From assembly GCA_021325515.1 (NCBI GenBank), contig JAJPHC010000041.1, forward strand, positions 1 through 64,000: a stretch of 64,000 bases of DNA, in the 5' to 3' direction. Position numbers and translations under genes: made by a program. Source of the stretch: Acidobacteriota bacterium (GTDB lineage: Bacteria > Acidobacteriota > Thermoanaerobaculia > Gp7-AA8). This document shows, piece after piece, positions 1 through 64,000 of the stretch; position 1 is the stretch's first letter; every line of letters begins with the position of its first letter. The notes below the pieces were generated by a model, which saw nothing but the letters and a program-made list of their open reading frames with translations, had not been told where the DNA came from and did not search any database.

Positions 1-156
1 GCTCAGGATGAACGACGGCGCCGCCAGAAGCGTTCATCGGAAGCAAAGCCTGAAGGACGCGAAGCGCGGCGCCTTGGTTGATCCTTCGCTACGCTCAGGA
101 TGAACGAAACTCGCTACGCTCAGGATGAACGAAACTCGCTTCGCTCGGGATGAACT
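1..156. repeat. REP-like cluster with 25-bp tandem units
   Basis: A 25-bp unit containing CGCTCAGGATGAACGAAAC starts at 86 and 111, with a diverged partial third copy at 136. Another partial copy is at 1-14. TTGGTTGATCC at 74-84 precedes the tandem copies. The same TTGGTTGATCC...CGCTCAGGATG combination returns at 41504-41532, so this is a dispersed family. No gene is visible here, and the transporter start is placed after the array. Confidence 0.75.
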
Positions 157-178
157 GCAGCGGGATAAACTGAACCCC

Positions 179-1363
179 ATGTCCCCCCAATGGCGTGCTC
201 TCTTCGCCGCGCAAGCAGGCTGGATGCTCGACGCCATGGACTTCCTTCTCTTCACGTTTGCCGTGACGTCGATCCAGAAGGAGTTCGGTCTCACCTCGGC
301 GACGATGGGGCTGCTGACGAGCGTCGCGCTGATTGCGGGCGCGATCGGCGGAGTCGCGTTCGGCTCGCTCGCCGATCGCATCGGCCGCGTGCGCGCGATG
401 TCCATCAGTATCCTTCTCTATTCGTTCGCCACCGCCGGCCTCGCAACATCGCATGCACTGTGGCAACTCATCGCGTGGCGTCTCCTCGTCGGCCTCGGGA
501 TGGGGGGCGAGTGGACCTGCGGTTCGGTGCTCGTCGCCGAGACGTGGCCGCCGGAACATCGCGGAAAGGCGATGGGCATCATGCAGTCGGGCTGGGCGAT
601 CGGCGCTCTCTTCGCGGCGGGCATCGCCGCACTCGTCCTCGAACCGTACGGGTGGCGCGTGCTCTTTCTCATCGGCGCGCTCCCTGCCGTCGCCGCCTTT
701 TTCATCCGCCGTGGAATCGAAGAGCCGAAGATCTGGCGCGAGCGCAAAGAGTCTGCGCGCCTCGCGGAGATCTTCAGCGGAGCACTGATCCGGCGGACAC
801 TGCTCGCGACTGCGGTCGCGAGCTCCGTGCTCGTTGCCTACTGGGGCCTCACGTCGTGGCTGCCGGCGTTTCTCGCGTCGCCGGTCGCGAAGGGCGGCGC
901 CGGGCTGACGCTGACGAAAGGCGCGAGCTGGCTGATGATCCTGCAGGCCGGCGCGTTTTGCGGCTACATCTCATTCGGCTGGATCGCCGATCGCATCGGA
1001 CGCCGCCTTTCGTTCACGCTCTTCATGATCGGCGCAACGATCTGCGTGCCGCTGTTTGCGTTTGGCGCGCGCTCGCCGTGGACGCTGCTCGTCATCGGCC
1101 CGCTCGTCGGCTACTTCGGACACGGTTACTTCTCGGTGTTCGGTGCGATGCTTGCCGAGCTGTTTCCGACTGGCATCCGCGCGACTGCGCAGGGCTTCTG
1201 CTACAACTTCGGCCGCGTCGTCTCGGCCGCGGCGCCATACACGATCGGCGCTGCCGCCGCGACTTACGGATTGGCGATTCCTCTCGCGGCGAGCGCCGCA
1301 TTCTTCGCGCTCGGCGGCGCACTCATCTGGCTGCTGCCGGAGACGAAAGGGACCGCGCTGTGA
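179..1363 (+). CDS. MFS transporter, sialate/aromatic-acid symporter type
   Basis: A 394-aa integral membrane protein of the major facilitator superfamily with about 12 hydrophobic segments. The loop signature GSLADRIGRVRA lies after the second segment and a second copy, GWIADRIGRR, in the C-terminal half. The early FDxxDF-like stretch (DAMDFLLFTF) and the PETKG end are typical of the metabolite:H+ symporter group that includes carboxylate and sialate carriers. The ATG at 179 is preferred over an in-frame ATG at 125, because the extra 18 residues would be coded by the upstream repeat. The stop overlaps the next gene by 4 nt (GTGA), so this carrier may import a substrate related to 5-oxoproline or another carboxylate. 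Substrate is not known. Confidence 0.8.
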   Translation: MSPQWRALFAAQAGWMLDAMDFLLFTFAVTSIQKEFGLTSATMGLLTSVALIAGAIGGVAFGSLADRIGRVRAMSISILLYSFATAGLATSHALWQLIAWRLLVGLGMGGEWTCGSVLVAETWPPEHRGKAMGIMQSGWAIGALFAAGIAALVLEPYGWRVLFLIGALPAVAAFFIRRGIEEPKIWRERKESARLAEIFSGALIRRTLLATAVASSVLVAYWGLTSWLPAFLASPVAKGGAGLTLTKGASWLMILQAGAFCGYISFGWIADRIGRRLSFTLFMIGATICVPLFAFGARSPWTLLVIGPLVGYFGHGYFSVFGAMLAELFPTGIRATAQGFCYNFGRVVSAAAPYTIGAAAATYGLAIPLAASAAFFALGGALIWLLPETKGTAL

Positions 1364-2040
1364 TCAATCTCTCGGCGGACCTCGGTGAAGGTGCGGCGGA
1401 TGAGGAAGAGATCTGGCCGCTCATCCGAAGCGCCAACGTCGCGTGCGGAGGCCACACCGGCGACGAGGCGTCGATGCGCCATGCGGCGATGCGGGCGCGC
1501 CAGTTCGGTGTGCGCCTCGGTGCACATCCCTCCTATCCCGATCGCGCCAGCTTCGGGCGCGTGACGATGGCGATCACGCACGACGGGCTTCGCCAATCGC
1601 TGCGGCAGCAGATCGACGCGCTCGCGGCTAACGCTCCGTTGCACCACGTGAAGCCTCATGGAGCGTTGTACAACGATGCGCATCGCGATCGCGAGCTCGC
1701 GGAGATCGTGATCGGCGTGCTGGATGGTCTGGCGATCGTCTGCGCGGACGCGTCACAGATGGCGCTCGCCGCACGCGCGCGTGGAGTGCGCGTCATCCGA
1801 GAAGCCTTCGCCGACCGTCGCTACGAGCCGGACGGATCGCTGATGTCGCGCAAGCTCGCCGGCTCGCTGCTGACGGTCGCCGAGGCCGTCGAACAGGTGC
1901 AGTTGCTGATGCGAAGCGGTCAGGTCATCGCGCGCAACGGCGCGCGGATCGAGATCCTCTTCGACACGATCTGCATCCACGCCGATATGGAGCAGGCAGC
2001 GGAGCGGCTCCGGGCGATCCGGTCCGCGATTGACAAATAA
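1360..2040 (+). CDS. pxpA: 5-oxoprolinase subunit A (LamB/YcsF family)
   Basis: A 226-aa cytoplasmic protein of the LamB/YcsF family. PxpA acts with PxpB and PxpC in ATP-dependent opening of 5-oxoproline to glutamate. Family motifs are clear: NLSADLGEG at the N-terminus, SANVACGGHTGD, LGAHPSYPD and HVKPHGALYN. The GTG start at 1360 overlaps the transporter stop (GTGA), which implies translational coupling. PxpB and PxpC are not adjacent, as they usually are, but occur as one fused gene at 49623-50951. Length is slightly below the usual 240-255 aa, with no motif missing. Confidence 0.88.
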   Translation: MINLSADLGEGAADEEEIWPLIRSANVACGGHTGDEASMRHAAMRARQFGVRLGAHPSYPDRASFGRVTMAITHDGLRQSLRQQIDALAANAPLHHVKPHGALYNDAHRDRELAEIVIGVLDGLAIVCADASQMALAARARGVRVIREAFADRRYEPDGSLMSRKLAGSLLTVAEAVEQVQLLMRSGQVIARNGARIEILFDTICIHADMEQAAERLRAIRSAIDK

Positions 2041-2082
2041 CCGGCAATCGGCGACCATACGCGACCCCATCCAACCCATTGC

Positions 2083-2158
2083 TGTGGTGTAGCTCAGTTG
2101 GTAGAGCGCCTGATTGTTAATCAGGTGGTCGCTGGTTCGAATCCAGCCGCCACAGCCA
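2083..2158 (+). tRNA. tRNA-Asn (GTT)
   Basis: A complete cloverleaf of 76 nt with an encoded CCA. The acceptor stem TGTGGTG pairs with CGCCACA (one G-U), the anticodon stem CCTGA/TCAGG encloses loop TTGTTAA with anticodon GTT at 2116-2118, and the T arm is GCTGG-TTCGAAT-CCAGC. A near-copy of its anticodon arm occurs at 2227-2242. Confidence 0.97.
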
Positions 2159-2226
2159 ATTTAACTTCCGCAAGAAGACCTTACAGTCCACTCCCTCTTC
2201 GCTCAGAAGTGGGAACGATTGCAACG

Positions 2227-2242
2227 GATTGTTAGTCAGGTG
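2227..2242 (+). repeat. partial copy of tRNA-Asn anticodon arm
   Basis: GATTGTTAGTCAGGTG matches tRNA-Asn positions 2112-2127 in 15 of 16 bases. It lies 69 nt downstream of the tRNA and covers the end of the next gene. Such a partial tRNA copy can be a remnant attachment site, but no integrase or second boundary is visible. Confidence 0.35.
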
Positions 2243-2442
2243 CGTGTTCTCCGCCCGTTCCTCCATGCCACCAAACCCAGACATCCGATGGTGATGCCGA
2301 GAAAGACGCCGCGGACGCCCTCGATCAGGTCAGGGTGAAAGTGCGGATACATGCGGATAGGAACGGATAGGAGAAAAAAGATCAGCAGCGAGAGATTGCC
2401 AAAGAAGAACGGTTTTTTCGTTTCCGCGTTCTGAACGCACAT
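2236..2442 (-). CDS. small two-helix membrane protein
   Basis: A 68-aa hypothetical protein. It has a polar N-terminus, a hydrophobic segment (NLSLLIFFLLSVPIRMY) and a second one (GVFLGITIGCLGLVAW), ending in a basic tail. It is the last gene of a three-gene minus-strand cassette behind an XRE regulator, with 19 nt separating it from the preceding small gene. Nothing in it points to an enzyme. The cassette is richer in A+T than its surroundings, which suggests acquisition. Confidence 0.55.
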   Translation of the reverse strand: MCVQNAETKKPFFFGNLSLLIFFLLSVPIRMYPHFHPDLIEGVRGVFLGITIGCLGLVAWRNGRRTRT

Positions 2443-2461
2443 GCTCGTTTCCTTTGAATGG

Positions 2462-2665
2462 TTAGTCTGTGAGGCGGTAATACAGCATGAAACCCTGTTT
2501 GACGATCGCCATCGTCAGGATGATCGAGAAGAGATCCCATCTCCACTGGTGATCGGCGAAGTAGTGGAAGAGGAAAAAGCCACCGCAGAGGAGTCCGCCC
2601 GCGACGCTGGCAATGCTCGTAGCACGCAAGCGGTGAGTGAGAAATCGCTCATCGAGCAGAGTCAT
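2462..2665 (-). CDS. small membrane protein next to XRE regulator
   Basis: A 67-aa hypothetical protein with two predicted membrane segments (about residues 17-36 and 44-62). Its start is 3 nt after the stop of the upstream regulator, so the two are almost certainly co-transcribed. Small XRE regulators followed by one or two short membrane proteins are common in bacteria. In some cases the membrane protein modulates the regulator, but that is not shown here. Confidence 0.6.
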   Translation of the reverse strand: MTLLDERFLTHRLRATSIASVAGGLLCGGFFLFHYFADHQWRWDLFSIILTMAIVKQGFMLYYRLTD

Positions 2666-2668
2666 GAT

Positions 2669-2869
2669 TTAGTCCTCCAACTTGAAGATGTCATCTGTCG
2701 TGACCTCGAACGCGCGGGCAAAGAGAAGGGCCAGCTCGAGACTCGGCACATATCGATTCCGCTCGATCGAGTTGATGCTTTGCCGGGACACGCCGACTGC
2801 TTCGGCGAGCTCCTGCTGCGTCCAGCCGCGAGCATCGCGAAACTCTTTGACGCGGTTCCGGATGGCCAT
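2669..2869 (-). CDS. XRE-family transcriptional regulator
   Basis: A 66-aa protein that is essentially one Cro/C1-type helix-turn-helix. Helices 2-3 read TQQELAEAVGVSRQSINSIE, followed by the usual SLELALLFARAF stretch, as in the YozG/short XRE group. It heads an operon with two small membrane proteins. A promoter with 17-nt spacing and two similar inverted motifs lie directly upstream (2870-2910), which suggests autoregulation. The -10 box is so close to the ATG that the mRNA may be leaderless, and no Shine-Dalgarno sequence is visible. Confidence 0.85.
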   Translation of the reverse strand: MAIRNRVKEFRDARGWTQQELAEAVGVSRQSINSIERNRYVPSLELALLFARAFEVTTDDIFKLED

Positions 2870-2910
2870 GACAAGTTCACTTTACATCTGGTTCGGCGAG
2901 ATGTCAAGTT
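2870..2910 (-). promoter_or_regulatory. promoter and paired operators of the XRE cassette
   Basis: On the minus strand TTGACA (2907-2902), a 17-nt spacer and TAAAGT (2884-2879) form a good sigma-70-type promoter. Two copies of AAG-N2-AACTTG (AAGCTAACTTG, AAGTGAACTTG) overlap the -35 and the -10 boxes. Each is a partial palindrome (CAAG...CTTG, AAGT..ACTT), suitable for a small dimeric XRE repressor. The predicted transcript would start about 3 nt before the ATG. Confidence 0.6.
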
Positions 2911-2998
2911 AGCTTGTCATGTTCGATCCGAATTCTGCGGACCGTGTGAGTGGATCGTGGGACCCGATCGTAAAGCGCAGCGTGCGCGCAGGACCAAA

Positions 2999-3550
2999 TC
3001 AAACCTCGGATTTGCCGCTGCCATGCTGATGGGCTTCGAGCGCTTTCGGCCTGTTCAACTCTTCACCGTTCAGCCAGCGTGCGAGGTAGCTGCTCAGTGA
3101 CTCTTCTTCAGGCAGGAACAAGTCGTTGCCCTCTTCCTCATCGCTGCCGTAGAAGTTTGGGATGTATCTCTGCAGCGCGCCGCCGGCAAAGTCGAGGCAG
3201 GTGAAGCTCCCGCACCCCCAGTCGACGAGTGGAGTCAGCCATTTGGGCCATGATTCATCCTGTTGTTCCAGAACCTTGTAGAACTGCACCAGATCGAGGT
3301 CCAAAGCGTTCTTGTGACCACTGCCGATCCCGAGCATTCCGAAACCTGGGCCGAATCCGCCATTTCCGACTTCGAGATAGATCCGGCGAAGCAGTTCTGG
3401 GAAGGTGCGTTCCAATTGAATCTCTGCGTTTTCTAACTCCTGCGCGGAGGCAACTGGAGCGATCTTCTGCGGAAATGCGACTCGCACCCGCGGCTTCCTG
3501 AACCAAGTCTTCAGTCGGTTCAGAGACTCGATCATCTCGTCATCTGACAT
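2999..3550 (-). CDS. SMI1/KNR4 (SUKH) family protein
   Basis: A 183-aa protein with the SUKH fold. After an N-terminal helix it has the pattern of acidic helix, LRRIYLEVGNGGFGPGFGML, then FYKVLEQ and a C-terminal SSYLARWLNGE. Bacterial SUKH proteins are often immunity proteins for secreted polymorphic toxins. No toxin, WXG or Rhs gene is near, so it is either a solitary immunity gene or a household SMI1 protein. A possible -10 (TACAAT) lies about 30 nt upstream of the ATG. It belongs to the more A+T-rich segment after tRNA-Asn. Confidence 0.75.
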   Translation of the reverse strand: MSDDEMIESLNRLKTWFRKPRVRVAFPQKIAPVASAQELENAEIQLERTFPELLRRIYLEVGNGGFGPGFGMLGIGSGHKNALDLDLVQFYKVLEQQDESWPKWLTPLVDWGCGSFTCLDFAGGALQRYIPNFYGSDEEEGNDLFLPEEESLSSYLARWLNGEELNRPKALEAHQHGSGKSEV

Positions 3551-3724
3551 GCAATCGGGACATCTTTTGTGGATTCGCGAATTGTACCGGTAGCTGGACC
3601 TGGAACTTCGTCCTGAGCCCGGACGCCCCGCGGCGCTGCCGAAGGGCGATGTGCGTGAACGGCCCTCTATCGCCGAACGCTGTTCGCCAACCGCGTGTTG
3701 TATGAGTGAAGGACTGACGACCGC

Positions 3725-4171
3725 ATGCGAATCGTTTTCAAGTTACTCCCGCCGGCATTTCTGCCTCTCCTGGCCGTTCGCGTTGGCGCGGGCACGATCG
3801 ACCCCGCCGTTCTCGCCGTGCGAGAGGCGGCATGGAAGGCCTGGTTCGCGGGAGACGAAACCGTGCTTCGCGCGATGCTGCCTGATGATTTCCTCGCTCT
3901 CGGCACAGACGGCGAAGAAGTTCATGACCTCGAGAAGACAATCGCAGCATCTCGGGATTTCAAGAAATCCGGAGGAAAGCTCATTTCGCTCACCTTTCCC
4001 GAGACGCACGCGCAGACGTTCGGCGATGTCGTGATTTTCTACGGAACGTTCGACGCGAAGATCGAATCGGCAGGAAAGCAGTCGCCGTTCAAGGGACGCC
4101 TTACCGAGGTCTTCGTGAAGCGCAATGGCAGGTGGTACCACCCGGGTTGGCACCTCGACGCTACCCAGTAG
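3725..4171 (+). CDS. secreted SnoaL/NTF2-like protein (DUF4440 type)
   Basis: A 148-aa protein with a signal peptide (about residues 1-22) followed by a SnoaL/NTF2-like cone fold. The pattern REAAWKAWFAGDETVLRAML near the N-terminus and VFVKRNGRWYHPGWH at the end are typical of DUF4440 proteins. The fold binds small hydrophobic ligands or acts as a light enzyme, and no specific substrate can be read. It stands alone between a SUKH gene on the other strand and an ECF sigma gene. Confidence 0.65.
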   Translation: MRIVFKLLPPAFLPLLAVRVGAGTIDPAVLAVREAAWKAWFAGDETVLRAMLPDDFLALGTDGEEVHDLEKTIAASRDFKKSGGKLISLTFPETHAQTFGDVVIFYGTFDAKIESAGKQSPFKGRLTEVFVKRNGRWYHPGWHLDATQ

Positions 4172-4378
4172 CAGAAGCTGGTACGGGTTCAACAAATTTT
4201 CGAACTCCGCGAAATCCTGTCCGCCGGGCGGCATCGAATGACGTATGAACTGCAGCCGCGCGACCGGTGGCTCATGGCTGAGCCATCCATGAGCGCCGCC
4301 TCTTTTCACATTTCTTCATCCTTCGCGGATAATTTCGTGATCATCCGAAGAGACACTCCGTCCGTCAGGAGACGGAGC

Positions 4379-4993
4379 ATGTTCATGAACACCCCATCGC
4401 GTCAGGAACGGCCCGGTGGCGACAATCTCGTCGCCCGCCTGCGAAGCGGCGATGGCAGTGCGTTCGAGATGCTCGTGCGCACGCAGACGCCGGCGCTGCT
4501 TCGCGTCGCGCGGCGCTTTATGCATTCCGAAGAGGATGCGAGAGACGCTCTGCAGGACGCGTTCATCTCCGCCTTCAGGTCCATCGGTGCGTTCGAGGAG
4601 TCGGCGCAGATCTCCACGTGGCTGCATCGCATCGTGATCAACGCCTGCCTCATGAGGCTGCGCACGCAGCGCAGACATCCGGAAGAAGACATCGAAAAGT
4701 ACCTGCCGAAGTTTCTGGAAGACGGACATCAGGCCGAGCCGAGCGCTCCCTGGTGCGAAACTGCGGAAACCGTGCTGCAGCGAACGGAGTTGTGCGGCCT
4801 CGTCCGCCGTTGCATCGAACAGTTGCCCGATACGTATCGCGTGGTTCTGCTTCTCCGCGACATCGAGGAGTTGCCGACCGAAGACGTCGCGCAGATGCTC
4901 GGCGTCACACCCAACGCCGTGAAAATCAGATTGCACCGCGGACGGCAGGCGCTGCGTGCGCTGCTCGATCCGCACATGAGGGATATTGCCTGA
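4379..4993 (+). CDS. ECF-type RNA polymerase sigma factor
   Basis: A 204-aa sigma-70 family protein. Region 2 contains EEDARDALQDAFISAFRSI with the STWLHRIVINACLM continuation, and region 4 contains LPDTYRVVLLLRDIEELPTE followed by the GVTPNAVKIRLHRGRQALR recognition helix. The ATG at 4379 is chosen because AGGAGACGGAG precedes it, and a longer reading from 4238 adds unrelated residues. The next gene overlaps in TGATG and encodes a zinc-finger anti-sigma factor, giving the classic co-expressed pair that responds to an envelope or redox signal. The target regulon is not visible. Confidence 0.92.
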   Translation: MFMNTPSRQERPGGDNLVARLRSGDGSAFEMLVRTQTPALLRVARRFMHSEEDARDALQDAFISAFRSIGAFEESAQISTWLHRIVINACLMRLRTQRRHPEEDIEKYLPKFLEDGHQAEPSAPWCETAETVLQRTELCGLVRRCIEQLPDTYRVVLLLRDIEELPTEDVAQMLGVTPNAVKIRLHRGRQALRALLDPHMRDIA

Positions 4994-5244
4994 TGGCTGA
5001 TCGCCCTTATCTGCCATGCACGGAGATCATCGGCTTTCTCGCCGACTATCTCGACGGCGAGCTGTCGCCCGAGCGGAAGCTCGAGTTCGAACGGCATCTC
5101 GCGGTCTGCCCTTCGTGCGTGGCCTACCTCGAGACGTATCGCGAGACGATCCGCATGGCGCGCGCGACGACGAACGGCCCGCGGATTCCGATCGACGACG
5201 CGCCCGAGGATTTGATCAGGGCGATCCTGTCCGTCGTGAAGTAA
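4993..5244 (+). CDS. zinc-finger anti-sigma factor (HC2 type)
   Basis: An 83-aa cytoplasmic protein with the anti-sigma zinc finger. ERHLAVCPSC gives the H-x3-C-x2-C cluster, preceded by FLADYLDGELSPE, the usual helix. There is no membrane segment, so this is a soluble anti-sigma factor, perhaps sensing redox state or metal rather than an envelope signal. It overlaps the sigma gene by 1 nt (TGATG). Its 3' end overlaps the convergent small membrane protein gene by 29 nt. Confidence 0.88.
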   Translation: MADRPYLPCTEIIGFLADYLDGELSPERKLEFERHLAVCPSCVAYLETYRETIRMARATTNGPRIPIDDAPEDLIRAILSVVK

Positions 5245-5479
5245 CGCGATCCGCCATCCAGATCAGCGAGCGGAGAATCGCCGCCCAGACGAAGACGTTC
5301 AGCGTGATGAGCAGAATCGTGACGATCGCCTGACCTGTGTGTGTGAGCTCGGCGAAGCCGCCGTGATCGAACGTGTCGAAGACGAAGATCGACGGCCACG
5401 CGGGCCAGACGGAATGCGCGAACCAGGCGTAGATCGTGATCGCGAGACCGGCCAGCGACGACAGGAATCCGCGGCTCAT
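5216..5479 (-). CDS. small membrane protein of unknown function
   Basis: An 87-aa protein with two hydrophobic segments (about residues 6-24 and 48-74) and a basic C-terminus. It starts inside the end of the upstream SDR gene (ATGA overlap), so it is translated from the same mRNA. No family recognised. Confidence 0.55.
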   Translation of the reverse strand: MSRGFLSSLAGLAITIYAWFAHSVWPAWPSIFVFDTFDHGGFAELTHTGQAIVTILLITLNVFVWAAILRSLIWMADRVTSRRTGSP

Positions 5480-6111
5480 GACGCCTTCAGCGGAATGAGC
5501 GCGCCGGTGATGCTGGCCGCGCCATCAGAAAGCAGGAACTCGACGGTATCCGCCACGCGATCCAGCGAAACGAGCTTCGCGTCGGGCATCGCCTTGCGCA
5601 TCGCCGGCGTCTCGAGCGACCCCGGAAGGAGTGCGTTCACAGTGATGCCGGTTCCCGCGAGCTCGGCGGCGGAGAGCTCGATGAGCGTATTCAGTCCGGT
5701 TTTCGAAATCGTGTATGCCGCCGCGCTCGCAGGCTTCGTCATCGTCGCCTCCGAGCTGATCGCGATGATGCGTCCGGGACGATCGCGCTTCATCCGCGCG
5801 AGCGTCTCGCGCACGACGAGGAACGAGCTCGTGAGATTCAGCCCGATCATCTTCTGCCAGGTTTCGGTTGCCGTCTCCGACACACTGCCGCCGGCGTAGC
5901 CGCCCGCGAGGTGGACGAGGCCGTATGGATCGTCGATCTGTTCGATCGCGGCGCGAATACTCCCCTCATCGTTGAGATCGGCTTTGATCCCTTCCGCCTG
6001 TTCGGGAAGCGTCGAGTGATAAAGAAGGATGCAGCGGTATGTTCGCGCAAGTCTGCGCACGACAGTCTCGCCGAGCCCCCCGGTGCCGCCGGTGACGATG
6101 AGCGTCTTCAT
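5476..6111 (-). CDS. short-chain dehydrogenase/reductase
   Basis: A 211-aa SDR of the classical type. TGGTGGLG near the N-terminus is the NAD(P)-binding glycine motif, NLTSSF and AISSEA contain the Asn and Ser of the catalytic set, and YTISKTG provides the Tyr and Lys. It is short for the family, and the usual NNAG stretch is replaced by HLAGG. The substrate is not predictable. It is followed by an overlapping small membrane protein. A large inverted pair of 41-bp repeats separates it from clpB, upstream on the same strand. Confidence 0.85.
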   Translation of the reverse strand: MKTLIVTGGTGGLGETVVRRLARTYRCILLYHSTLPEQAEGIKADLNDEGSIRAAIEQIDDPYGLVHLAGGYAGGSVSETATETWQKMIGLNLTSSFLVVRETLARMKRDRPGRIIAISSEATMTKPASAAAYTISKTGLNTLIELSAAELAGTGITVNALLPGSLETPAMRKAMPDAKLVSLDRVADTVEFLLSDGAASITGALIPLKAS

Positions 6112-6127
6112 CCCCCCAGTCTACGAG

Positions 6128-6228
6128 TTAAGTTGGTTTTCGGGGGTCACACCTGGAAAATCAACTTAACTGGCCGGAGTTGGCAGGAAATTAAGTTGAT
6201 TTTCCAGGTGTGACCCCCGAAAACCAAC

Positions 6229-6231
<3 letters not shown>
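6128..6231. repeat. inverted pair of 41-42-bp REP elements
   Basis: Copy 1 (6128-6169) and copy 2 (6191-6231) are inverted and essentially perfect, 21 nt apart, so the RNA can fold into a hairpin with roughly 40-bp arms. Each element is itself imperfectly palindromic: TTAAGTTGGTTTTC at one end, GAAAATCAACTTAA at the other, with GGGGGTCACACC inside. The TAA stop of clpB lies in the edge of copy 2. A third copy is at 57423-57463. No transposase lies nearby. Confidence 0.95.
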
Positions 6232-8853
<2,622 letters not shown>

Positions 8854-8865
8854 GGTTTGCCTCGC

Positions 8866-8886
8866 ATTGAGTCAACTAGACTCACA
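8866..8886 (-). promoter_or_regulatory. HAIR-like operator (HspR box) upstream of clpB
   Basis: The top strand reads ATTGAGT-N7-ACTCACA, with TGAGT and ACTCA as exact inverted arms. The HspR-associated inverted repeat is CTTGAGT-N7-ACTCAAG, so 11 of 14 arm positions match with the exact spacing. It starts 13 nt upstream of the clpB ATG, a place where bound repressor would block transcription. Confidence 0.65.
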
Positions 8887-8950
8887 TTGCTAAACCGGCA
8901 ATATTTGCCACGAATTCCTTAGGTGCAAACTCTGTCCCCTCTGAGAGGGG

Positions 8951-9706
8951 CTAGGGTTGGCTCGCCAGCCACTCCTTCCGCACGCGGCGCCGCGCGCGAG
9001 CCATTCTTACGATCGCCCCGATGAGTCCTGCGAACACGAGGAACATCGCGACACTCACGATGACCGCAATTCGCTTCTCCTCGGGCGTGCGCTCCGGAAG
9101 AGACTCCGTGAGGGCAACGGCGAAGTAGGCGATTCCGACGAACATCGTGATGAGCATCCGCCTCACGGAGTGCTTCGTCTCGTACAGCTCGAATTCGTTG
9201 AGCTCCAGCTTCCCGCGTTGCCGGTACGCGTGATGGTAGAGCGCGGTGAACACGCCGAATACCGCGGTGTAACCCGTGGCGAAGATGATGAAGATCCACT
9301 TGCGATGCTCGGGCAGCACGACGCGCACGAGCCCGTGGGCCGTCTCGATCATCCCGTGCATGTGAACGTCGGTGAGCAACACGCCGAAGAGAAACTTCAG
9401 CGGATAGACGAAGAACAGCACCGTAAAGAGCAGCACGAGATTCAGCAGCACGGTGACGCGATCTTCGAGACCGTAGCGCCGGAAGAACGTGTACTGCGCA
9501 TGCCAGATGCTGGCGAGCGCCACGAATGTGACGACGAACGAGCCAAAGCCGCGCATCGTCTCCAGCAGTTCCGCCGACGTCCGCGGCACTTCCAGCGAGA
9601 CGATCAGCAGCGTCACTGCGAATCCGAATACTGCGTCGCTGAATCCCTCGATCCGTGAGACTTCGTGGCTGCGCCAGCGAAACCCATCGACCGGTTCGTG
9701 CTTCAT
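8951..9706 (-). CDS. TMEM175-family potassium channel (DUF1211)
   Basis: A 251-aa membrane protein with about six hydrophobic segments. The first carries RIEGFSDAVFGFAVTLLIV, the R-x3-FSD signature of bacterial TMEM175 channels, followed by SLEVP. The second half holds further segments but no second FSD motif, as in bacterial members that assemble as tetramers. The ATG at 9706 is preferred because GGAAGGG lies just upstream; an in-frame ATG at 9724 is possible. It is divergent from the fumarase operon, and the promoter region between contains a perfect 20-bp palindrome. Confidence 0.85.
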   Translation of the reverse strand: MKHEPVDGFRWRSHEVSRIEGFSDAVFGFAVTLLIVSLEVPRTSAELLETMRGFGSFVVTFVALASIWHAQYTFFRRYGLEDRVTVLLNLVLLFTVLFFVYPLKFLFGVLLTDVHMHGMIETAHGLVRVVLPEHRKWIFIIFATGYTAVFGVFTALYHHAYRQRGKLELNEFELYETKHSVRRMLITMFVGIAYFAVALTESLPERTPEEKRIAVIVSVAMFLVFAGLIGAIVRMARARRRVRKEWLASQP

Positions 9707-9743
9707 CAACCCTTCCCGCAGCATCAGGGGGTGATGATAGCGC

Positions 9744-9772
9744 TTGCGACGTAATGGATTACGTCGTATAGA
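9744..9772 (+). promoter_or_regulatory. fumarase promoter with 20-bp palindromic operator
   Basis: TTGCGA (9744-9749), a 17-nt spacer and TATAGA (9767-9772) form a promoter about 22 nt before the ATG. The spacer is almost filled by CGACGTAATGGATTACGTCG (9747-9766), a perfect 8-4-8 inverted repeat. A regulator bound there would block RNA polymerase. On the other strand TATACG overlaps the same -10 and could serve the divergent channel gene. Confidence 0.65.
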
Positions 9773-9793
9773 TCGCCCGTTGGAGATCACTGC

Positions 9794-10705
9794 ATGACTG
9801 CCACAGCTCCTCTTCGCGAAGCCGTTCCGCAATCCGCGCTGTTCGACTCGATTCTCGAGCTGATCCGCCGCACCTCGACGATTCTTCCGGACGATGTCGT
9901 CCGCGCCGTCACTTCCGCACGCAAGCAGGAAGCGCCGGGCTCGAACGCCGACGTCGCGCTCGACGTCATCGGGTGCAACATCGGGTTAGCCCGCGACAAC
10001 TCGCTGCCGCTCTGCCAGGACACCGGCACCATCCTCTTCTATGTCCACACGCCGGTCGGTTACGACCAGCTCGAGTTCGAAGAGACCGCGACCGAAGCCG
10101 TGCGCGAAGCGACCCGCAAAGGCTACCTGCGGCAGAACAGCGTCGACTCCGTCACCGGAAAGAACACCGGCGACAATACGGGGCCCGGTTCGCCGGTCTT
10201 CCACTTCCATCAATGGCGTGAGCCGCACGTCGAAGTGAAGCTGATGCTGAAAGGGGGAGGCTGCGAGAACATGAACGCGCAGTACTCGCTCCCCGATCCG
10301 CGGCTGGGCGGCCGCGATCTTGCCGGCGTCGAGAACGCGATTCTCGACTGCATTCTCAACGCGCAGGGTCAGGGCTGTGGCCCCGGCATCCTCGGCGTCT
10401 GCATCGGCGGCGACCGCGGCACCGGCTATGGCTTCGCCAAAGAACAACTGTTGCGCGAGCTCGATGACACGAACGGGGATCCGCTGCTCGCTGATCTCGA
10501 AAAGCGCGTGGTCGAAAAAGCGAATCAGTCCGGCATCGGTCCGATGGGATTCGGCGGAAAGACCACGCTGCTCGCCTGCAAGATCGGCAAACAGAATCGT
10601 CTCCCCGCCTCGTTCTTCGTTTCGATCGCCTACATGTGCTGGGCGTACCGCCGGCGCGGTGCGAATCTCGACGCCCAGGGAAACGTGAGCGAATGGCTCT
10701 ACTGA
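9794..10705 (+). CDS. fumarate hydratase class I, alpha subunit
   Basis: A 303-aa subunit of the two-subunit, oxygen-sensitive [4Fe-4S] fumarase, which interconverts fumarate and malate. SLPLCQDTGT holds the first cluster cysteine, NTGDNTGPGSP is the substrate loop and GGGCENM the second cysteine region. GGKTTLL ends the domain. The TTGGAG ribosome site lies 9 nt before the ATG. The beta subunit is two genes downstream, with a lipoprotein gene between that overlaps this one by 13 nt. L-tartrate dehydratase is the nearest alternative; the flanking aspartase favours fumarase. Confidence 0.88.
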   Translation: MTATAPLREAVPQSALFDSILELIRRTSTILPDDVVRAVTSARKQEAPGSNADVALDVIGCNIGLARDNSLPLCQDTGTILFYVHTPVGYDQLEFEETATEAVREATRKGYLRQNSVDSVTGKNTGDNTGPGSPVFHFHQWREPHVEVKLMLKGGGCENMNAQYSLPDPRLGGRDLAGVENAILDCILNAQGQGCGPGILGVCIGGDRGTGYGFAKEQLLRELDDTNGDPLLADLEKRVVEKANQSGIGPMGFGGKTTLLACKIGKQNRLPASFFVSIAYMCWAYRRRGANLDAQGNVSEWLY

Positions 10706-11082
10706 AACACTGCCGTATTGCGCTGCTCGCCGCGGTGCTGCTGGCGTCGTGCGCGACGGGCAGCATGGTCGAGGAGCGCCTCTTCTTCGGCACGGACATC
10801 CCGAGCGGCGGTCAGGTGTCCGATGAAGAGTGGAGCGCGTTCGTCCGTGATGTCGTGACGCCGAGGTTCAAAGAGGGTCTGACGATTCTCGACGGCAACG
10901 GCCAGTGGCTCGGCGCGGACGGCAAGATCGCGCGCGAGCGTGTTCACATCCTCGAGATCGACGCGAAACCGGGTCCGGAGCTCGACGCTTCGCTCCAGGC
11001 GATTGCGTCCGAATACAAGAAGCGGTTCAAACAGGAAGCGGTGCTGCGAATCACGGCACCCGTTGCGATGAAGTTCTATTGA
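10693..11082 (+). CDS. DUF3574 lipoprotein between fumarase subunits
   Basis: A 129-aa predicted lipoprotein. The signal peptide ends in LLASC, so Cys at about position 18 would be lipidated. The rest matches DUF3574: EERLFFGTDIPSGG, VSDEEWSAF, VTPRFKEGLTILDG, GQWLGADG and RERVHILEI. It begins inside the alpha fumarase gene (13-nt overlap) and ends 9 nt before the beta gene. An exported lipoprotein inserted between two subunits of a cytoplasmic enzyme is odd, and its role is unknown. Confidence 0.8.
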   Translation: MALLKHCRIALLAAVLLASCATGSMVEERLFFGTDIPSGGQVSDEEWSAFVRDVVTPRFKEGLTILDGNGQWLGADGKIARERVHILEIDAKPGPELDASLQAIASEYKKRFKQEAVLRITAPVAMKFY

Positions 11083-11091
11083 GGATTTCCC

Positions 11092-11664
11092 ATGGCACTC
11101 GTGAAAGTCACCACCCCGATCGACGAAGAAACCATCCGCTCGCTGCATGTCGGCGACACGGTCTCCATCACCGGCCGCCTCTACACCGGCCGCGACGCCG
11201 TTCACCATCGCATCCACACCGGCACGAAGCCGCCGGTCGATCTCGAGGGCCACATCATCTATCACTGTGGTCCGGTGATGGTGAAAGAGAACGATCAATG
11301 GGTCTGCAAAGCCGCGGGGCCGACGACCTCATCGCGCGAAGAGCCGTATCAGCATGAGGTAATCCGCGACTACCACATCCGCGGCGTGATCGGAAAAGGC
11401 GGCATGGGAGAAAAGACGCTCGCCGCATGCAAGCAGTACGGCGCGGTCTATCTGCACGCGATCGGCGGAGCGGCACAGGTGTGCGCGAATTCGATCAAGC
11501 GCGTCGACGGCGTCGACTGGATGGACCTCGGATCGCCCGAGGCGATCTGGCATCTCTGGGTGGAAGACTTCATGGCGATCGTGACGATGGACGCGCATGG
11601 AAAGTCGCTTCACCAGCAGGTATTCGAGGAATCGAAGGCGCGGCTCGAGGCTCTTCGCGCGTAG
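11092..11664 (+). CDS. fumarate hydratase class I, beta subunit
   Basis: A 190-aa C-terminal (swivelling) domain of class I fumarase. Key stretches are LHVGDTVSITGRLYTGRDA, the HCGPV motif, AGPTTSSRE (substrate loop), GKGGMG and IGGAAQVCA. It completes the enzyme begun at 9794. GAGGATTTCCC precedes the ATG. The gene ends 73 nt before the aspartase-like gene, so the cluster handles fumarate from two directions. Confidence 0.88.
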   Translation: MALVKVTTPIDEETIRSLHVGDTVSITGRLYTGRDAVHHRIHTGTKPPVDLEGHIIYHCGPVMVKENDQWVCKAAGPTTSSREEPYQHEVIRDYHIRGVIGKGGMGEKTLAACKQYGAVYLHAIGGAAQVCANSIKRVDGVDWMDLGSPEAIWHLWVEDFMAIVTMDAHGKSLHQQVFEESKARLEALRA

Positions 11665-11737
11665 GCGCAGGGCAACTTCACATCTCAAGTTGTCGGGCGT
11701 GCGCGCCACGGGCACGTTATAGGCAGGCGACTCATTC

Positions 11738-13084
11738 ATGCGAACCGAGCGCGACACCTTAGGCGAAGTCCAGGTTCCCGATGACGCGCTTTACGGTGCG
11801 CAGACGCAGCGCGCCGTCGAGAACTATCCGGTCAGCGGATTGCGCGAGCATCCCGCATTCATCCGCACGTTCATCACGTTGAAGCGCGCGGCAGCGCTGG
11901 CGAATGCCGAGCTCGGAGTGATGCCGCCCGAGCGCGCCGATCGAATCGTCTCCGCCTGCGACGAAATCCTCGGCAACTTCGAAACCTATCGGCCGCAGTT
12001 CGTCGTCGATGTCTTTCAGGCCGGCGCCGGCACTTCGTTCAACATGAACTGCAACGAAGTCATCGCGACGATGGCGAAGGTCCATCCGAACGACGACGTG
12101 AACATGTCGCAGTCGACGAACGACGTCTTCCCGACTGCGATCCGCATCTGCGCGCTGCTGATGCTCAACGAGCTCTTTCCGAGGCTCGACGAGCTGGCGA
12201 TCGCGTTCGATGCGAAGGGAGATGAGCTCGCCGATGTGATCAAGTCGGGACGCACGCACCTGCAGGATGCGGTCCCCGTCACGCTCGGCCAGGAGTTTCG
12301 CGCGTACGGGATGACCGTGCATCGCGCAACGCATCTCCTTCGCGATGCCGCGCGCGAGCTGCGCATCCTCGGCATTGGCGGCACGGCAGCGGGGACGGGC
12401 ATGAACACGCCCCGCGGCTATCGCTTCGCGGTAGTGAAGCATCTCCGCGAGGCGACCGGACTCGAGCTCGAAGCCGCGGACGATCTGCGCGAAGCGATGC
12501 AGTCGCTGCTGCCTGTCGTCGCGGTGTCGAGCGCGCTGCGGACGCTTGCGCTCGAGCTGACGCGGATCACGAACGATCTGCGCCTGCTCGCGTCGGGGCC
12601 GCTGACCGGACTCGCCGAGATCATCCTTCCCGCCGTGCAACCCGGCTCGTCGATCATGCCCGGCAAGGTGAATCCTTCGATGCTGGAGTGCATGAACCAG
12701 ATCCTGTTCCACATCATCGGCGCGGCGACGGCGATCGATTACGCGTCGCAGGCGGGGCAGCTCGAGCTCAACGTGATGATGCCTCTCGTCGCCTTCGAGT
12801 TGAACTTCTCGATCGAGATCCTGAAGAACTATCTGCCGGTGTTCGTGGCGAAGTGCATCAGCGGCATCAAGGCGGACCGCGAGCGCTGTGAGTCGTATTA
12901 CGTCAGCTCGCCCTCGCTGGCAACGGTGCTCAACCCGATCATCGGCTACGCGCGCGCGGCGGAGATCGCCAAGGAGTCGGCGGCGACGAAGACGCCGATC
13001 CCCGAGCTGCTGAGGGCGAAGAAGCTTCTCTCCGACGAAGAGATTGCGAAGATCTTTACGCCGGAGTTTCTCGCCGGTGAGTAA
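11738..13084 (+). CDS. aspA: aspartate ammonia-lyase (aspartase)-like
   Basis: A 448-aa member of the aspartase/fumarase superfamily. The signature GSSIMPGKVNP contains the catalytic Ser. Several positions favour aspartase over class II fumarase: FQAGAGTSFNMN (fumarases have WQTGSGTQ), SGRTHLQDAVPVTLGQEFRA, and the C-terminal KCISGIKADRERCE. It would convert aspartate to fumarate and ammonia, feeding the fumarase encoded upstream. PGK rather than PAK in the signature is fumarase-like, so a class II fumarase cannot be fully excluded. Confidence 0.75.
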   Translation: MRTERDTLGEVQVPDDALYGAQTQRAVENYPVSGLREHPAFIRTFITLKRAAALANAELGVMPPERADRIVSACDEILGNFETYRPQFVVDVFQAGAGTSFNMNCNEVIATMAKVHPNDDVNMSQSTNDVFPTAIRICALLMLNELFPRLDELAIAFDAKGDELADVIKSGRTHLQDAVPVTLGQEFRAYGMTVHRATHLLRDAARELRILGIGGTAAGTGMNTPRGYRFAVVKHLREATGLELEAADDLREAMQSLLPVVAVSSALRTLALELTRITNDLRLLASGPLTGLAEIILPAVQPGSSIMPGKVNPSMLECMNQILFHIIGAATAIDYASQAGQLELNVMMPLVAFELNFSIEILKNYLPVFVAKCISGIKADRERCESYYVSSPSLATVLNPIIGYARAAEIAKESAATKTPIPELLRAKKLLSDEEIAKIFTPEFLAGE

Positions 13085-13098
13085 ACTGTGGCGTCCTC

Positions 13099-13653
13099 AT
13101 GCGCCTCTTCATCGCGACGTCGTTTCCCGCGGCCGTGCTCCGTCCGGTCCATGATCGAGTCGCGCTCGTCAAGTCGAAGCTTCCGCCGGCGTCGTGGGTG
13201 CGCCCCGAGGCGCAGCATCTGACCTTCGCGTTTCTCGGCGAAAAGGATGAAGCGCTCGTGGCGAAGCTCGCACCGGTCGTCGGGCAGGCGCTGGCTGCGG
13301 TGCCGCGATTCGAAGCCATGCTCGCCGGCTGCGGGTTCTTTCCCAATCCGAGGCACGCTCGCGTCGGCTGGGTTGGCGTTCAGCCCGAAGCCTCGTTCAA
13401 CGCGGTCTCGGCTGCGGTTCGCGATGCCGTTCAGACCTGCGGTGTCGATCTCGATCGCGCGGAGTTTCGCGCTCATCTCACGCTGATGCGCATGCGCGAC
13501 CGGTGGCCGCCGGCCTGCATCGAAACCTTCAACAGCGCACTGCGCGACTTCAGGTCGGAACCGTTTACGATCGACGCGGTCACGTTGTTCTCCAGCAGGC
13601 TGGATCCGAAAGGTGCGGTACACACTCCGCTGCGGCAATTCCCGCTGGCGTGA
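13099..13653 (+). CDS. thpR: RNA 2',3'-cyclic phosphodiesterase (2H family)
   Basis: A 184-aa protein with the two H-x-T motifs of the 2H phosphoesterases: HLTFAFLGE near residue 36 and HLTLMRMRD near residue 127. The N-terminus MRLFIATSFP and overall length match ThpR/LigT, which opens 2',3'-cyclic phosphates on RNA. It lies 14 nt after the aspartase-like gene on the same strand and is convergent with rlmN (7 nt apart). Confidence 0.9.
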   Translation: MRLFIATSFPAAVLRPVHDRVALVKSKLPPASWVRPEAQHLTFAFLGEKDEALVAKLAPVVGQALAAVPRFEAMLAGCGFFPNPRHARVGWVGVQPEASFNAVSAAVRDAVQTCGVDLDRAEFRAHLTLMRMRDRWPPACIETFNSALRDFRSEPFTIDAVTLFSSRLDPKGAVHTPLRQFPLA

Positions 13654-13660
13654 GGTTGTC

Positions 13661-14719
13661 CTACGCGCGCCGCCGTCTTGGAGGCGGCTCCGTCTTTCCG
13701 CGCAACTGGCCGCACGCTGCCGCGATCTCGTTTCCTTTCGAGCGCCTGACGGTCACGCGTACGCCGTTCTTCACCAGCGTATTCACGAATCGATCGATCG
13801 CCGCATCCTGCGGGCGCTTCATCCACGCCGGCAGGTTCGGATCGGGATTGAACGGAATCGCGTTCACCTTCGCCTTCACGCCGCGCAGCAGACGTGCGAG
13901 CGCAACGGCGTCGTCGTGCGAATCGTTGTAGCCGGCGAGCAGCACGTACTCCGCCGTGATCTCGCGTCCCTTCTCGACGGGGTAGCGCTTCAGTGACGCG
14001 ATCAGCTCATCGAGCGGATACTTCGAGGTGATCGGCATGATCTCCTCGCGGCGTTTGCGGTCCGGTGCGTTGATCGACACCGCGAGATTCGGACGATGCT
14101 CGAGCTTCGCGAGCGCATCGATGCCGGGAATGATTCCGGACGTCGAGACCGTGATCCGCTTCGGAGCGATCGTCTTCGACATGATGTCGAGCGTCGTCAC
14201 GAGATGATCGAAGTTGAGCAGCGGCTCGCCCATCCCCATGAAGACGACGTTCAGCATCTCGGAGGGGATCGAGTGTTCGCGGCGGATCGTGAAGAGCTGG
14301 CCGAGCATTTCAGCCGGTGTGAGATTGCGGCCCGCTCCGAAGAATCCGGTCACGCAGAACGTGCAGCCGACCGCGCAGCCGGCCTGCGAGGAAAGGCACA
14401 CACTGGTGCGCTCGCCCATCGGCATGTAGACGGCCTCGATCCGATTGCCATCCGCGAGCTTGAAGAGATACTTGCGGCTTCCGTCCGGCGCCGGCGTCGT
14501 GACCTCGATGTTCTCCGGGAACGCGAGCGTGAAGTTTCCGGCGAGCGAGGCGCGAAGCTCCTTCGGCAGGTTCGACATCTCGTCGAAGGAGGCAACACCG
14601 CGCACGTGCAGCCACTCTTCGATCTGGCGAATGCGAAATGGCGGCGAGACGAGCCCGGCGAGTGCGGACTCGAGCTCGCTCGACGAAAGGTCGTAGAGGT
14701 TCTGCATTGGAACTGTCAT
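13661..14719 (-). CDS. rlmN: 23S rRNA/tRNA adenine-C2 methyltransferase
   Basis: A 352-aa radical SAM enzyme that methylates A2503 of 23S rRNA and A37 of some tRNAs. CAVGCTFC is the C-x3-C-x2-C cluster motif, GMGEPLLNFD the GEP motif, and IAAACGQL holds the catalytic C-terminal cysteine. The N-terminal helical domain (LRIRQIEEWL-like) is present. Start is ATG 14719, with an alternative ATG at 14707. A short hairpin (14727-14743) lies directly upstream, after the preceding gene. Confidence 0.95.
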   Translation of the reverse strand: MTVPMQNLYDLSSSELESALAGLVSPPFRIRQIEEWLHVRGVASFDEMSNLPKELRASLAGNFTLAFPENIEVTTPAPDGSRKYLFKLADGNRIEAVYMPMGERTSVCLSSQAGCAVGCTFCVTGFFGAGRNLTPAEMLGQLFTIRREHSIPSEMLNVVFMGMGEPLLNFDHLVTTLDIMSKTIAPKRITVSTSGIIPGIDALAKLEHRPNLAVSINAPDRKRREEIMPITSKYPLDELIASLKRYPVEKGREITAEYVLLAGYNDSHDDAVALARLLRGVKAKVNAIPFNPDPNLPAWMKRPQDAAIDRFVNTLVKNGVRVTVRRSKGNEIAAACGQLRGKTEPPPRRRRA

Positions 14720-14726
14720 TCTGAAG

Positions 14727-14743
14727 CGGACGTTTCGTCCGCG
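14727..14743. repeat. GCGGACG hairpin
   Basis: GCGGACG-TTT-CGTCCGC is a perfect 7-bp hairpin in the 48-nt gap between the gene at 14768 and rlmN. A very similar hairpin (GTGCGGACG-CCT-CGTCCGCAC) is at 31978-31998. It has no T tract, so it looks more like a dispersed short palindrome than an intrinsic terminator. Confidence 0.6.
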
Positions 14744-14767
14744 AGCAGCGGCGAATCCGTCCGATGA

Positions 14768-15100
14768 TTACTCTTCGGCACCCGATTGCGCGAGCGGCTC
14801 GACGCGGCGCGTGGAGCGTACCTTGCGCGTCGGATCGATTCCCAGTCCGCGGAGAAGCGCGAGGTCGTTCACGTTGATGCGGAACTGCACTTCCTTCGTC
14901 TCCTGCGGAGCGACATCGACGGAAGCCTCTTCGCCATCCTCCTGCTTGTTGAGGCCGATCGTCGCGTCGAGGACGACGTAGAGATCGTAGCCTTCATCGC
15001 GAATCTTCTGGATGTGGCGGCTGACGTCGTCGGAGCCGGAGATCGACTCGTTGATCGCGGTTCCGAGGTCGCGGAGAAGCTGTCGAATCCTGTCGTCCAT
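14768..15100 (-). CDS. conserved-looking hypothetical protein
   Basis: A 110-aa soluble protein starting MDDRIRQLLRDL. The first half is helical (SDDVSRHIQKIRDEGYDLYV), the second more polar with VQFRINVNDLALLRGLGI. No catalytic motif, signal or membrane segment. It precedes rlmN on the same strand by 48 nt. A start 18 nt upstream is possible. The acidic central part may mediate protein contacts; I do not recognise the family. Confidence 0.6.
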   Translation of the reverse strand: MDDRIRQLLRDLGTAINESISGSDDVSRHIQKIRDEGYDLYVVLDATIGLNKQEDGEEASVDVAPQETKEVQFRINVNDLALLRGLGIDPTRKVRSTRRVEPLAQSGAEE

Positions 15101-15242
15101 GAGATCGGTAAAACACACGTAAACTATTGTAAAACAAGCATCTTAGGTACGCTTGTCATCGGACCATTGTTGCAAACGGGCCCCAAATAATCAATATTCC
15201 TGCTCGCGGAAACGGGGAGTACACTATTTGTCCCCGCGCGCT

Positions 15243-16036
15243 TCACCCCTCAGCCCACAATTCCGACCAATAGGCGAGGTACTTCCACCGGCCCCACTTT
15301 GCGTAGCGTTTCACGAGCGTCGCGTCCCTGACCTTGCGCCCGCCGTGGTAGGTCGCGCGGACGAATCGTCGGAACTCCGTATCGACGGCGATGTAGTCAT
15401 GCCGTCCATCCATCGCCAGGAGGTGGGCCGAGCCGTACGGCCCGATGCCCGGCAGCCGCTGGTAGCTCCTGAAGCATTCCTCGCTCGTTCCGTGGCACGG
15501 CTCGATCGCCGTTGCTGCGAGCGCGTGAATCGACTTCGCGCGATAGCCGAGTCTGCAATCCGCCTGCAGCTCCTCGGGAGTGAAACGGCGAATGTGCTCC
15601 GGCTCCGGAAATGCGCCGTCGCGCCCGCACTTCGCGACGAGCAGCTCGCTCATCCGGACGGTCTGCCGCCACATCGTGTTGGTCGTGAGAATGATCTTCA
15701 CTGCATCTTCGAAGAGCGTTGCGCCGCAGAGCAATCTGCCGAAGCGCTCACGCGCCGCCCACTCGTGCGCCGCCGATGTGCGCGCCTTCTCGTGAAACTC
15801 GGAGAGATCGACGCCGAGCTGAAACATCCGCGTGATCTTCGCGCGGAGCTCGGCGGAGTCCTGCGCGCCCGTGATGACGAGAGCGTTCTTTCGATGCGTG
15901 ATCGTGAGGTCGCACGGAACGCCGCCGAGCAGCTCGATGCGGCGAAGGAAGGGCTTTTTCCATCGGAAAGGCGCGAGGCGGTACCAGCCGTGCGACTCGA
16001 CCGTACCGATGAAATTGAAATCGCGCGGGACAGGAA

Positions 16037-16037
<1 letters not shown>
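15243..16037 (-). CDS. HhH-GPD DNA glycosylase, start uncertain
   Basis: About 264 aa of a DNA base-excision glycosylase related to AlkA/OGG. LPGIGPYGSAHLLAM is the helix-hairpin-helix and AVDTEF supplies the catalytic Asp. The N-terminal part (SHGWYRLAPF) belongs to the same fold. No ATG, GTG or TTG exists in frame between the 3' end of tRNA-Cys and the conserved region. The frame opens through the tRNA (a GTG at 16097 inside it). The first candidate after the tRNA is ATT at 16037, overlapping the CCA end, and the next is ATC at 16010. The gene is probably co-transcribed with the tRNA. Confidence 0.75.
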
Positions 16038-16111
<74 letters not shown>

Positions 16112-16188
16112 CTGAGAAAGAAATGGCCCGCGGACGGGACAGCGAGTGTAGTGAACCGCCCGTGGGCCGTCAATATTCGGAGATTCGG

Positions 16189-19100
16189 TCAGTTTCCCGG
16201 CGTATAGGTTCCTGTCGTTACGTTGCCTTGATAGAGCGTTCCGCCATCCGACACGAGGTAGTCAGCCGTGGTCGTTTTGACGCCGGTGATGCTCGTCCCG
16301 TTGATCGTGAAGGTCAATTGGCCACGCGGGCTGAACAACAGGTCGTATGCGACACCGTTGTCATTCAGGAGCAGGCGGCCGCTGATGGATCCTGGTGTGA
16401 GGAGTCCACCGGTGTCGCTGTCGAGGCGATACGTACCGCGCGGGTCGGATGCGCCCGAAATCGTCGCGGTGCGTGTCCATGTCAGCGTTCCTGTCCTTGT
16501 GCCGGGCCCTCCTGTCACGGAGTAGTTGAGAACGAGCGTCGCACTGCCGTTGCCACCGCCCCCTCCGCCCGATGATGTGACGGTGACCGTTGCGGCCTCG
16601 CTCACGGCTGTCGGATCGGCAACGCTCGTCGCGGTGACGTAATACGTTCCTGCGGCCTGCGGTGCCGTGTACAAACCGCCGGCCGAAATCGATCCTCCCG
16701 TCGTTTTCCATGTCACCGCGGTGTTGCTCGTTCCAGAGACGGCCGCCGTGAATTGCTGCGACTGACCCGGAGCTACCGTCGCCGTGTTCGGCGAGATCGT
16801 GACCAGCACGGAGCGCATGTCGAGCGTGATCGAGTGATCCTGATCCGCAAATGCCGAGCGATTCCCCGCGGCATCCACGGCCTGTGCGTGAACGTGCGAG
16901 AACTGCGTGATCGAAGTGTCGCCTTTGGCTCGTGCGTCGGCGATTTGCGCATCGGTAAGGTTCCAGCCTGTGAGGTACTGCGAGCCGGCGCTGCCATTCG
17001 TCAGCGTTGCCGTGCTCGTGTACGTCGCGGTTCCTGAGGTGCGATCGCCGGCGGCATTGTGGAACACCGCATAGGCCGTCGTGGTGTACTCGATCGTCTT
17101 TGCATCGCCGTCGGGATCGGTGTAGTCGCCATAGCTCGAATCATTGCGCGGCGATTGCTGCGCGAAATGAACGGAGAGCGCGGGCGAATGATTCACCGCA
17201 TTGATGGTGAGCGTGACGGGGATGCTCACCTTCTTGGTGTCGAGCTCGACGTCGATCGTCGCTTTGTAAACGCCGGGATCGAGCGGCTTCGTGTCGAATG
17301 ACGCTGAAAACGCCGCTGTGCCGAGCGCTTTCACATCGATACTGAAGGGAAGGGCGATCCAGTCCGCCGAAGCATGGAACGTGAGAAAGAGCGGGATGTT
17401 CGATTGATTGCTGATCGTGAATGTTTGAGGCGTCGCATTCGATCCCTGAGGTGCTGACAGAACTGCTTGTGCCGGCGACACCGTGAACGACGCGGGCCTG
17501 TACGTCGCAGTGACTGTGCGGCTGCGGTCCATGGTCATGCTGCAACTCGTGGAGGTGCCGGTGCAGTCGCCGGTCCACGAAACGAATTCGTAGTTCTCGC
17601 CATAGGACGCCTTCAGCGTCACGCTGCTGTTTCGGTTGTAACTGTTCGCGCAGGATGGGAGGCACCGGATCGATCCGTCGTCGGTCATCACGGCGTCTTC
17701 GCCTGTGAGTGGATCGAGGAATCCTGCGAGCTTCACTGTGAGATCCACAGTGGAAGCGTTGTCGAGCTTCGCCGCGACCTTGTCAATGACGCCCTGATTG
17801 CATTCGAGGTCTGTGTGCGCGAGATCGAATGGGTCCAGCCGCTCGACCGGTCCTGCATTCTCGAAACCAACCGCAAGAGCCGAATTCAGATTGACAATCC
17901 CGTCATTCTTTTCGTCTCCGAAGATTGTCTCTGCGCAGGGAAGTGCGGGCCTGGTTCCTCCCGCGACGATCAACGGTGTCAATGGGTAGTTCTGGCGGAA
18001 ACCGGTGCGGTAGCCGTTCAGCTTCAGCGAACCTGGAAGAAGGTCGCCGCGCAGTGAGGAATCTGTTCCGAGGGCCTGACCACCGAGCAGGACTGCGGCC
18101 CAGAATTCGCCGGCGGGAACGCCATAGATGAATTCCGAAGTCATGAAGTCTTCGGCGCGCTGCGCGGCGGGTGTGCCAAAGAGCGGGCTTCCGAGCGTGA
18201 TGACGCTGTCGATCGGCAGGTTGGGCACCTTGGACAATGCGCCGAGTGTCACGACTCCGCCGAGGCTGTGGGCCTCGATGACGAGATGCCGCGCGCCGCC
18301 GTCCACGACAAGGCTGTTCAGCTTTTGTGCGAGCAGATTCGAACTGACTTCCGTGTCCGCGGTCCAGTCGTAGTTGAAACCCGCGACCACATCACACGCG
18401 TTCTTATCGGCCAGGGCGGTAATGCATCCGGGGCCGCAGGATGCGCCGGTGGGGTAGGCGCCCTCGACGGAGCTGAGCACGCCGTGCACGAACACGCAGA
18501 CGCGTTGATCAGGCTTGAACTGATGATTCGGAGTCAGCCCCGTCCAGCATTGTTGCGCTCCCGGAAGAATGCGAAGACCGAGGCGGGATGTGTCGACCCT
18601 GGTGCGATCCGCGGAGTATTGCGCTGGCGCTACGGTGACGGTCGATGCCGCTCCGCCTCGAACCGCGGCGACGGACAGGAAGCCGGCCGGAATCGTCATC
18701 GTCACGTTCGCTGCATTGCGGAATGCCTGGATTGCGGCGACGAGACTCGTACATCCCTGTGGCGACTGAATCCACGCCACGCCGTAAGAGATCGCTTCCG
18801 ATGCGAGTTGCGCCGGCACTGGAAGGGTGATCGAGACTGTTCCTGTGACCGAGGTGGCGCTGCTGCCTTTGGGCGTTAGTGGAGCGAAGTCGATCGAGAG
18901 TGCCGGCCCGGCGGCCTTGAGAATTCCGCCGGGAACGGTGGTTCCCAGCGCCGCCTGCTTCGTGATCGTGACGCGCAGATCCCTAGGCAGCGCCCCGGCG
19001 TCGAACCTGACACTCGGCCCGCTTGGAAGTGTGAGCGTGCCGCCCGCTGCGGCGGAGATGATCTTCGATGTGCTCTCTGTAATCGATTGCGGGGGCTGTA

Positions 19101-20871
19101 GAACCCTGCGCCTCACCGCGGCCGAACTGGGGTTCGACGTGAGCACACGCCCTGTTCCGGTTACTTGCGACGAGCCGGAAGTCACTGTGAGCGTGATGGT
19201 GAAGGTCCCGGCGGACGCAAATGCATGCTGCACTGTGCGTCCTGCGCCAGACGATCCATCGCCGAAATTCCATTGGAATGTCGCATTCGAGGGCTCCGAC
19301 GCAGTGAACGTGAGAGCCTGACCGGTCGCTGCAGCAAGAGCTGTGTTGCTGTTCGCCGTGCCGTTGATCGTAAAGGCCCCGGTGAGTCCCGCCGCGCTGG
19401 CACCTGTCCCCGTCAGTGTGGTCTGGACCGCCGTGCCGGATGATGGGGTCACGGTCAGCGTACCGCTGCGCACGCCGGCGGCGGCCGGCGTGAACGTCAC
19501 ATTGATGATGCACGATTGCGAAGGGAGGATCGATGACGGGCAGGTATTGGTCTGCTGGAAGTCGCCGCTGATCGTGATGGTGATCGGAATGCCCGGCGCG
19601 ACCGGCACGGTCGTGTTCACGAGGTTCGCGCTTTGCGGGCTGCTGGCCGATCCGACATTGACCGTTCCGAAGGAGATCGACGGCGGCGTGAGCTGCAGCG
19701 GATTGTTAGGCGCGGCAGTTCCTCCCGTCGCGCTGTCGAGAATCCAGACGTCGTTGAAACTCGTGGAGCCGCCGTCGGCGCCCCCTCCGAAGATGATCAT
19801 CCGGTCGGATGCGCTGTCATAGACCGCCGAGTTCATTGTGCGGGCCGCGGGCGAGGCTCCCGCGAGCGTGACGCGCGACCACGATGGTGTTCCGCTCAGT
19901 CCGTTTGCGTTGTCGAGGCGCCAGGTTTCGTTCGTGGCGCCGGTCAACTGCGGGAACCCGGAGCCCGGAACGACGCCGCCGAAAAAGACCGCTCGATTGT
20001 TCGCGCTGTTGTAGATCGCGACCGGTCCGCTGTTGGCGGCCGTGCCGGGTGCCGATGAAGTGGTGAGAATCGACCATTCGAGAGGCCGCGTGCCGCGCCC
20101 TGCACCATTGTCGAGTACGTAGAGCCGGTTCAGCGGGTACGCGAATGTCGCTCCCCAGATCACCATCCTGTCGTTGTTCGCATCGTAGATGCTGGCCCCG
20201 GTGAGGCGCAGACTGTCGTCGAGCTTCGTCCCGCCGGGAGTCAGATGAATCCACGATTGCGCACCGGCCGTCGAGCTGGCGTTGCCGATCAGCCAGGTTT
20301 GCGGCTGGCCGCCGTTGCTGCAGTCGCTCCCTCCGACGAGCAGCATGCCGGTCGATGCGGCATTGAACGCCGCCGGCATCATGGTGCGCGGTCCGACGCT
20401 GCCCGCCATGCAGGAAATCGGCAGGCGGCTCCACGCAGGTGTGCCGCTGACCCCGTTGGCGTTCGTCAACAGCCAGACATCGCACGTGCAGGGATTGTTG
20501 AAACCTGTGGTTCCCCCGGCGATGACCATGGTGTTCGCTACTGGATCGTAGATTGCGGAATGACCCCAGGTTGCCGGCGGCGACGAAGGAGGCGTCACGT
20601 TGAGCCATTGACTCGGCCCGCCATTGCCATTGGCATTCGTCAGGATCCAGAGGTCGCTGAGGACGCCGGTGCTCGATTGCGGATCGTTCGGTCCGCCGTA
20701 GCGGCCGCCGAATACGATCATCCGATTCGAGGCGGAATCGTAGACCGCGCTATGGCCATACCGTGCGTGCGGCGCGGCGCCGCCCGCCGGAAGCTGCGAC
20801 CAGGCGGGTGACGCGCCATGCGCAGAAAGAGCCAGGAAAATGAGGACACAAGCGCCGGGGAAGGGACGCAT
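16189..20871 (-). CDS. large secreted Kelch/PKD/lipase-like multidomain protein
   Basis: A 1560-aa exported protein. Signal peptide 1-25. Residues 30-385 are Kelch-type propeller repeats (recurring HSAVYD...NRMIVFGG blocks). Residues 395-490 resemble a choice-of-anchor D domain, and 500-570 are a PKD domain (FQWNFGDGS). Residues about 790-1060 form an alpha/beta hydrolase with VFVHG and nucleophile motif AHSLGG (Ser about 869). Then come a bacterial-repeat domain (FVSWTGDC, about 1105), a BACON-like domain, an Ig-like domain (about 1380-1465), a Gly stretch and a C-terminal beta domain. The hydrolase looks like an esterase or lipase. It is monocistronic. Confidence 0.85.
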   Translation of the reverse strand: MRPFPGACVLIFLALSAHGASPAWSQLPAGGAAPHARYGHSAVYDSASNRMIVFGGRYGGPNDPQSSTGVLSDLWILTNANGNGGPSQWLNVTPPSSPPATWGHSAIYDPVANTMVIAGGTTGFNNPCTCDVWLLTNANGVSGTPAWSRLPISCMAGSVGPRTMMPAAFNAASTGMLLVGGSDCSNGGQPQTWLIGNASSTAGAQSWIHLTPGGTKLDDSLRLTGASIYDANNDRMVIWGATFAYPLNRLYVLDNGAGRGTRPLEWSILTTSSAPGTAANSGPVAIYNSANNRAVFFGGVVPGSGFPQLTGATNETWRLDNANGLSGTPSWSRVTLAGASPAARTMNSAVYDSASDRMIIFGGGADGGSTSFNDVWILDSATGGTAAPNNPLQLTPPSISFGTVNVGSASSPQSANLVNTTVPVAPGIPITITISGDFQQTNTCPSSILPSQSCIINVTFTPAAAGVRSGTLTVTPSSGTAVQTTLTGTGASAAGLTGAFTINGTANSNTALAAATGQALTFTASEPSNATFQWNFGDGSSGAGRTVQHAFASAGTFTITLTVTSGSSQVTGTGRVLTSNPSSAAVRRRVLQPPQSITESTSKIISAAAGGTLTLPSGPSVRFDAGALPRDLRVTITKQAALGTTVPGGILKAAGPALSIDFAPLTPKGSSATSVTGTVSITLPVPAQLASEAISYGVAWIQSPQGCTSLVAAIQAFRNAANVTMTIPAGFLSVAAVRGGAASTVTVAPAQYSADRTRVDTSRLGLRILPGAQQCWTGLTPNHQFKPDQRVCVFVHGVLSSVEGAYPTGASCGPGCITALADKNACDVVAGFNYDWTADTEVSSNLLAQKLNSLVVDGGARHLVIEAHSLGGVVTLGALSKVPNLPIDSVITLGSPLFGTPAAQRAEDFMTSEFIYGVPAGEFWAAVLLGGQALGTDSSLRGDLLPGSLKLNGYRTGFRQNYPLTPLIVAGGTRPALPCAETIFGDEKNDGIVNLNSALAVGFENAGPVERLDPFDLAHTDLECNQGVIDKVAAKLDNASTVDLTVKLAGFLDPLTGEDAVMTDDGSIRCLPSCANSYNRNSSVTLKASYGENYEFVSWTGDCTGTSTSCSMTMDRSRTVTATYRPASFTVSPAQAVLSAPQGSNATPQTFTISNQSNIPLFLTFHASADWIALPFSIDVKALGTAAFSASFDTKPLDPGVYKATIDVELDTKKVSIPVTLTINAVNHSPALSVHFAQQSPRNDSSYGDYTDPDGDAKTIEYTTTAYAVFHNAAGDRTSGTATYTSTATLTNGSAGSQYLTGWNLTDAQIADARAKGDTSITQFSHVHAQAVDAAGNRSAFADQDHSITLDMRSVLVTISPNTATVAPGQSQQFTAAVSGTSNTAVTWKTTGGSISAGGLYTAPQAAGTYYVTATSVADPTAVSEAATVTVTSSGGGGGGNGSATLVLNYSVTGGPGTRTGTLTWTRTATISGASDPRGTYRLDSDTGGLLTPGSISGRLLLNDNGVAYDLLFSPRGQLTFTINGTSITGVKTTTADYLVSDGGTLYQGNVTTGTYTPGN

Positions 20872-20930
20872 AGAGACCTCTCTTTCTCTATGTCCCGAAG
20901 CCTACTCCCAAAAGCCGGGCGATGCACGCG

Positions 20931-21830
20931 CTACAGCAACTGCGCCAACAGCGGCTGAAAGAGAGCGGCATCGCGCAACCCTTCGCGCCAGCGCGGCGGG
21001 ATTGCGCCCGCCCCGTCTCGCAATCCCGCGATCCCGCCCGCGATGGCGGCCGTCGTGTCGGTGTCATTGCCGAGTTGAATCGCCGCCTTGACGACCTGCT
21101 CATAAGAGCCGGCGTTCATGACGTGCCGCACAGAGGAGAGCGAGTCGACGACGTATCCGCTGCCGCCGAACGTGCGCGCCTGCAGAATGAGGTCGAGCTC
21201 ACGGCTCTCGGACGCGCAGGAACGGACCGCTGCGACTGCCGATGACCATGGATCGGGATCGTCCTGCATGATTCTCCGCGCCCACATGCAATAGAGAGCA
21301 CAGCACAATTGTGAACGGACATGGCCGTGGGTGATCACGGACTGCAGACGCGAATCGCGAATCAGATCCGCGTCGCTTCCCTTGTGCCACAGTGCGAGCG
21401 GGAGCACCCGCATCAGTGAACCGTTCCCATTGTCCGATTCCCTGCGTGGTCCGCATTCGGCTGCGGGTGTGCCGGATCGAAATGCAGTCAGCGCGCGCGA
21501 GGTCTGCGTGCCGATGTCGAAGACAAGGCCGTCCGCGGCCATGTACCCATGTTCGTACCAGTTGACGATGCGGCGCATGAGGTCCTCGATGTCGAGGCGG
21601 CCGCAGTAGAGCAGGGAGGCAAGCAGGCAGAGCGCCTGCGCGCCGTCATCGCTCCATGTGCCCGGCGGAACCCTGGCGTGAGAGCGGGAGAAGCCGGCGG
21701 GCGGCTCGAGCTCGATCTCTGCCGCGGCAGGGATTCGAAATGGCGGGTGGAATTCGTATGGGACTCCCAGGGCGTCTCCAATGAGAAGTCCCCACAATGC
21801 GCCTTCGATCCTCTCACTGGCGGCCGGCAT
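20931..21830 (-). CDS. ADP-ribosylglycohydrolase family protein
   Basis: A 299-aa protein of the DraG/ARH family, which removes ADP-ribose from proteins or related substrates using two Mg2+. Metal-binding signatures are visible: GLLIGDALGVPYE at the N-terminus, GTWSDDGAQALCL in the first third and GNDTDTTAAIAGGIAG near the end. No target or ADP-ribosyltransferase lies nearby. The start region overlaps the start region of no gene but lies only 22 nt from the divergent DUF1330 gene. Confidence 0.9.
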   Translation of the reverse strand: MPAASERIEGALWGLLIGDALGVPYEFHPPFRIPAAAEIELEPPAGFSRSHARVPPGTWSDDGAQALCLLASLLYCGRLDIEDLMRRIVNWYEHGYMAADGLVFDIGTQTSRALTAFRSGTPAAECGPRRESDNGNGSLMRVLPLALWHKGSDADLIRDSRLQSVITHGHVRSQLCCALYCMWARRIMQDDPDPWSSAVAAVRSCASESRELDLILQARTFGGSGYVVDSLSSVRHVMNAGSYEQVVKAAIQLGNDTDTTAAIAGGIAGLRDGAGAIPPRWREGLRDAALFQPLLAQLL

Positions 21831-21852
21831 CAGGAGATCGTACTATCAAAGC

Positions 21853-22140
21853 ATGGCTGCTTATTTGATTGTCGATATTCAGATCAACGATCCCGGGCGT
21901 TACGAGGAATACAAGAGACTCGCTCCGTCATCGATCGCCGCCTATGGAGGCCGCTACCTCGCGCGCGGCGGTCGGACGGAGCGGCTCGAAGGCTCACAAT
22001 CGCCGAACCGCACAGTGATCCTCGAGTTCCCGACGTTCGAGCGTGGGCGCGCCTGGTGGGACTCGCCGGAGTACGCGCCGGCGAAGGCACTGCGGCAGGC
22101 GTGCGCGACGACGGAGATGCTGCTGGTCGAAGGGATGTAG
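21853..22140 (+). CDS. DUF1330 family protein
   Basis: A 95-aa protein of the DUF1330 family (dimeric ferredoxin-like fold). Characteristic stretches are YLIVDIQINDPGRYEEYK, YGGRYLARGG and FERGRAWWDSPEY. These proteins are small and soluble, of unsettled function. The ATG at 21853 is preferred to earlier starts, which would run into the divergent gene. TACTAT 6 nt upstream could be a -10, giving a very short leader. Confidence 0.85.
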   Translation: MAAYLIVDIQINDPGRYEEYKRLAPSSIAAYGGRYLARGGRTERLEGSQSPNRTVILEFPTFERGRAWWDSPEYAPAKALRQACATTEMLLVEGM

Positions 22141-22223
22141 CGGCATCGAGAGGATTCGCGTGCCGGTGCAGCGCCGGGTTAGTCGAGCGGTACACTGCGC
22201 AGGCGCTCAAACGCCGGAGCCCG

Positions 22224-24218
22224 TTACTTGAGCTCCGGCACGTCGGTACCCCAGTAGTACTGCTCGAAGAACGGTTTGAAATCCTGTTTTGCCACGAAGC
22301 CGAGCAGGCCGGCGACATCCTTGGTCGTCCCCGCCTTGTTGTGAAAGCTCTTCTGGTACGACTTCATGAACGTAAGAAACTGCTCGTCGCCAACCTGCTT
22401 GTGCAGTGCGGCGAGCAGATAGGGTCCCTTGCCGTACAACAGCTTCGTGCGATTGAACTCGTCCGTAATTCGATTCGCGAGCGGAATCGGCGCGACTGTG
22501 TGGCTCTCGTTCGAGTCTGCTTTCCAATGCGCAAGCAGCCGGTTGTAGGGTGCACCGCCCTGAAACTTCTTCAATAGCAGTGCTGCTGAATACTCCGCAA
22601 ATGACTCGCTGAGCCACTGCTCCTCGGGGCTCGGCCACCGTACCGCGACTCCCCAGTACTGGTGTGCGATCTCATGCGCCATCCGCTCATTGATCCCTTC
22701 GGAGAACAGCTGGTTGATCGGCTCCAGAAGCGGCTGAAAGGCCTCCGAGGTGATGAAGACCAATCCCGCAGGCGCCTGTCCCGATCCGAACGAGTTCAAT
22801 TCCACAATATTCAATTCGTCCATTGGGAAGGGACCGAGGAAGTACTCGTAGTACTGAATCATGTCGAAGGCGAGCGCATTGATCTTCTTGATCGCCCGTA
22901 CATTCTTCTGGCCATAAGAAGCGGTGCGGACCGTCATATTGCCGCGCTTCTCTTCTTCGTAAGCGTATTTGCCGGCAGTCACCGCCACAAAGTGCACCGG
23001 CTGGTCGATCGAGGTCTCCAGAACGTTATAGCCACCCTCGGTCACGCGTCTGATGGTCTTTCCACCTGCGAACGGAACAAAAGGCGCCTTCACGCGAATC
23101 ACGCCATGCGCGGTCGTGGCCATACCCGCCGTGTGCGGCTCCGGGAACCATTCGCTGCGCAGAAACCACTGATTGTCGCCGTTCTCCCGAATGAGCAGGT
23201 CGCCCCTGAGATCGAACTTCAGCTTGATCGGTGCCGCGGCCATGGAAGGCTGGGGCAGCGACACGAGAAGAGTGTCGATCCTGTGCGCGAATGCGAGCGG
23301 CTTCCCGTCGTCAGTCGTAATGCTCTTCGGCGTGTAATGGCGCGGCGTCTTCTCGCCGGACGCGTACTGCAGATCGGTCAGGCCGAAGACCAGGCCGCGG
23401 ATGCCGTTGACGCGTGGTGTGATCGTCTCTGTGGCGACGACGTGCAGGTCATTGCCGTCGCCGGCTTCGAGCGTGTAATCGACGGCGCTGAGAACATAGT
23501 CGTAAGGAGCGATGTCGGCGCGCGTCCGTCCGATCGGACGCTCCGAAATGACCGCTTCATAACGTTCGACGCGCCGAGCACGGTCATCGAACTGATAGGT
23601 ATAGAGCGCGAGGAGCTTCTCGTTGTTTTGATCGGCTTCATAGACCCATTCGTCATCGCCCGCTCCGCGAAGCTCGGCTCGCACGATGCGCTGCGCCGGT
23701 GCCGTGAGCTGGTGCGCCGCGAAGCTCAGCGAGAGGAGACTCTCCTGATCGTTCTTCAGGATCGCGCGGTGATGCGCGAACGTGTCGTCGAGTGCGCTCC
23801 CGGCAGGACCCTCGAGCGCCGGAAGGGTGACGTTCTGCGCCGCGATCAGAGCCTCGGTGAAGGAGCCGCTGAGAACGCCGTTGTTCACGGTTCCGGCCGA
23901 TTTCGTCTCGCGGAGGTTCGCCTTCATGATCGGCAGCTCGACGTTGTCTTTCGCGCTGTATTCGAACGAGCCCGTCCCTTTGAAGAACATCCCGATCACC
24001 TGATCGCCGGCTTTGACAGACGCCGCGCTTCCGCTGCCCAGCGTCAACTTCATTGAACCTGATGTGATCACCAGCGCAGAAACGGAGACGGGCGGGCCTC
24101 CGAGAGAGAGATTGTCGTATCGCGCGACGAGTTGCGCGGCGTTTTCTTCTGCTGCGGCGCAGCACACCGAGACCACAGCGATGCTGAAGAACGCGAGAAT
24201 GCGTGAGATGTGCTTCAA
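22224..24218 (-). CDS. M1-family zinc metallopeptidase, exported
   Basis: A 664-aa protein with an N-terminal signal peptide and a gluzincin domain. HEIAH at 515-519 with downstream Glu at about 538 (LSESFAEY) are the zinc ligands. The aminopeptidase GxMEN motif is absent; its place is taken by GSGQAPAGLVF, a pattern of secreted M1 relatives with altered N-terminal recognition. The TTG at 24218 is chosen as start because GGAGG lies 7 nt upstream and the signal peptide begins there. A candidate -10 (TACAAT) is 33 nt upstream. Confidence 0.88.
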   Translation of the reverse strand: MKHISRILAFFSIAVVSVCCAAAEENAAQLVARYDNLSLGGPPVSVSALVITSGSMKLTLGSGSAASVKAGDQVIGMFFKGTGSFEYSAKDNVELPIMKANLRETKSAGTVNNGVLSGSFTEALIAAQNVTLPALEGPAGSALDDTFAHHRAILKNDQESLLSLSFAAHQLTAPAQRIVRAELRGAGDDEWVYEADQNNEKLLALYTYQFDDRARRVERYEAVISERPIGRTRADIAPYDYVLSAVDYTLEAGDGNDLHVVATETITPRVNGIRGLVFGLTDLQYASGEKTPRHYTPKSITTDDGKPLAFAHRIDTLLVSLPQPSMAAAPIKLKFDLRGDLLIRENGDNQWFLRSEWFPEPHTAGMATTAHGVIRVKAPFVPFAGGKTIRRVTEGGYNVLETSIDQPVHFVAVTAGKYAYEEEKRGNMTVRTASYGQKNVRAIKKINALAFDMIQYYEYFLGPFPMDELNIVELNSFGSGQAPAGLVFITSEAFQPLLEPINQLFSEGINERMAHEIAHQYWGVAVRWPSPEEQWLSESFAEYSAALLLKKFQGGAPYNRLLAHWKADSNESHTVAPIPLANRITDEFNRTKLLYGKGPYLLAALHKQVGDEQFLTFMKSYQKSFHNKAGTTKDVAGLLGFVAKQDFKPFFEQYYWGTDVPELK

Positions 24219-24307
24219 GGGAGAACCTCCGGGCCGATTGGACTGCCGCGGATTGTACTGATTGCGCACGCCTTTTGCCTGAGATCCATCACGAAGGAGT
24301 GTGTGCA

Positions 24308-24664
24308 ATGCGCCGTACTGGAGCCGTTCTCATCTGTGCCCTGCTGCTGTGCGGAGCGGGTTGTAAGAAACAGGATCAGCCCGTCGAGACAGCAACGCTC
24401 GGCAATGCGACCGACCGATCTGTCAATGGGACCACCGGGACCGGCGAACCGGCGCCCCCTGCGACAGGATCCGCCGCTGCGGCACAGCAACTCGATACGA
24501 TCGCGCCGAGCAAGGCCGCTACGAATGTCGCCGTCACCGGCACTGCGGATGTCCACGCCGCAAAGACGGAGACGACCTCGACTCTCTCCGGCCCGGACGG
24601 AACCGCGACGGTCGCAGTGTCGACACCTTCCGCAACGAGCACTGCGGTGACGAAGAAGCCGTGA
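24308..24664 (+). CDS. low-complexity lipoprotein
   Basis: A 118-aa predicted lipoprotein. The signal peptide ends LLCGAGC, and the mature part is almost entirely Ala, Thr, Ser, Gly and Pro, so it is probably disordered or a periplasmic spacer. AAGGAG precedes the ATG. The next gene overlaps it (GTGA) and encodes a cupredoxin lipoprotein, so the two are translated together. No recognisable domain. Confidence 0.7.
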   Translation: MRRTGAVLICALLLCGAGCKKQDQPVETATLGNATDRSVNGTTGTGEPAPPATGSAAAAQQLDTIAPSKAATNVAVTGTADVHAAKTETTSTLSGPDGTATVAVSTPSATSTAVTKKP

Positions 24665-25140
24665 GGCGCGCGATGCAGAGAATCGCAGCCGCCCTCGCGC
24701 TCCTCCTTCTCGCCTGTCCGCCGCACGGCGGCAACGAAGAGAAGTCCGGCGGTCCTCAGACCTCCACCACGACGACGAACCCGCAGCAGGTGCCCGGGAA
24801 CACGTCGCGGATGAATCCCGCGACCGAGACCTCGCGGACGAAAGAAGTGCCGGTGGCGATGCCGGAGGTGCAGGTCGACCTGACCGAATACTCGATCAAC
24901 ATGACGGATTCGCTTCCGGCAGGGAAGCACGTCTTGCAGATCACGAATCACGGCGAACAAAAGCACGGCTTCGTGATCGAGGGCGGCAGCGTGCATCGCG
25001 AGGTGCAGGCGCTGATGAAGGGCGACAGTACGACGCTCGAAATCGATCTCGCGCCGGGAACGTACACCGTCTATTGCCCGGTCGACGGCCATAAGGGCAA
25101 GGGGATGCAGAAGACGATCAACGTGACCGGATCGCGTTGA
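24661..25140 (+). CDS. cupredoxin-domain lipoprotein
   Basis: A 159-aa predicted lipoprotein: signal ending LLLAC, a Thr/Pro-rich linker, then a single cupredoxin fold (about 65-157). Type 1 copper ligands can be read: His in KHGFVIEG, then Cys, His and Met in YCPVDGHKGKGM. It should be a periplasmic electron carrier or copper protein. The GTG at 24661 overlaps the upstream stop; ATG at 24673 is an alternative. It is convergent with the rhomboid gene, overlapping it by 23 nt. Confidence 0.82.
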   Translation: MRRAMQRIAAALALLLLACPPHGGNEEKSGGPQTSTTTTNPQQVPGNTSRMNPATETSRTKEVPVAMPEVQVDLTEYSINMTDSLPAGKHVLQITNHGEQKHGFVIEGGSVHREVQALMKGDSTTLEIDLAPGTYTVYCPVDGHKGKGMQKTINVTGSR

Positions 25141-26524
25141 TCCGCTGCGTCCACTCGCTCGTGCACTGCGGATGCTCGAGCGCTCGCTGGAACGCGGCGC
25201 GCGCGCCGTCGGCGTCGCCTTCGCTGCGGCGGAGGATGCCGATTTTCACCAGCGTCTGGACGGCATCGGTGCTTTGTGCGGCGACTGCAGCCTCATAGAG
25301 GCGGATTGCGTCGGCGCGCCTCGCCTGGTGCTCCATCTCCTGTGCGGCGCGGATCGCGAAGCGTGGCAACGGCTGGTTAGCCAGCTCGTCGATCAACTTC
25401 GCCGTCTCTTTGCCGAGACCTTTGCCGGCATAGAGAGTGAGCAGCCTTGCCGCATACGCATCGGCTTCGGCATCGCGGTGCGATGAGCGCGCGATGTCGA
25501 GGCCCAGCCGAACCGCGTGTTGATTAGAAGGCTCGCGCGCGAGCAGTTCGTTCACCGCCCGCAATGCGGAGTCGTAGTCTCCCGGATTGATTTGAGATCG
25601 AATGCGCTCAACCGCCGGATCCATCGCTTCCGCAGCGGCGGACTGTTTCGCCGAAGGTGCGCCGCCGCGCAGGAACACTCGCAGCACGCCGGCCGCCACG
25701 GCGCCGAAAAGAAATCCCGCGATGTGGGCCGTCACCGCGACACCGCCGTCGCTCGACTCCGTTGGAATCGACACGATCTGCTCCAGGAACCAGAGCGGAA
25801 GAAGGACGAACGCGGGGACAGAAAAGCGATAGCGCCAGAACGGAAAAACAATGACTGGAATGAAGAGCATCTCGACGCGGGCGGTGACGTAGCGAACGAG
25901 ATAGGCGCCCATCACCGCGGCGATTGCGCCCGATGCGCCGACGAGCGGAATGATCGCCGACGGGAAGCGCATCCCGAAAGCCGACGTCGCGAACATCCCT
26001 CCGAGCATGTACAGCGCGCCATAGAGCAGCGCGCCGAAGGCATCCTCGACGAACGGCCCGGTGGCGATCAGAAAGGCCATGTTGCCGATGAGGTGCATCA
26101 GCCCCGCATGGAGGAACATCGACGTGAGGATCGCGCCGATCCCTCCGACGGCAGGGATGTACGCATTCCTGAATGAGGCCGGGGCGGCGTCGTACATCTT
26201 CGACAGCTCGAGCGCCATCGCGTCGGCGTCTTCCTGTTCTTTCGCCGCGCGCCAGTCGGGAACCGACGCGTCGTGTTGCGGTACGCGCTCCCGCACATCC
26301 TTCGGCATGAGATGGGCGATGCGCGGCGATACCGTCAGGTAGGGACGTTCGCGAAGATAGGTGGCCGTCTCCTGCCAGTGGTGAATCAGTTCCGCTTCAT
26401 CGGGATCGTTCGTGCTGAGGCTGCAGAAGAGAAAGACGAGGACATTGAGGAGGACGATGGTGTAGGTCACCAGCGCCGGGCGTTGCAGCGCGCCGTTCTC
26501 ACGGCCGATCGGGAGGAGCAGCAT
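25118..26524 (-). CDS. rhomboid-family intramembrane serine protease with TPR tail
   Basis: A 468-aa protein. Six or so membrane segments carry the rhomboid active site: Ser198 in GASGAI and His267 in TAHIAGF, with the HAGLMHLIGNM motif at about 139-149. A long loop (about 35-120) separates the first helix from the rest. The soluble C-terminus (about 300-468) is helical with TPR-like repeats. It would cleave membrane proteins within the bilayer. A TATAAT box 28 nt before the ATG overlaps the -10 of the divergent gene. Confidence 0.9.
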   Translation of the reverse strand: MLLLPIGRENGALQRPALVTYTIVLLNVLVFLFCSLSTNDPDEAELIHHWQETATYLRERPYLTVSPRIAHLMPKDVRERVPQHDASVPDWRAAKEQEDADAMALELSKMYDAAPASFRNAYIPAVGGIGAILTSMFLHAGLMHLIGNMAFLIATGPFVEDAFGALLYGALYMLGGMFATSAFGMRFPSAIIPLVGASGAIAAVMGAYLVRYVTARVEMLFIPVIVFPFWRYRFSVPAFVLLPLWFLEQIVSIPTESSDGGVAVTAHIAGFLFGAVAAGVLRVFLRGGAPSAKQSAAAEAMDPAVERIRSQINPGDYDSALRAVNELLAREPSNQHAVRLGLDIARSSHRDAEADAYAARLLTLYAGKGLGKETAKLIDELANQPLPRFAIRAAQEMEHQARRADAIRLYEAAVAAQSTDAVQTLVKIGILRRSEGDADGARAAFQRALEHPQCTSEWTQRINAIRSR

Positions 26525-26552
26525 TCTTTCTGGATTTGAGGGATTTTGCTGA

Positions 26553-26560
26553 TTATAGTG
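26553..26560. promoter_or_regulatory. divergent overlapping -10 boxes (rhomboid / FAIM1-like)
   Basis: ATTATAGT contains TATAAT read on the minus strand (26558-26553) for the rhomboid gene and TATAGT read on the plus strand (26555-26560) for the gene at 26592. The two -10 boxes share four bases. No convincing -35 is seen on either strand. Confidence 0.55.
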
Positions 26561-26591
26561 CGCTCATTCCTGACAACTGAGGACTCTCGAA

Positions 26592-27470
26592 ATGAGCGAT
26601 TTCACCTGGACGGTCGAGGTCGATGGCCTTTCGCATACCGTCGCGATCGACAACGATTGGCAGACGGGGAAGGCGGCGATTCGCGTCGACGGGCGTGCGG
26701 CCGCGAAGCCGCTGTCTGCCGGCGAGGACGAGCGGCAATTCGCAATCGGCTCCACGATGTACATCGTGCGGCGCATGCCGGACGACACGTTCACGCTCGA
26801 TCTGGCGCCGCCCGATTTCGAGGCACCATCTGCGCCCGCACAACGGCGCACGATGCCGGGCAAGACCGCGGTGCGCTCCTCCGAGTCGCGCGGATTTCCG
26901 CTGAAGACGGTAATCGGCATCGTGCTCGTGCTCCTCTTCGTGGTCGCGAAGCTGCGCACCGGCAAGCAGGGTCTCCAGTACATGCAGATCGACTGGAAGC
27001 CCTACAAAGCCGCCGACGGCAGTTTCAGCGCGGCGTTTCCCGCCGAACCCGAGATGAACAGCGAAGAGAAGAACATTCGCGGCGACATCTGGTCGTTCAA
27101 CACCCTCTCCTCTTCGTACAAAGGTCATTTCTATGCGGTGCAGTATTTCGATGCGCACACGGTCGTCGTGGACGACAACGCCTACAGCCTGATGGAGAGA
27201 TTTCTCGACGGATGGGAGGGGGCCATCGGGGGAAAGATGTCGACGTCGGACCGCACGTTCATCAACCGCAATCAGGCCATCCGCTTCGTCGCGACGATAC
27301 CGCCGAAGGAGGAGTACAAGATGACCGTGCCGGCCACGCAGGAGGGCTACATCATCCGCCGCCGCAATCGCCTCTTCCTCGTCTGGACGTTGCGGGCGCA
27401 GGCGGACGAGATCACCACGGACGTCAAGAAGTTTTACGAGCAGTTCGCGCTGCCGCCGCCGCCGGAGTGA
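26592..27470 (+). CDS. membrane-anchored protein with FAIM1-like N-terminus
   Basis: A 292-aa protein. Residues 1-72 read FTWTVEVDGLSHTVAID...GKAAIRVDG..., the spacing and residues of the FAIM1 beta-sandwich, ending FTLDLAPPD. A linker leads to one membrane segment (about 103-120: TVIGIVLVLLFVVA). The extracytoplasmic part (125-292) begins YKAADGSFSAAFPAEP, a pattern of secreted uncharacterised proteins. It is divergent from the rhomboid gene, a possible processing protease. The FAIM1 resemblance is by eye. Confidence 0.6.
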   Translation: MSDFTWTVEVDGLSHTVAIDNDWQTGKAAIRVDGRAAAKPLSAGEDERQFAIGSTMYIVRRMPDDTFTLDLAPPDFEAPSAPAQRRTMPGKTAVRSSESRGFPLKTVIGIVLVLLFVVAKLRTGKQGLQYMQIDWKPYKAADGSFSAAFPAEPEMNSEEKNIRGDIWSFNTLSSSYKGHFYAVQYFDAHTVVVDDNAYSLMERFLDGWEGAIGGKMSTSDRTFINRNQAIRFVATIPPKEEYKMTVPATQEGYIIRRRNRLFLVWTLRAQADEITTDVKKFYEQFALPPPPE

Positions 27471-27471
27471 G

Positions 27472-29283
27472 CTACCAATATCCCATCGAGCCCGCGAACA
27501 TCACCGAGTACACCTTGCGTGCCCATCCACGCTTCCCGAACTCCGTGTTCCCTTCCTGCTTCAGCCACTCTTTGATCGGCAGCGTGAAGCCGGTCTTGCG
27601 CCGCTCGCGGACGGCGGCCGGCAACGGTGGCCGCGGCGCAGCGGCGAGCAACTGTTTTCCCCGCTCCCTTCGCGACACGAGCACCGGTGCGAGCTTGCGC
27701 AGCAGGTGCGCGTCGACGAGCGGCACGCGCACTTCGAGCGAATGCGCCATCGACGCCCAGTCCATGTCGCGCAGCAGTTGATTGCGCAGATAGAGCGACG
27801 ACTCGAGTGCCGCGACGCGCGCGAACGGATTCCCGGGATCGGGAGTGATCGTCTGCTCGATGAGGCCGAGGAGATCGAGTCGCTTCAGGCCCTCGTCTGC
27901 GATGTCGGGGCCGAGAAGCGCAGGAAGCTCTGAGGCGAGAAAGCGCCCGCGCTTGACGAGATAGGCGCCGGCGTAGGAAGAGCCGTAGCGCAGGATCTCG
28001 CCCATTTTCGGGCTGATGTGCCGGCTCCTTTTCGCCAGCGCGGTGTTGAGCCGGTAGACGGCGTTGCCCAGCCCCGGCACGCGCGCCAGCGGCTGCGTGA
28101 CCGGCATCCAGCGCGGGATGTCGCGGAACGAGGTATAGCCGCCGAACAGTTCGTCGCCGCCGGTGCCCGACATCGCGACTTTCAATCCGAAATCATGCGC
28201 GGCCTTGCTGATGAAGTAGCTGTTGAGGCCATCGACGCTCGGCTGATCCATCGCCGCGAAGACGTGCGGCAGCTCCGCGCGAAACTCATCGATCGTCAGC
28301 TCGCGGATCGCGTGCCGCACGCCGTACTGCTTCGCGACCAGCTCCGCGAGCGGGGCCTCGTCGTTGTCGCGTCCGCGATACTCGGAGAAGCGGAGTGTGA
28401 GCGTCTGCAAATCGGTCGCACCGCTCTCACGCGCGAGCGCGACGACGGCGGTCGAATCGATGCCGGCGGAGAGGAACGCGCCGACGGGAACATCGGCGAC
28501 GAGGTGGTAGCGCACCGATTCCAGCACCGCATCGTGTACCGCCTCGCGGCGCTGCTCTTCGGTGAAGTGCGCGCGGGATTCGACGGCGTCGCGCAGCGTC
28601 GCCGCGATCGAGAAGTAGCGGGACGGATCGCGCATGCCGTTCGCGTCGACGTAGGAAAAGCAGCCGGCCGGCAGGGCGCGGATCGCACGATACATCGTGA
28701 AAGGCTCCGGCACGGTGCCGCGAAGAAAAAAGCCTGCCGCCGCCGCGGGATCGAACTGGCGGCTGACGCGACCTCCGCCCGTCAGCGCCTTCACCTGCGA
28801 GGCGATGCGGATCGTTCCGCCGTCGTTCGCGTAATAGAGCGGCTTGATGCCGTACGGATCGCGCGCCAGCAGCATGCGCCGCTCGCGTCCATCCCAGAGT
28901 GCGATGGCGAACATGCCGCGCAGCTCGTTCAACATCGCTTCCCGCTTTTCGTCGTACAGCGCGAGCAGCACCTCGGTGTCGGAGTGAGAAGTGAAGACGC
29001 GGCCGCGAGCCTCGAGGCCGGCGCGCAGCTCCTGGTAGTTGTAGATCTCGCCGTTGAATACGATCGTCAGCTCGCCGCGCTGCATCGGCTGCGCGCCGCC
29101 GGGAGAGAGGTCGATGATCGCGAGGCGGCGATGCCCGAGACCGGCGCGGCCATCGGATGAGATCCACGCATCCGAGGCGTCCGGCCCGCGCAGGCGCATG
29201 CACTCGCGCGACGCAATGAGCTCATCGCGGTCGACGGGCGGAGCGTCACTTCGATACGCGAAGATGGCGTTGATGCCGCACAT
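27472..29283 (-). CDS. asnB: asparagine synthase (glutamine-hydrolysing)
   Basis: A 603-aa enzyme making asparagine from aspartate, ATP and glutamine. Cys2 of MCGI is the glutaminase nucleophile; RLRGPDA, VFNGEIYN and SDTEVLL belong to the glutaminase domain. The synthetase domain (from about 220) has the PP-loop variant SAGIDSTAV and GTGGDELFGGY. It follows ftsB on the same strand by 48 nt and ends 1 nt after the convergent stop. Members of this clade also act in amidation for cell-surface polymers, so the substrate is not certain. Confidence 0.93.
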   Translation of the reverse strand: MCGINAIFAYRSDAPPVDRDELIASRECMRLRGPDASDAWISSDGRAGLGHRRLAIIDLSPGGAQPMQRGELTIVFNGEIYNYQELRAGLEARGRVFTSHSDTEVLLALYDEKREAMLNELRGMFAIALWDGRERRMLLARDPYGIKPLYYANDGGTIRIASQVKALTGGGRVSRQFDPAAAAGFFLRGTVPEPFTMYRAIRALPAGCFSYVDANGMRDPSRYFSIAATLRDAVESRAHFTEEQRREAVHDAVLESVRYHLVADVPVGAFLSAGIDSTAVVALARESGATDLQTLTLRFSEYRGRDNDEAPLAELVAKQYGVRHAIRELTIDEFRAELPHVFAAMDQPSVDGLNSYFISKAAHDFGLKVAMSGTGGDELFGGYTSFRDIPRWMPVTQPLARVPGLGNAVYRLNTALAKRSRHISPKMGEILRYGSSYAGAYLVKRGRFLASELPALLGPDIADEGLKRLDLLGLIEQTITPDPGNPFARVAALESSLYLRNQLLRDMDWASMAHSLEVRVPLVDAHLLRKLAPVLVSRRERGKQLLAAAPRPPLPAAVRERRKTGFTLPIKEWLKQEGNTEFGKRGWARKVYSVMFAGSMGYW

Positions 29284-29331
29284 TGCGCGTGAGTATAGAT
29301 GGGACGAATGAGAGGGAAGGGTGGCGTGGCC

Positions 29332-29658
29332 TCAGCGCGTCTTCGGCAGCATGTAGACGATCTCGCCCTTCTTCGACATGCCGAGGTCTTCGCGGGCGAT
29401 GCGCTCGACGGCGAACGTCGAGCGTTTCGCGCTCTCCACTTCGGCGCGGAGGCGGGCGTTTTCCGCCTGGAGACGCTGGATGTCGGCGCGCAATGACTGG
29501 ACGCGCTGCCGCGCCTGCTGCAGCTCGCCGATCCCGCCGCGGTCGCTGAAGAGATAGATACAGAAAAGCAGCGCCAGGGCACCCGAGATCAGGACGCCGA
29601 TCCGCATCGCCTTCTGTGTTGCACGGCGCGAATCGTGGGTGGAAACCGAGGGCGGCAT
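29332..29658 (-). CDS. ftsB: FtsB/DivIC-like cell division protein
   Basis: A 108-aa bitopic protein: basic N-terminus, one membrane segment (about 18-37, IGVLISGALALLFCIYLF), a coiled coil (44-78, QQARQRVQSLRADIQRLQAE) and the FtsB-type end AREDLGMSKKGEIVYML. In the division machinery this protein bridges FtsL and FtsQ. It is divergent from purB with overlapping promoters and precedes asnB. Some FtsL proteins look alike; the DLG-x(5)-GEI end favours FtsB/DivIC. Confidence 0.88.
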   Translation of the reverse strand: MPPSVSTHDSRRATQKAMRIGVLISGALALLFCIYLFSDRGGIGELQQARQRVQSLRADIQRLQAENARLRAEVESAKRSTFAVERIAREDLGMSKKGEIVYMLPKTR

Positions 29659-29675
29659 TTGCCGTAGTGTAGGCC

Positions 29676-29683
29676 GTTATAAT
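29676..29683. promoter_or_regulatory. divergent overlapping -10 boxes (ftsB / purB)
   Basis: GTTATAAT holds a perfect TATAAT for purB (29678-29683, plus strand) and TATAAC for ftsB on the minus strand (29681-29676). The purB box ends 6 nt before its GTG, so its transcript would begin at or next to the start codon. No -35 matches either. Confidence 0.6.
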
Positions 29684-29689
29684 CCGTTC

Positions 29690-31126
29690 GTGAAGCGCAA
29701 TTCCGCCTCGAATCCCCTCACTGAACGGTACGCCTCGAAAGAGATGTCGTACCTCTTCTCCGCCGACTTCAAGTTCCGCACGTGGCGCCGTCTCTGGATC
29801 GCGCTGGCCGAGGCGGAGAAAGAGCTCGGTCTGGAGATCACCGACGCGCAACTCGCCGAGCTGAGAGCGAACGCCGAAGACATCAACTACGAAGACGCCG
29901 AGCGCCGCGAGCGCGAGATCCGTCACGATGTGATGTCCCACATCTACGCCTTCGGCCTGCAGGCTCCCTCCGCGAAAGGCATCATCCACCTCGGCGCCAC
30001 CTCGGCGTTCGTCACCGACAACACCGACATCCTGCAGATGGCGGAAGCGCTGCGGATCCTTATCCGCCGCCTGGTGAATCTGATGGCGAAGCTGCGCGAG
30101 CTCGCCTGGACATGGCGCGCGACTCCGGCGCTTGCGTTCACGCACTTCCAGCCCGCGCAGCTCACGACCGTCGGCAAGCGCGCGACGCTCTGGCTGCACG
30201 ATCTGCTGCTCGACTATCACGAGCTCGACTTCCGTCTGTCGCAACTCGCTCTCCTCGGCGTGAAGGGTGCGACGGGAACGCAGGCCTCGTTCCTCAATCT
30301 GTTCAAGGGCGACGAGTCGAAGGTGAACCGTCTCGAGCAGCTCGTCGCGGAGAAGGTGGGGATGCGGCGGAGCTATCCGGTGTCGGGGCAGACGTATTCG
30401 CGCAAGGTCGACGCGCAGGTCGTGTCGGCGTTGTCGGGTTTCGCGCAGAGCGCCTCGAAATTCGGATACGACATGCGGCTGCTGCAGCACCTGCGCGAGA
30501 TCGAGGAGCCGTTCGAGGAAGAGCAGGTCGGGTCGTCGGCGATGGCGTACAAGCGCAATCCGATGCGCGCGGAGCGCATCGATGCGTTGTCGCGGCATCT
30601 GATCGTGAACTCGCTCAATCCCGCGCTGACCGCGGCGACGCAGTGGTTCGAGCGGACGCTCGACGATTCGGCCAATCGGCGCATCGCGATCCCCGAGGCC
30701 TTCCTCGCGGCCGACGCGCTCGCGTTGATCTACGACAACATCGTCGGCGGCATCGTCGTTCACGAAGAAGTGATTGCCGCGAACGTGCGGCGGGAGCTGC
30801 CGTTCATGATGACCGAGAATCTGATGATGGAGGGTGTGCGCGCCGGCGGCGATCGCCAGGTGCTGCACGAGCGCGTGCGCGTGCACTCGCAGGCCGCGGC
30901 GGATGCGCTGAAGTCCGGCGCGGCGGCGAATGACCTGTTCGACCGCATCGCCGCGGACGCGCTGTTCGGCATCGACCGCGAGACGATTGCGCGCATCGCG
31001 CGGCCGGAGAACTACACGGGACTGTCGAAGCAGCAGACCGAGCGGTTCCTGGCCGAGGATGTCGATCCGATTCTGGAGAAGCATCGAAGCGAGATCCATG
31101 CGGAAGTCGGCGAGGTGCGCGTTTGA
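29690..31126 (+). CDS. purB: adenylosuccinate lyase
   Basis: A 478-aa enzyme of purine synthesis, cleaving fumarate from SAICAR and adenylosuccinate. The family signature GSSAMAYKRNPMRAE contains the catalytic Ser; IHLGATSAFVTDN and FTHFQPAQLTTVGKR add the conserved His regions. The GTG at 29690 is chosen because the conserved LTERYASKEM must be included and no ATG precedes it. A TATAAT ends 6 nt before, which suggests a leaderless mRNA. The next gene overlaps the stop (TTGA). Confidence 0.95.
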   Translation: MKRNSASNPLTERYASKEMSYLFSADFKFRTWRRLWIALAEAEKELGLEITDAQLAELRANAEDINYEDAERREREIRHDVMSHIYAFGLQAPSAKGIIHLGATSAFVTDNTDILQMAEALRILIRRLVNLMAKLRELAWTWRATPALAFTHFQPAQLTTVGKRATLWLHDLLLDYHELDFRLSQLALLGVKGATGTQASFLNLFKGDESKVNRLEQLVAEKVGMRRSYPVSGQTYSRKVDAQVVSALSGFAQSASKFGYDMRLLQHLREIEEPFEEEQVGSSAMAYKRNPMRAERIDALSRHLIVNSLNPALTAATQWFERTLDDSANRRIAIPEAFLAADALALIYDNIVGGIVVHEEVIAANVRRELPFMMTENLMMEGVRAGGDRQVLHERVRVHSQAAADALKSGAAANDLFDRIAADALFGIDRETIARIARPENYTGLSKQQTERFLAEDVDPILEKHRSEIHAEVGEVRV

Positions 31127-31971
31127 AGCGCTGGAGTCTTCTCCTGCTGCTGCTCGTCGTCGCGAGCGGATGCGTCTCGACGAAGCCGCAGACGCAGCCG
31201 CAGCCTTCGGAGATCACGCACGGAATCGCGAGCTGGTACGGCCAGGAATTCGCCGGGCGCACCACGGCGAACGGCGAGATCTTCGATCCGCTGCTGCTCA
31301 CCGCAGCGCATCGCACGCTGCCGTTCGGCACGGTGCTCGACGTGAAGAACTCGAAGACGGGCAAAGTCGTCCGGGTGCGTGTGAACGACCGTGGGCCGTT
31401 CGTCGGGAATCGCCTGATCGATCTCTCGTACGCTGCGGCGCAGCAGATCGGACTCGTCGATGACGGCACGGGCGAGGTCGATCTCTATCTCGTGCAGATG
31501 GGCAAGGGAGATCGCGAGCCGCCGGCGCCGTATGTCGTGTCGGTGCCGCCGTCGCCGAAAGGCGTGATGACGGACCGCGAGGCGCCCGTGGTGGAGATGC
31601 CGATTCCGGCCGCGCCCGCGCCCGCTCCCCAACCGGCCGTTGCACCCAGGCCGGAACCGCCGCCGGTTCCCGCCCGCGTCGAGACGATCCAGGTGGAGAC
31701 GATTCCGCTGAAGCCCACTCCTCCACCCCAACCGAAGGCTGCACCCGTCACCGATCATGGCTTCGCGGTCCAGATCGGCGCCTTCGCAATCGAAGCCAAC
31801 GCGAAAGAGCTGCTGGGCCGGGTCGCGCAACTCGGCGAGAAGGCGCACATCGATCAGCCGGGTAAGCTCTATCTCGTGCGCATCGGGCCGTTCGCGACAC
31901 GCGAGCAGGCGATCAAGGCGCGGGAGCGGCTGGAAGCCGCGGGAATGAGCGCGATGATCGTCACGCAGTAA
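31123..31971 (+). CDS. rlpA: RlpA-like lipoprotein with SPOR domain
   Basis: A 282-aa lipoprotein: signal ending VASGC, a double-psi beta-barrel (about 35-125: GIASWYGQEFAGRTTANGE, LPFGTVLDVKN, VNDRGPFV), a Pro-rich linker (125-210) and a C-terminal SPOR domain (215-282: GFAVQIGAFA, YLVRIGPFATREQA) that binds denuded glycan at the septum. RlpA acts as a lytic transglycosylase in some bacteria. The TTG start overlaps the purB stop (TTGA). A hairpin follows 6 nt after the stop. Confidence 0.93.
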   Translation: MKRWSLLLLLLVVASGCVSTKPQTQPQPSEITHGIASWYGQEFAGRTTANGEIFDPLLLTAAHRTLPFGTVLDVKNSKTGKVVRVRVNDRGPFVGNRLIDLSYAAAQQIGLVDDGTGEVDLYLVQMGKGDREPPAPYVVSVPPSPKGVMTDREAPVVEMPIPAAPAPAPQPAVAPRPEPPPVPARVETIQVETIPLKPTPPPQPKAAPVTDHGFAVQIGAFAIEANAKELLGRVAQLGEKAHIDQPGKLYLVRIGPFATREQAIKARERLEAAGMSAMIVTQ

Positions 31972-31977
31972 GCCGGA

Positions 31978-31998
31978 GTGCGGACGCCTCGTCCGCAC
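31978..31998. repeat. GTGCGGACG hairpin between convergent genes
   Basis: GTGCGGACG-CCT-CGTCCGCAC, a perfect 9-bp hairpin between rlpA and the convergent ndk. It may stop transcription from both sides, but it lacks T tracts. It is a relative of the hairpin at 14727-14743. Confidence 0.6.
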
Positions 31999-32015
31999 CC
32001 CACGTCGTAATGACG

Positions 32016-32432
32016 CTACAGCAGTTCGCTGGCGGCGAAGAAGAAGCCGATCTCGATGTTCGCGTTCTCGTCGGAATCGCTTCCGTGAATCGCGTTCTGC
32101 TCGATCGATTCTCCGAAATCCTTGCGGATCGTGCCGGCGTCGGCCTTGGCCGGATCCGTTGCCCCCATCACCTTGCGGAGATGTGCGACGGCGTTGTCGC
32201 GCTCGAGCGCGATCACGACCACGGGTCCCGAGGTCATGTACTCGACGAGCGAACCGAAGAACGGACGCTCCTTGTGAACGGCGTAAAAGCCCTCGGCCTG
32301 CGTGCCCGACAGCGAGACCTTCTTCATGCCGAGGATCTTGAATCCTTCGGCTTCGATACGGCTGATGATTTTCCCGGTATTGCCCTTGCGGTACGAATCC
32401 GGCTTGACGATGGTGAATGTGCGGTTCGACAT
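32016..32432 (-). CDS. ndk: nucleoside diphosphate kinase
   Basis: A 138-aa enzyme that equalises nucleoside di- and triphosphate pools through a phospho-His. NAIHGSDS contains the catalytic His; RTFTIVKPD at the start and [15 protein letters not shown] are family motifs. Slightly shorter than the usual 140-150 aa, with all motifs present. It lies 22 nt downstream of the sensor kinase gene. TATCAT 9 nt before the ATG might give it a promoter of its own. Confidence 0.97.
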
Positions 32433-32454
32433 AGGGCGCGGATGATAGCAGACC

Positions 32455-34581
<2,127 letters not shown>

Positions 34582-34604
34582 GGGTTCGATTCATCGTACA
34601 CCCT

Positions 34605-35576
34605 TCAAAGCGGTGTGACGACGAGAGTCCCGTCAGACGGCGTCAGCAGAACATCGCGAAAATCCGCCGGTTCGGCGAGCTCGACTCCGTGCGCGACGAT
34701 GCATCGCTCGAGCGTCACTCCGCTTGCGATGCGGCAGTTCTCCCACACCGCGGAGTCCTCGACGCGGCCTTCGATGATGCTGTTCGCTCCGATCGACGAG
34801 CGGCTCACGAACCCTTTCACGGAGGCCGACTCGTCGATGATCGACGTGCCGTCGATCCGCGAGCCGGCGGGCGGCGTCACTTTGCCGGCGAGCATCAACT
34901 CGCGAATGCCTGCATTCGCGCCCGCAAGCCGCCGCGGCGTTCCGACATCGAACCACGGCGCGTCCTCGACGACGCCCGCGATCGTCTCCGTCGCGAGCAG
35001 CGGCTGATAAACGGCGTCGACGATTCCAAAGACTTCGCGGTCGGGGAAGTGGCGGAAGATCCGCGAGCTGATGAGATGCGAGCCGGCGAACATGAGCGCC
35101 TCGCCGGTGCCGCTGCCGAAGCCGGTGATCAGACCTTCGTGCAGATACACGGGCGTGAACTTGTCATCGGGCGGCGGGCGCCGCAGCGAGAGCGCAGCGA
35201 TCGCCTCGTAGCCGTGACGCGCGTCGAGGAGATCGAAGTAGCGCACGAACTGAATCGTGTCGCCGTTGACGAGAAAGAACTCCTCTCCCGTCTCCAGGAA
35301 ATCGCGCACGCGCCGGATCCCGCCGCCTGTACCGAGAATCTCCCGCTCCATCGAGAACTCGAAACGGCAGTCGTAGGTCGCGCTCAGAAACTCGACGATC
35401 GGATCGGGGAGATAGTGGAGGTTGACGACGATCTCGTGGATATCCGCCGCGAGAAACGCTTCCACCGCATAGCCGATGAGCGGCCGGTTGCAGACCGGCA
35501 CCATCGGCTTCGGAATCGCGTTGGTGATCGGGCGAAGCCGCGTGCCGAGACCCGCGGCGAGGATCATGGATTTCAC
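34605..35576 (-). CDS. NDP-sugar pyrophosphorylase (nucleotidyltransferase)
   Basis: A 323-aa enzyme with an N-terminal sugar-nucleotidyltransferase fold: ILAAGLGTRLRP is the nucleotide-binding signature, KPMVPVCNRPL contains the activating Lys, and LVNGDT and WFDVGTP mark the metal and sugar sites. The C-terminus (about 240-323) has left-handed helix repeats (IDGTSIIDESASV, SIIEGRVEDSAV). It resembles mannose-1-phosphate guanylyltransferases and MurNAc-1-P uridylyltransferases; the exact sugar cannot be read. It lies in the gap-pgk strand run, 19 nt after the CYTH gene. Confidence 0.85.
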   Translation of the reverse strand: MKSMILAAGLGTRLRPITNAIPKPMVPVCNRPLIGYAVEAFLAADIHEIVVNLHYLPDPIVEFLSATYDCRFEFSMEREILGTGGGIRRVRDFLETGEEFFLVNGDTIQFVRYFDLLDARHGYEAIAALSLRRPPPDDKFTPVYLHEGLITGFGSGTGEALMFAGSHLISSRIFRHFPDREVFGIVDAVYQPLLATETIAGVVEDAPWFDVGTPRRLAGANAGIRELMLAGKVTPPAGSRIDGTSIIDESASVKGFVSRSSIGANSIIEGRVEDSAVWENCRIASGVTLERCIVAHGVELAEPADFRDVLLTPSDGTLVVTPL

Positions 35577-35595
35577 GGCGCCTGCGGCCTCTTCC

Positions 35596-36153
35596 TCATA
35601 GAGCGTCCGGCGGGAACACCATGTTCTCCGGCAGGTCGGCGCGCGTGCGCCGCGCCTGGCGATAGAGATCGGCGTACGACTGGCGGATGCCCTGATCGAC
35701 GTTCATTCCGAGCTCGGTGGCGACGGTGCGAATCACATCGATGGCTCCCTCGATCTCGAAATAGTCGCCGATCGGCGTGCGGTCGATGACGACTTCGACG
35801 TCGCGCACGCGCCAGACCTCGCGAAACTTCTGATAGCGAAAGGTCGGCTTGAAGCCGAGCGAGTCGAAGAGCTGAATCGCCAGCTCGAAGGACTCGACGC
35901 CGGTCTGCACTTCCTCGCGCGCCTTCACGCCGCTCTCGAATGATGTCGGCCCCTTGAACGTGGCGATGGCATAGCGCCCGAACTTGCGCACGCGCAGCAG
36001 CGCACCGCGCGTGCGCAGCTCGCCGCGGCGATCGAGGACGATGTTGTCTTCGAATGTCTCCGGATAGAGCCGCGTCGCGCCGAGGTCGCTCAGCTTGCGG
36101 ACCAGCTCCGCGCGGTCGCGGAGAGCGAATTTGATTTCGATTTCGAGAGCCAT
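35596..36153 (-). CDS. CYTH-domain protein (class IV adenylate cyclase / ThTPase fold)
   Basis: A 185-aa protein of the CYTH superfamily, acting on triphosphorylated substrates inside a beta tunnel. EIEIKF at the start is the ExExK signature, LRVRKFGRYAIATFKGP, KAREEVQTG, DRTPIGDYFEIEG and the closing helix follow. Members are CyaB adenylate cyclases, thiamine triphosphatases or tripolyphosphatases, and the sequence does not decide. It lies between pgk and the nucleotidyltransferase gene. Confidence 0.88.
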   Translation of the reverse strand: MALEIEIKFALRDRAELVRKLSDLGATRLYPETFEDNIVLDRRGELRTRGALLRVRKFGRYAIATFKGPTSFESGVKAREEVQTGVESFELAIQLFDSLGFKPTFRYQKFREVWRVRDVEVVIDRTPIGDYFEIEGAIDVIRTVATELGMNVDQGIRQSYADLYRQARRTRADLPENMVFPPDAL

Positions 36154-36178
36154 TGTTGGTTTCGCGGGCTCGAAGTTG

Positions 36179-36213
36179 CGCGGGCTCGCGGTGAGCTCTA
36201 CCGAGAGCCCGCG
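36179..36213. terminator. inverted repeat between pgk and the CYTH gene
   Basis: CGCGGGCTC (36179-36187) and GAGCCCGCG (36205-36213) form a 9-bp stem with a 17-nt loop just after the pgk stop. There is no U tract, so it may act as an mRNA 3'-end protector or weak terminator. A short palindromic repeat is the alternative. Confidence 0.4.
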
Positions 36214-36232
36214 TGCCCGCGTATCCGCGAGA

Positions 36233-37423
36233 CTACTTCTTCAGCACTTCCACGCCCGGCAGTGCCGCGCCGGAAATGAATTCAAGCGACGCGCCGCCGC
36301 CCGTTGAAATGTGACTCACCTTCGATGCGAAGCCGGAGGCCTTGACGGCCTCGACCGACTCGCCGCCGCCGACGACGGTGATCGCCTTCTCGTTGTCGGT
36401 GAGCGCACGCGCCATCGCCATCGTCCCTTTCGCGAACGCTTCCTTCTCGAAGACTCCCATCGGGCCGTTCCAGAAGATCACGCGCGCGGTTCCGAGCTTC
36501 TGCGCATAGAGCGCGACGCTCTTCGGGCCGATGTCGAAGGCTTTCTGTGCTGCGGTGAGACCGCCCGCTACCTCCACGGTCTCGATGACGGTGGGATTCT
36601 CGAGGTCATCGCCGCAGACGAGATCGACGGGCAGCAGCACTTCGGCGCGCTTCTCGCCGGCGAGAATGCGTGTCGCGACATCCAGCGAATCCTTGTCGAC
36701 GAGCGAGCCGCCCATCGCGACGCCTTGCGCGGCGAGGAAGGTGTTGGCCATGCCGCCGCCGATGAGCACGGTGTCGGCGAGTTTCACGAGAGCCTCCAGC
36801 GGCTCGATCTTCCCCGCGATCTTCGCGCCGCCGAGCAGCGCGACGAAGGGGCGATCGCTGACCGACGTGACCTTCTGCAGAAACTCGAGCTCGCGCGCGA
36901 GAAGGAGTCCGCCCGCGATGCGCTCGCGCGCGAAGAGGCGCGGCAGCGCGTCGATCGATGCGTGTGCGCGATGGCATGCTCCGAACGCATCGTTCACGTA
37001 GAGGTCCGCCAGCTTCTGCAGCTCTTCGGCGAATGCTTTCTCATTCGACTCCTCGCCGGCGTGGAAGCGGAGGTCCTCGAGCAGCAGCACATCGCCTGCT
37101 TTGAGCCTGCCGGCTTTCGCCTGGGCGTCTTCGCCGATGCAATCGCCGGCCCACTGCACTTCCGTGCCGAGGAGCTCCGCGAGACGGTCGCGCACGGGAG
37201 CGAGCGAATACTTCTCCTTCCGCTGCCCCTTCGGCCGGCCGAGATGCGAGGCGATGACGACGGCGGCGCCGGTGTCACGCAGACGGCGAAGCGTCGGGAT
37301 CGTCTCTTCGATGCGCGTCGCATCGGTGATGCGCGTGCCGTCGAGCGGCACGTTGTAATCGACGCGATAGAAGACGCGATGGCCGGCAGGATCGATGTCG
37401 TCGAGTGTGCGGATCTGAATCAT
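36233..37423 (-). CDS. pgk: phosphoglycerate kinase
   Basis: A 396-aa glycolytic enzyme transferring phosphate from 1,3-bisphosphoglycerate to ADP. RVDYNVPLDG, SHLGRPKG, the basic patch with CHRAHAS, GGAKIAGK and the ATP loop GGGESVEAV are present. The ATG at 37423 overlaps the gap stop (ATGA), which ties the two enzymes in one operon. The family is otherwise full length. Confidence 0.97.
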   Translation of the reverse strand: MIQIRTLDDIDPAGHRVFYRVDYNVPLDGTRITDATRIEETIPTLRRLRDTGAAVVIASHLGRPKGQRKEKYSLAPVRDRLAELLGTEVQWAGDCIGEDAQAKAGRLKAGDVLLLEDLRFHAGEESNEKAFAEELQKLADLYVNDAFGACHRAHASIDALPRLFARERIAGGLLLARELEFLQKVTSVSDRPFVALLGGAKIAGKIEPLEALVKLADTVLIGGGMANTFLAAQGVAMGGSLVDKDSLDVATRILAGEKRAEVLLPVDLVCGDDLENPTVIETVEVAGGLTAAQKAFDIGPKSVALYAQKLGTARVIFWNGPMGVFEKEAFAKGTMAMARALTDNEKAITVVGGGESVEAVKASGFASKVSHISTGGGASLEFISGAALPGVEVLKK

Positions 37424-38451
37424 GATGACTTCGCCGTGAGAGTTTCTTTCTTCACGCGTGCAACGTGCGCGATCAGATCGAGAATGCGATTCGAGTATCC
37501 CCACTCGTTGTCGTACCAGGCGAGGATCTTGTGCATGTGCGGATCGACGGAGCGGGTGAAGGTCGTGTCGACGATCGATGAGTGAGCATCGTTGTTGAAG
37601 TCGATCGAGACGAGCTGCTCGTCGGAGTAGGCGAGGATGCCTTTCAATTCGCCGTTCGCGGCATCGCGGACGGCACGGTTGATCTCTTCCGCGCTCGTCT
37701 CCTTCTCGGTGCGGAAGGTGAGGTCGACGAGCGAGACGTTGGGCGTCGGCACGCGAACCGAGATGCCGTCGAACTTTCCCTTCAGTTCGGGCAGCACGAG
37801 GCCGACGGCTTTCGCGGCGCCCGTCGTCGTCGGGATCATCGACAGCGCGGCAGCGCGCCCGCGGCGGAGATCCTTGTGCGGCAGATCGAGAATCTCCTGA
37901 TCGTTCGTGTACGAGTGAACCGTCGTCATGATGCCGCTCACGATCCCGAACTTTTCATGGAGCACTTTCGCGACCGGCGCGAGGCAGTTCGTCGTGCACG
38001 ACGCGTTGGAGATGATCCTGTCCCTCGATGGATCGTAGCTTTTCTCGTTCACGCCCATGCAGAACGTGGCGTCCGCGTCCTTCGAGGGAGCGGAGATGAT
38101 GACCGTCTCGACGGACTTGCGGAGATGGCGCGAGGCCTTGTCCTTCGAAGTGAAGCGGCCCGAGGACTCGACCACGATCTCCGCGCCGAGGTCGCCCCAT
38201 GGAATCTCGGCGGGATCGGGAGTCGCGAAGACGCGCAGTTCCCTGCCGTCGATCGAGATGCCGTTCGCGGTTGCCTTGATGTCGTTGGAAATCGTGCCGT
38301 GGACGGAGTCGTACTTCAGAAGATAAGCGAGCGTCGCGGCGTCAGTCAGATCGTTGACGGCGACGAATTCGATGTCGTGCTTTGCAGCAAGCGCGGCGCG
38401 GACGACGTTGCGTCCGATGCGGCCAAAGCCGTTCACACCTACCTTGACCAT
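37420..38451 (-). CDS. gap: glyceraldehyde-3-phosphate dehydrogenase, type I
   Basis: A 343-aa enzyme with the NAD-binding start VGVNGFGRIGR and the active-site stretch SNASCTTNCLAP with its catalytic Cys. WYDNEWGYSNR closes the catalytic domain. GGAGG lies 5 nt before the ATG at 38451. The long open frame upstream is not part of the protein. A -10 (TATACT) sits on the far side of a large inverted repeat, giving an mRNA leader of about 100 nt with a strong hairpin. Confidence 0.97.
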   Translation of the reverse strand: MVKVGVNGFGRIGRNVVRAALAAKHDIEFVAVNDLTDAATLAYLLKYDSVHGTISNDIKATANGISIDGRELRVFATPDPAEIPWGDLGAEIVVESSGRFTSKDKASRHLRKSVETVIISAPSKDADATFCMGVNEKSYDPSRDRIISNASCTTNCLAPVAKVLHEKFGIVSGIMTTVHSYTNDQEILDLPHKDLRRGRAAALSMIPTTTGAAKAVGLVLPELKGKFDGISVRVPTPNVSLVDLTFRTEKETSAEEINRAVRDAANGELKGILAYSDEQLVSIDFNNDAHSSIVDTTFTRSVDPHMHKILAWYDNEWGYSNRILDLIAHVARVKKETLTAKSS

Positions 38452-38464
38452 GATTCCTCCTGGT

Positions 38465-38549
38465 GGAGCGCGGGCCTCCCGCCCGGCTCGCGGTGCCGAA
38501 GTCGCCGGGCGGAGACGCTCGACGACTGCGGGCGAGACGCCCGCGCTCC
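38465..38549. repeat. REP-like inverted repeat in the gap leader
   Basis: GGAGCGCGGGC (38465-38475) and GCCCGCGCTCC (38539-38549) are perfect inverted arms; inside lie further pairs such as CGCCCGG/CCGGGCG-like blocks. The unit GGGCGAGACGCCC recurs in altered form (GGGCGAAACGCCC) at 63549-63561. In the gap mRNA it would form a long hairpin upstream of the ribosome site. Confidence 0.8.
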
Positions 38550-38558
38550 GTGCCGCGT

Positions 38559-38566
38559 AGTATAAC
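38559..38566. promoter_or_regulatory. divergent overlapping -10 boxes (gap / mtnA)
   Basis: AGTATAAC gives TATAAC on the plus strand (38561-38566), 9 nt before the mtnA ATG, and TATACT on the minus strand (38564-38559), which would start gap transcripts about 100 nt before the gap ATG. -35 matches are poor. Confidence 0.5.
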
Positions 38567-38575
38567 GATCGGCGA

Positions 38576-39550
38576 ATGAGCGTCGACCCGATCCGCTGGA
38601 CCCACAACACGCTGCACCTTCTGGACCAGAGACTTCTTCCCCGCGACATCGTCTGGGTCGAGTGCCGCAATGCGCACGAGGTCGCGGTTGCGATTCGCGA
38701 CATGATCGTGCGCGGCGCGCCGGCGATCGGCGTCGCGGCGGCGTTCGGCATGGCGATGGCGGAGGATGTCGACGCCGCAGCCGCGGAGCTTCGTGCCTCG
38801 CGCCCCACCGCAGTCAACCTCGGCTGGGCCATCGATCGCATGTTGCGCGCGCGTGACCGTGGCGCCGATCTGAAAGCCGAGGCGGAGGCGATGTTCACCG
38901 AGGATGTCGAGGCCAACAAGCGCATCGGACGTCACGGCGCGCAGCTCCTCGGCCAGAGCGCGACGGTACTGACGCATTGCAACGCAGGCGCACTCGCGAC
39001 CGCCGGATACGGCACCGCACTCGGCGTGATTCGCGCCGCGGTGGAAGGCGGGAAGAAGATCGCGGTCTTTGCAGATGAGACGCGGCCCTATCTTCAGGGA
39101 GCGCGCCTCACCGCGTGGGAGCTGCAGCAGGACGGCATCGACGTCACGCTGATCACCGACAACATGTCGGGCCACTTCTTTCAACAGAACACATTCGATG
39201 CGGTGGTCGTCGGCGCGGACCGGATTGCCGCGAACGGCGACACGGCGAACAAGATCGGGACGTACACGGTCGCCGTGCTTGCCGGCGCGCACGGCGTGCC
39301 GTTCTACATCGCAGCTCCGGTGTCGACGATCGACATCCACTGCCCGTCGGGCACACACATTCCGATCGAAGAGCGGAGCGCGGCCGAGGTGACGTCGATC
39401 GGGAACACGCCGATCGCTCCGGAGGGGATTCACGTCAGGCATCCGGCGTTCGACGTCACGCCGGCGCGACTCATCACCGCCATCATTACCGACCGCGGCG
39501 TGCTGCGCCCGCCGTTCGAGGAGTCCATACGAAATATTCTGCAAGGCTGA
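38576..39550 (+). CDS. mtnA: methylthioribose-1-phosphate isomerase
   Basis: A 324-aa enzyme of the methionine salvage pathway, converting 5-methylthioribose-1-phosphate to the ribulose form. The motifs [24 protein letters not shown] (catalytic Cys), [20 protein letters not shown] and [19 protein letters not shown] (catalytic Asp) are all present. It is divergent from gap. TATAAC 9 nt before the ATG suggests a near-leaderless message. No other salvage genes are in the window. Confidence 0.95.
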
Positions 39551-39975
39551 TCGCCGCGTTCTGGTTTGGCGCCGGCGCGTTTCTCATCATCGCGGCGGGT
39601 GCGGCATTCAAGGCCGCATCGCCGATGTACGCCGCGAATGTCGTCGGCTCCATGCTGACCCGCTGGCATTACATCGCCCTCGGCGCGCCACTGCTGCTCG
39701 TCGCGATCGAGTGGCGGCGCCTGCGCACGCCGGTGATCGCCGTGGTCTTCGTCGCGATCATCCTCGCGACGTTCGAAGCGCTGATCGACATCCGCCTGCA
39801 CCAGATGCGAACGGCGATGAACATGCGCCACTTCGGCATGCTGCACGGCATCTCGTCGATGCTCCTGCTCCTGCAGGTCATCGCCGCAGCAGCGGCGGTC
39901 GTGGCGAATGAAGCAGCGGAGGGCGGCGCCCAGGCAGCGGCTCAGACAGCGGCTCAGACAGCAGGGTCAGAGTAG
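39547..39975 (+). CDS. four-helix membrane protein (DUF4149/TMEM205-like), non-ATG start
   Basis: About 142 aa with four hydrophobic segments: [18 protein letters not shown], then [36 protein letters not shown] and [24 protein letters not shown] and the RWHY motif resemble DUF4149. No ATG, GTG or TTG is available before the first helix. CTG at 39547 overlaps the mtnA stop as CTGA and ACG at 39529 follows GAGGAG; the first ATG (39628) would remove helix 1. The 3' end contains two copies of CAGCGGCTCAGA. Confidence 0.55.
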
Positions 39976-39999
39976 CTGACGCCTGCTGCCTGCCGCTTG

Positions 40000-41364
40000 T
40001 CAAGCGATCGCGTTGCCGTCGATATCGAGCTCGTGGATCGGATAGCCGAGCGTGCCGAGAGGCTCGCGAACCTGTTTGGCGTTGCCGACGATCACGATGA
40101 CGGCGCGATCGGGATCGATGTACTTCTTCGCGACGCGCTCGATATCAGCCTTCGAGATCGCGCCGATGTTCTCGCGATAGCGGTCGAAGTAGTTCTCCGG
40201 CAGACCGTAGAGCTCCATGTCGAGCAGGCGTGATGCGATGTCGCTCGCCGTCTGCACGGTCGCGGGAAAGACGCCCATCAGATAGCTCTTCGTGTCGTGG
40301 AGCTCGCGGTCTTCGACATCGCCGGTGCGAATGCGGCGCAACTCGGAGAGCACTTCGTGCACCGATTCCTTCGTCACCTCGTTGCGCACCGGCGCGGCGA
40401 CGACGAATGGTCCGGCGCTGCGGCGGAACGCGAACATCGAGCGCGCGCCGTACGTGTAGCCATGTTTTTCGCGCAGATTGAGGTTGATGCGCGAGTTGAA
40501 GATGCCGCCCAGCAGCGCGTTCATCACCGAGAGCGCGAAGTAGTCGGACGAGGAGCGCGACACGCCGATGTGTCCGATGCGAATCTCCGACTGGACGGCA
40601 GCCGGCCGGTCGATCAGATAGATGCGGTTTCCCTCGATCTCCTTCGGAATCGGCGAAGGGCGCGGCGGTTCCGTGCCGCGTCCCCAATCACCGAGTGCAC
40701 CTTCGACGAGCTTCAGCGCGTGCTCCGGCTCGAGGTCGCCGCTCACGATGACCGAGGCGTTGTTCGGAACGTAGTGCTGCCGGTAGAAGTCGCGCACGTG
40801 ATCGAGGCCGATCTTCGGCACCGACTCCATCGTGCCCGACATCGGGAAACCGTATGGGCCTTTGCCGTAGAGGAGACCGGAGAAGCGCTTGGCGGCGATC
40901 ATCGACGGCTCGTCGCGCTGCTGCAGCAGATCGTTGAGGCGCTCGGCGCGAACGCGCTCGAGCCCTTCCGCGGGCAACTGCGGCCGCGTCGTGACGTCGG
41001 CGAAAATCTCCATGGCCTGGTTCGCATAGCGAGCCAGCACGTCGAGCGATGCGTAGGATGCATCCCAGTCCGCACCCGTGCCCATGGTGGCGCCGAGAAG
41101 GCCGATGTCTTCGGCGAGGCGGATGGCATCACGGCTGCCGGCTCCCTCATCGAGAAGATCGGCAGTGATCGACGCGACTCCTGCGAGCTCCGGCTGATCG
41201 TGATCGGCGCCGGAACGGATGAGCGCGCGCATCGAGACGAGCGGCGCGTTGTGCGTCCGCGCGAGCAGGACGCGAAGTCCGTTCGCGAGCGTCGTCCGCG
41301 TCACGTCGGGGAAGTGGTAGGGCCGTGGTGGTCCGGGAAGAGGCGCTTTGGTGCGGTCGGTCAT
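40000..41364 (-). CDS. M16-family peptidase-like protein without HxxEH
   Basis: A 454-aa M16 protein of the pitrilysin/mitochondrial-processing type that lacks the zinc motif: at the expected place it reads LAGVASITADLLDEG. The C-terminal domain retains NLREKHGYTYGARS with the Arg and Tyr that complete the active site of the partner. It therefore fits the non-catalytic half of an M16 heterodimer with the gene at 41525. The ATG at 41364 is preferred, since the one at 41379 falls in the flanking repeat. Confidence 0.85.
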   Translation of the reverse strand: MTDRTKAPLPGPPRPYHFPDVTRTTLANGLRVLLARTHNAPLVSMRALIRSGADHDQPELAGVASITADLLDEGAGSRDAIRLAEDIGLLGATMGTGADWDASYASLDVLARYANQAMEIFADVTTRPQLPAEGLERVRAERLNDLLQQRDEPSMIAAKRFSGLLYGKGPYGFPMSGTMESVPKIGLDHVRDFYRQHYVPNNASVIVSGDLEPEHALKLVEGALGDWGRGTEPPRPSPIPKEIEGNRIYLIDRPAAVQSEIRIGHIGVSRSSSDYFALSVMNALLGGIFNSRINLNLREKHGYTYGARSMFAFRRSAGPFVVAAPVRNEVTKESVHEVLSELRRIRTGDVEDRELHDTKSYLMGVFPATVQTASDIASRLLDMELYGLPENYFDRYRENIGAISKADIERVAKKYIDPDRAVIVIVGNAKQVREPLGTLGYPIHELDIDGNAIA

Positions 41365-41377
41365 AGGTCTTCGGTCC

Positions 41378-41532
41378 ATTCTGAGCGAAGCGAAGAATCA
41401 ACCAACGCGCCGGGATGATTTCGCCGCGAGCATTGCTCATGGGGCATAGTGCCGGGTCGAATTCGCCGCGAGCATTGCTCATGGGGCATAGTGCCGCGGC
41501 GTCTTGGTTGATCCTTCGCTTCGCTCAGGATG
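41378..41532. repeat. composite repeat: inverted arms around a 42-bp tandem duplication
   Basis: Left arm CTGAGCGAAGCGAAGAATC (41381-41399) with CAACCAA, and right arm TTGGTTGATCCTTCGCT... (41504-41532), are inverted copies of the family at 74-110. Between them the block TCGCCGCGAGCATTGCTCAT (start 41421, again 41463) is repeated with a 42-bp period. The TGA stop of the upstream peptidase gene (41525-41527) lies inside the right arm. Confidence 0.9.
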
Positions 41533-42787
41533 GTTGTCCTTCAGGCAAAAACAGACTCGTCGCGCGGTTCTCTGCGACGAGGTACTCGCGGGCGACGCGC
41601 GTGATGTCCGCGGCCGTCGCGTTCTCGTAAGGCTCGAGCCACGTATTCACGACCTGCGGGTCGTCGAAGAAGGTGGTGAACATGCCGATGATGTCGGCTC
41701 GCTCGTCGTAGTTCTCGAGATGATGCGCATGCTCGATCTCGGCGCGATTGCGCGCGCGGATCATTTCGTCTTCCGTCACGCCGTCATTCACGAGTCTGGC
41801 GATCTCTTCGTCGATTGCGGCCTCGATCGTCTCGATGCTGACGCCTTCGCGCGCCGTCGCCTGCATCATCAGCATTCCGCTCGCCTCGGTCGGCAGAATG
41901 TAGGCGGCGACGTCCTGCGCGATCTGTTTCTCGTGGACGAGCACGCGATCGAGACGGCTCGCCTTGTCGGCGGCGAGCACCGTCGAGAGAAGATCGCCGT
42001 AGATCCAGTCCGGAGCGCCCATCTTCGGCAGGTGATAGAGCCGGTAGATGCGCGGGAGCTGAACGGGCGAGGTGAAGACTTCACGCCGCTCGCCACCCAG
42101 CGGCTTCCGTTCCGCGGTGAACTCCGGGAACGTGCCGCCCGGCGCGATCTCGGAAAAGTATTCTTCGATCAGCCGCTTCGCGTCGTCCGTCGCGAAATCG
42201 CCCACGACCGTCAGCGTGCAGTTGTCGGGGCGGTACCAGGTCGTGAAGAAGTTCCGCACATCATCGAGGGATGCCGCACCGAGATCCTCCATCGAGCCGA
42301 TCGTCGGCCATTGATAGGGAAAATCGGGATCGTAGGCGAGGTTGAGCAGCCGCTCGAATGACGTGCCGTACGGAACGTTGTCGTAATGCTGCCGCCGCTC
42401 TTCCTTGACGACTTCGCGCTGGATGTCGAACTTCTCCTGCGTCAGCGCTGGAAGAAAGAAGCCCATCCGGTCCGACTCCAGCCAGAGGCCGAGGGCGAGA
42501 TAGTTGGAGGGAAGAGTCTCGTAGTAATTCGTCCGGTCGAACGAGGTGCTGCCGTTGAGCACACCTCCCACGGACTGCACGTAGCGAAAATGTTCGTTGT
42601 TGCCGACGTGCTCCGAGCCGGAGAACAGCATGTGCTCGAAGAGATGCGCGAAGCCGGTGCGTCCCGGCCGCTCGTTCTTCGAGCCGACGTGATACCAGAG
42701 ATTGATCGCGACGAGAGGTGAGGTGTGGTCTTCGTTGAGCACGACACGAAGCCCGTTGCCGAGCTCATATTGCTCCAGGTTGAGCAT
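41525..42787 (-). CDS. M16-family zinc metallopeptidase, catalytic subunit
   Basis: A 420-aa M16 peptidase with the inverted zinc motif HLFEH at about residues 48-52 and a downstream Glu region (FDIQREVVKEERRQ). No signal peptide is obvious. It is upstream of the non-catalytic partner, with a composite repeat in the 160-nt gap. In pairs of this kind the catalytic chain carries HxxEH and the partner the R/Y pair. Its last stop codon is part of the repeat. No substrate can be assigned. Confidence 0.92.
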   Translation of the reverse strand: MLNLEQYELGNGLRVVLNEDHTSPLVAINLWYHVGSKNERPGRTGFAHLFEHMLFSGSEHVGNNEHFRYVQSVGGVLNGSTSFDRTNYYETLPSNYLALGLWLESDRMGFFLPALTQEKFDIQREVVKEERRQHYDNVPYGTSFERLLNLAYDPDFPYQWPTIGSMEDLGAASLDDVRNFFTTWYRPDNCTLTVVGDFATDDAKRLIEEYFSEIAPGGTFPEFTAERKPLGGERREVFTSPVQLPRIYRLYHLPKMGAPDWIYGDLLSTVLAADKASRLDRVLVHEKQIAQDVAAYILPTEASGMLMMQATAREGVSIETIEAAIDEEIARLVNDGVTEDEMIRARNRAEIEHAHHLENYDERADIIGMFTTFFDDPQVVNTWLEPYENATAADITRVAREYLVAENRATSLFLPEGQPS

Positions 42788-42803
42788 AGGGGGCGAGTTG
42801 TAT

Positions 42804-43070
42804 CATGAACGATGAAAATCGAACGATGAACGATGAACGATGAAAATCGAACGATGAACGATGAACGATGAACGATGAACGGAAATTGAGGCAAGTTCAT
42901 CGTTTAGCGTTTGGCCTGCGCCGCGGTTGCCAATGGCGTTGCCCGAGGGTGAAAAGCCCATGTTCATCGTTCATCGTTCATCGTTCATCGTTCGCCCTAC
43001 ACCAACCGTTGCCGACTTGGGCGACCCAAGGGTGAACAGGTAACGCGTTCATCGTTCATCGTTCATCGAT
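42804..43070. repeat. heptamer tandem array (GAACGAT), inverted arms
   Basis: From 42804 to about 42881 the sequence is built of GAACGAT units (with a GAAAATC variant twice), then the reverse complement GTTCATC/ATCGTTC units return at 42895-42905, 42962-42993 and 43047-43070. The spacers include two related stretches containing GAGGGTGAA and AAGGGTGAA. The array fills nearly the whole gap between the divergent M16 and deoxynucleoside kinase genes. No conserved spacer structure, so not a CRISPR array. Confidence 0.92.
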
Positions 43071-43086
43071 TATCCTTCGTCCGCAG

Positions 43087-43731
43087 ATGTCCAAGCCGCT
43101 TCCATTCCGGCATATCGCCGTCGAGGGACCGATCGGTGTCGGGAAGACTTCGCTCGTCACGCTGCTCGCGAAGCGGTTTCGAGGAACGAAGATTCTGGAA
43201 GATGCCGACAACCCGTTTCTCGACGACTTCTACAAGGACAAGCGTGGCGCGGCGTTCCGGACGCAGCTCTTCTTTCTTCTGTCGCGTTTCGATCAGCAGC
43301 GGAAGATCGCGCAGCGCGACCTCTTCACCGAGCTGATCCTCGCCGACTACTCGTTTCCGAAGGACAAGATCTTCGCCTATCTGACGCTCGAGGATTCCGA
43401 GCTGATGATTTACAACCGGCTCTACGATCTTCTCTATGAATCGGTCCCGAAGCCGGACCTGGTGATTTACCTTCAGGGCAATCTTGATACACTCTTGAAG
43501 CGCATCAAAAAGCGTGGCCGTAACTACGAGAAATCGATCTCGCCGCAGTATTTGCAGGAGATCAGCGAGGCGTACTCCCACTACTTTTACCGGTACGACG
43601 AGACGCCGTTGCTGGTCGTGAATACGAACGAGATCGACTTCGTGGCGCGGCCTGAGCATTTCGATCAGCTCGTGGAGCAGATTCGAAACGCTCAAAAGGG
43701 AACCCAATACTACGTACCGCTTGGATCCTGA
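43087..43731 (+). CDS. deoxynucleoside kinase
   Basis: A 214-aa enzyme of the dCK/dGK/TK2 family that phosphorylates salvaged deoxynucleosides. GPIGVGKTS is the P-loop at about 14-22, FFLLSRFDQQ and ADYSFPKDKIFA surround the substrate site, and KRIKKRGRNYEK is the Arg-rich lid. No signal. It begins only 16 nt after the heptamer array and ends 26 nt before panB, so it may be transcribed into the pantothenate genes. Base specificity is not readable. Confidence 0.92.
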   Translation: MSKPLPFRHIAVEGPIGVGKTSLVTLLAKRFRGTKILEDADNPFLDDFYKDKRGAAFRTQLFFLLSRFDQQRKIAQRDLFTELILADYSFPKDKIFAYLTLEDSELMIYNRLYDLLYESVPKPDLVIYLQGNLDTLLKRIKKRGRNYEKSISPQYLQEISEAYSHYFYRYDETPLLVVNTNEIDFVARPEHFDQLVEQIRNAQKGTQYYVPLGS

Positions 43732-43757
43732 GTTGACGGACCGAGACGGAGGGAAAG

Positions 43758-44633
43758 ATGGCTGCACAGAAGATTACTGTCCCGGCGATCCGCGCGATGA
43801 AGCAGACGCAGCGGATCGGGATGATCACCGCGTACGACTACCCGAGTGCGAAGCTGGCCGATGCGGCCGGCGCCGACATCATCCTCGTCGGCGATTCGCT
43901 CGGCATGGTCATTCTTGGATATCCCGACACGCTGAGCGTGACGGTCGATGACATGCTGCACCACACCCGCGCTGCGGCGCGCGGCGCCTCGCGATCTCTG
44001 ATCGTCGGCGACATGCCCTACATGTCGTACCACGTGTCGGTCGAAGAGTCCGTTCGCAATGCGGGACTCTTCGTGCAGGCGGGCGCGCATGCAGTGAAGA
44101 TCGAAGGCGGCAAGCCGTCGCGCATCCGCGTCATCGAAGCGGTGCTCGATGCGGAGATCCCGGTGATGGGCCACATCGGGCTGACGCCGCAATCGGTCAA
44201 CGCGCTCGGCGGGTTCAAGGTGCAGGGCAAGGGCGCCGATGACGCGCGCCGCCTGATCGACGAAGCAGCAGCGCTGGAGCAGGCCGGCTGCTTTGCGCTG
44301 GTGCTGGAGTGTGTGCCTTCCGAGCTCGCGTCGCTGATCACGGAGCGGATCTCGATTCCGACGATCGGCATCGGCGCCGGCATCCACTGCGACGGACAGG
44401 TCCTCGTCTATCACGACCTCCTCGGCCTCTACGACGGGCACAAGCCGAAGTTCGTGCGGCGGTACGCGCAGATCGGCGCCGACATTCAGGCGGCGATCGA
44501 GCGCTATCTCGCCGATGTGCGCGAAGCGCGATTCCCCGACGATCAGACGGAAGCGTTTCACGTCGCGCTCGATGACGAGCTGCGCGAGCTGTACGGCGGC
44601 GGCGTCGTGATCGAAATGCCGAAGGCGAAGTGA
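43758..44633 (+). CDS. panB: 3-methyl-2-oxobutanoate hydroxymethyltransferase
   Basis: A 291-aa enzyme for the first step to pantoate, using methylene-tetrahydrofolate. ITAYDYPSAKLADAAG, VGDSLGMVILGY (Mg2+ ligands), VKIEGG, PVMGHIGLTPQ and IGIGAGIHCDGQVLVYHD are clear family motifs. GGAGGGAAAG precedes the ATG. The stop overlaps a GTG in the next gene (GTGA), and panC proper begins 15 nt later. Confidence 0.97.
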   Translation: MAAQKITVPAIRAMKQTQRIGMITAYDYPSAKLADAAGADIILVGDSLGMVILGYPDTLSVTVDDMLHHTRAAARGASRSLIVGDMPYMSYHVSVEESVRNAGLFVQAGAHAVKIEGGKPSRIRVIEAVLDAEIPVMGHIGLTPQSVNALGGFKVQGKGADDARRLIDEAAALEQAGCFALVLECVPSELASLITERISIPTIGIGAGIHCDGQVLVYHDLLGLYDGHKPKFVRRYAQIGADIQAAIERYLADVREARFPDDQTEAFHVALDDELRELYGGGVVIEMPKAK

Positions 44634-44647
44634 CTCGGGCTCCAGGG

Positions 44648-45486
<839 letters not shown>

Positions 45487-45490
<4 letters not shown>

Positions 45491-45855
45491 TTCGCAATCT
45501 CGTACGGTCGGTCATTCACAACGCCACGGTGACGAACATCGCACATCAGTGGCCGGTCGCGCTGCGCCTCGATCCGGCGATCATGCGCGCCGCGGAGCTC
45601 GTGCCGCTCGAAATCGTCGAGATCATGAGCCTCTCGACGGTGACGCGATTTCGGACCTACGTGCAGCCCGGCGATCCCGGCGAGGTGACCGTGTTCACGA
45701 CGCACGAACATCACGTGTCCGCGGGCGACGTCGTCTCGATACTGACGTACTCGCAGTTGCACGCCGGGCAGTCGCTCGACCATCGCGCGAAACTCGTCAC
45801 GCTCGATCCCGGCAATCACGTGATCGCGATTGCCGATGCGACCACGCAATTCTGA
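45487..45855 (+). CDS. PanD-like protein lacking the self-cleavage site
   Basis: A 122-aa homologue of aspartate 1-decarboxylase, which supplies beta-alanine for PanC. It aligns without gaps over the first 65 residues with the E. coli enzyme. Arg54, Thr57 and Tyr58 are kept (TRFRTY), but Lys9 is Val, Gly24-Ser25 (the self-cleavage site that creates the pyruvoyl group) is Val-Ala, and the NGAAAH loop reads THEHHV. It cannot form a pyruvoyl cofactor by the known route. The frame is intact and the GTG start overlaps panC (GTGA). It may be inactive, regulatory or structurally supporting. Confidence 0.85.
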
Positions 45856-48085
45856 TCTCGCGGCCGCGGCGCTCTTCCTCGCTCTCAGCGTCGTGATGAC
45901 GTGGCCGCTTGCGCGGCACCTGTCGCGCGCCGTCTCCGACTGGGGCGACCCGCTGTTGAATGCGTGGATTCTCGACTGGGATGTCTATGCCGCGACGCAT
46001 GCCGGCACGCGGCTCTTCGACGCGCCCGTCTTCTATCCGCATCACGACACGCTCGCGCTCTCCGAACATCTTTGCGGTCTCGCGGTCTTCGCTGCACCGA
46101 TGCGCTGGCTGGGCGCCGGCCCCATCACCGCCGCAAACATCCTCTGGATTCTCGGCTTCGCCTTCACAGGCTTCGGCACGTATGTCGCGGCGCGGATGCT
46201 CACCGGCTCGCGCGGTGCCGGAATCGTTGCCGGAGTGTTCGCCGCGTTCGTTCCGTGGCGATTCCTCCACATCACGCATCTGCAGATTGCATCGGGCGGC
46301 TGGCTGCCGCTGATGATCGCGGCTCTCTACTTCTTCGCGGCAAGTCCGACCTGGCGAAGAGCCGCGCTGTTCGGCGCCATCTACTTCATGAATGGCTGGA
46401 CGAACCTCCACTACTTCGCCTTCGGATCCGTCGTGATTGCGATGACGACGCCGATCATGCTGCGGCGCGACGCCCGCGCATATTTCAGGATCGCCGTCGC
46501 GACGATCGGCGCGCTCGTGCTGATGCTGCCGTTTCTGCTTCCTTATCGCGCCGCGATGAAGGAGTACCACATGCGCGAGGACATCAGCGAGACGCGCCTT
46601 TACTCCGCAAGGCCGGCCGACTGGCTGTATGTCACTTCCTGGAATCGCTTCTACGGACCGCTGCAGGATCAGAACGGGCCAGACGAGCCGGAGCGGCTTC
46701 TCTTTCCCGGATATCTCGGAGTGATGCTCGCCATGGGTGGCGTCGTCTGCGGACGCGGAACCGGCCGCGCGGCCGGCGTTCTCTGGACGCTCGCCGGCTT
46801 CCTCGGTTCTCTTGGTCTGAACGGCTGGTTCCATACCGCGCTGTTCAACGCGATTCCCGTTTTTCACGGCATCCGCGTGCCTGCGCGCTGGGCGGTCATC
46901 GCATACTTCGGCATCGCGTTGCTCGCGGCATTCGGCGCGAAGGCACTCGCCGGACGGATTCCATTCGCGCATGCCGTGCTCACCGTGATGCTTCTTCTCG
47001 AGCTTCGTGCTGCACCCTTGCCGCTGCAGCTCGGGCCCTCCAAGGCGCCGCCGGTTTACGCATGGCTGAGAGGTGCGGCGATTCACGGCGGAATCGAACA
47101 TCTGCCCGCCGGCGAAGCGAAGAGCGAGTTTCTCTACATGTTCCGCGAGACCGAGCACCACAAGCCGCAGATCAATGGAGGGGGAATCGAGTTGCCGCTC
47201 ACGAGTGCGATCGCGAAACTCGCGGAGGCGAGGCCGATCCCCGACGCGTTGATGGATCAGCTCGAGCGCGCGAACTGCAGTCTCGTCCTCGTGCATTCAC
47301 GCACGATGAGCGGCGGGCGCGATTTTCTCCGGCGGCAGTTGCAGAGCGGCAGGCTGGCGTTCGTCGCGCGTTTTCCGGACGGCGTGTTCGGCGATTACGT
47401 CTTCGCCGTGCGTCGCGTCGAGCCGCACATGCCCGCCGGAGATCCGAGCGTGGCACAACGCTTCGTCGAAGGGCTGGCCGACGTCAACACCAGCACGATC
47501 GAGTCGCTCATTCGTGCGGATCAAATGGACGGCATGAGGTCGCGTCCTGCATGGTCGGTGGCCGATCGGCATTTCATCGTTCCGATCGCAGCGTCGTTCC
47601 AGGGTGTGCCGCCTTCGAACTACACGACGGAGGCACGGCTGCGAGGAGCGGGAGCCAGCGTGACGCTCACGCTGTGGCCGCAGGGTCTGGTGCGCCGGTT
47701 GAGACTTGCGGACGACGGCGCCTCCTTCACCGATGTTCTCTACGACAACTTCGGCATCCTCGGTAGCGGCTGGATGGACATCGCTTCCGATCGCGCGATC
47801 GAAGTGTCGTTCGCGCTCGTCGATCGCGGGACGAACGGAGTGACACCGATCGCTGCTCTGCGCGGGATGCCTCCACGCGAGGTGCAGGTGCGTGATGCGC
47901 AGACTCTCTGGCTGCTGAACAGCACCGCGAGTCCTGTTGAAGCGAATGTGTGCGGCACTCTCGTGACGCTTCCGCCGCACACATTGCTGCAGCGCAGTGC
48001 CCTTCACGCGTGCCGTGTCAGCGGCGTGTATGCCTTCGGCTCGACGAAGCGCGCCGACGGAGTGACGGAATTCGAATGGCCGTAA
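45836..48085 (+). CDS. multi-pass membrane protein, GT-C glycosyltransferase-like
   Basis: A 749-aa protein with about 10-12 membrane segments in the first 410 residues and a large C-terminal soluble domain. After the first helix there is SDWGDPLLNAWILDWD, an acidic loop like those carrying the catalytic residues of GT-C enzymes using lipid-linked sugars; helices 2-4 also contain NGWTNLHYF. The C-terminus (about 560-749) is beta-rich and lacks known motifs. The ATG at 45836 overlaps the PanD-like gene by 20 nt. Exact substrate is unknown. Confidence 0.6.
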   Translation: MRPRNSDLAAAALFLALSVVMTWPLARHLSRAVSDWGDPLLNAWILDWDVYAATHAGTRLFDAPVFYPHHDTLALSEHLCGLAVFAAPMRWLGAGPITAANILWILGFAFTGFGTYVAARMLTGSRGAGIVAGVFAAFVPWRFLHITHLQIASGGWLPLMIAALYFFAASPTWRRAALFGAIYFMNGWTNLHYFAFGSVVIAMTTPIMLRRDARAYFRIAVATIGALVLMLPFLLPYRAAMKEYHMREDISETRLYSARPADWLYVTSWNRFYGPLQDQNGPDEPERLLFPGYLGVMLAMGGVVCGRGTGRAAGVLWTLAGFLGSLGLNGWFHTALFNAIPVFHGIRVPARWAVIAYFGIALLAAFGAKALAGRIPFAHAVLTVMLLLELRAAPLPLQLGPSKAPPVYAWLRGAAIHGGIEHLPAGEAKSEFLYMFRETEHHKPQINGGGIELPLTSAIAKLAEARPIPDALMDQLERANCSLVLVHSRTMSGGRDFLRRQLQSGRLAFVARFPDGVFGDYVFAVRRVEPHMPAGDPSVAQRFVEGLADVNTSTIESLIRADQMDGMRSRPAWSVADRHFIVPIAASFQGVPPSNYTTEARLRGAGASVTLTLWPQGLVRRLRLADDGASFTDVLYDNFGILGSGWMDIASDRAIEVSFALVDRGTNGVTPIAALRGMPPREVQVRDAQTLWLLNSTASPVEANVCGTLVTLPPHTLLQRSALHACRVSGVYAFGSTKRADGVTEFEWP

Positions 48086-48124
48086 GAGGTGTGGGACAAG
48101 CTGAGAGCTTGTCCTGCATCATCC

Positions 48125-49591
48125 TCAGTGCGTCCGCACGAAATCGATGAAGCCTGCCTCGACATTCACATCGATCAGCTTCACGCGCACTCGCTGGCCG
48201 ATGTCGAGACCGTCGAATCCATGCACGATCTTTCCTTCGACTGGCGGATGGAAGATGCGCGCCCACGTTCCTTTGGGTCCGGCGCCGGTGACGATGCCGT
48301 CGAAGCGCTCGCCGATGCGGTCGCGCAACAGACACGCCGCGGCTGATTTCCGCACCTGCCGCTCGACCTTGTTCGCGGCGTCTTCCTGCTTCGTGCAGTG
48401 ATCAGCGAGTGACGCCAGCTCGTCGCGGGTGTAGGGCGGCTTCGCATTGTGCAGGGCGGCCTTCACGAGGCGATGCGTGATGAGATCGGGGAAGCGGCGG
48501 TTCGGCGCCGTCGAATGCGAGTAGTCGCGAACGGCAAGGCCGAAATGGCCGATCGGCGTGTCGCCCGGCATCTCGACGACGTATTCGCCCGCACCCATCG
48601 CCTTCACGATCGACAGCGACAGGTCGGGGAAGCGCATGGGATCCGCTTTCTTCCGCCGCACGAGGAACTCGGCGAGCGCGACGGGATCGGGATCCGGCGG
48701 CAGCGTCTCGCCGAGATCCTTGGCGATCTGCTCGATGCGGTCCCAGCGCTCCGGCGAACGGACGACGCGCCGCAGGCTCGGCAGCTTGCGCGCCTCGAGG
48801 AAGCGCGCCGTCGCGCCGTTAGCCGCGATCATGAAGTCTTCGATGAGCATGCGCGCGTTGTTGCGCTTTTCCTGGCGAAGATCGATGACCTGGCCTTGCT
48901 CGTTGACGACCGGCCGCGCTTCGATCGTCTCCAGATCGAGTGCGCCATGTTCGTGCCGCAGCTCGCGCATCCTGTCAGCGATGCGGTCCTGAATCTTCAG
49001 ATTGTCCGCGAGCCCTTTCACGTTTCGGACTTTCTCCGGCATCTCGCCGTTGCCGTCGAGCCATTCGCCGACGGAGTTGTACGCGAGCTTCGCCTTGTTG
49101 TGGACGAGGCCACGATAGACATCGCTCTTCGTCACCGAACCGTCCGAGGAAACCGTCATGTCGACGATCAGCGCGATGCGCTCCTCGTCTTCGTTGAGCG
49201 AAGTCAGATCGGTCGACAATTTCTCGGGGAGCATCGGAAAGATCTTCGATGCCGTGTACACCGAGGTCGTGTTCTGCTGCGCGTGCTGATCGATGGGTGT
49301 GCCCTTCTTGACGAGCGCATCGACGTCCGCGACGGCAACCATCGCGCGCACATTGCCGCCACCGAGGTCCTCGGCGACGGTGAGCTGGTCGAGGTCGCGC
49401 GAGTCGTCGTTATCGATCGAGCACCAGAGCAGATTGCGCAGATCGCGGATGGCCGTGTCGTTCTCGCGCGCGGGCTCGCCGATGTCCGCAAGCTGCTGCT
49501 CGACCTCCGGCGAGAAGTCGGGCGCGAGCCCCTTTTCGATCATCACATCGTGCGCAAGGTCGCGGAGTTGGCAGGCATCGTCTCGGTGCAT
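48125..49591 (-). CDS. RNB-domain ribonuclease (RNase II/R family)
   Basis: A 488-aa 3'-5' exoribonuclease-like protein: RNB domain from about residue 50, and a C-terminal S1 domain (about 425-488, FDGIVTGAGPKGTWARI). The metal motif reads SIDNDDSRDLDQL, so three of the four usual Asp residues are there while the fourth (RNase II Asp210) is Gln. RDYSHSTAPNRRFPDL is intact. The N-terminal cold-shock domains of RNase II and R are absent. ATG 49591 is chosen; a longer reading would run into the divergent pxpBC gene. Confidence 0.85.
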   Translation of the reverse strand: MHRDDACQLRDLAHDVMIEKGLAPDFSPEVEQQLADIGEPARENDTAIRDLRNLLWCSIDNDDSRDLDQLTVAEDLGGGNVRAMVAVADVDALVKKGTPIDQHAQQNTTSVYTASKIFPMLPEKLSTDLTSLNEDEERIALIVDMTVSSDGSVTKSDVYRGLVHNKAKLAYNSVGEWLDGNGEMPEKVRNVKGLADNLKIQDRIADRMRELRHEHGALDLETIEARPVVNEQGQVIDLRQEKRNNARMLIEDFMIAANGATARFLEARKLPSLRRVVRSPERWDRIEQIAKDLGETLPPDPDPVALAEFLVRRKKADPMRFPDLSLSIVKAMGAGEYVVEMPGDTPIGHFGLAVRDYSHSTAPNRRFPDLITHRLVKAALHNAKPPYTRDELASLADHCTKQEDAANKVERQVRKSAAACLLRDRIGERFDGIVTGAGPKGTWARIFHPPVEGKIVHGFDGLDIGQRVRVKLIDVNVEAGFIDFVRTH

Positions 49592-49622
49592 AGTGGAGAA
49601 AGTAGATGCTAGGCTCGCGCCG

Positions 49623-50951
49623 ATGCAAGTGCGGCGTGCAGGCGACCGTGCAGTTTTGATCGAACTGGGCGAGGTGAGCGCGGAGGAATTGCACCGCGCA
49701 GCGCTCGAGAAATCGCGCGAGGGAGTCGTGATCATCGGCCACTCGTCGCTGCTCGTCGTTGCTGACACGCCTGGCCGCTCCTCCGTCCCCCTCTCCCCTC
49801 AAGCGGGGAGAGGGACCAGGGGTGAAGGGCCGCGACGAATCGAGATTCCCGTCCTCTTCGACAAGGACCAAAGAGAGGCCATCCTCAAGGCCCGCTACCT
49901 CGGCTTCCGCGCAGGCTTCGCCTATCTCGAAGGCTGGCCGGTCCCCATGCCCCGGCTCGAGACTTCGCGCCCGGTGAAGAAAGGTTCGTTCGCGATCGCC
50001 GGCACGATGGCCGGCTTCTATCCGATCGACACGCCGGGCGGCTGGAACGTCATCGGACGGACGAGCGTCGCGCTGTGGGATCCGAATCGCGAACCGCCCA
50101 ATCTGATTGCGCCAGGCGATCTCGTGCACGTGATTCCGGTGAACGAGCTCCCACCGGAGGAGCCGCTGTTGCCGCCGAAGATGCCAGAGGGCGACGCGAT
50201 CGCGGAGGTGATCAGCCCGGGCCAGCTCACGCGGATCGTGGGGCCGCGCGACTGGTCGCGAGCCCAACACGGCGTTGCACCGGGCGGGCCGTTCGATGAG
50301 ATCGCGGCAGCGGAGGCGAATCGCGCGGCGGGCAATCCGCCGGATGCTGCGCTGCTCGAGTGCGTGCTGGTCGGGCCGTCACTGCGGTTCGTGCGGCCTA
50401 TGCGCGTCGCTGTGTTCGATGGGGTTCGGGTGATTCGTCAAGTAGTTGACGAGCTTGCCGTTGGACGGTTGCGCGGATTCCGCGGGTATGTGGCGGTCGA
50501 AGGTGGGATCGCTGTCTCTTCCGGATATGAGGAGGCGATGCGTGTGGTGCGGGGGATGACTCTTTTTTCCAGGCCCCTCACCCGTGGGGACGAAGAGAGG
50601 CGGGGAGAGGGGGACGTCGGGGATGGGGACCGGTTTGCGATTCGCGTCGTGCCGGGGCCGCATGAGCCTTCCATTTCCGAGATCGCGTGCGAGGTCACTT
50701 CGCAACTCGATCGCGTCGGGATCCGCATGCGGCCGCTGCAGCCGGTTGGAATCGCAGCGCCGCGCGATCTCCCTTCCTGCGGCATGCAGTTCGGCAGCGT
50801 GCAGCTTCATCCCGATGGATCGCTCGTCGCGATGGGGCCGGACCACCCGGTCACCGGCGGCTATCTGCAGCCGATGACCGTGCTGTCATCCGATCTCTGG
50901 AAGCTCGCGCGGCTCGCGCCCGGCGAGCGGGTGCGGTTCTATTCGCCGTAG
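49623..50951 (+). CDS. fused 5-oxoprolinase subunits B and C
   Basis: A 442-aa fusion of PxpB (KipI, about 1-175) and PxpC (KipA, about 190-442). PxpB motifs: RRAGDRAVLIELGE, GFRAGFAYLEGWP, TPGGWNVIGRT. PxpC motifs: RDWSRAQHGVAPGGPFD, GGIAV, GYLQPMTV. The PxpB half is shorter than free PxpB (about 230 aa). Two surface loops (about 55-70 and 317-331) are coded by palindromic repeat elements in opposite orientation. It works with PxpA, encoded at 1360. It is divergent from the RNB gene and overlaps the VWFA gene end by 13 nt. Confidence 0.88.
   Translation: MQVRRAGDRAVLIELGEVSAEELHRAALEKSREGVVIIGHSSLLVVADTPGRSSVPLSPQAGRGTRGEGPRRIEIPVLFDKDQREAILKARYLGFRAGFAYLEGWPVPMPRLETSRPVKKGSFAIAGTMAGFYPIDTPGGWNVIGRTSVALWDPNREPPNLIAPGDLVHVIPVNELPPEEPLLPPKMPEGDAIAEVISPGQLTRIVGPRDWSRAQHGVAPGGPFDEIAAAEANRAAGNPPDAALLECVLVGPSLRFVRPMRVAVFDGVRVIRQVVDELAVGRLRGFRGYVAVEGGIAVSSGYEEAMRVVRGMTLFSRPLTRGDEERRGEGDVGDGDRFAIRVVPGPHEPSISEIACEVTSQLDRVGIRMRPLQPVGIAAPRDLPSCGMQFGSVQLHPDGSLVAMGPDHPVTGGYLQPMTVLSSDLWKLARLAPGERVRFYSP
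49786..49831. repeat. palindromic element inside pxpBC, copy 1
   Basis: CCCTCTCCCC (49789-49798) and GGGGAGAGGG (49805-49814) form a perfect 10-bp hairpin, followed by CCAGGGGTGAAGGGCC. It is translated in frame (about residues 55-70), in the linker of the PxpB half. Copy 2 is at 50572 in the other orientation. Confidence 0.85.
50572..50614. repeat. palindromic element inside pxpBC, copy 2 (inverted)
   Basis: It starts GGCCCCTCACCC and ends GGGGAGAGGGGGA, matching both ends of the reverse complement of copy 1 (GGCCCTTCACCC ... GGGGAGAGGGGGA); the middle is diverged. It is translated as about residues 317-331, in a loop of the PxpC half. Confidence 0.8.
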
Positions 50952-51985
50952 ACGTAGCCTTCGCGCGCCTTCACTTTGAACTCGCGGTTCTTCAGCGTGA
51001 CGGCGACCTTCTGGTAGCCCTTCGTCCCCTTCGGTTTCTGCGTGTAGTAGGTGAGCAGGTAGTAGCCGTTGTTCGTCTGCTCCACCTGAGCGACCGGCGA
51101 ATAGAAGCTCACGCTGTTGCGGAAGTACTCGCCATTCGTATCCGTCGCGATCGACTGGAGCGTGTCGTGATAGACGGGAAGAAGCGGCGCGTCGGCCTGC
51201 AGGTTGACGGAGTAGACGGTCACGTTCGCCGCGTTCAGCGACTGCACCATCGGCCGGTAGTAGCGGCTGTGGGAAAGGATCACGCCGTCGCGCACGTCTT
51301 CTCCCTGCTCGACGATGCCGGGAGAAAAGAGGATGAGGTTCTTGCGCGCTTTGACGGCTCGCAGCGAATCGCCGAGGACCGTCAGCGCCTCGTACACCGT
51401 CCCGGTGCGGTTGATCATCGCCTTGCCGTCGACGGCGCCGAGGATCGAGTGGGCTGCGTTGCCGCTCTTCGTGAGGCCGGGACCGAAGGAGAGTGCCGAA
51501 TCGAGCGCCTTGTGCAGTTGCGCCTTGTCGTTCGTGAAGTCGCTGTAGACCTTCAGGCGGACGTCATGGCCGACGATGGCGACGCGATCGGCGGGGAGCA
51601 TTTCGTCGTCGATGAATTTCCGCGCTGCGTCGCGCGCCAGGCGCAGACGGTCGTAGAGCAGAGCGCCTTCCGGTTTGTCGAAGAAGAAGACGAAGTAGCG
51701 CTCCTCGCGCACGCGCTCGACCTTGAAGACCGCGTTCTTCTCGGTGCCGTTCAGCAGGGTCCGGTTCGTGAAGTAATCGACCGACTCGACCTTCTGCGGT
51801 TTGCCGTTTTCCGTGACGATGAAGTCGTCTTTGTCGAGACCGAGGATCTGATGGCCGTCGGCGTCGGTGACGATGGCGTCGACGAGCACGACGTTGACGT
51901 CGACTTTTTCTCCGAAGGGTGAAGTCTGCTGCGCGGTGAGAGGCAGTGATGCCAGCAGACAGAGGATTGCAACGCTGCGAACCAT
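50939..51985 (-). CDS. secreted VWFA-related protein (acidobacterial type)
   Basis: A 348-aa protein with a signal peptide (to about residue 20) and a diverged von Willebrand A domain. VDVNVVLVDAIVTDADG then LGLDKDDFIVTENG and YFVFFFDKPEG are typical of the VWFA-related domain described in Acidobacteria. The strict MIDAS DxSxS is replaced by FDKPEGA. The C-terminus (GYVYGE) is short. GAAGGAG precedes the ATG at 51985. Its neighbours, pxpBC and an OmpW-like gene, give no functional clue. Confidence 0.85.
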   Translation of the reverse strand: MVRSVAILCLLASLPLTAQQTSPFGEKVDVNVVLVDAIVTDADGHQILGLDKDDFIVTENGKPQKVESVDYFTNRTLLNGTEKNAVFKVERVREERYFVFFFDKPEGALLYDRLRLARDAARKFIDDEMLPADRVAIVGHDVRLKVYSDFTNDKAQLHKALDSALSFGPGLTKSGNAAHSILGAVDGKAMINRTGTVYEALTVLGDSLRAVKARKNLILFSPGIVEQGEDVRDGVILSHSRYYRPMVQSLNAANVTVYSVNLQADAPLLPVYHDTLQSIATDTNGEYFRNSVSFYSPVAQVEQTNNGYYLLTYYTQKPKGTKGYQKVAVTLKNREFKVKAREGYVYGE

Positions 51986-52070
51986 GGAAGTCTCCTTCGA
52001 AACGGGGAACGCCTCGTGATCGTGGGCTCTTCCGCGTTCACGGGACTGTTTCTTGCTGCATCGCGGACAC

Positions 52071-52712
52071 ATGAAGAAGTTTTGTTTCTTGTTGCTGATC
52101 GCTGTCGCTGGACCGTCGCTGATGGCACAGCGCGGCCTCGATCTGATCGTCGATGCGGAAGGTGTACGGCGCACGGGAGGCACGCGCGATCTCACGCCGG
52201 GGCAGCGCGAGTTCATCCCCGAGTTCTCCAACGGATGGGGAGCGGGTGTGGGAGTGAACTGGTGGTTGTCGGATCGCGTATCGCTCGAGGCGAAGGCGTC
52301 AGGGTTTCGCTCGCGCTTGAACGTGACGACGGTTGGCTCCGACTTCGTGACGAATGTCGATCTCGGGCACGCGCAGATCTATCCGATCATGGCCGCGCTG
52401 CAGTGGCATCCGTTCGAGCATGGGATGTTCCGTCCGTACATCGGAGCGGGCGCGGCGCATGTGATCCTGAAGAATGTGAACGAGAGGATCGGCAACAGCG
52501 GGCCATCGGGAATCGAGTTCAGCGATCCGACGGGTCTGCTGCTGGATGCGGGAACACGGCTGCAGCTCTCCGATCGCTGGGCGCTCTCCGCGGATGTGCG
52601 CTACGTGCCGGTAGAGACGAAGGGGCGGACGACATTTCCGGGAACGGCGTCAGCGGTCCGGCTGCAGGTGAAGCCGCTGCTCGCGGGGTTTGGAGTGGTG
52701 TACCGGTACTGA
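52071..52712 (+). CDS. OmpW-like outer-membrane beta-barrel protein
   Basis: A 213-aa protein with a signal peptide (about 1-19, ending LMAQ) and an eight-strand barrel. LSDRVSLEAKA, FRPYIGAGAAHV, LSDRWALSADVRYV and a closing VYRY with terminal Tyr follow OmpW-type spacing. GGxRDLTPGQREFIPEF near the start is unusual. ATG 52071 (MKKFC) is preferred to 52053. The stop TGA is the start of an inverted heptamer arm. It probably lets small hydrophobic molecules through the outer membrane, by family. Confidence 0.75.
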   Translation: MKKFCFLLLIAVAGPSLMAQRGLDLIVDAEGVRRTGGTRDLTPGQREFIPEFSNGWGAGVGVNWWLSDRVSLEAKASGFRSRLNVTTVGSDFVTNVDLGHAQIYPIMAALQWHPFEHGMFRPYIGAGAAHVILKNVNERIGNSGPSGIEFSDPTGLLLDAGTRLQLSDRWALSADVRYVPVETKGRTTFPGTASAVRLQVKPLLAGFGVVYRY

Positions 52713-52952
52713 GTGCTGAGGGAGTGGAGATGGTCGGGGCAAGAGGATTTGAACCTCCGACCTCACGGTCCCGAACCGTGCGCTCTGACCAGGCTGAGCT
52801 ATGCCCCGAAACGGCAGGAAAGGAGGCGCATTCTAGGGGAATCGCGCCGCCCGGTCAAACGGGGAGAGCCAGAAGTTCATTCCAGCCAGCACTCATCACT
52901 CAGCACTCGTCACTCAGCACTCAGCACTGGCCCCTCATCACTCGCCGCTGTG
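52709..52952. repeat. heptamer (CACTCAG) arms flanking tRNA-Pro
   Basis: The left arm ACTGAGTGCTGAGGGAG begins at 52708-52709, within the OmpW-like stop. The right arm (about 52887-52952) is a run of CACTCAG-like 7-mers (CACTCATCACTCAGCACTCG, then further copies), the inverse of the left one. tRNA-Pro lies between them. The right arm ends before the Fur-like box of bfd. Confidence 0.8.
52731..52808 (-). tRNA. tRNA-Pro (CGG)
   Basis: A 78-nt cloverleaf with encoded CCA. CGGGGCA pairs with TGCCCCG, the anticodon stem CACGG/CCGTG encloses TTCGGGA with anticodon CGG, and the T arm is GGAGG-TTCAAAT-CCTCT with one mismatch-like pair at the end. It is flanked by inverted 7-bp repeats. Confidence 0.95.
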
Positions 52953-52999
52953 ACTTCCGTCATACCTGGAATGGATTTTTGGCGCGATCCTGTTGAAGA

Positions 53000-53014
53000 T
53001 GAGACTCAGTCTCA
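53000..53014 (+). promoter_or_regulatory. Fur-box-like 7-1-7 palindrome upstream of bfd-bfr
   Basis: TGAGACT-C-AGTCTCA is a perfect 7-1-7 inverted repeat. The Fur core is TGATAAT-N-ATTATCA, so five of seven positions match in each arm. It lies between TTGAAG (52993-52998) and TAGGAT (53017-53022), where a bound repressor would block the promoter of two iron-storage genes. Confidence 0.55.
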
Positions 53015-53034
53015 ACTAGGATAGGAACCCAGCC

Positions 53035-53253
53035 ATGATCGTCTGCCTCTGCCGTGGAGTCTCCGACCGCCAGGTCAACGAAGCCATCGACAACGGCGCC
53101 ACCTGCCTCGGCCGCCTCGAACAGTGTGGCATCGGCGGCGACTGCGGCGGCTGTGAGCGCACTCTGGAGAAGATGCTCGACAAAGCCGAAGATGCCGGCC
53201 GCATTACACGCTGCACCACTTGCGCGTGCGTCGCAAGCCTCGCTTCTGCATAA
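53035..53253 (+). CDS. bfd: bacterioferritin-associated ferredoxin
   Basis: A 72-aa [2Fe-2S] protein. CLCRGVSDRQV holds C-x-C, and GDCGGCERT gives the C-x2-C, the BFD-type Fer2 domain. In known systems Bfd reduces ferric iron stored in bacterioferritin so it can be released. A C-terminal CTTCAC is an extra cysteine cluster. It is 9 nt upstream of bfr, in the usual order, behind a Fur-box-like palindrome. Confidence 0.9.
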   Translation: MIVCLCRGVSDRQVNEAIDNGATCLGRLEQCGIGGDCGGCERTLEKMLDKAEDAGRITRCTTCACVASLASA

Positions 53254-53262
53254 TGGCGCGTC

Positions 53263-53739
53263 ATGAAGGGCGACAAAAAAGTCATCGAGGTCCTCAACGA
53301 CGTTCTCACTTCCGAGCTCACCGCCATCAACGAGTACTTCGTGCATGGCGAGATGTGTGAGAACTGGGGCTACCACCGCCTCCAGCATGCGATCCGCCAT
53401 CACTCCATCGGCGAGATGAAGCACGCCGAGGAAGTCATCGAGCGCATTCTCTTTCTGGAAGGCATCCCCAACATGCAGCGCCTCGGAAAGGTGAACGTCG
53501 GCGAGTCCGTCGCCGAAATGTTCCGCCTCGACCTCGGTCTCGAGATGGAAGCCGTCGAGCGGCTGAACAAAGGCATCGAAGTCTGCCGCGAGCTCGGCGA
53601 CAACAACAGCCGTCATCTTCTCGAAGAGATCCTCGAGGATGAAGAAGAGCACATCGACTGGATCGAAGCGCAGATCGCGCTGATCGAACAGGTCGGCATC
53701 CAGAACTACCTCGCGCAGCAGATCAAGAAGGACGAGTAG
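53263..53739 (+). CDS. bfr: bacterioferritin
   Basis: A 158-aa haem-containing ferritin. The start MKGDKKVIEVLNDVLTSELT, the GEMKHAEEVIERILFLEG stretch with the haem-ligating Met at about 52, and EILEDEEEHIDW with diiron ligands are all present. 24-meric iron store by family. It is co-transcribed with bfd and followed after 13 nt by an exported nuclease gene. Confidence 0.97.
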   Translation: MKGDKKVIEVLNDVLTSELTAINEYFVHGEMCENWGYHRLQHAIRHHSIGEMKHAEEVIERILFLEGIPNMQRLGKVNVGESVAEMFRLDLGLEMEAVERLNKGIEVCRELGDNNSRHLLEEILEDEEEHIDWIEAQIALIEQVGIQNYLAQQIKKDE

Positions 53740-53752
53740 ACTCACGCCTCTC

Positions 53753-54667
53753 ATGAAGCGGATCCTCATCCTCGCGCTCACTCTCCTCGGTACCACGCCC
53801 CTCTTCGGCTGGGGGCAGAAGGGCCACCTCATCACGAACGAGGCCGCGGCGATCACGCTGCCGAACGACATGCCTCCGTTCTTTCTCGCCGAGGTGGGGC
53901 AGCTGACGTATCTCGGTCCGGAGCCGGATCGCTGGCGCGCGACAGGCGAGTCGCTCGATGCGATGAATCCGCCGGATCACTTCCTCGATTACGAGTACGT
54001 CGCGGATCTCAAGCTGCCGGCGGATCGCTATCGCTTCATCGATCTGCTCTACAAGTCGGGAACGCTGCGGCGCCACGCGATCTACAACTCAACGACCGGC
54101 TTTCTTCCGTGGCGCATCGCGGAGCTCGAGGACCGGCTGACGACGGAGTTTCGAATCTGGCGCGGCACTGCGGCAGGCTCGCCTGAACGGCTCTACACCG
54201 AGCGGCAGATCCTCTCGATCGCCGGAACGCTCGGGCACTTCGTCGGCGACTCGTCGAATCCGCAGCACGCCAGCACGAACTACAACGGCTGGACAGATCC
54301 GAATCCGAACGGCTACGCGACCGACTGCAACGCGCACGACCGCTTCGAGCTCTACTTCGTCACGCAGAACCTCGTCACCGCGGACGTGACGCCGAAGATC
54401 GGCAAGCCGGAGCTGCGCACCGACTACTTCGCCACCGCGCTCGAGTTCATCCGCGGCACCAACGGGATGATCGAGACGTTGTATCAGCTCGACAAGAAGG
54501 GCGACTTCGATATCTTCCGCAAGCCGGTGTCGGGCGAAGGGAAAGCCTTCGCGACCGATCGCCTGGCAGCCGGCGCCGCGCTGCTGCGCGACTTCTGGTG
54601 GAGCGCGTGGGTGAACTCGGCGAAACCTGCGAAGCGGGGGAACTGGCCGGGCGCAGAGCTTCCGTAG
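53753..54667 (+). CDS. exported S1/P1-type nuclease or zinc phospholipase C
   Basis: A 304-aa protein with a signal peptide ending near FGWG, so the mature form would begin with the Trp that ligates zinc in the P1 nuclease/phospholipase C superfamily. WGQKGH, NPPDHFLDY and LGHFVGDSSNPQHAS supply the other His and Asp ligands. Nuclease (single-stranded nucleic acid) and phospholipase activities are both possible. It follows bfr on the same strand by 13 nt, which may be incidental. Confidence 0.8.
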   Translation: MKRILILALTLLGTTPLFGWGQKGHLITNEAAAITLPNDMPPFFLAEVGQLTYLGPEPDRWRATGESLDAMNPPDHFLDYEYVADLKLPADRYRFIDLLYKSGTLRRHAIYNSTTGFLPWRIAELEDRLTTEFRIWRGTAAGSPERLYTERQILSIAGTLGHFVGDSSNPQHASTNYNGWTDPNPNGYATDCNAHDRFELYFVTQNLVTADVTPKIGKPELRTDYFATALEFIRGTNGMIETLYQLDKKGDFDIFRKPVSGEGKAFATDRLAAGAALLRDFWWSAWVNSAKPAKRGNWPGAELP

Positions 54668-54694
54668 GGCCAGAGGAGAAGCCGAGAGCTCGTC

Positions 54695-55228
54695 CTACGC
54701 GCGCCACTGCACGTCGTTCACCCCGTTCTTCAGGTTCGCGAAGCGTGCGGCGACGAAGAGGTAATCCGACAGCCGGTTGAGAAAGCGGATCGTCATCTGC
54801 GCGGGAGGCGTCGTGTCGTTGAGGGCGACGACGAGGCGCTCTGCTCTGCGGCAGATCGAGCGCGCGGCATGAAGCTGCGCGGCGGCGAGCGAGCCTCCGG
54901 GGAGAATGAAGTTCTGCAGCGGCGCGAGCTCGCTCTCCATGCGATCGATGCCCTGCTCCAGCGACTCGATGCGCGATGCGTCGATGCCGCCGAAGCGCGT
55001 CATGCCCGGCGACGCGAGATGCGCGCCGGCATCGAACAGATCCGACTGGATGCGGCCGAGCTCGTCGTCAACCGGTGAGGAAGGCCAGGAGGCGCGCGCG
55101 ATTCCGATGAACGAGTTGAGCTCGTCGATGGTGCCGTAGGCCTCGATGCGCAGATCATTCTTCGGAACGCGCCTGCCGCCGAAGAGAGACGTCTCGCCGC
55201 TGTCGCCGGTGCGGGTGTAGATCTTCAC
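54695..55228 (-). CDS. PduO-type cob(I)alamin adenosyltransferase
   Basis: A 177-aa enzyme that transfers adenosyl from ATP to cob(I)alamin. IYTRTGDSGETSLFGG at the start, RIEAYGTIDELNSFIG, LPGGSLAAAQLHAARSICRR and LNRLSDYLFVAAR are the PduO-type motifs. Needed to make coenzyme B12. It follows the response-regulator gene on the same strand by 3 nt. No other cobalamin gene is in the window. Confidence 0.95.
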   Translation of the reverse strand: MKIYTRTGDSGETSLFGGRRVPKNDLRIEAYGTIDELNSFIGIARASWPSSPVDDELGRIQSDLFDAGAHLASPGMTRFGGIDASRIESLEQGIDRMESELAPLQNFILPGGSLAAAQLHAARSICRRAERLVVALNDTTPPAQMTIRFLNRLSDYLFVAARFANLKNGVNDVQWRA

Positions 55229-55231
55229 CGG

Positions 55232-56722
55232 CTATTCAGCCTCGAGCTGCTTGATCCTCTCCTTGACGACCATCTCCGCCATGTCGGGGATCACTTCCCA
55301 CGCGATGTTGCGGACGACCTGCTCCGACATCAGCTGCACGACGCGGCGTGCGATGCGATCGACCTGTTCGTCGGTCAGCTCGAACGACCCGCCGCCGGTC
55401 GATGCCGCCATCGGCACTTCCGGCTCAGGCTCGGGCATGCTCCACGACGGTTCCGGTGCCGTCATCATCGGTTCCGGTTCAGGCTCAGGCGCGGATGGCT
55501 CGGGCTCGGGCTCCGGTTCGGGCTCGGGCTCGGGCTCGCGCGCGGCGAACGGAGAGTCGTACGACGGAATCTCGGAGACGGCCGTCTGCTGATCCCACGG
55601 TGCGGGCTCGGGCGCAGGCGGCGGCGCGGGGGCCGCAGGCGGTTCATCCCACGGCGACGACTCCGCCGCAGGCGCCGGCTCGCTCTCCATCTTCTGCATC
55701 TCGTCGAAGGACATGCGCGGGAAGGCGCGGGTCTCGCCGCCGAATGCGGGTTGTTCGTCCCACGGAGAGGGTTCAGCCGCGGGCTCTTCAGGAGGTGCGG
55801 CAGGAGGTGCCGGCTGCTCCATCTGTTTCTGCAGTTCGTCGAAGGACATGCGCGGGAAGGCGCGCGTCTCGCCGCCGAACGCCGGCTGTTCATCCCACGG
55901 TGATGCCTCAGGTGCAGCGGCTGGTGGGGCTGGTGCAGCGGGTGGTTGGGATGCCGGCTGCTCCATCTGCTTCTGGAGTTCGTCGAAGGACATGCGCGGG
56001 AAGGCGCGCGTCTCGCCGAACGAAGGCTGCTCGTCCCACGGAGAAGGCTCGGGAGCCGCAGGCGGTGCCGGCGGCGGCGCCATCTGCTGCAGCTCGTCGA
56101 AGGACATGCGCGGGAACGCGCGAGTCTCTCCGCTGAACTCCGCAGGAGGAGGGGCGAACGGCATCTCGGTGGTCGGTGGTGCCGAGGCAGGCGCCGCGTC
56201 GAAAATGTCGCCGCTGTGCGCGAACGGCTCGGGCGGAGCGAACGGCTCTTCGTGCGGCGGCTCCGCAGGAACGGGAGGATTCTCGTCCCACGGCGACTCA
56301 GTCGTGCTCATCGGAATGGGCGCGGCTGCCGGAGGGACGACGGCGGACGACTTGCTCGCGGCGATGAGCTCTTCCACTTTGTGGATGAGGCTCTGCGATT
56401 CGAACGGCTTGGTGACGACCGCATCGCAACCTGCCTTCTCGGCGCGGTCGGGATCGAATGGCTCGAATGTACCGGTGAGAAGAACGACCGGAAGGTTCCG
56501 CAACTCGGGGTGCGACTTGACGTACTCGCAGACCTCGTACCCGTTCTTTTCGGGCATGATGATGTCGGAGAGAATGATGTCGGGGCGCATCTCCGACAGT
56601 TTTTGAATTGCCTTGGCGCCGTTGTTGACTGCTACGACCTCGTAATCGCCGTCCGAAAATGTCAGTTCGACGACCTTTTGGATGGTGATGCTGTCATCCG
56701 CGAGGAGGATCTTTTTCGCCAT
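55232..56722 (-). CDS. response regulator with repeated FPRMSFDEL linker
   Basis: A 496-aa protein. Residues 1-122 are a receiver domain with acidic pair DD (9-10), phospho-acceptor Asp53 in LSDIIMP, Thr83 and Lys105 (TKPF). The long Pro/Glu-rich linker (125-440) has four copies of ETRAFPRMSFDEL (about 199, 237, 285, 330) alternating with SPWDEQP-like blocks, then an EP dipeptide run. The C-terminus (445-496: DEQVDRIARRVVQLM, AWEVIPDMAEMVVKERI) is a short helical domain found in response regulators of related deltaproteobacteria. It likely acts as a scaffold; a downstream DNA-binding domain is absent. Confidence 0.8.
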   Translation of the reverse strand: MAKKILLADDSITIQKVVELTFSDGDYEVVAVNNGAKAIQKLSEMRPDIILSDIIMPEKNGYEVCEYVKSHPELRNLPVVLLTGTFEPFDPDRAEKAGCDAVVTKPFESQSLIHKVEELIAASKSSAVVPPAAAPIPMSTTESPWDENPPVPAEPPHEEPFAPPEPFAHSGDIFDAAPASAPPTTEMPFAPPPAEFSGETRAFPRMSFDELQQMAPPPAPPAAPEPSPWDEQPSFGETRAFPRMSFDELQKQMEQPASQPPAAPAPPAAAPEASPWDEQPAFGGETRAFPRMSFDELQKQMEQPAPPAAPPEEPAAEPSPWDEQPAFGGETRAFPRMSFDEMQKMESEPAPAAESSPWDEPPAAPAPPPAPEPAPWDQQTAVSEIPSYDSPFAAREPEPEPEPEPEPEPSAPEPEPEPMMTAPEPSWSMPEPEPEVPMAASTGGGSFELTDEQVDRIARRVVQLMSEQVVRNIAWEVIPDMAEMVVKERIKQLEAE

Positions 56723-56788
56723 GGAATGTCTCTCCGTTCGTCGATGCAACGTAGCACGTTAGCCGAAACCCGACAAGAGATTACGACG

Positions 56789-57463
56789 ATGTCTGACCGG
56801 TTTCTGATCCTTGGGCACCGCGGCAGTCCGACGCAGTTTCGCGAGAACACCCTTCCTTCGTTTGAGGCGGCTTTGCGCGCCGGTGCGAATGGATTCGAAA
56901 CCGACCTCCGTTTGCTGTCGGACAACACGGCGATCCTCTATCACGATGACGAGATCGACGACCGCGACTGCGAGTCGTACACGATGGCATCGCTGGCCGA
57001 ACAGAAGATCGTCGTCAATCAACTGCGCGAGCTGGAACAGTTTGCCGGCCGCGCGCACATGTGTCTCGAGGTCAAGCGGAGCAAGTGGGAGGACGTGGTG
57101 CTGGAGCATGTGTCGAAGTGGCCGGACATCGTGATCGCGTCGTTCGACCACTCGCTCATCGCCGAGATCAACCGCAGAAAAACCGGCCTCGCCCTCGGCC
57201 TCACGATCTCCGGCTATCTCGTCGATCTCGCGAGCTATGCGCAGAAGCTCGGCGCAACGTGGGTGTATCCCAACTATCACTATGTCGACCGCGCGATGGT
57301 CGACGAGCTGCACGCTGCGAACATCCGCGTGGTTCCCTGGACCCCCAACCGCGAGCGCGACTGGGATCGTCTGCGCGAAGCCGGCTGCGACGGCATCATC
57401 ACCGACTTCCCCGCCGGCGCGGTAAGTTGGTTTTCGGGGGTCACACCTGGAAAATCAACTTAA
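56789..57463 (+). CDS. glycerophosphodiester phosphodiesterase
   Basis: A 224-aa GDPD: FLILGHRGSPTQFRENTLPS with the metal and catalytic His, then ETDLRLLSDNTAILYHDDEI and LEVKRSKW. It hydrolyses glycerophosphodiesters to glycerol-3-phosphate and an alcohol. The last 13 residues (VSWFSGVTPGKST) and the TAA stop are the 41-bp repeat at 57423-57463, so the natural C-terminus ends at about IITDFPAGA. It is divergent from the response regulator. Confidence 0.88.
   Translation: MSDRFLILGHRGSPTQFRENTLPSFEAALRAGANGFETDLRLLSDNTAILYHDDEIDDRDCESYTMASLAEQKIVVNQLRELEQFAGRAHMCLEVKRSKWEDVVLEHVSKWPDIVIASFDHSLIAEINRRKTGLALGLTISGYLVDLASYAQKLGATWVYPNYHYVDRAMVDELHAANIRVVPWTPNRERDWDRLREAGCDGIITDFPAGAVSWFSGVTPGKST
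57423..57463. repeat. 41-bp REP element at the end of the GDPD gene
   Basis: The third copy of the element found twice at 6128-6231, in the same orientation as copy 1. Its last three bases are the stop codon. The left edge is TAAGTTGG, the right edge CAACTTAA. Confidence 0.9.
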
Positions 57464-57586
57464 CGAGCGCGGCCGCCGTTGAAGCCGAAGAGCATTTCGC
57501 ATTCTGCTTTTCGCTTTTCGCTCCATGCTTGTTGAATTCAAGCCTCTCTCCCAACTACACTTTGCGTCCGGGAGGGGGAGCCGACC

Positions 57587-57781
57587 ATGAAGATTTGGGA
57601 GTACAAGATCATCAACGTCCGGTCGGAGAACTACTCGATGGACCCGCGCCGCGCCGAAGAACTGAATCGTCTCGGCGAAGATGGGTGGGAGCTGGTCAGC
57701 ATCACTTCGATCAACTTCAAGACCGGCGCGACGGATCACATCGGCATGGTCTTCAAGCGCGAGAAGCAGCCCTCCGCGTAA
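57587..57781 (+). CDS. DUF4177 protein
   Basis: A 64-aa protein of the DUF4177 type: start MKIWEYKIINV, middle AEELNRLGEDGWELVSI, end GMVFKREK. Small, soluble and of unknown function. GGGAGGGGGAG lies just upstream. It is 22 nt before gpmI on the same strand. Confidence 0.85.
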   Translation: MKIWEYKIINVRSENYSMDPRRAEELNRLGEDGWELVSITSINFKTGATDHIGMVFKREKQPSA

Positions 57782-57802
57782 TCTGATATTTTCCTGCGGC
57801 GC

Positions 57803-59335
57803 ATGAGCCGCCCATTCCTCATTCTCATCGTCATCGATGGCTTCGGCTGCCGCAAGGACAGCGAGTACAACGCCATCGCGAAGGCCGAGACGAAGCGCTT
57901 CGATGAGCTCTGGCGCACTTCGTCGTGGACGACGCTCGAAGCCTCAGGCCTCGCCGTCGGTCTGCCCGCCGGCCAGATGGGGAACTCCGAGGTCGGACAC
58001 TTGAACATCGGCGCGGGGCGCGTCGTCGATCAGGACATCGTCCGCATCTCGAAGGCTCTCGATCGCCATCAGGTGAAGCTCGATCAGGTGCGCGGAAAGA
58101 ACGTCCATCTCGCCGGGCTCCTCTCCGACGGCGGCGTGCACTCCCTTCAATCGCATCTGCATGGCCTCATCGATGCGGCGATCGAAGGGGGCGCGGAGAA
58201 CGTCTACGTGCACGCCATCCTCGATGGACGCGACACGCCTCCTAAATCCGCCGAGACGTACCTCGCACTTCTCCTCGAGTTCCTCAAAGAGAGACCGAAG
58301 GCGCATCTCGCGACGATCATCGGCCGCTACTTCACGATGGATCGCGACAAGCGGTGGGAGCGCGTGCAGCGCGGGTATGACCTGATGACGATGGGCGTCG
58401 GAACCGAGACGAAGGATCCGATGGAGACGGTGCGCCGCTTCTACGAGCAGAACGTGACCGATGAGTTCATGGAGCCGATCTCGGTCCTGACGCCGCAGGG
58501 CTCGCACGAAGGGCGCATCGAAGACGGCGACGCCGTCATCTTCTTCAACTTCCGCGCGGACCGGATGCGCCAGATCGTGACGGCGTTCAAAGACGCGGAC
58601 TTCAACGGCTTCGCCCGGGCGGTGACGCCGAAGGTGAGCATCCTCACGATGAATCAGTATCGCGAGGACTTCGGCCTGCCGGTGATCTTTCCGCCTGCGC
58701 AGGTCCGCAACAATCTCGGAGAGGTGCTCTCGAAGAACGGGCTCACGCAACTGCGCATCGCGGAGACGGAGAAGTACGCGCACGTCACGTTCTTCTTCAA
58801 CGGCGGCTCGGACACGCAGTTCGAAGGCGAGCAGCGGATTCTCGTCCCATCGCCGAAGGTCGCGACGTACGACATGAAGCCGGAGATGTCGCTCTTCGAA
58901 GTCGTGGACAAGGTCCTTCCGGTGATCGAAAAGAAGCAGGTCGACGTCGTGATCATGAACATCGCAAACCCCGACATGGTCGGGCACACCGGTGTGATGA
59001 ACGCTGCGGTGGAAGCGGTGAAAGACACCGACGCCGCGATCGACCGCATCCTCTCCGCGGTCGAGAAGGTGGACGGCGTCGCGCTGATCACCGCCGATCA
59101 CGGCAACTGCGAGCTGATGTTCAACACGGCGACGAATCAGCCGCACACGGCGCACACGACGAATCCCGTCCCGCTGATTCTCTTCGATCCGAAGAAGCGC
59201 TACGGTGCCTTGCGCGGCGGCGGCTCACTGGAGAACGTCGCGCCGACGATCCTCAACATACTCGGGCTCGAGCAGCCGGCGGAGATGACCGCCGAGTCGC
59301 TGCTGGTGCCGGATCCGGTCACGGTCACCACGTGA
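57803..59335 (+). CDS. gpmI: 2,3-bisphosphoglycerate-independent phosphoglycerate mutase
   Basis: A 510-aa Mn-dependent enzyme of lower glycolysis. LIVIDGFGC supplies the first metal Asp, GQMGNSEVGHLNIGAGR the catalytic Ser, and ADHGNCELM with PHTAHTTNPVP the last ligands. It converts 3- to 2-phosphoglycerate, complementing gap and pgk. Its stop overlaps the next gene (GTGA). Confidence 0.97.
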   Translation: MSRPFLILIVIDGFGCRKDSEYNAIAKAETKRFDELWRTSSWTTLEASGLAVGLPAGQMGNSEVGHLNIGAGRVVDQDIVRISKALDRHQVKLDQVRGKNVHLAGLLSDGGVHSLQSHLHGLIDAAIEGGAENVYVHAILDGRDTPPKSAETYLALLLEFLKERPKAHLATIIGRYFTMDRDKRWERVQRGYDLMTMGVGTETKDPMETVRRFYEQNVTDEFMEPISVLTPQGSHEGRIEDGDAVIFFNFRADRMRQIVTAFKDADFNGFARAVTPKVSILTMNQYREDFGLPVIFPPAQVRNNLGEVLSKNGLTQLRIAETEKYAHVTFFFNGGSDTQFEGEQRILVPSPKVATYDMKPEMSLFEVVDKVLPVIEKKQVDVVIMNIANPDMVGHTGVMNAAVEAVKDTDAAIDRILSAVEKVDGVALITADHGNCELMFNTATNQPHTAHTTNPVPLILFDPKKRYGALRGGGSLENVAPTILNILGLEQPAEMTAESLLVPDPVTVTT

Positions 59336-59931
59336 TCGAGCAACTCGTCCTCATCCGCCACGGCGAGACGGTTCACAACGCCGCCGGGATCGCGCAGGGA
59401 TGGAACGACAGCGCGTTGTCGGAGCGCGGCGAGGCGCAGGTGCGCGCGCTGGCCAAACGGCTCCGCGCGCTGAATGCGGATGCGCTCTACAGCTCCCCGC
59501 TCGGCCGCGCGATGTCGACCGCGAGGATCATCGCCGGCGAAGTCGGAATGGAGATTCGGACGCTCGACGGGCTGCGTGAGATGAACTACGGCGAATGGGA
59601 AGGGAAGTCGTATCTCGAACTGCGCAGACATGAGATCTACGAGCGCTGGGTCGCCGATCCCGATTGCGCATGTCCGGGCGGCGAGTCGCACACCGATCTG
59701 CACCGGCGGATCGAGAGCACGCTCTCGCTGATCGACGCGAAGCGCCCGCTCGTAGTGGCGCACGGTACGGCGATCCGCGTCGGTGCGACCGTGCTGATGG
59801 AATTGCCGGTCATGGCCTCGCGCCACTTCGCGCAGGACAACGCGGCGCTGAATATCTTCGAGCGCCGCGGTGCGCGGATGGTCTTGAAACTGTGGAACGA
59901 CACGACGCATGTGATAAACGATGAACGATGA
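59332..59931 (+). CDS. histidine phosphatase family protein
   Basis: A 199-aa phosphatase: VLIRHGETVHN has the RHG motif with the catalytic His, LYSSPLGRAMSTA and VAHGTAIRV provide the second Arg and His. Members act on sugar phosphates, cobalamin precursors (CobC) or others; the gpmI overlap suggests a 3-carbon or sugar phosphate. The GTG start overlaps the gpmI stop. The last residues (NDER) and the TGA are part of the heptamer array that follows. Confidence 0.88.
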   Translation: MIEQLVLIRHGETVHNAAGIAQGWNDSALSERGEAQVRALAKRLRALNADALYSSPLGRAMSTARIIAGEVGMEIRTLDGLREMNYGEWEGKSYLELRRHEIYERWVADPDCACPGGESHTDLHRRIESTLSLIDAKRPLVVAHGTAIRVGATVLMELPVMASRHFAQDNAALNIFERRGARMVLKLWNDTTHVINDER

Positions 59932-59988
59932 ACGATGAACGGAGATGAAGCCCCAAGTTCATCGTTCATCGTTCATCGTTCATCGTTA
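59915..59988. repeat. inverted heptamer array (CGATGAA) between phosphatase and argS
   Basis: Forward arm with four GAACGAT/CGATGAA units (59915-59941), a 15-nt spacer (GAGATGAAGCCCCAA), then the reverse units GTTCATC (59957-59988). A strong hairpin in RNA. The stop of the phosphatase is inside the left arm. Same family as at 42804-43070. Confidence 0.92.
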
Positions 59989-60002
59989 GTTCGGAGCTAC
60001 CT

Positions 60003-61943
60003 TTGATTCTCGAGCAAATCACTGACCATCTCACCGAGACCCTGAAGAACCGTGTGCTTGCACTTTTTGGGCATCCGGTCGAACGCGTGATTCTGCAGAC
60101 GCCGCCGAAACTGAACATGGGCGATCTGGCTACGCCGCTTGCGCTGGAGCTGGCGAAAGTGCTGAAGCGAAAGCCGCGCGAGATCGCGGAGTCGCTGGCA
60201 AACGGCCTCGAGCTGCCGATGTTCGTGGCGTCGGTTTCCGTGGAAGGCGCCGGCTATCTGAACTTCCGTTTCGATCGCGGCGGCTTCACCGCGGCCCACA
60301 TGCGGACCGTGATGCAGCCGCAGGCGGCCGCCGGTCAGCGTGTGATCGTCGAGCATACGAACATCAATCCGAACAAGGCCGCGCACATCGGACATCTGCG
60401 CAATGCCGTCCTCGGCGACACCTACGTCAGGTGCATGAAATGGTTAGGCTATCGCGTCGAAACGCAGAACTACATCGATGACACCGGCGTGCAGGTAGCG
60501 GATGTCGTCGTCGCGTTCCAGCACCTGGATGAGAAGTCTATCGACGAAGTGCGTGCGCTCACGCAGCAGCCGAAGTTCGACTACTACTGCTGGGACGTCT
60601 ACTCGCGGATGGCGTCGTACTACAACGAGCATCCGGACTCGAAGGAGTGGCGCCGCGAGACGCTTCATCGGATGGAAAGCGGCGAGGGGGAGACCGCGGA
60701 GCTCGCCGCGATCATCGCCCGCGCCATCGTCCGGCGCCACATCGAGACCATGCTCCGCCTCGGCATCACCTACGACCTGCTGCCGAAAGAGAGCGACATC
60801 ATCGCGCTGCACTTCTGGGATCGCGCCTTCGAGCTGCTCAAGCAGTCGGGCGCGGTCATCTACGAGCACGAGGGAAAGCACAAAGGCTGCTGGGTGATGA
60901 AGCTCGAGGGGAGCGAGGAGTTCGCCGGGATGGACGAGCCGGACAAGATCCTCGTCCGCTCCAACGGCACGGTCACCTACACAGGGAAAGACATCGCGTA
61001 TCAGCTCTGGAAGTTCGGACTGCTCGACCGCACGTTCGGCTATCGCAAGTTTCCCGCGCCGTACACGCTGTGGGAGACGACGCATGACGATCCTTCGCAG
61101 TCGGGAGCGCCGAAATTCGGCGGTGCGGAAATCGTCGTCAACGTCATCGATGTGCGGCAGGCGTATCTGCAGAAGGTCGTCAAGCAGGGCCTGCATCAGC
61201 TCGGGCACAGGAAGGAAGCGGAGAATTCGATTCACTTCTCCTACGAGATGGTCGCGCTGACACCGGAGACCGCATCGGCGCTCGGCATGGAAATCACCGA
61301 GGAGGATGCGGCGAAGGCGTACGTCGAGATGTCGGGGCGCAAAGGCCTCGGCGTCAAAGCGGACGATCTGATGGATGCGCTCGAGAAGAAAGCGATCGAG
61401 CGCGTCGTCGAAGGAGGCCGCGGTGCCGAGGATGCGGAAGAAATCGGAAGGCAGATCGCGATCGGTGCGCTGCGCTACTTCATGCTCAAGTACGGCCGCA
61501 ACAAGGTCATCGCCTTCGACTTCAACGAAGCGCTCGCATTCGAAGGAGACTCAGGTCCCTATCTCGTGAACTCGACCGTGCGCGCGAAGAGCATCTTCCG
61601 CAAGATGGCGGAAGAGGGCATCGACGCGATGATCAGCGACGACGCGGTCGACCGCCTGACGCTGAGTGAAGGGATCAACGACGACATGTGGGAGCTCGTG
61701 CGGATGAGTGCCGGCCTGCCGGCGTCGATCCGCCGCGCAGTCGACGGGCTCGAGCTCTCGATCATCACCCACGATCTCCTCGAGCTCGCGCAGAAGTTCA
61801 ACAGCTTCTACCACAAGTACCCGATCAAGAATGAGAAGGACGACGCCGAACGCCAGCGCCGCGCAGTCTGCGCGGAAGTGTTCCGGCGCACGATGGTTGC
61901 AGGCCTGGAATTGCTGGGGATTGCGGTGCCCGAGCGGATGTGA
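60003..61943 (+). CDS. argS: arginyl-tRNA synthetase
   Basis: A 646-aa class I synthetase. AAHIGHLRN is the HIGH motif; VEHTNINPNKAAHIG and NYIDDTGVQVAD are typical of ArgRS, which lacks a canonical KMSKS. The N-terminal Add-1 domain (1-105) is present and the C-terminal anticodon domain has YHKYPI. The TTG start follows TCGGAG. It lies 15 nt after the heptamer array and is followed without a gap by a nonamer array. Confidence 0.95.
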   Translation: MILEQITDHLTETLKNRVLALFGHPVERVILQTPPKLNMGDLATPLALELAKVLKRKPREIAESLANGLELPMFVASVSVEGAGYLNFRFDRGGFTAAHMRTVMQPQAAAGQRVIVEHTNINPNKAAHIGHLRNAVLGDTYVRCMKWLGYRVETQNYIDDTGVQVADVVVAFQHLDEKSIDEVRALTQQPKFDYYCWDVYSRMASYYNEHPDSKEWRRETLHRMESGEGETAELAAIIARAIVRRHIETMLRLGITYDLLPKESDIIALHFWDRAFELLKQSGAVIYEHEGKHKGCWVMKLEGSEEFAGMDEPDKILVRSNGTVTYTGKDIAYQLWKFGLLDRTFGYRKFPAPYTLWETTHDDPSQSGAPKFGGAEIVVNVIDVRQAYLQKVVKQGLHQLGHRKEAENSIHFSYEMVALTPETASALGMEITEEDAAKAYVEMSGRKGLGVKADDLMDALEKKAIERVVEGGRGAEDAEEIGRQIAIGALRYFMLKYGRNKVIAFDFNEALAFEGDSGPYLVNSTVRAKSIFRKMAEEGIDAMISDDAVDRLTLSEGINDDMWELVRMSAGLPASIRRAVDGLELSIITHDLLELAQKFNSFYHKYPIKNEKDDAERQRRAVCAEVFRRTMVAGLELLGIAVPERM

Positions 61944-61944
61944 T

Positions 61945-62064
61945 GATGGATGGGACTATGGGACCTATAGGACCTATGGGACCAATAGGCGGAAGACCAA
62001 TTGGGTTCCACCTATAGGTCCCATAGGTCCCATCCGTCCCATTGTCCCATCCTCCCATCATCAT
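61945..62064. repeat. inverted 9-mer array (GGGACCTAT)
   Basis: A left arm from 61945 to about 61989 built of GGGACCTAT/AGGACCTAT units, a spacer (GCGGAAGACCAATTGGGTTC) and a right arm from 62010 to 62062 that is its reverse complement in 9-bp units. The RNA could fold into a hairpin of roughly 45 bp. It starts one base after the argS stop. Confidence 0.9.
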
Positions 62065-62120
62065 TCATGAGCTCGCCTCCCGCCGGCGCCTTGCTCTACC
62101 ATTGCCGCAAGGTTCGTCCA

Positions 62121-62282
62121 ATGGCCCCCATCGATTACGCTCTTCGTGCCCTTTTTCTGTTCGCTGGTGTTCTGTCCGCGATTGTCCTGACGGTGAAAGG
62201 GCAGGGGCAGGCTCTTGCGCCTCTTGCGATTGGCGCGACGCTCGGAGTGTTCGCGATGCGCGTCGGAACGTCCGAAGAATGA
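62121..62282 (+). CDS. small two-helix membrane protein
   Basis: A 53-aa hydrophobic protein (MAPIDYALRALFLFAG...). Two membrane segments (7-25 and 30-47). Longer readings from 62067 or 62001 would draw N-termini from the repeat zone, so ATG 62121 is preferred, though a ribosome site is not clear. No family recognised. It may be a tiny inner-membrane accessory protein. Confidence 0.5.
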   Translation: MAPIDYALRALFLFAGVLSAIVLTVKGQGQALAPLAIGATLGVFAMRVGTSEE

Positions 62283-62306
62283 GCGTGTGCGGCAGGCGCC
62301 GCTGAT

Positions 62307-62531
62307 TTACGACGCCTGCTGCTGAGAGTCGACTCGGTGTACGTTTTCCGCCTGCAGGCCCTTGGGACCCTGCTTCACGTCGAACTCGACACGCTCGCCT
62401 TCGTTCAGCGTCCGATAGCCTGACGCCTGGATGGCGGTGTGGTGCACGAAGACATCCTCACCGGTGTCGCGTTTGATGAATCCGTAACCCTTATCGTTGT
62501 TGAACCACTTGACCACGCCAATCTCCGGCAT
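62307..62531 (-). CDS. cold-shock domain protein
   Basis: A 74-aa single cold-shock domain with both RNA-binding motifs: KGYGFIKR (RNP1) and DVFVHH (RNP2). It starts [13 protein letters not shown], as CspA-type RNA chaperones do. GGGGAGG lies 7 nt before the ATG. The gap to the GNAT gene end (114 nt) may hold its leader; I see no typical cold-box. Confidence 0.95.
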
Positions 62532-62645
62532 TTCCTAACCTCCCCGTTGGACGACGGTCGCAGGCGAAGAGGCATTGGACCGCCGTCGCGAGCTCTCGGA
62601 ATCGTTCCGGGCAAACTGAATTACTGCAATGTTCGGGCCGCCGCC

Positions 62646-63509
62646 TCACCAAATCAAGGCTCGATTTACGCCGATCCGCTGGAATCCGAGTGATTCATAG
62701 AGCCGGATCGCCGGATTGTTGAAGTCGTTTACGAACAGAGTCACGGTCTTTCCCTTGCGGAAGAGATGGCCGCACACCTCGCGCAGCGTGCCGCGCATGA
62801 GGCCGCGGCGCCGGTAGCGGGGATGCGTCCAGACGCCCATCAACTGCACGGCCTCATCGGTCACCGCGGAAAATTCGCACTTCGTGGCGATGATCCCGTC
62901 CATGACCCGGATGACCGACCGCTTGCGATCGATCAGCTCGCGGATTCGTTCGCGATACCCGTGAGCATCTCGCTCGAGCGGATCGATTCCCACCTCCTCG
63001 CGGTGCATCGCCGCACACGCCGGAACGAGCGCATCGAGATCGTGCATGGACGCCAGCCGCGAATCATGAAGATCGGGAAAATCGAACCGCTTTCGAATCG
63101 CATAGACCGGCTGCGTCATGCGCACGACGGTCGGCGGATCGATACGGCTCTGCAGATGGCGCCACAGCTCCTCGACCAGTGTCGCCGGCGAGATGATCGC
63201 GCGCACCGGAATCATGCGCGTGATGATGCGATCGGCGACGAGTGCCACCGCCGATTCCGTGATCTCGCGCGGCGTCGCAGGCGCAGTACCGATCACGATG
63301 TTCGTGGCCAGCGACGCGATCAGCACGATCTCGCGATTGTGCCGGACCTCGACCATCTGGCTCGCGGCTAGCGCACGCTCTTCGATGAGGCGTGCGATGA
63401 GGTAGACGTTGATCAGCGGATCGCGCCTCAGAAACTCCAGCGCCGCCTCGATTCCCTCCTCGGAGAGGGTGCGAACCGACCAACGTCCTTCAGCCGGTAG
63501 CGTGACCAT
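62646..63509 (-). CDS. GNAT-family acetyltransferase
   Basis: A 287-aa protein with a large N-terminal domain (about 1-150, DPLINVYLIARLIEE) and a C-terminal GNAT domain. MGVWTHPRYRRRGLMRGTL is the acetyl-CoA loop and LYESLGFQRIG the closing motif. It resembles the DUF4081-containing GNATs. ATG 63509 is preferred to the longer reading from 63662, which includes a repeat palindrome. The substrate is unknown. Confidence 0.82.
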   Translation of the reverse strand: MVTLPAEGRWSVRTLSEEGIEAALEFLRRDPLINVYLIARLIEERALAASQMVEVRHNREIVLIASLATNIVIGTAPATPREITESAVALVADRIITRMIPVRAIISPATLVEELWRHLQSRIDPPTVVRMTQPVYAIRKRFDFPDLHDSRLASMHDLDALVPACAAMHREEVGIDPLERDAHGYRERIRELIDRKRSVIRVMDGIIATKCEFSAVTDEAVQLMGVWTHPRYRRRGLMRGTLREVCGHLFRKGKTVTLFVNDFNNPAIRLYESLGFQRIGVNRALIW

Positions 63510-63545
63510 GATGCTGCCGCCAGATAACCGGGCATGACGATGACC

Positions 63546-63567
63546 GCCGGGCGAAACGCCCGCCGGC
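63546..63567. repeat. GGGCGAAACGCCC palindrome
   Basis: GCCGGGCG-AAA-CGCCCGCCGGC in the 83-nt gap between the cardiolipin-synthase-like gene and the GNAT gene, related to the GGGCGAGACGCCC core in the gap leader. No T tract follows on either strand. Confidence 0.5.
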
Positions 63568-63592
63568 TGCGGACATGCTATCCGCGCTCCAC

Positions 63593-64000
63593 TCAGAGCT
63601 GCCCATGGCCCAGGTATGCTATGCCATCGATCGCCTTGTGCCAAAGCGAGCGCGATTTCCATTCGGCGAACGTGCGCTGCCGTGACTCGCGCATGTCGTT
63701 CTCGAACGTCGCATGAACCTGTGCGGCGATTGCCGGATCGATGAGGCCGACGCTGATCTCATCGTTGTGCTGGAAGGATCGGTCATCGAAATTCGTCGAG
63801 CCGATGCACGTCCATACGCCATCCACTTCGATCACTTTCTGATGCAGCAGCGTCTTCCTGTACTCGTACACCTTGATGCCGCGCTTCAACAGCGTGCCGA
63901 ACTGATGATGGCTTGCGTGCTGCACGATCGGGCTGTCGGTGGACGTCGTCGCCGGCACCATGATGCGCACGTCGACTCCGCGCTTCACCGCCGCGGCGAG
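63593..64000 (-). CDS. phospholipase D / cardiolipin synthase, 3' part
   Basis: The last 135 or so residues of a PLD-superfamily protein whose 5' end is beyond the window. LLHQKVIEVDGVWTCIGSTN is the second HKD motif (H-x-K-x4-D) and FDDRSFQHNDE follows in cardiolipin synthases. RGVDVRIMVP upstream belongs to the same domain. It would join two phosphatidylglycerols. The reading frame is open to the edge. Confidence 0.85.
   Translation of the reverse strand, partial: LAAAVKRGVDVRIMVPATTSTDSPIVQHASHHQFGTLLKRGIKVYEYRKTLLHQKVIEVDGVWTCIGSTNFDDRSFQHNDEISVGLIDPAIAAQVHATFENDMRESRQRTFAEWKSRSLWHKAIDGIAYLGHGQL

Follow-up and report, generated by a model that had tools for sequence, protein, structure and literature searches.

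PanD (PF02261/TIGR00223; E. coli structures 1ppy and 1aw8) is a decarboxylase that makes its own cofactor. Ser25 is converted to the pyruvoyl group; the backbone and side chain of the cleavage site are held in place by Asn72 and Thr57, and acidic ligands are bound by Lys9 and Arg54 (PMC3975893). The enzyme is a drug target (in Mycobacterium tuberculosis it is bound by pyrazinoic acid; PMC6969166). A PF02261 match is commonly taken as proof that a genome provides for the conversion of aspartate to beta-alanine. Where PanD activity is provided by other means, the described substitutes are PLP-dependent proteins, namely PanP of Vibrio fischeri, archaeal MfnA/TK1814 and DVU0867 (PMC10102598). Two kinds of accessory protein are also relevant. 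The AdoMetDC prozyme of trypanosomes is a catalytically dead paralogue that regulates a pyruvoyl enzyme (PMC5201418), and PanZ/PanM is a GNAT protein of the pantothenate pathway that acts on PanD (PMC4410942, PMC4537548).

The gene described here lies in the window, ie the whole 64,000-nucleotide stretch of Acidobacteriota DNA that was analysed, in the following surroundings.

43087 to 43731, + strand: deoxynucleoside kinase (dnk), the customary neighbour 5' of panB (PF01712, 1.1e-40; synteny).
43758 to 44633, + strand: panB, ketopantoate hydroxymethyltransferase (TIGR00222, 340 bits, cut-off 207.55).
44630 to 45490, + strand: panC, pantoate--beta-alanine ligase (TIGR00018, 298.9 bits, cut-off 212.75).
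45487 to 45855, + strand: PanD-like pseudoenzyme of 122 amino acids (PF02261, 5e-19; AlphaFold model similar to PanD structures; catalytic residues missing).
45836 to 48085, + strand: large protein, apparently a membrane protein, with no Pfam family; its 5' end overlaps the 3' end of the panD-like gene.

The equivalog scores of panB and panC are above their cut-offs, and both genes are ordinary. The GTG start of the panD-like frame overlaps the TGA of panC (GTGA), as was stated in an initial annotation, which took the two genes to be translationally coupled. The start of panC, also GTG, overlaps the panB stop in the same way. In genus g6 the variant gene does not overlap panC, and the gap between them exceeds 100 bases. 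The overlap with the 45836-48085 gene is about 20 bases, and partial homologues of that protein occur near panC in several relatives.

The window protein matches PF02261 over its full length (68.7 bits, cut-off 25), and the solved structures nearest to it by sequence are PanDs. An AlphaFold model, built from only 4 aligned rows, has a pLDDT of 79.5 and is assigned the PanD fold by Foldseek with a probability of 1.00 and a TM score of 0.77 to 4cs0; the best matches are structures of PanD zymogens and uncleaved mutants. By PF02261 score and by beta-barrel fold the protein is a PanD homologue, similar to PanD in length and in its position in the pan operon as well. It differs in its score with the PanD equivalog TIGR00223, 54.7 bits where the cut-off is 106, and in lacking the Gly24-Ser25 site, Lys9, Tyr22, Asn72 and Ile86. 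The alignment to E. coli PanD is free of gaps up to about residue 63, much as first described, and in it all of the replacements given in the initial annotation are seen (Lys9 to Val, Gly24-Ser25 to Val-Ala, and a different sequence in place of the NGAAAH loop), together with Trp for Tyr22. The altered positions are as follows.

45511 to 45513, + strand: codon 9, Val for the catalytic Lys9 (Val in 8/8 variants, Lys in 54/54 ordinary PanDs).
45550 to 45561, + strand: codons 22-25, Trp-Pro-Val-Ala for Tyr-Glu-Gly-Ser at the cleavage site (alignment).
45694 to 45714, + strand: codons 70-76, FTTHEHH aligned to the loop Asn72-Gly-Ala-Ala-Ala-His, which is shortened in three relatives.
45760 to 45783, + strand: codons 92-99, HxGQ(S/T)xxH motif (HAGQSLDH), found in 8/8 variants and in the catalytic PanD of a sister-family genome, G018.

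Eight variants of this type were compared residue by residue with 54 ordinary PanDs from Acidobacteriota. Lys9, Tyr22, Gly24 and Ile86 occur in all 54 ordinary proteins and in no variant, and Asn72 in 49 of the 54 and again in no variant. The remaining catalytic positions, invariant in the ordinary set, are kept unevenly in the variants: Ser25 in two of the eight, Arg54 in six (His in the other two), Thr57 in six, and Tyr58 in the window copy only. The persistence of Arg54, Thr57 and Tyr58, pointed out earlier, is therefore correct for the window copy, but in the clade as a whole these three do not survive as a conserved part of the active site. Residues of the fold (Val15, Thr16, Asp29, Glu42, Gly80, Asp81 and Asn110, window numbers) are present in all eight variants and all 54 ordinary PanDs. 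The replaced positions of the pocket are themselves fairly uniform among the variants, with Val9 in 8/8, Glu60 in 7/8, Trp58 in 6/8 and Ser/Thr84 in 7/8. Three variants have lost two or three residues just before positions 24-25, and position 25 alternates between Ala and Ser within one genus (G007, G008), behaviour unlike that of a catalytic residue. Judged from its sequence, the window protein cannot form a pyruvoyl group from Ser25, and the loss of the catalytic set across the clade supports the earlier statement that it is no pyruvoyl decarboxylase in the known way. The non-catalytic state of the variant is well supported; we infer that enzymatic activity is absent altogether.

The family to which the window belongs comprises 18 Acidobacteriota genomes, and PF02261 was matched in 10. 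Eight carry the variant (G000, G001, G002, G007, G008, G009, G015 and G017; 42-80 bits), two members of one genus (G004, G005) have an ordinary PanD at this locus (165-168 bits), and in the remaining eight panD is missing and unrelated sequence follows panC. Wherever the contig extends far enough, the variant is directly 3' of panC in the order dnk-panB-panC-panD, which is also the order for the ordinary PanDs of G004, G005 and the sister-family G018. Two of the genomes without panD have congeners with the variant (G003/G002 and G016/G017), which implies several losses of the variant and a dispensable function. Mapped on a dnk-panB-panC tree, the live, variant and absent states require at least 7 changes. 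Relocated variants were considered for the eight genomes without a match and rejected, the weak hit in G016 being a thymidylate-kinase-like frame and that in G013 a short frame without PanD features. The window genome (5.4 Mb, 99.8% complete) has no second PF02261 match, which answers the earlier proposal to look for another panD. Outside the family, ordinary PanDs are found in 70 of the 131 genomes that make up the rest of the class and no PF02261 match in the other 61, and PanD loss therefore looks common in the class. Low-scoring PF02261 matches fetched from elsewhere in the phylum were ordinary PanDs, with Gly-Ser and Lys9 wherever these were covered. A scan of GTDB contigs with a three-row variant alignment returned two family members and one PanD from Parcubacteria.

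In a PanD tree of 129 columns, the shortness of which makes its other forks weak, all eight variants group together as a single clade (100/100) with a long stem branch, and the ordinary PanD of G018 is its neighbour (94/78). The initial annotation asked whether a Val-Ala variant has a clade of its own; the window protein does belong to such a clade, but the Val-Ala pair does not define it, since positions 24-25 read V-A, V-S, L-A or A-A. The G018 protein retains every catalytic residue and is the only one of the 54 with both His92 and Gln95 of a motif (LHEGQxLxH) common to all variants. That combination supports vertical descent of the variant clade from what would have been a live PanD resembling the one in the sister family. 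A horizontal origin is unsupported, as the clade is sister to G018 and occupies the same locus. Nor need HxGQxxxH be a new active site, since a catalytic PanD has it too.

Within genus g6, the three pairwise comparisons give dN/dS values of 0.11, 0.19 and 0.10 for the variant and 0.10, 0.15 and 0.13 for panC; the ordinary PanD pair G004-G005 gives 0.08. The variant is under purifying selection in genus g6 and, with values so close to those of panC, is not decaying there. When the window copy is included in wider pairs, the ratio is 0.38-0.53 (panC, 0.27-0.42), and dS is then close to saturation. Twenty-seven columns do not vary among the other seven variants; the window copy agrees with them at 22, and at four of the remaining five its change is conservative (A to S, L to M, E to Q and T to S). 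It also has the longest branch in the variant clade (1.31), and taken with the five departures this means that constraint may be weaker in the window species. Constraint on this copy is probable, but at a lower level than in g6. Both marks of a pseudoenzyme, catalytic loss and purifying selection, are found, the selection having been measured in g6 and only roughly for the window lineage.

All 18 genomes of the family have panC, and beta-alanine is therefore needed. The PLP-dependent substitute suggested initially did not materialise: the window genome encodes four PF00282 proteins, which reach at best 145 bits against a PanP cut-off of 606 and at best 124 against an MfnA cut-off of 299. One PF00282 decarboxylase (L065 type) occurs in 15 of the 16 family genomes without a live PanD, counting a 41%-identical match in G011, and in neither of the two with one. 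Both of those belong to a single genus, and outside the family the decarboxylase is independent of PanD (21/70 vs 18/61, p = 1.0), so the pattern is not evidence and the protein was rejected as a PanD replacement. A plausible source is a putative reductive uracil-degradation cluster on contig C61 of the window genome (L199 2514-9999, G000:C61), which is predicted to yield beta-alanine. There, genes for an NCS1 permease, for a PreA-like subunit of dihydropyrimidine dehydrogenase (319 bits, cut-off 335), for a dihydropyrimidinase (642 bits, cut-off 393) and for a nitrilase-type hydrolase are grouped, with a methylmalonate-semialdehyde dehydrogenase (MMSDH) about 9 kb away. The hydrolase is beta-ureidopropionase-like. 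Its nearest solved structure is that of Drosophila CG3027, a beta-alanine synthase, and it is close to solved beta-ureidopropionases. The carbamoylase-type beta-ureidopropionase (TIGR01879) is absent from the genome; the nitrilase-type one adjoins the dihydropyrimidinase. Dihydropyrimidinase and hydrolase genes are near each other also in G005, G008, G013 and G017, and G005 has the pair alongside a live PanD. A reductive uracil route has been reported to feed beta-alanine into pantothenate in Rhizobium etli (PMC7142369). The C61 cluster also adjoins xanthine dehydrogenase genes and a chorismatase-like gene.

We consider the variant to be a pseudoenzyme derived from PanD and retained in the pantothenate operon as a scaffold or a regulatory partner, and give this reading a probability of roughly 0.6. 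The ancestor of most of the family would have had an ordinary pyruvoyl PanD, and one branch would have lost self-cleavage and catalysis, a loss that could be tolerated while beta-alanine came from elsewhere, most visibly from reductive uracil breakdown. The uncleaved barrel may then have been retained for a non-catalytic task, the likeliest being the binding of a partner or small ligand by which pantothenate synthesis is stabilised or regulated. PanC would be the first candidate for a partner because of the start/stop overlap in the window genome. Among the roles proposed initially, that of a regulator or partner subunit fits best, and such a role would suit the place of the gene in the panB-panC operon, noted initially and constant among the variants, and the selection upon it. 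A more specific version, in which the barrel has become a regulatory or ligand-sensing subunit coupled to PanC and the old pocket has been rebuilt as a putative binding site, is put forward tentatively.

The conserved pocket could instead be catalytic. Changes common to the variants and a retained fold would be expected if Glu60, Ser/Thr84 and Trp58, with His92, Gln95 and His99, ran some other small-molecule reaction, the enzyme of new type envisaged initially. That proposal has gained no positive evidence and seems unlikely. The loops around the pocket are of unequal length and missing from three of the variants, no new cofactor motif is seen, and His92, Gln95 and His99 are already present in the catalytic G018 PanD and so do not have to represent a newly made active site. 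A binding or regulatory role is more likely than new chemistry in the rebuilt pocket. A gene made superfluous and drifting to loss, carried along in its operon, would equally have no active site where beta-alanine is probably obtainable otherwise. Its repeated complete loss, even within genera, and the fast evolution of the window copy are what such decay predicts. The g6 ratios, equal to those of panC, contradict it, as do the open frames in all eight variants, the 22 invariant columns that persist across genera at 39-49% identity to the window copy, and pocket replacements that are conserved and not random. We regard simple decay as slightly less credible even than a new enzyme, though for the window species it is contradicted less firmly than for g6.

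That the protein continues to decarboxylate aspartate, with processing at a different residue or with a different cofactor, is very improbable. The setting in a panB-panC operon and the Arg54, Thr57 and Tyr58 of the window copy would suit it, but the Ala/Ser exchange at position 25 in the genus of G007 and G008, the invariable Val9, the His at position 54 in two variants and the confinement of Tyr58 to one, all at positions universal in ordinary PanDs, would not; nor would the loss of the gene from relatives that retain panB and panC. The initial annotation also allowed that a sequencing error might have created the unusual codons. Apart from the odd residues themselves nothing points to a sequencing or assembly error, and its probability is close to nil: seven other genomes show the same losses, which excludes both chance and sequencing error, and of the eight genomes concerned two are also represented in named public records.

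The retained pseudoenzyme would resemble the AdoMetDC prozyme in being a dead relative of a pyruvoyl decarboxylase under selection. The prozyme belongs to another pyruvoyl-enzyme family and has a live paralogue beside it, whereas the window genome has no live PanD, and any partner of the variant must therefore be another protein. Its putative role would be like that of PanZ/PanM, a regulatory protein unrelated to it in sequence, and it is not homologous to PanP, MfnA or DVU0867, the known replacements of PanD activity. PanDs and pseudoenzymes are known kinds, but in the open-access literature, to which the search was confined, no description was found of a natural non-cleaving PanD, nor of a cleavage-dead PanD under selection in a genome without a live paralogue. 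The PanD copy in this vitamin B5 operon probably has a so far undescribed, non-catalytic function. For this clade, a PF02261 score above the Pfam cut-off fails as proof of beta-alanine formation. The family offers a natural series at one locus, with panD live, dead but selected, or absent, and is suited to the study of how pseudoenzymes arise and are retained. If the proposal is true, a regulatory PanD barrel coupled to PanC would be a hitherto unknown control point in CoA synthesis.

Two further divergent PanD-like genes were encountered. In G096, of the same class but another family, a frame directly 3' of a dnk homologue (L175 3928-4302, G096:C274) is independently degenerate, without Lys9, His11, Gly-Ser or the NGAAA loop and with a very long branch (3.95); that genome also bears an ordinary PanD on another contig. 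G142 has an ordinary PanD and, elsewhere (L174 2671-2931 onwards, G142:C5), a divergent second copy with Gly-Ser and Lys9 intact and an NGGGA loop.
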